From Candidatus Alcyoniella australis (lineage in GTDB: Bacteria; Lernaellota; Lernaellaia; JAVCCG01; Alcyoniellaceae), in contig JAVCCG010000031.1 in assembly GCA_030765605.1 (NCBI GenBank), positions 1 through 7,833 of the forward strand: a DNA stretch of 7,833 bases. Reading direction: 5' to 3'. Positions 1-7,833 of this stretch are shown here, one piece after another. The notes under the pieces were generated by a model. The model was not told where the DNA came from. It worked only from the letters and a program-made list of their open reading frames with translations, and did not search any database. The stretch's first letter is position 1; each line of letters starts with the position of its first letter. Made by a program: the position numbers and the translations under genes.

Positions 1-2398
1 CCAACAGCGCCAGCAGCTTGAGCAGCGTAGGTCGAAGGTCGAAGGTCGCGCCCTTGTAGGTGACGCAGTGCAGCCTGAGGTTTAGGACCAAGCTGGGCAT
101 CGGATCGTCGGTAGCCTCGGGCCGTACAGCATCCATTGGAGCAGCATCGATCTCCTGAGGTACCAGCGCAGACTCCTGCTCCCGCACCTGGGCGAATAGC
201 CGGGTGCCTGTCTTGGGCCCCAGGATTTCGCAGAGCCGCTCCTCGGCCGCCTGCTCCAACGCGTCCTGGCCAACGATGCCAGCATCGACCAGCTTGCGTA
301 GGGCTGCCCGACCGAGGCCGCGCAGCTTCATGCCTACCAGCTCCACGGCATCGCCCCGGATACCCTGTGACAGCCTCAGCGACAGATCATGCACCTGCTC
401 GACCTGCTTCTCTCCCCACCCCGCAATCTCGCAGACCAGCGCCATGCCGTGCATCAGCCAATCAAACTCTTCGGAGACCCGCCGCACCGCGCCGCCCCAG
501 ACCCGGTAGTTCAGCTCGATCTTCTTGATCGGCATCTCTTCGATCCAGTTGTCCATCATGAGCGCGAGCTTGTAGCGCTTGTTTGCCTCGTAGACACAGT
601 GTGCGTCCCTGGCGATGGCCTGAAACACCGGCCACCGGCCGATCTCACGGCTGCTGGCCCTGCTCAGTACCTGCTCCCGATACCCGGCGCGCCGGTTCTC
701 CTCGGTGGACATGGAGACGTAGATGTCCTCGGCGTCATGGCAGCGCGCAGCGATCACCAGCATCTCGAGTTCCGCGGCGAAGCGGTCCTTGGCAGACTGC
801 GCCCACCGATAGAACGCATATGCGGTTCTGGGGTGCAGGCACTGGGACGCGCAGGTACGGCCCAACTCCGTGATAACCAGCTGGCCGTCCTGTTCCAGCA
901 CCGTGGCGCACGAAATGCAGATGTCCACGGCTTTATCGACGTCCTTGCGGAACTGGTCCAGCGTCTGGGTCTGCCGCCAGACCTCCTGGCCGGTGAAGCT
1001 GCCGAGCAGGAAGCGATAGAGATCGCCCCGCGTGGCGCAGAGGCCCGAGGCCACCAGGTTGACGATGTGGCTCTCCAGTGGCGCATCGGCCAGCGTCGGC
1101 TTGATCGCCTCGAACGTGCCTCCGATGTAATGCCTGGCCAACGCTCTGGCTGGGTACTCGCCTGTGCTGATCATGATCGAGCGCCCGAAGTCCGCCTCGA
1201 GCGACAGCCTCCCCGCGCGGCCGCTCATGTTCTCGTACTCGCTGCGCGTGATGTCCTCGGTGACCCAGCGCCGGTACTTGGACGAGTACTTCCACTTCTG
1301 GGAGTCAACGAACACATTCTTGGCGGGGAGGTTCATGCCCATGGCCAGGGTGGACGTGGAGAACAGCGCCTTGATCGAGCCAGCGCGGAAGTGCTTCTCG
1401 ATAAGGCGCCGCTCGGCCGGGGTCAGATCGGCGTTGTGGAAGGCGACGCCACGTGAAAACAGCTCTGACAGGATCTCGCGGGCGCCGGTGTCTTCCAGTT
1501 CTCCCAGCTCCTCGATGGCCTCGGCCGCAGCAGGCAGCGCCACGTGGTCGGCCAGAGCGCGCGCTCCGATCACCGTGGAATTGCGATCGCGCAGAAACAC
1601 AAGGCACTGCTCGCCGCTCTGGGCAAGGTGCGCGACGTTGAGCATGAGCAGACGATTGACGTTCTTGGAGGCGTCCGCGTCCCACGCCATCTCCTCGGTT
1701 CCTGTGACGCCGGAGTTGTGCTCGCGGTACTTGAACTCGCCCTGGCATAGAATGCCCTTGCGCAGTTCGACCGGCCGCTGGGTCTCGATTAGCACGCGGG
1801 CCTTGAGCCATTTCTCTAGCCGGTCGGTCTTGCCGAGCACGGCGGACAATCCCAAGATCTGCGGTCTGGCTTCCGAGGTCACGATCCTCGTGAGCAGCAC
1901 CTCGAGCCCTGGCCCGCGAAACTCATCTGTGATCATCTGCAGCTCGTCCACCACGATCAGGCCGGCGCTGCTGAGCAGGGAAGGCGTGTTTACCAGCAGG
2001 CCCTGCATCTTCTCGTAGACCACGACCGCGATGTCATAGTCGCCCGTGGCAATCCGCTGGTCGAACTCGCGGTGGTCGCGGTTGGAGATCACGACCCTGA
2101 TGCCCAGGCTTTCGTAGCGGCCCGAGAACTCGGTCCATTTCTCCTCGGCCAGTGATTTCTGCGGCACAAGGTAGAACGCCTTGCGCTTCTCCCGCGCTGC
2201 CTTGACCGCGGCCATCTCTCCGATGAACGTCTTGCCCGAGGATGTGGGCGCGAAGACGATCAGGTTGTGTCCGTCGAACAGCCCGTACTGCCTGACCGCC
2301 TTCTCCTGAACCGGTAGCAGCCTCTCGCCGATCTGGGCTTTCCAGAGATCGCGGACGTTCTGCTCAAGGCCATAGGCCTCCAATAGATCGACATGCAT
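1..2398 (-). CDS. Ski2/Hel308-type DEAD/DEAH-box helicase, C-terminus off the left edge
   Basis: An open frame of 799 codons runs from ATG at 2398 through base 1 without a stop, so the C-terminus is missing. SF2 motifs appear in order: a Q-motif-like LLPVQ (residues 27-31), Walker A APTSSGKT (50-57), motif II VDELQ (150-154), motif III SAV (185-187), motif IV CLVFLRD (265-271), motif V STSTLAMGMNLP (347-358) and motif VI SGRAGR (392-397). The RGPGLEVLLTR stretch (161-171) and GRAGR are typical of Ski2-like enzymes such as Hel308, Brr2 and HamB. Residues about 686-710 (GMKLRGLGRAALRKL) look like the helix-hairpin-helix of Hel308-type domain 5. A further segment (about 770-799, VTYKGATFDLRPTLLKLL) extends beyond it and resembles a winged-helix start. 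Expected activity is ATP-dependent unwinding or translocation on nucleic acid. Upstream GGGAG, 7 nt before ATG, supports the start. The gene follows lexA by 105 bp with no evident own promoter. Motif II is DELQ rather than DEAD/DEVH. The fold is sure; the biological role is not known. Confidence 0.93.
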   Translation of the reverse strand, partial: MHVDLLEAYGLEQNVRDLWKAQIGERLLPVQEKAVRQYGLFDGHNLIVFAPTSSGKTFIGEMAAVKAAREKRKAFYLVPQKSLAEEKWTEFSGRYESLGIRVVISNRDHREFDQRIATGDYDIAVVVYEKMQGLLVNTPSLLSSAGLIVVDELQMITDEFRGPGLEVLLTRIVTSEARPQILGLSAVLGKTDRLEKWLKARVLIETQRPVELRKGILCQGEFKYREHNSGVTGTEEMAWDADASKNVNRLLMLNVAHLAQSGEQCLVFLRDRNSTVIGARALADHVALPAAAEAIEELGELEDTGAREILSELFSRGVAFHNADLTPAERRLIEKHFRAGSIKALFSTSTLAMGMNLPAKNVFVDSQKWKYSSKYRRWVTEDITRSEYENMSGRAGRLSLEADFGRSIMISTGEYPARALARHYIGGTFEAIKPTLADAPLESHIVNLVASGLCATRGDLYRFLLGSFTGQEVWRQTQTLDQFRKDVDKAVDICISCATVLEQDGQLVITELGRTCASQCLHPRTAYAFYRWAQSAKDRFAAELEMLVIAARCHDAEDIYVSMSTEENRRAGYREQVLSRASSREIGRWPVFQAIARDAHCVYEANKRYKLALMMDNWIEEMPIKKIELNYRVWGGAVRRVSEEFDWLMHGMALVCEIAGWGEKQVEQVHDLSLRLSQGIRGDAVELVGMKLRGLGRAALRKLVDAGIVGQDALEQAAEERLCEILGPKTGTRLFAQVREQESALVPQEIDAAPMDAVRPEATDDPMPSLVLNLRLHCVTYKGATFDLRPTLLKLLALL

Positions 2399-2432
2399 GG
2401 GTATCTCCCGTGGCCGCCCAAAAAACGGCTGC

Positions 2433-2452
2433 GGAAGAGAGTGGCATCTTCC
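2433..2452 (-). terminator. Weak hairpin plus T-run between lexA and the helicase (possible attenuator)
   Basis: On the minus strand a 6-bp perfect stem (GGAAGA/TCTTCC, 8-nt loop) is followed 7 nt later by six T residues (2425-2420). The T-run is too far from a weak stem for a convincing intrinsic terminator, so at most it attenuates read-through from lexA into the helicase. The rest of the 105-bp gap (2399-2503) shows a second T-run directly after the lexA stop, no clear promoter, and no copy of the operator found upstream of lexA. Confidence 0.22.
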
Positions 2453-2503
2453 CGGGGCGCATCGGAAAGAGGGGATCTCGTTCCGTGAAAAACTACAAAA
2501 AAA

Positions 2504-3109
2504 TCAATACAGCTTCCGGTGCACGGCGATCACCTTGCCGAGCAAGCGGAAGTCTCCAGACGACTCGTCATAGAACATAGCTTTCAAGGACGCGTTGGCC
2601 GGCTGCAGCCTAATGCGGCCCTTCTCGCGGTAGAACCGCTTGACCGTCACCGCGCCATCGACCATGGCGATGACCGTGTCGCCGTTGTTGGCTTCGGGCT
2701 TTTGCAGCACGACGAGCAGGTCGCCGTCCTTGATGCCGTCCTCGACCATGCTGTCGCCTTTGACGTACAGCGCGAACTTTTCACCATCCGGCATGTCCGA
2801 CGGGTCGATCTTGAAGTAGCCCTCGATGTTCTCCTCGGCGTACCAGGGCGTGCCGGCCGGCGCGTAGCCCAGAATCCGCAGGGTTCCTCGGGAGACAGTA
2901 TCAACCAGCAGGTCGATCGAGCGGGCTCTGTTGGACGAGCGCCGTAGGAGGCCCTTCTTGGCCATCCGCCCGAGGTGCGCGTGGACTGTGGACGACTTGA
3001 TTCCGAACTCGTCGCCGATCTCACGTACTGTGGGCGGCATGCCGCGGTCCTCGATGAACTGGCCGATGAATTGAAGGATCTTGTGCTGCATGGCGGGGAG
3101 GTTGTTCAT
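2504..3109 (-). CDS. lexA: LexA-type SOS repressor, autocleaving
   Basis: A 201-residue protein of normal LexA length. The N-terminal winged helix (1-68) carries the LexA signature GMPPTVREIGDEFGI (23-37) followed by a recognition-helix region SSTVHAHLGRM. The cleavage site is an Ala-Gly pair (A85-G86, in YAPAGTP), and the S24-type peptidase dyad is S120 (KGDSM) and K157 (VTVKRF). All parts needed for RecA-stimulated self-cleavage are therefore present. The start at 3109 was chosen because AAAGGGG lies just upstream and because an earlier in-frame ATG at 3139 lies inside the -10 box of the promoter. The gene is preceded by a promoter containing an inverted repeat, so autorepression is expected, and it is followed in the same direction by a helicase. 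It may be an element-borne second LexA rather than the host's chromosomal one. Family assignment is firm; regulatory targets are inferred. Confidence 0.96.
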   Translation of the reverse strand: MNNLPAMQHKILQFIGQFIEDRGMPPTVREIGDEFGIKSSTVHAHLGRMAKKGLLRRSSNRARSIDLLVDTVSRGTLRILGYAPAGTPWYAEENIEGYFKIDPSDMPDGEKFALYVKGDSMVEDGIKDGDLLVVLQKPEANNGDTVIAMVDGAVTVKRFYREKGRIRLQPANASLKAMFYDESSGDFRLLGKVIAVHRKLY

Positions 3110-3134
3110 GGTGGCCCCTTTACTTCTTGGGGCA

Positions 3135-3163
3135 AGCATAGGCTAACGGATGTTAGCTGTCAA
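3135..3163 (-). promoter_or_regulatory. lexA promoter (sigma70-like)
   Basis: On the minus strand a perfect -35 TTGACA (3163-3158) is followed by a 17-nt spacer and a -10 TATGCT (3140-3135, 4 of 6 consensus). Transcription would begin near 3128, about 19 nt before the lexA ATG at 3109, which fits the chosen ribosome binding site. It lies downstream of the PIN gene stop (3209), so lexA and the helicase can be transcribed independently of the ImmA/IrrE-PIN unit. Confidence 0.8.
3142..3157. promoter_or_regulatory. Candidate LexA operator (SOS box) inside the lexA promoter
   Basis: GCTAACGGATGTTAGC is a perfect inverted repeat with 6-bp arms and a 4-bp centre, filling almost exactly the spacer between -35 and -10 of lexA. 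Bound repressor would block polymerase. The AAC-N4-GTT core and 4-bp spacing match the known Gram-positive-type SOS box (GAAC-N4-GTTC), but the outer bases differ. No second full copy was seen in the window. Autoregulation by the adjacent LexA is inferred from position and symmetry. Confidence 0.78.
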
Positions 3164-3208
3164 GGAGTGGGAGGTATATCCTGCCAACGGGAATTAGCAG
3201 CGGAGAGG

Positions 3209-3712
3209 CTACCGCATCCCTAGTCGATCTTTGAAGCGGCGAATGATCTCTTCGGTTATGAACCGGGGATTTGATCGCTGAATGGCCAGCGCCGTTTCCA
3301 ATGCGACCTTGGAATCAATCACCTTTCGTTCGACCAACATGGCGAGCGGCTCCAAACCCCAGAGTACAAAGATCGAATTCGATTTGCATTCACGTCGCAG
3401 GCGACCATCGTTGGTGACGCAGGTCCAGCCACGATCTTTTGCCAGCAAGAGGCAGATCCGATCCTCGAATGACAGCGCTCCCCGTTTGGCAGCCGCCTCG
3501 AGGAGCATCTCGGTTTCCGGCATGACGAGGTCGAGACCGAGCTCAAGCAAATCACCGTGTCCGAGAGACTCGACTTCGTCCAGAACAGGCTGCGCGACCG
3601 CCACCCGACCGATGTGCCGCGCGATCAGGGTCAGCATGGAACGGTCCGACTTACAGAAGTCGATGAGGACGTTGGCGTCGAGAATCAAGAAAGTGGGCGG
3701 CGTGGGTCGCAT
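3209..3712 (-). CDS. PIN-domain nuclease, likely toxin of an ImmA/IrrE-linked pair
   Basis: A 167-residue PIN-fold protein. It has the expected acidic residues: D12 in LILDANVLID, E46 in VLDEVE, D84 in LSFEDRICLL and D102 in CVTNDGRLRREC. These would coordinate Mg2+/Mn2+ for RNA (or structure-specific) cleavage, so the active site looks intact. The C-terminal 50 residues are helical and charged and probably serve dimerisation or partner contact. The start lies only 6 bp after the stop of the XRE-ImmA/IrrE gene, with no strong ribosome binding site of its own beyond a GGTGG about 11 nt upstream, which suggests translational coupling. XRE-ImmA/IrrE genes followed by PIN-like proteins (for example DUF4411) are a recurrent toxin-antitoxin-like layout; this PIN does not obviously belong to DUF4411. 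The nuclease fold is well supported; the toxin role and substrate are inferred. Confidence 0.88.
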   Translation of the reverse strand: MRPTPPTFLILDANVLIDFCKSDRSMLTLIARHIGRVAVAQPVLDEVESLGHGDLLELGLDLVMPETEMLLEAAAKRGALSFEDRICLLLAKDRGWTCVTNDGRLRRECKSNSIFVLWGLEPLAMLVERKVIDSKVALETALAIQRSNPRFITEEIIRRFKDRLGMR

Positions 3713-3718
3713 TCGGTT

Positions 3719-4879
3719 TTAGTCCACCCACGAGGCGGTCAGGTTGCGCATGGCCTCCAGGTCGATGTTGAGGATTTCTGCGCCACGGCTGAGGGAGATG
3801 TCTTCCTGTTCGATGGCGATACGCACGAGGCGTTTGAGCCGGTCCTCGACAAAATCGTCGGTGGACAGGTGTGCCGGTTCGTAGGCCTGTAGCGATTCCG
3901 ACATCTCGCGGCGGAAACCGGCGGGATCGAGCGCCTCGGGTTCGGCATTGTGCGGCAACGACCGGCCGTATCTCCGTATATATCCGCCGTTGAAGTTTCT
4001 CCAAACGTCGCTGCCGACCTCGCCTTTTTCGACAAGCCGCGCCAGCACGGTTTTATAACTCACGCGGAAAATGCGCTTGGTCTTCAGGACGCGGTCGATG
4101 AATGGAAGGCCATAGGACTCTCCCCATTCCTTTTCGAAGACGCCTTGCGGCATCAGGAAGTGACTGGCAAAGATGTTGGCCTCCACTTCCTGTGCATCGT
4201 CCTCCTGGTTCTGGCTCACGTCGTAGGCTTCCAGATGCAGCAGCAGGTGTCCAAGCTCATGCGCCGCGCTGAATATCCACCGTTCGACTGGAATCCGGTC
4301 CCAGACGTTGACCACAATGGCCGGCCCGCCATCCGCCTTACCTACGGAAAGCCCGAAGAAAGAGTCCGAGGTGAGCCGGTAGGGAAAGACCTTGATGCCG
4401 CACGATTCGAGCAGACCGCAGATGTCGCGGATCAGTTCGTCTTCCGACAACTCTAGAAGTCGCCGCGCTTTGTCCGCTGCAGATTTCGCCTGATCAAAGC
4501 CGGGGCGGATCTTCTTCAGCGAGCGAGCCAGGGCCTTAAATTTATAGGGAATGGTATCGTCGACGATCTTCTCCAGTTGATTGAAGTTTTCCAACCAGAC
4601 GGCAACATCCGCGAGAATTTGTTCGCGGCTTGTCATCTTCTTCGTGGCTCGGAATCGCACCGCCGATAGGGTGCGCACCGGTGCGACCAGATCCTGCAGC
4701 TTAACCTCGAGCGCCCGCGCCAGCGACAGCAGGGTCTCGGCTTTGGGTACTGACTCACCGGTCTCGATCTTGCGGTAACTGGGTCGGCTGATCCCAGCGT
4801 TAGCCGCCAGCGCTCCCTGACTAAGCTTCTTGTGCCTCCTTAGTCGTAAGAGATTTGCGCCAATAATGTTGTCAGCCAT
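3719..4879 (-). CDS. XRE-family HTH regulator fused to ImmA/IrrE metallopeptidase
   Basis: A 386-residue protein in three parts. Residues 8-65 are an XRE/Cro HTH (LRRHKKLSQGALAANAGISR, then YRKIETGESVPKAETLLSLA). Residues about 145-250 are an ImmA/IrrE (COG2856) zinc peptidase with the motif HELGH (207-211), a distal EVEANIFASHFLMP (E231/E233 region, third zinc ligand) and FFGLSV before it. The C-terminus (about 350-386, RLKRLVRIAIEQEDISLSRGAEILNIDLEAMR) looks like a short HTH of the kind seen in UPF0175-like antitoxins. The start is well supported: GGGAGGG sits 5 nt before ATG 4879. It heads an operon with the PIN nuclease. Family members cleave a repressor or antitoxin in response to stress (ImmA cleaves ImmR, IrrE cleaves DdrO). 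Here the DNA-binding and protease parts are one chain, so it may act as both autorepressor and antitoxin. The substrate is unknown. Confidence 0.93.
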   Translation of the reverse strand: MADNIIGANLLRLRRHKKLSQGALAANAGISRPSYRKIETGESVPKAETLLSLARALEVKLQDLVAPVRTLSAVRFRATKKMTSREQILADVAVWLENFNQLEKIVDDTIPYKFKALARSLKKIRPGFDQAKSAADKARRLLELSEDELIRDICGLLESCGIKVFPYRLTSDSFFGLSVGKADGGPAIVVNVWDRIPVERWIFSAAHELGHLLLHLEAYDVSQNQEDDAQEVEANIFASHFLMPQGVFEKEWGESYGLPFIDRVLKTKRIFRVSYKTVLARLVEKGEVGSDVWRNFNGGYIRRYGRSLPHNAEPEALDPAGFRREMSESLQAYEPAHLSTDDFVEDRLKRLVRIAIEQEDISLSRGAEILNIDLEAMRNLTASWVD

Positions 4880-4896
4880 CTGTTCCCTCCCTACAG

Positions 4897-4906
4897 GATA
4901 GCTATC
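4897..4906. promoter_or_regulatory. Palindrome in the XRE-ImmA/IrrE leader, candidate operator
   Basis: GATAGCTATC is a perfect 10-bp palindrome lying between the predicted transcription start (about 4921) and the ribosome binding site (4891-4885). XRE-type repressors commonly bind short palindromes at their own promoter, so autoregulation by the downstream XRE domain is plausible. Only position and symmetry support this. Confidence 0.45.
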
Positions 4907-4927
4907 AGAAATTCATTTTTTGTTTTT

Positions 4928-4955
4928 ATAATAACTTAACGACAGGGCGTGTCAA
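4928..4955 (-). promoter_or_regulatory. Promoter of the XRE-ImmA/IrrE-PIN operon
   Basis: On the minus strand a perfect -35 TTGACA (4955-4950) is followed by 16 nt and TATTAT (4933-4928, 5 of 6 consensus), in an A/T-rich stretch. Shifting by one or two bases gives ATTATA or TTATAA, so the exact -10 register is uncertain. The -35 is half of an interrupted inverted repeat, GACA-N5-TGTC. The promoter sits in the 90-bp gap after the recombinase stop, so this operon can be expressed apart from the recombinase. Confidence 0.72.
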
Positions 4956-4969
4956 TAGAAAAGGGCCGT

Positions 4970-5224
4970 CTAGAAACTCGCCGTTAAGTCGTTTGGCGCT
5001 TGCTCGACGCCCAATAACTCGGGCACCGGCACTCCGAAGAACTCAGCCACTCTCCGCTGAGTCGCATGAACACGCGGCACCCTACCGCGGATCTCCCAGT
5101 TGGCCACGCTGCACTCGTTCATGCCCAGGTTGCGCGCCAGTTCCTTCTTGGTGAGCCGGTTTTTCGTGCGCAGCCACTGGACGCGCTCGCCAAACGTGCT
5201 CATCTCCGAGAATTCCCTGGTCAT
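4970..5224 (-). other. Possible internal translation start giving a free 84-residue HTH protein
   Basis: Within the recombinase frame, M540 (ATG at 5224-5222) is preceded on the minus strand by AAGGA with a 7-nt spacing, close to an ideal ribosome binding site. Translation from here would give a stand-alone 84-residue protein made almost wholly of the XRE-type HTH. Its size and type match small phage-like regulators or recombination directionality factors. A start-like signal at the domain border is seen directly; its use is inferred and could be chance. Confidence 0.3.
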
Positions 5225-6841
5225 GTGAATTTCCTTGCTCGTGTTCAGCACGATCACGAGGTCGCCGTCGCCGGCATGGGCCAGGGCCTCCTCTTTCAAG
5301 CCCAGAGCCAACTTCAGGACATCACAATGTAGATGGACGTCGATTCGGCCCTCGGGCATGGCCACGACCTTTTTTACCACGCCGGCAAGCAGCTCCTTCT
5401 GCTCCTGGATATGCAGCGCCTCGAACACCTCGCCGAACTGACTAAAGGCCTGCCGCAGGGTCTCGACATCGACCTCGCTCTGAACACCGCCGATGCTGGC
5501 TTCACACCCCAGCCTGCCTATCTCGGTCTCCAGAATCTGCTTCTCTGACTTGAGCGGTCTGGCTCGGCTCGCGGCCTCTTCCTTGTCCAGCATCCCATCC
5601 TGGTATGCGTCAAACAGCCGCTCCAGCGACTTCTCGATCTCACTGATGCGGGCCCGCAGCGATTGAGCCTGCTCATCGATCTGCCCCTGGAGGTACTCCT
5701 TACTGGCGATCAGCTCGCGGGCCTTCTCGATGACCAGAGTCGGGTCAGCCGCCCATTGAGCAATCGCATCCACAACCGCCCGCTCAGTACCGAATCTGTT
5801 TACCGTGAGGCCCTGGCAGACACTCGGCCCCTTGGATTGTCGCCAACTGCAGCGGTAGTAAGCATACCTACCGCCGCCAGGCTGCTGCTTCCAGTGGTTG
5901 TACCCATTCATGGCTCCACCGCATCGGCCGCATCTGATCAGGCCGGAAAGCAGATAATCTGAGCGCTTGTTGCGCGGGTGCAGGCCAGCCTCGTGGTTCA
6001 GGATCTTCTGGGCATGCTGCCAATCGCTCTTACTGACGATCTCCGGCAGGACGCCCTCGACCACGATCCATTCCTTTTTCGGCCGCGGGATCGAAGTACT
6101 GCTCGTGCCTCTGCGCTTGTTGTACGTGGCGGCCCCGTAGTAGCTCGGGTTGCGCAGAACGCGCCGGACACTGGTCGTGCTCCAGCTCTTGGCGTATCGC
6201 GGCTTTGAGCCCTGGGCATTGAGGCAGTGCGTGATGCTGCTGATGCTGCGGTGCTCGAGATAGAACTCGAAGATCTTCTTGGCCCACTGAGCCTCATTCT
6301 CGCAGAGCAGCAGCTTGCCGCCTTCCGCACGATACCCATAGGGCACTATGCCGCCGTTCCACTTGCCCTCCTTGGCGCGCACGAGCATGTGCTCGCGCAC
6401 GCGGTCGGCGATCATCTCCCGCTCGAACTGCGCGAACGACCCGAGGATGTTCAGGGTGAGGCGGCCCATGGACGTGGACGTATCGAAATTCTGGGAGGTG
6501 GAGACAAAGGCGATACCCAGCCTCTCCAGAGTGCCGAGCAGGCCCAGCAGGTCGACCAGGTTGCGGCTGATGCGGTCGAGCTTCGTGACGATCAAGACGC
6601 CGAATTTCCCCGCCTTGGCGTCGGCCATCATGCGCAGGTACTCGAGCCGGTTCTCAGTGCGGCTGCCCGAGAAGCCCGCGTCGCAGTAGTGATCGTGAAC
6701 TTTCAGCTCGTGGTAGCGGCAGTAGTCGCGCAGCACCTTCTCCTGGGTGGAGAGCGAGTCGGCCTGCACCTGCATATCGGTCGACACGCGGGTGTAGAGC
6801 GCGGCGACCATGCCGGTTTCGAATCTACGATTGCTTAGCAT
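4970..6841 (-). CDS. Large serine recombinase with C-terminal XRE-type HTH domain
   Basis: A 623-residue large serine recombinase (integrase/excisionase class). The resolvase domain (about 12-160) has ALYTRVSTDMQ with catalytic S20 and R18, then KLDRISRN with R90 and R93. A Recombinase domain (about 165-290, IVPYGYRAEGG, RRVLRNPSYYG) follows, then a zinc ribbon with C304, C307, C331 and C342, and a coiled coil (about 375-460). Family members usually end after the coiled coil and a short tail. Here residues 547-611 form an extra XRE-like HTH (FGERVQWLRTKNRLTKKELA, then SVANWEIRG), ending PVPELLG. The start at 6841 has AGGAGG 4 nt upstream; the in-frame M11 has none. The enzyme recombines specific attP/attB-like sites to integrate or excise DNA. 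The fused HTH could autoregulate, recognise an accessory site or control directionality. Target sites are not identified in this window. Confidence 0.95.
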   Translation of the reverse strand: MLSNRRFETGMVAALYTRVSTDMQVQADSLSTQEKVLRDYCRYHELKVHDHYCDAGFSGSRTENRLEYLRMMADAKAGKFGVLIVTKLDRISRNLVDLLGLLGTLERLGIAFVSTSQNFDTSTSMGRLTLNILGSFAQFEREMIADRVREHMLVRAKEGKWNGGIVPYGYRAEGGKLLLCENEAQWAKKIFEFYLEHRSISSITHCLNAQGSKPRYAKSWSTTSVRRVLRNPSYYGAATYNKRRGTSSTSIPRPKKEWIVVEGVLPEIVSKSDWQHAQKILNHEAGLHPRNKRSDYLLSGLIRCGRCGGAMNGYNHWKQQPGGGRYAYYRCSWRQSKGPSVCQGLTVNRFGTERAVVDAIAQWAADPTLVIEKARELIASKEYLQGQIDEQAQSLRARISEIEKSLERLFDAYQDGMLDKEEAASRARPLKSEKQILETEIGRLGCEASIGGVQSEVDVETLRQAFSQFGEVFEALHIQEQKELLAGVVKKVVAMPEGRIDVHLHCDVLKLALGLKEEALAHAGDGDLVIVLNTSKEIHMTREFSEMSTFGERVQWLRTKNRLTKKELARNLGMNECSVANWEIRGRVPRVHATQRRVAEFFGVPVPELLGVEQAPNDLTASF

Positions 6842-6847
6842 CGCTCC

Positions 6848-6857
6848 TCCTCGAGGA
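6848..6857 (-). promoter_or_regulatory. Palindrome covering the recombinase ribosome binding site
   Basis: TCCTCGAGGA is a perfect 10-bp palindrome ending 7 bp before the recombinase ATG and overlapping its AGGAGG ribosome binding site. In the mRNA it could pair and partly hide the binding site, lowering recombinase translation. The symmetry is seen; the effect is inferred. Confidence 0.3.
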
Positions 6858-6916
6858 AGGTCATACCTCGTTGGGACACATCATCAAGGCTTTCTTTATA
6901 GCGAGGAGCGTGCCAT

Positions 6917-6932
6917 GCACGGCCGGCCGTGC
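6917..6932. repeat. Perfect 16-bp palindrome upstream of the recombinase, candidate operator or core site
   Basis: GCACGGCCGGCCGTGC is a perfect palindrome whose centre contains two GGCC units, the same tetramer that recurs in the repeat array about 100 bp to the right. A second small hairpin, GTGC-CAT-GCAC (6910-6920), shares its left arm. It lies 76 bp upstream of the recombinase start, suited to an operator for the fused HTH or to an accessory binding site. Confidence 0.5.
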
Positions 6933-7016
6933 GTTTCTGTAAGTAGTTGGAAATTAAGGATTCATGTTTATAGAGGCCTGACAATTTCCTCTGCCCGCAT
7001 TTCGTTAGCGATAAGA

Positions 7017-7128
7017 AAACGGCCTTAGAAATCATAAAAGGGGCCTTAGAAATTAAAAAAAGGCCCTTCGAATACATGGAAAGGGCCTTAGAGAATATTG
7101 CTTTTCGGGGAAAACGGCCCTGAAAATA
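7017..7128. repeat. Five GGCC motifs with A-tracts, about 21-bp spacing
   Basis: GGCC occurs at 7021, 7042, 7062, 7084 and 7116, giving steps of 21, 20, 22 and 32 bp. Each copy is preceded by a run of about three to seven A residues (a single base may intervene) and followed by a T/A-rich GAAA-like tail. A loose consensus is AAAA-N-GGCC-Y-T-NN-GAA. Adjacent copies also form inverted repeats: GGGCCTT (7041-7047) with AAGGCCC (7060-7066), and GGCCCTT (7062-7068) with AAGGGCC (7081-7087), each with a 12-nt loop. A TTTTC-GGG-GAAAA hairpin (7102-7114) is nested between copies 4 and 5. Two-turn phasing puts the copies on one face of the helix, as for iterons or arrays of binding sites. It lacks the conserved repeats and equal unique spacers of a CRISPR array. 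Confidence 0.65.
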
Positions 7129-7177
7129 GGATTAACGCATTGATATCAAAGGTTATTTCAGTCTGACTTGCACGGCT

Positions 7178-7214
7178 TCTTATTTTCGGCACCGCTTTTT
7201 ATCTGAAAATAAGA
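7178..7214. repeat. Inverted repeat, 10-bp arms with 17-nt spacer
   Basis: TCTTATTTTC (7178-7187) is perfectly complementary to GAAAATAAGA (7205-7214). The arms are A/T-rich and the spacer ends in a T-run (CTTTTT). It could be an operator, a recombinase-type half-site pair or a stem in the leader of the rightward genes, whose first start codon is 75 bp downstream. No decision is possible from sequence alone. Confidence 0.5.
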
Positions 7215-7288
7215 GATAGCTTTTCAGTTTCAAGTACTTACATTGCTCCCCCGACACCTGGCACGACTTGTGTACTGAGAAGCGCTCC

Positions 7289-7501
7289 ATGAGCGCCATA
7301 GCAATCAACCAAGTCCGCATTTACAACGCAGCACTCTCCGAGGATCAGGTACAGCAGCGGGCTGCCGATGTCGTACGACTGTTGGCCCTGGGCCTGGTGC
7401 GTTCGCTGGGAAAAAGGCCGGCTCAGCAGAGCAGCCACGAGCCGATCGCCGCTGATCGCCAGGAGCCCACCCTGGGTTCCGGTTCCGGAGAGATCCGCTG
7501 A
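7289..7501 (+). CDS. Hypothetical 70-residue protein
   Basis: A small protein without a recognised family. Residues 8-40 (QVRIYNAALSEDQVQQRAAD, then VVRLLALGLVRSL) are probably two helices; the second is hydrophobic with arginines at the ends, more like an amphipathic interaction helix than a membrane span. The C-terminal 30 residues are polar, with Gly/Ser/Pro, and probably disordered. ATG at 7289 is favoured because GAGAAG lies 6 nt upstream; a TTG at 7268 would add seven residues but has no better signal. The stop overlaps the next start by one base (TGATG), a classic translationally coupled arrangement that supports both being real. It is the first gene rightward from the structured gap, divergent from the recombinase. 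Function is unknown; a small accessory or regulatory protein of the element is possible. Confidence 0.6.
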   Translation: MSAIAINQVRIYNAALSEDQVQQRAADVVRLLALGLVRSLGKRPAQQSSHEPIAADRQEPTLGSGSGEIR

Positions 7502-7833
7502 TGCCCCGGCGGCCGGCGAAATCCCCGAACGCCTACATCGGCGCAGAGGCCATGCGGAGCTTCCTGGTCGATCACTTCCAGGCCCACGCCATCAAGGGCG
7601 ATCTCAAGCCTGGCCGCAAATACCAGGTCTTCGAAGCCTCGCCCACGCAGATGAGAATCCGCACGCGCGGCAAGAGCAGCCGCCGGGTCCAGACGCTGTT
7701 CGCGGACCTGGTGACCTGCAAGAGCCTGCGATACGGAGAGTTCCGCCGCGTCGATCTGTTCTGGGGAGTCGGGCGCAAGGACAAGGAAGCCGGCGCGAAG
7801 CCCCACCGGACAAAGCGCGCGGCCGCAGACGGC
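7501..7833 (+). CDS. Hypothetical protein, C-terminus off the right edge
   Basis: An open frame of 111 codons starts at ATG 7501, with GGAG 10 nt upstream, and reaches the window end without a stop. The third positions are strongly G/C, as in the other genes, which supports coding. The N-terminus is basic (MPRRPAKSPN). Residues about 37-60 (KPGRKYQVFEASPTQMRIRT) and 65-93 (VQTLFADLVTCKSLRYGEFR, RVDLFWGVG) suggest a small beta-rich fold, and the tail is basic (KEAGAKPHRTKRA). The overall positive charge hints at nucleic-acid binding, but no family is recognised. It overlaps the preceding small gene by one base and is probably co-translated with it. Confidence 0.65.
   Translation, partial: MPRRPAKSPNAYIGAEAMRSFLVDHFQAHAIKGDLKPGRKYQVFEASPTQMRIRTRGKSSRRVQTLFADLVTCKSLRYGEFRRVDLFWGVGRKDKEAGAKPHRTKRAAADG

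Follow-up and report, generated by a model that had tools for sequence, protein, structure and literature searches.

A phased repeat array in a prophage control region: a candidate enhancer for a phage-encoded sigma-54 activator

In the control region of an element that is most likely a prophage, we observed an array of phased GGCC units with conserved spacing. Sigma-54 promoter-like sites are present next to it, the elements that carry it also have a gene for an enhancer-binding protein (bEBP), and the host, like every one of the 7 genomes of the phylum examined, has rpoN. Because arrays, promoter-like sites and bEBP genes occur together in rpoN-bearing hosts, and three related elements in which no bEBP was found show no array in the regions scanned, we consider it probable that the phased sites are the enhancer (UAS) of the prophage bEBP and serve divergent sigma-54 promoters of the recombinase gene and the early operon. 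Among the roles offered in the initial annotation, a regulator array is the best supported; the likely regulator, a sigma-54 enhancer-binding protein, was not named there.

By the window, we mean the entire analyzed stretch of 7,833 nucleotides, which is the whole contig G000:C31. On its minus strand it carries the genes of a helicase, LexA, a PIN protein, an XRE/ImmA protein and a serine recombinase, and on its plus strand ORF1 and ORF2 (Table 1). The array is placed between the recombinase gene and the early operon. Contigs G001:C57 and G005:C25 show the same gene order, which continues into PD-(D/E)XK nuclease, RecD2 and primase genes, followed in G001 by a small-terminase-like gene. This gene order and the small-terminase-like gene point to a prophage as the most likely identity of the element. 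Contig C49 of the window's genome opens with the last 75 residues of the helicase, including its winged helix-turn-helix (wHTH), followed by a nuclease-like ORF and the bEBP gene. Since the helicase gene has its final part at the start of C49, this contig very likely joins the window at its left end.

Table 1. Features of the window discussed in the text, with positions counted from its first nucleotide.
Feature	Position	Strand	Remarks
Element helicase, runs off the contig	2..2398	-	
LexA-like repressor of the element	2504..3139	-	56% identical to the G001 protein
LexA operator candidate GCTAAC-N4-GTTAGC	3142..3157	.	upstream of prophage lexA; arms shared with G001 and G005
Large serine recombinase with C-terminal XRE-like HTH	4970..6841	-	Resolvase, Recombinase, Zn_ribbon_recom, HTH_31; phrog_95 integrase
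71-bp block containing the leftward promoter-like site and the first part of the recombinase leader	6864..6934	-	
Leftward sigma-54 -24/-12-like promoter TGGCACGCTCCTCGCT, facing the recombinase	6900..6915	-	1/11 positions mismatched; 2/2000 shuffles
Five-unit array, proposed enhancer (UAS)	7012..7128	.	core AAA-nn-GGCC-YT
Position of the rightward sigma-54-like promoter	7259..7273	+	TGGCATCCCTCTTGC in G001 and G005; the window has the degenerate TGGCACGACTTGTGT
First early-operon gene, ORF1 (small conserved protein)	7289..7501	+	
ORF2, cut by the contig end	7501..7833	+	

The array is a real feature. Its GGCC motifs are found at positions 7021, 7042, 7062, 7084 and 7116 (steps of 21, 20, 22 and 32 bp), each led by 3–7 A residues. 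This confirms the initial description of five A-tract-led motifs at 20–22 bp with a last step of 32 bp, as does the self-match of the intergenic sequence, which peaks at lag 21 with 42 of 60 positions (mean of 26.6, SD of 1.6 and maximum of 33 among shuffles), a score reached by none of the 1000 dinucleotide shuffles. The repeated sites are in helical register, as in a sigma-54 enhancer array. The array had also been called unlike its surroundings, and it is: its GC content is 40% versus 60% for the window, and nowhere else in the window do five GGCC motifs fall within 112 bp. The inverted repeats reported for adjacent units are present as AAGGCCC/GGGCCTT pairs, but they are largely a consequence of GGCC being its own reverse complement.

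The predicted curvature was only weakly borne out for this copy. In a wedge model, the window array curves by 48 degrees per 105 bp. This is more than for 97% of the window, but shuffling the same sequence gave at least as much curvature in 100 of 300 cases. Since the shuffles are not exceeded, curvature is no strong feature of the window copy; the model suggests a modest bend and does not support a strong one. The array of G006 is clearly curved under the same model (122 degrees, with none of 300 shuffles as curved).

The search beside homologous recombinases that had been suggested for this array found it again in G001 and G005. In both, it occupies the same position and is better preserved, being built of units TTTTGCAAAAnGGCCTTT with a 21-bp period and the same final step of 32 bp. 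The window copy has lost the TTTTGC half of the unit and kept the A-tract, GGCC and period. Contig G006:C144 carries a seven-unit array of related sequence (AAATGRGCCnCTTTT; steps of 21, 22, 20, 22, 20 and 22 bp) upstream of ORF2. There, a different control module is adjacent, and an unrelated serine recombinase lies about 4 kb away. Taken whole, the window array is about 54% conserved in sequence, no better than its flanks; only the core and the spacing persist.

The two array words that we tested form arrays nowhere but at these loci (the window, G001, G005 and G006), so that the carriers comprise four elements only, related by descent. A single array-like word is found at an isolated intergenic site of G001:C150, with no array. 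Contigs G000:C108, G001:C150 and G005:C6 share ORF2, nuclease or replication genes with the element; no array was found in the regions of them that were scanned, and no bEBP was found in a search bounded by the contig ends.

A sigma-54 promoter-like site is present in all 4 of the array-bearing elements, about 84–138 bp from the nearest array edge. These distances fall within the published range for bEBP sites, given as 80–150 bp (PMC3844500) and 100–150 bp (PMC7057263). Thus -24/-12-like promoters are found at enhancer distance, with the rightward site of the window being degenerate. The leftward site TGGCACGCTCCTCGC is identical in the window, G001 and G005 (1 mismatch each; 2–6 of 2000 shuffles) and lies inside the best-conserved block of the region. 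This 71-bp block is 89–90% identical to G001 and G005, versus about 50% in the remaining intergenic region. The rightward site of G001 and G005 departs from the consensus at 1 position (7–10 of 2000 shuffles). In G006, a perfect consensus, TGGCACAGCCGTTGCT (TGGCAC-N5-TTGCT), stands before ORF2 about 93 bp downstream of the array, a match seen in none of 2000 shuffles. By eye, the TTTTGC units do not themselves qualify as -24/-12 elements, because the spacing is wrong. G006 has a second sigma-54-like promoter, TGGCATAGTCGTTGCT, at L064 2029 on the minus strand, directly before RecD2.

The bEBP gene is complete in G001:C57 and G006:C144, frameshifted in G005:C25 and truncated in G000:C49, where it ends after the AAA+ lid and has no HTH. 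Its product has the AAA+ sigma-54 interaction domain of the NtrC family (PF00158; E = 1.9e-65 in G001, 1.6e-68 in G006 and 1.1e-63 in G000) with the GAFTGA loop, which reads GAFSGA in G000, G001, G004 and G005 and GSFTGA in G006. The change from T to S in the former four is known from BkdR (PMC3162934). The G006 protein has an HTH_11 match; those of G001 and G004 have an HTH-like tail with no Pfam match. The AlphaFold model of the G001 protein is poor (mean pLDDT of 40), with only the three C-terminal helices reaching about 72. In G004, the bEBP gene lies beside the helicase gene; the control region that would hold the array was not found in this genome.

With its AAA+ sigma-54 domain and no N-terminal sensor domain, this protein resembles PspF, HrpRS and FleT-like bEBPs (group Ic; PMC3162934). 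Unlike them, it is encoded by a prophage, and its C-terminal HTH has no Pfam HTH_8 match. The copy in the window's genome, which has neither sensor nor HTH, is similar to FleT, one of the bEBPs known to have no DNA-binding domain, along with FlgR and CtcC (PMC3162934). Since this copy is without its HTH and the rightward promoter is degenerate, the circuit of the window's genome may be partly decayed or rewired.

From these sequence features we infer binding, looping, transcription and the setting of phage fate by these promoters. The PspF-like bEBP of the prophage, with no N-terminal sensor domain, would dock by its C-terminal HTH on the 21-bp-phased sites, which share one face of the helix, and would oligomerize. 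Looping of the DNA would then allow it to activate sigma-54 RNA polymerase at the divergent -24/-12 promoters. The leftward output would be the recombinase, and the rightward one the early operon with ORF1, ORF2, PD-(D/E)XK nuclease, RecD2 and primase.

Other explanations of the array have to be weighed against an enhancer. It could be an operator array for a repressor encoded by the element, either LexA, the XRE/ImmA protein or the recombinase through its HTH, that controls the divergent promoters. The array does lie between divergent genes and close to LexA, XRE/ImmA and the HTH-bearing recombinase. However, LexA has a box of its own, GCTAAC-N4-GTTAGC, before lexA in the window, G001 and G005, which is unlike the array, and near the array itself there is just one GTTAGC half-site, at 7004. 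The array is also retained in G001, although an HNH gene replaces the PIN and XRE/ImmA genes there, and in G006, on a contig with no LexA or helicase match and with a recombinase only 29% identical. We therefore regard a repressor operator as unlikely. Much the same holds for iterons of a replication origin, that is, repeats on which a phage or plasmid initiator would assemble just upstream of the replication operon, a role that had been offered for the array from the start. A period of 20–22 bp is typical of iterons, the setting is AT-rich (40% GC), and the nuclease, RecD2 and primase genes are located downstream. Yet the array does not accompany the replication module everywhere: G001:C150 carries the same genes (nuclease 90%, RecD2 91%, primase 61%), and none of its intergenic regions that were scanned shows an array. 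Iterons would also leave the co-occurrence of sigma-54 promoters and the bEBP unexplained, and we consider this role improbable.

Two further roles proposed in the initial annotation fared worse. If the serine recombinase used the array as accessory or attachment sites, the adjacency of array and recombinase gene in three genomes would be accounted for. In G006, by contrast, the array is not linked to such a gene: ORF2 lies directly downstream of it, and the recombinase, an unrelated one, is some 4 kb away. Since it persists there beside a different control module, recombinase accessory sites are very improbable, and operators specific to the recombinase or the XRE protein are unlikely as well. 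Nor is the array a junction between prophage and host, because element genes flank it on both sides in every copy. It is equally doubtful that the array forms a structured RNA or a terminator. GGCCC/GGGCC pairs are able to form hairpins, with a T7 run after one of them on the minus strand, but the fold z-scores are -1.85 and -0.41, there is no Rfam match in the array, and the pairing is explained by the self-complementary GGCC core.

The proposed enhancer has much in common with the UAS of sigma-54 promoters bound by NtrC-type bEBPs: its multiple sites are helically phased and lie about 80–250 bp ahead of -24/-12 promoters, the element that carries them also encodes an AAA+ sigma-54 activator, and the host has rpoN. 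It differs in being located in a prophage control region, in having 5–7 tightly phased direct repeats between divergent promoters, and in the AAA-GGCC-TT core of its putative sites. Known prophage switches are mostly built of sigma-70 promoters and overlapping operators, and lambdoid phages exert sigma-70 repression at overlapping operators in divergent operator regions. As in the lambdoid case, repeated protein sites are found here between divergent phage promoters and beside repressor and recombination genes; in contrast to it, sigma-54 activation from a distant enhancer is proposed.

Sigma-54 enhancers are already known, as are phage families with a bEBP-like domain. One of the latter is phrog_7998, a family of unknown function that matches the AAA+ domain of the prophage bEBP (E = 1.5e-48 and 4e-54), but for which no target sites or role are given. 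What would be new is their joint use as a prophage control region; among the open-access papers that our searches listed, judged by title or abstract, none described a prophage circuit made of its own sigma-54 activator and enhancer. There is about an even chance that these elements represent a family of temperate phages whose own sigma-54 activator switches on recombination and replication genes through a phased multi-site enhancer instead of sigma-70 operators. If so, the lytic genes of such a prophage could be off by default and be opened only by ATP-driven activation, which would tie phage induction to bEBP levels. Prophage control of this kind, if confirmed by experiment, would be unusual.

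Scans of viral contigs with the recombinase and ORF2 as queries yielded no relatives of the element. For the bEBP, two matches were found among viral contigs, and the phage records that match it look to be mostly host DNA.

Some minor observations concern the rest of the element. The PIN and XRE/ImmA genes occupy positions 3209–4879 of the window, and in G001 an HNH gene stands instead between lexA and the recombinase. The element helicase (L039 16655–19414) ends in an OmpR-type winged-helix domain at its C-terminus. Positions 7570–7833 of the window are 94% identical to C108, a second prophage-like contig of the same genome; because of this identity at the right end, the assembly probably broke at a repeat. 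A comM-like gene of about 400 codons, recognized by eye, lies a few kb past the bEBP gene in G001 (L039 9554–10786) and G004 (L085 8152–9357), and it is a possible integration site of the element.
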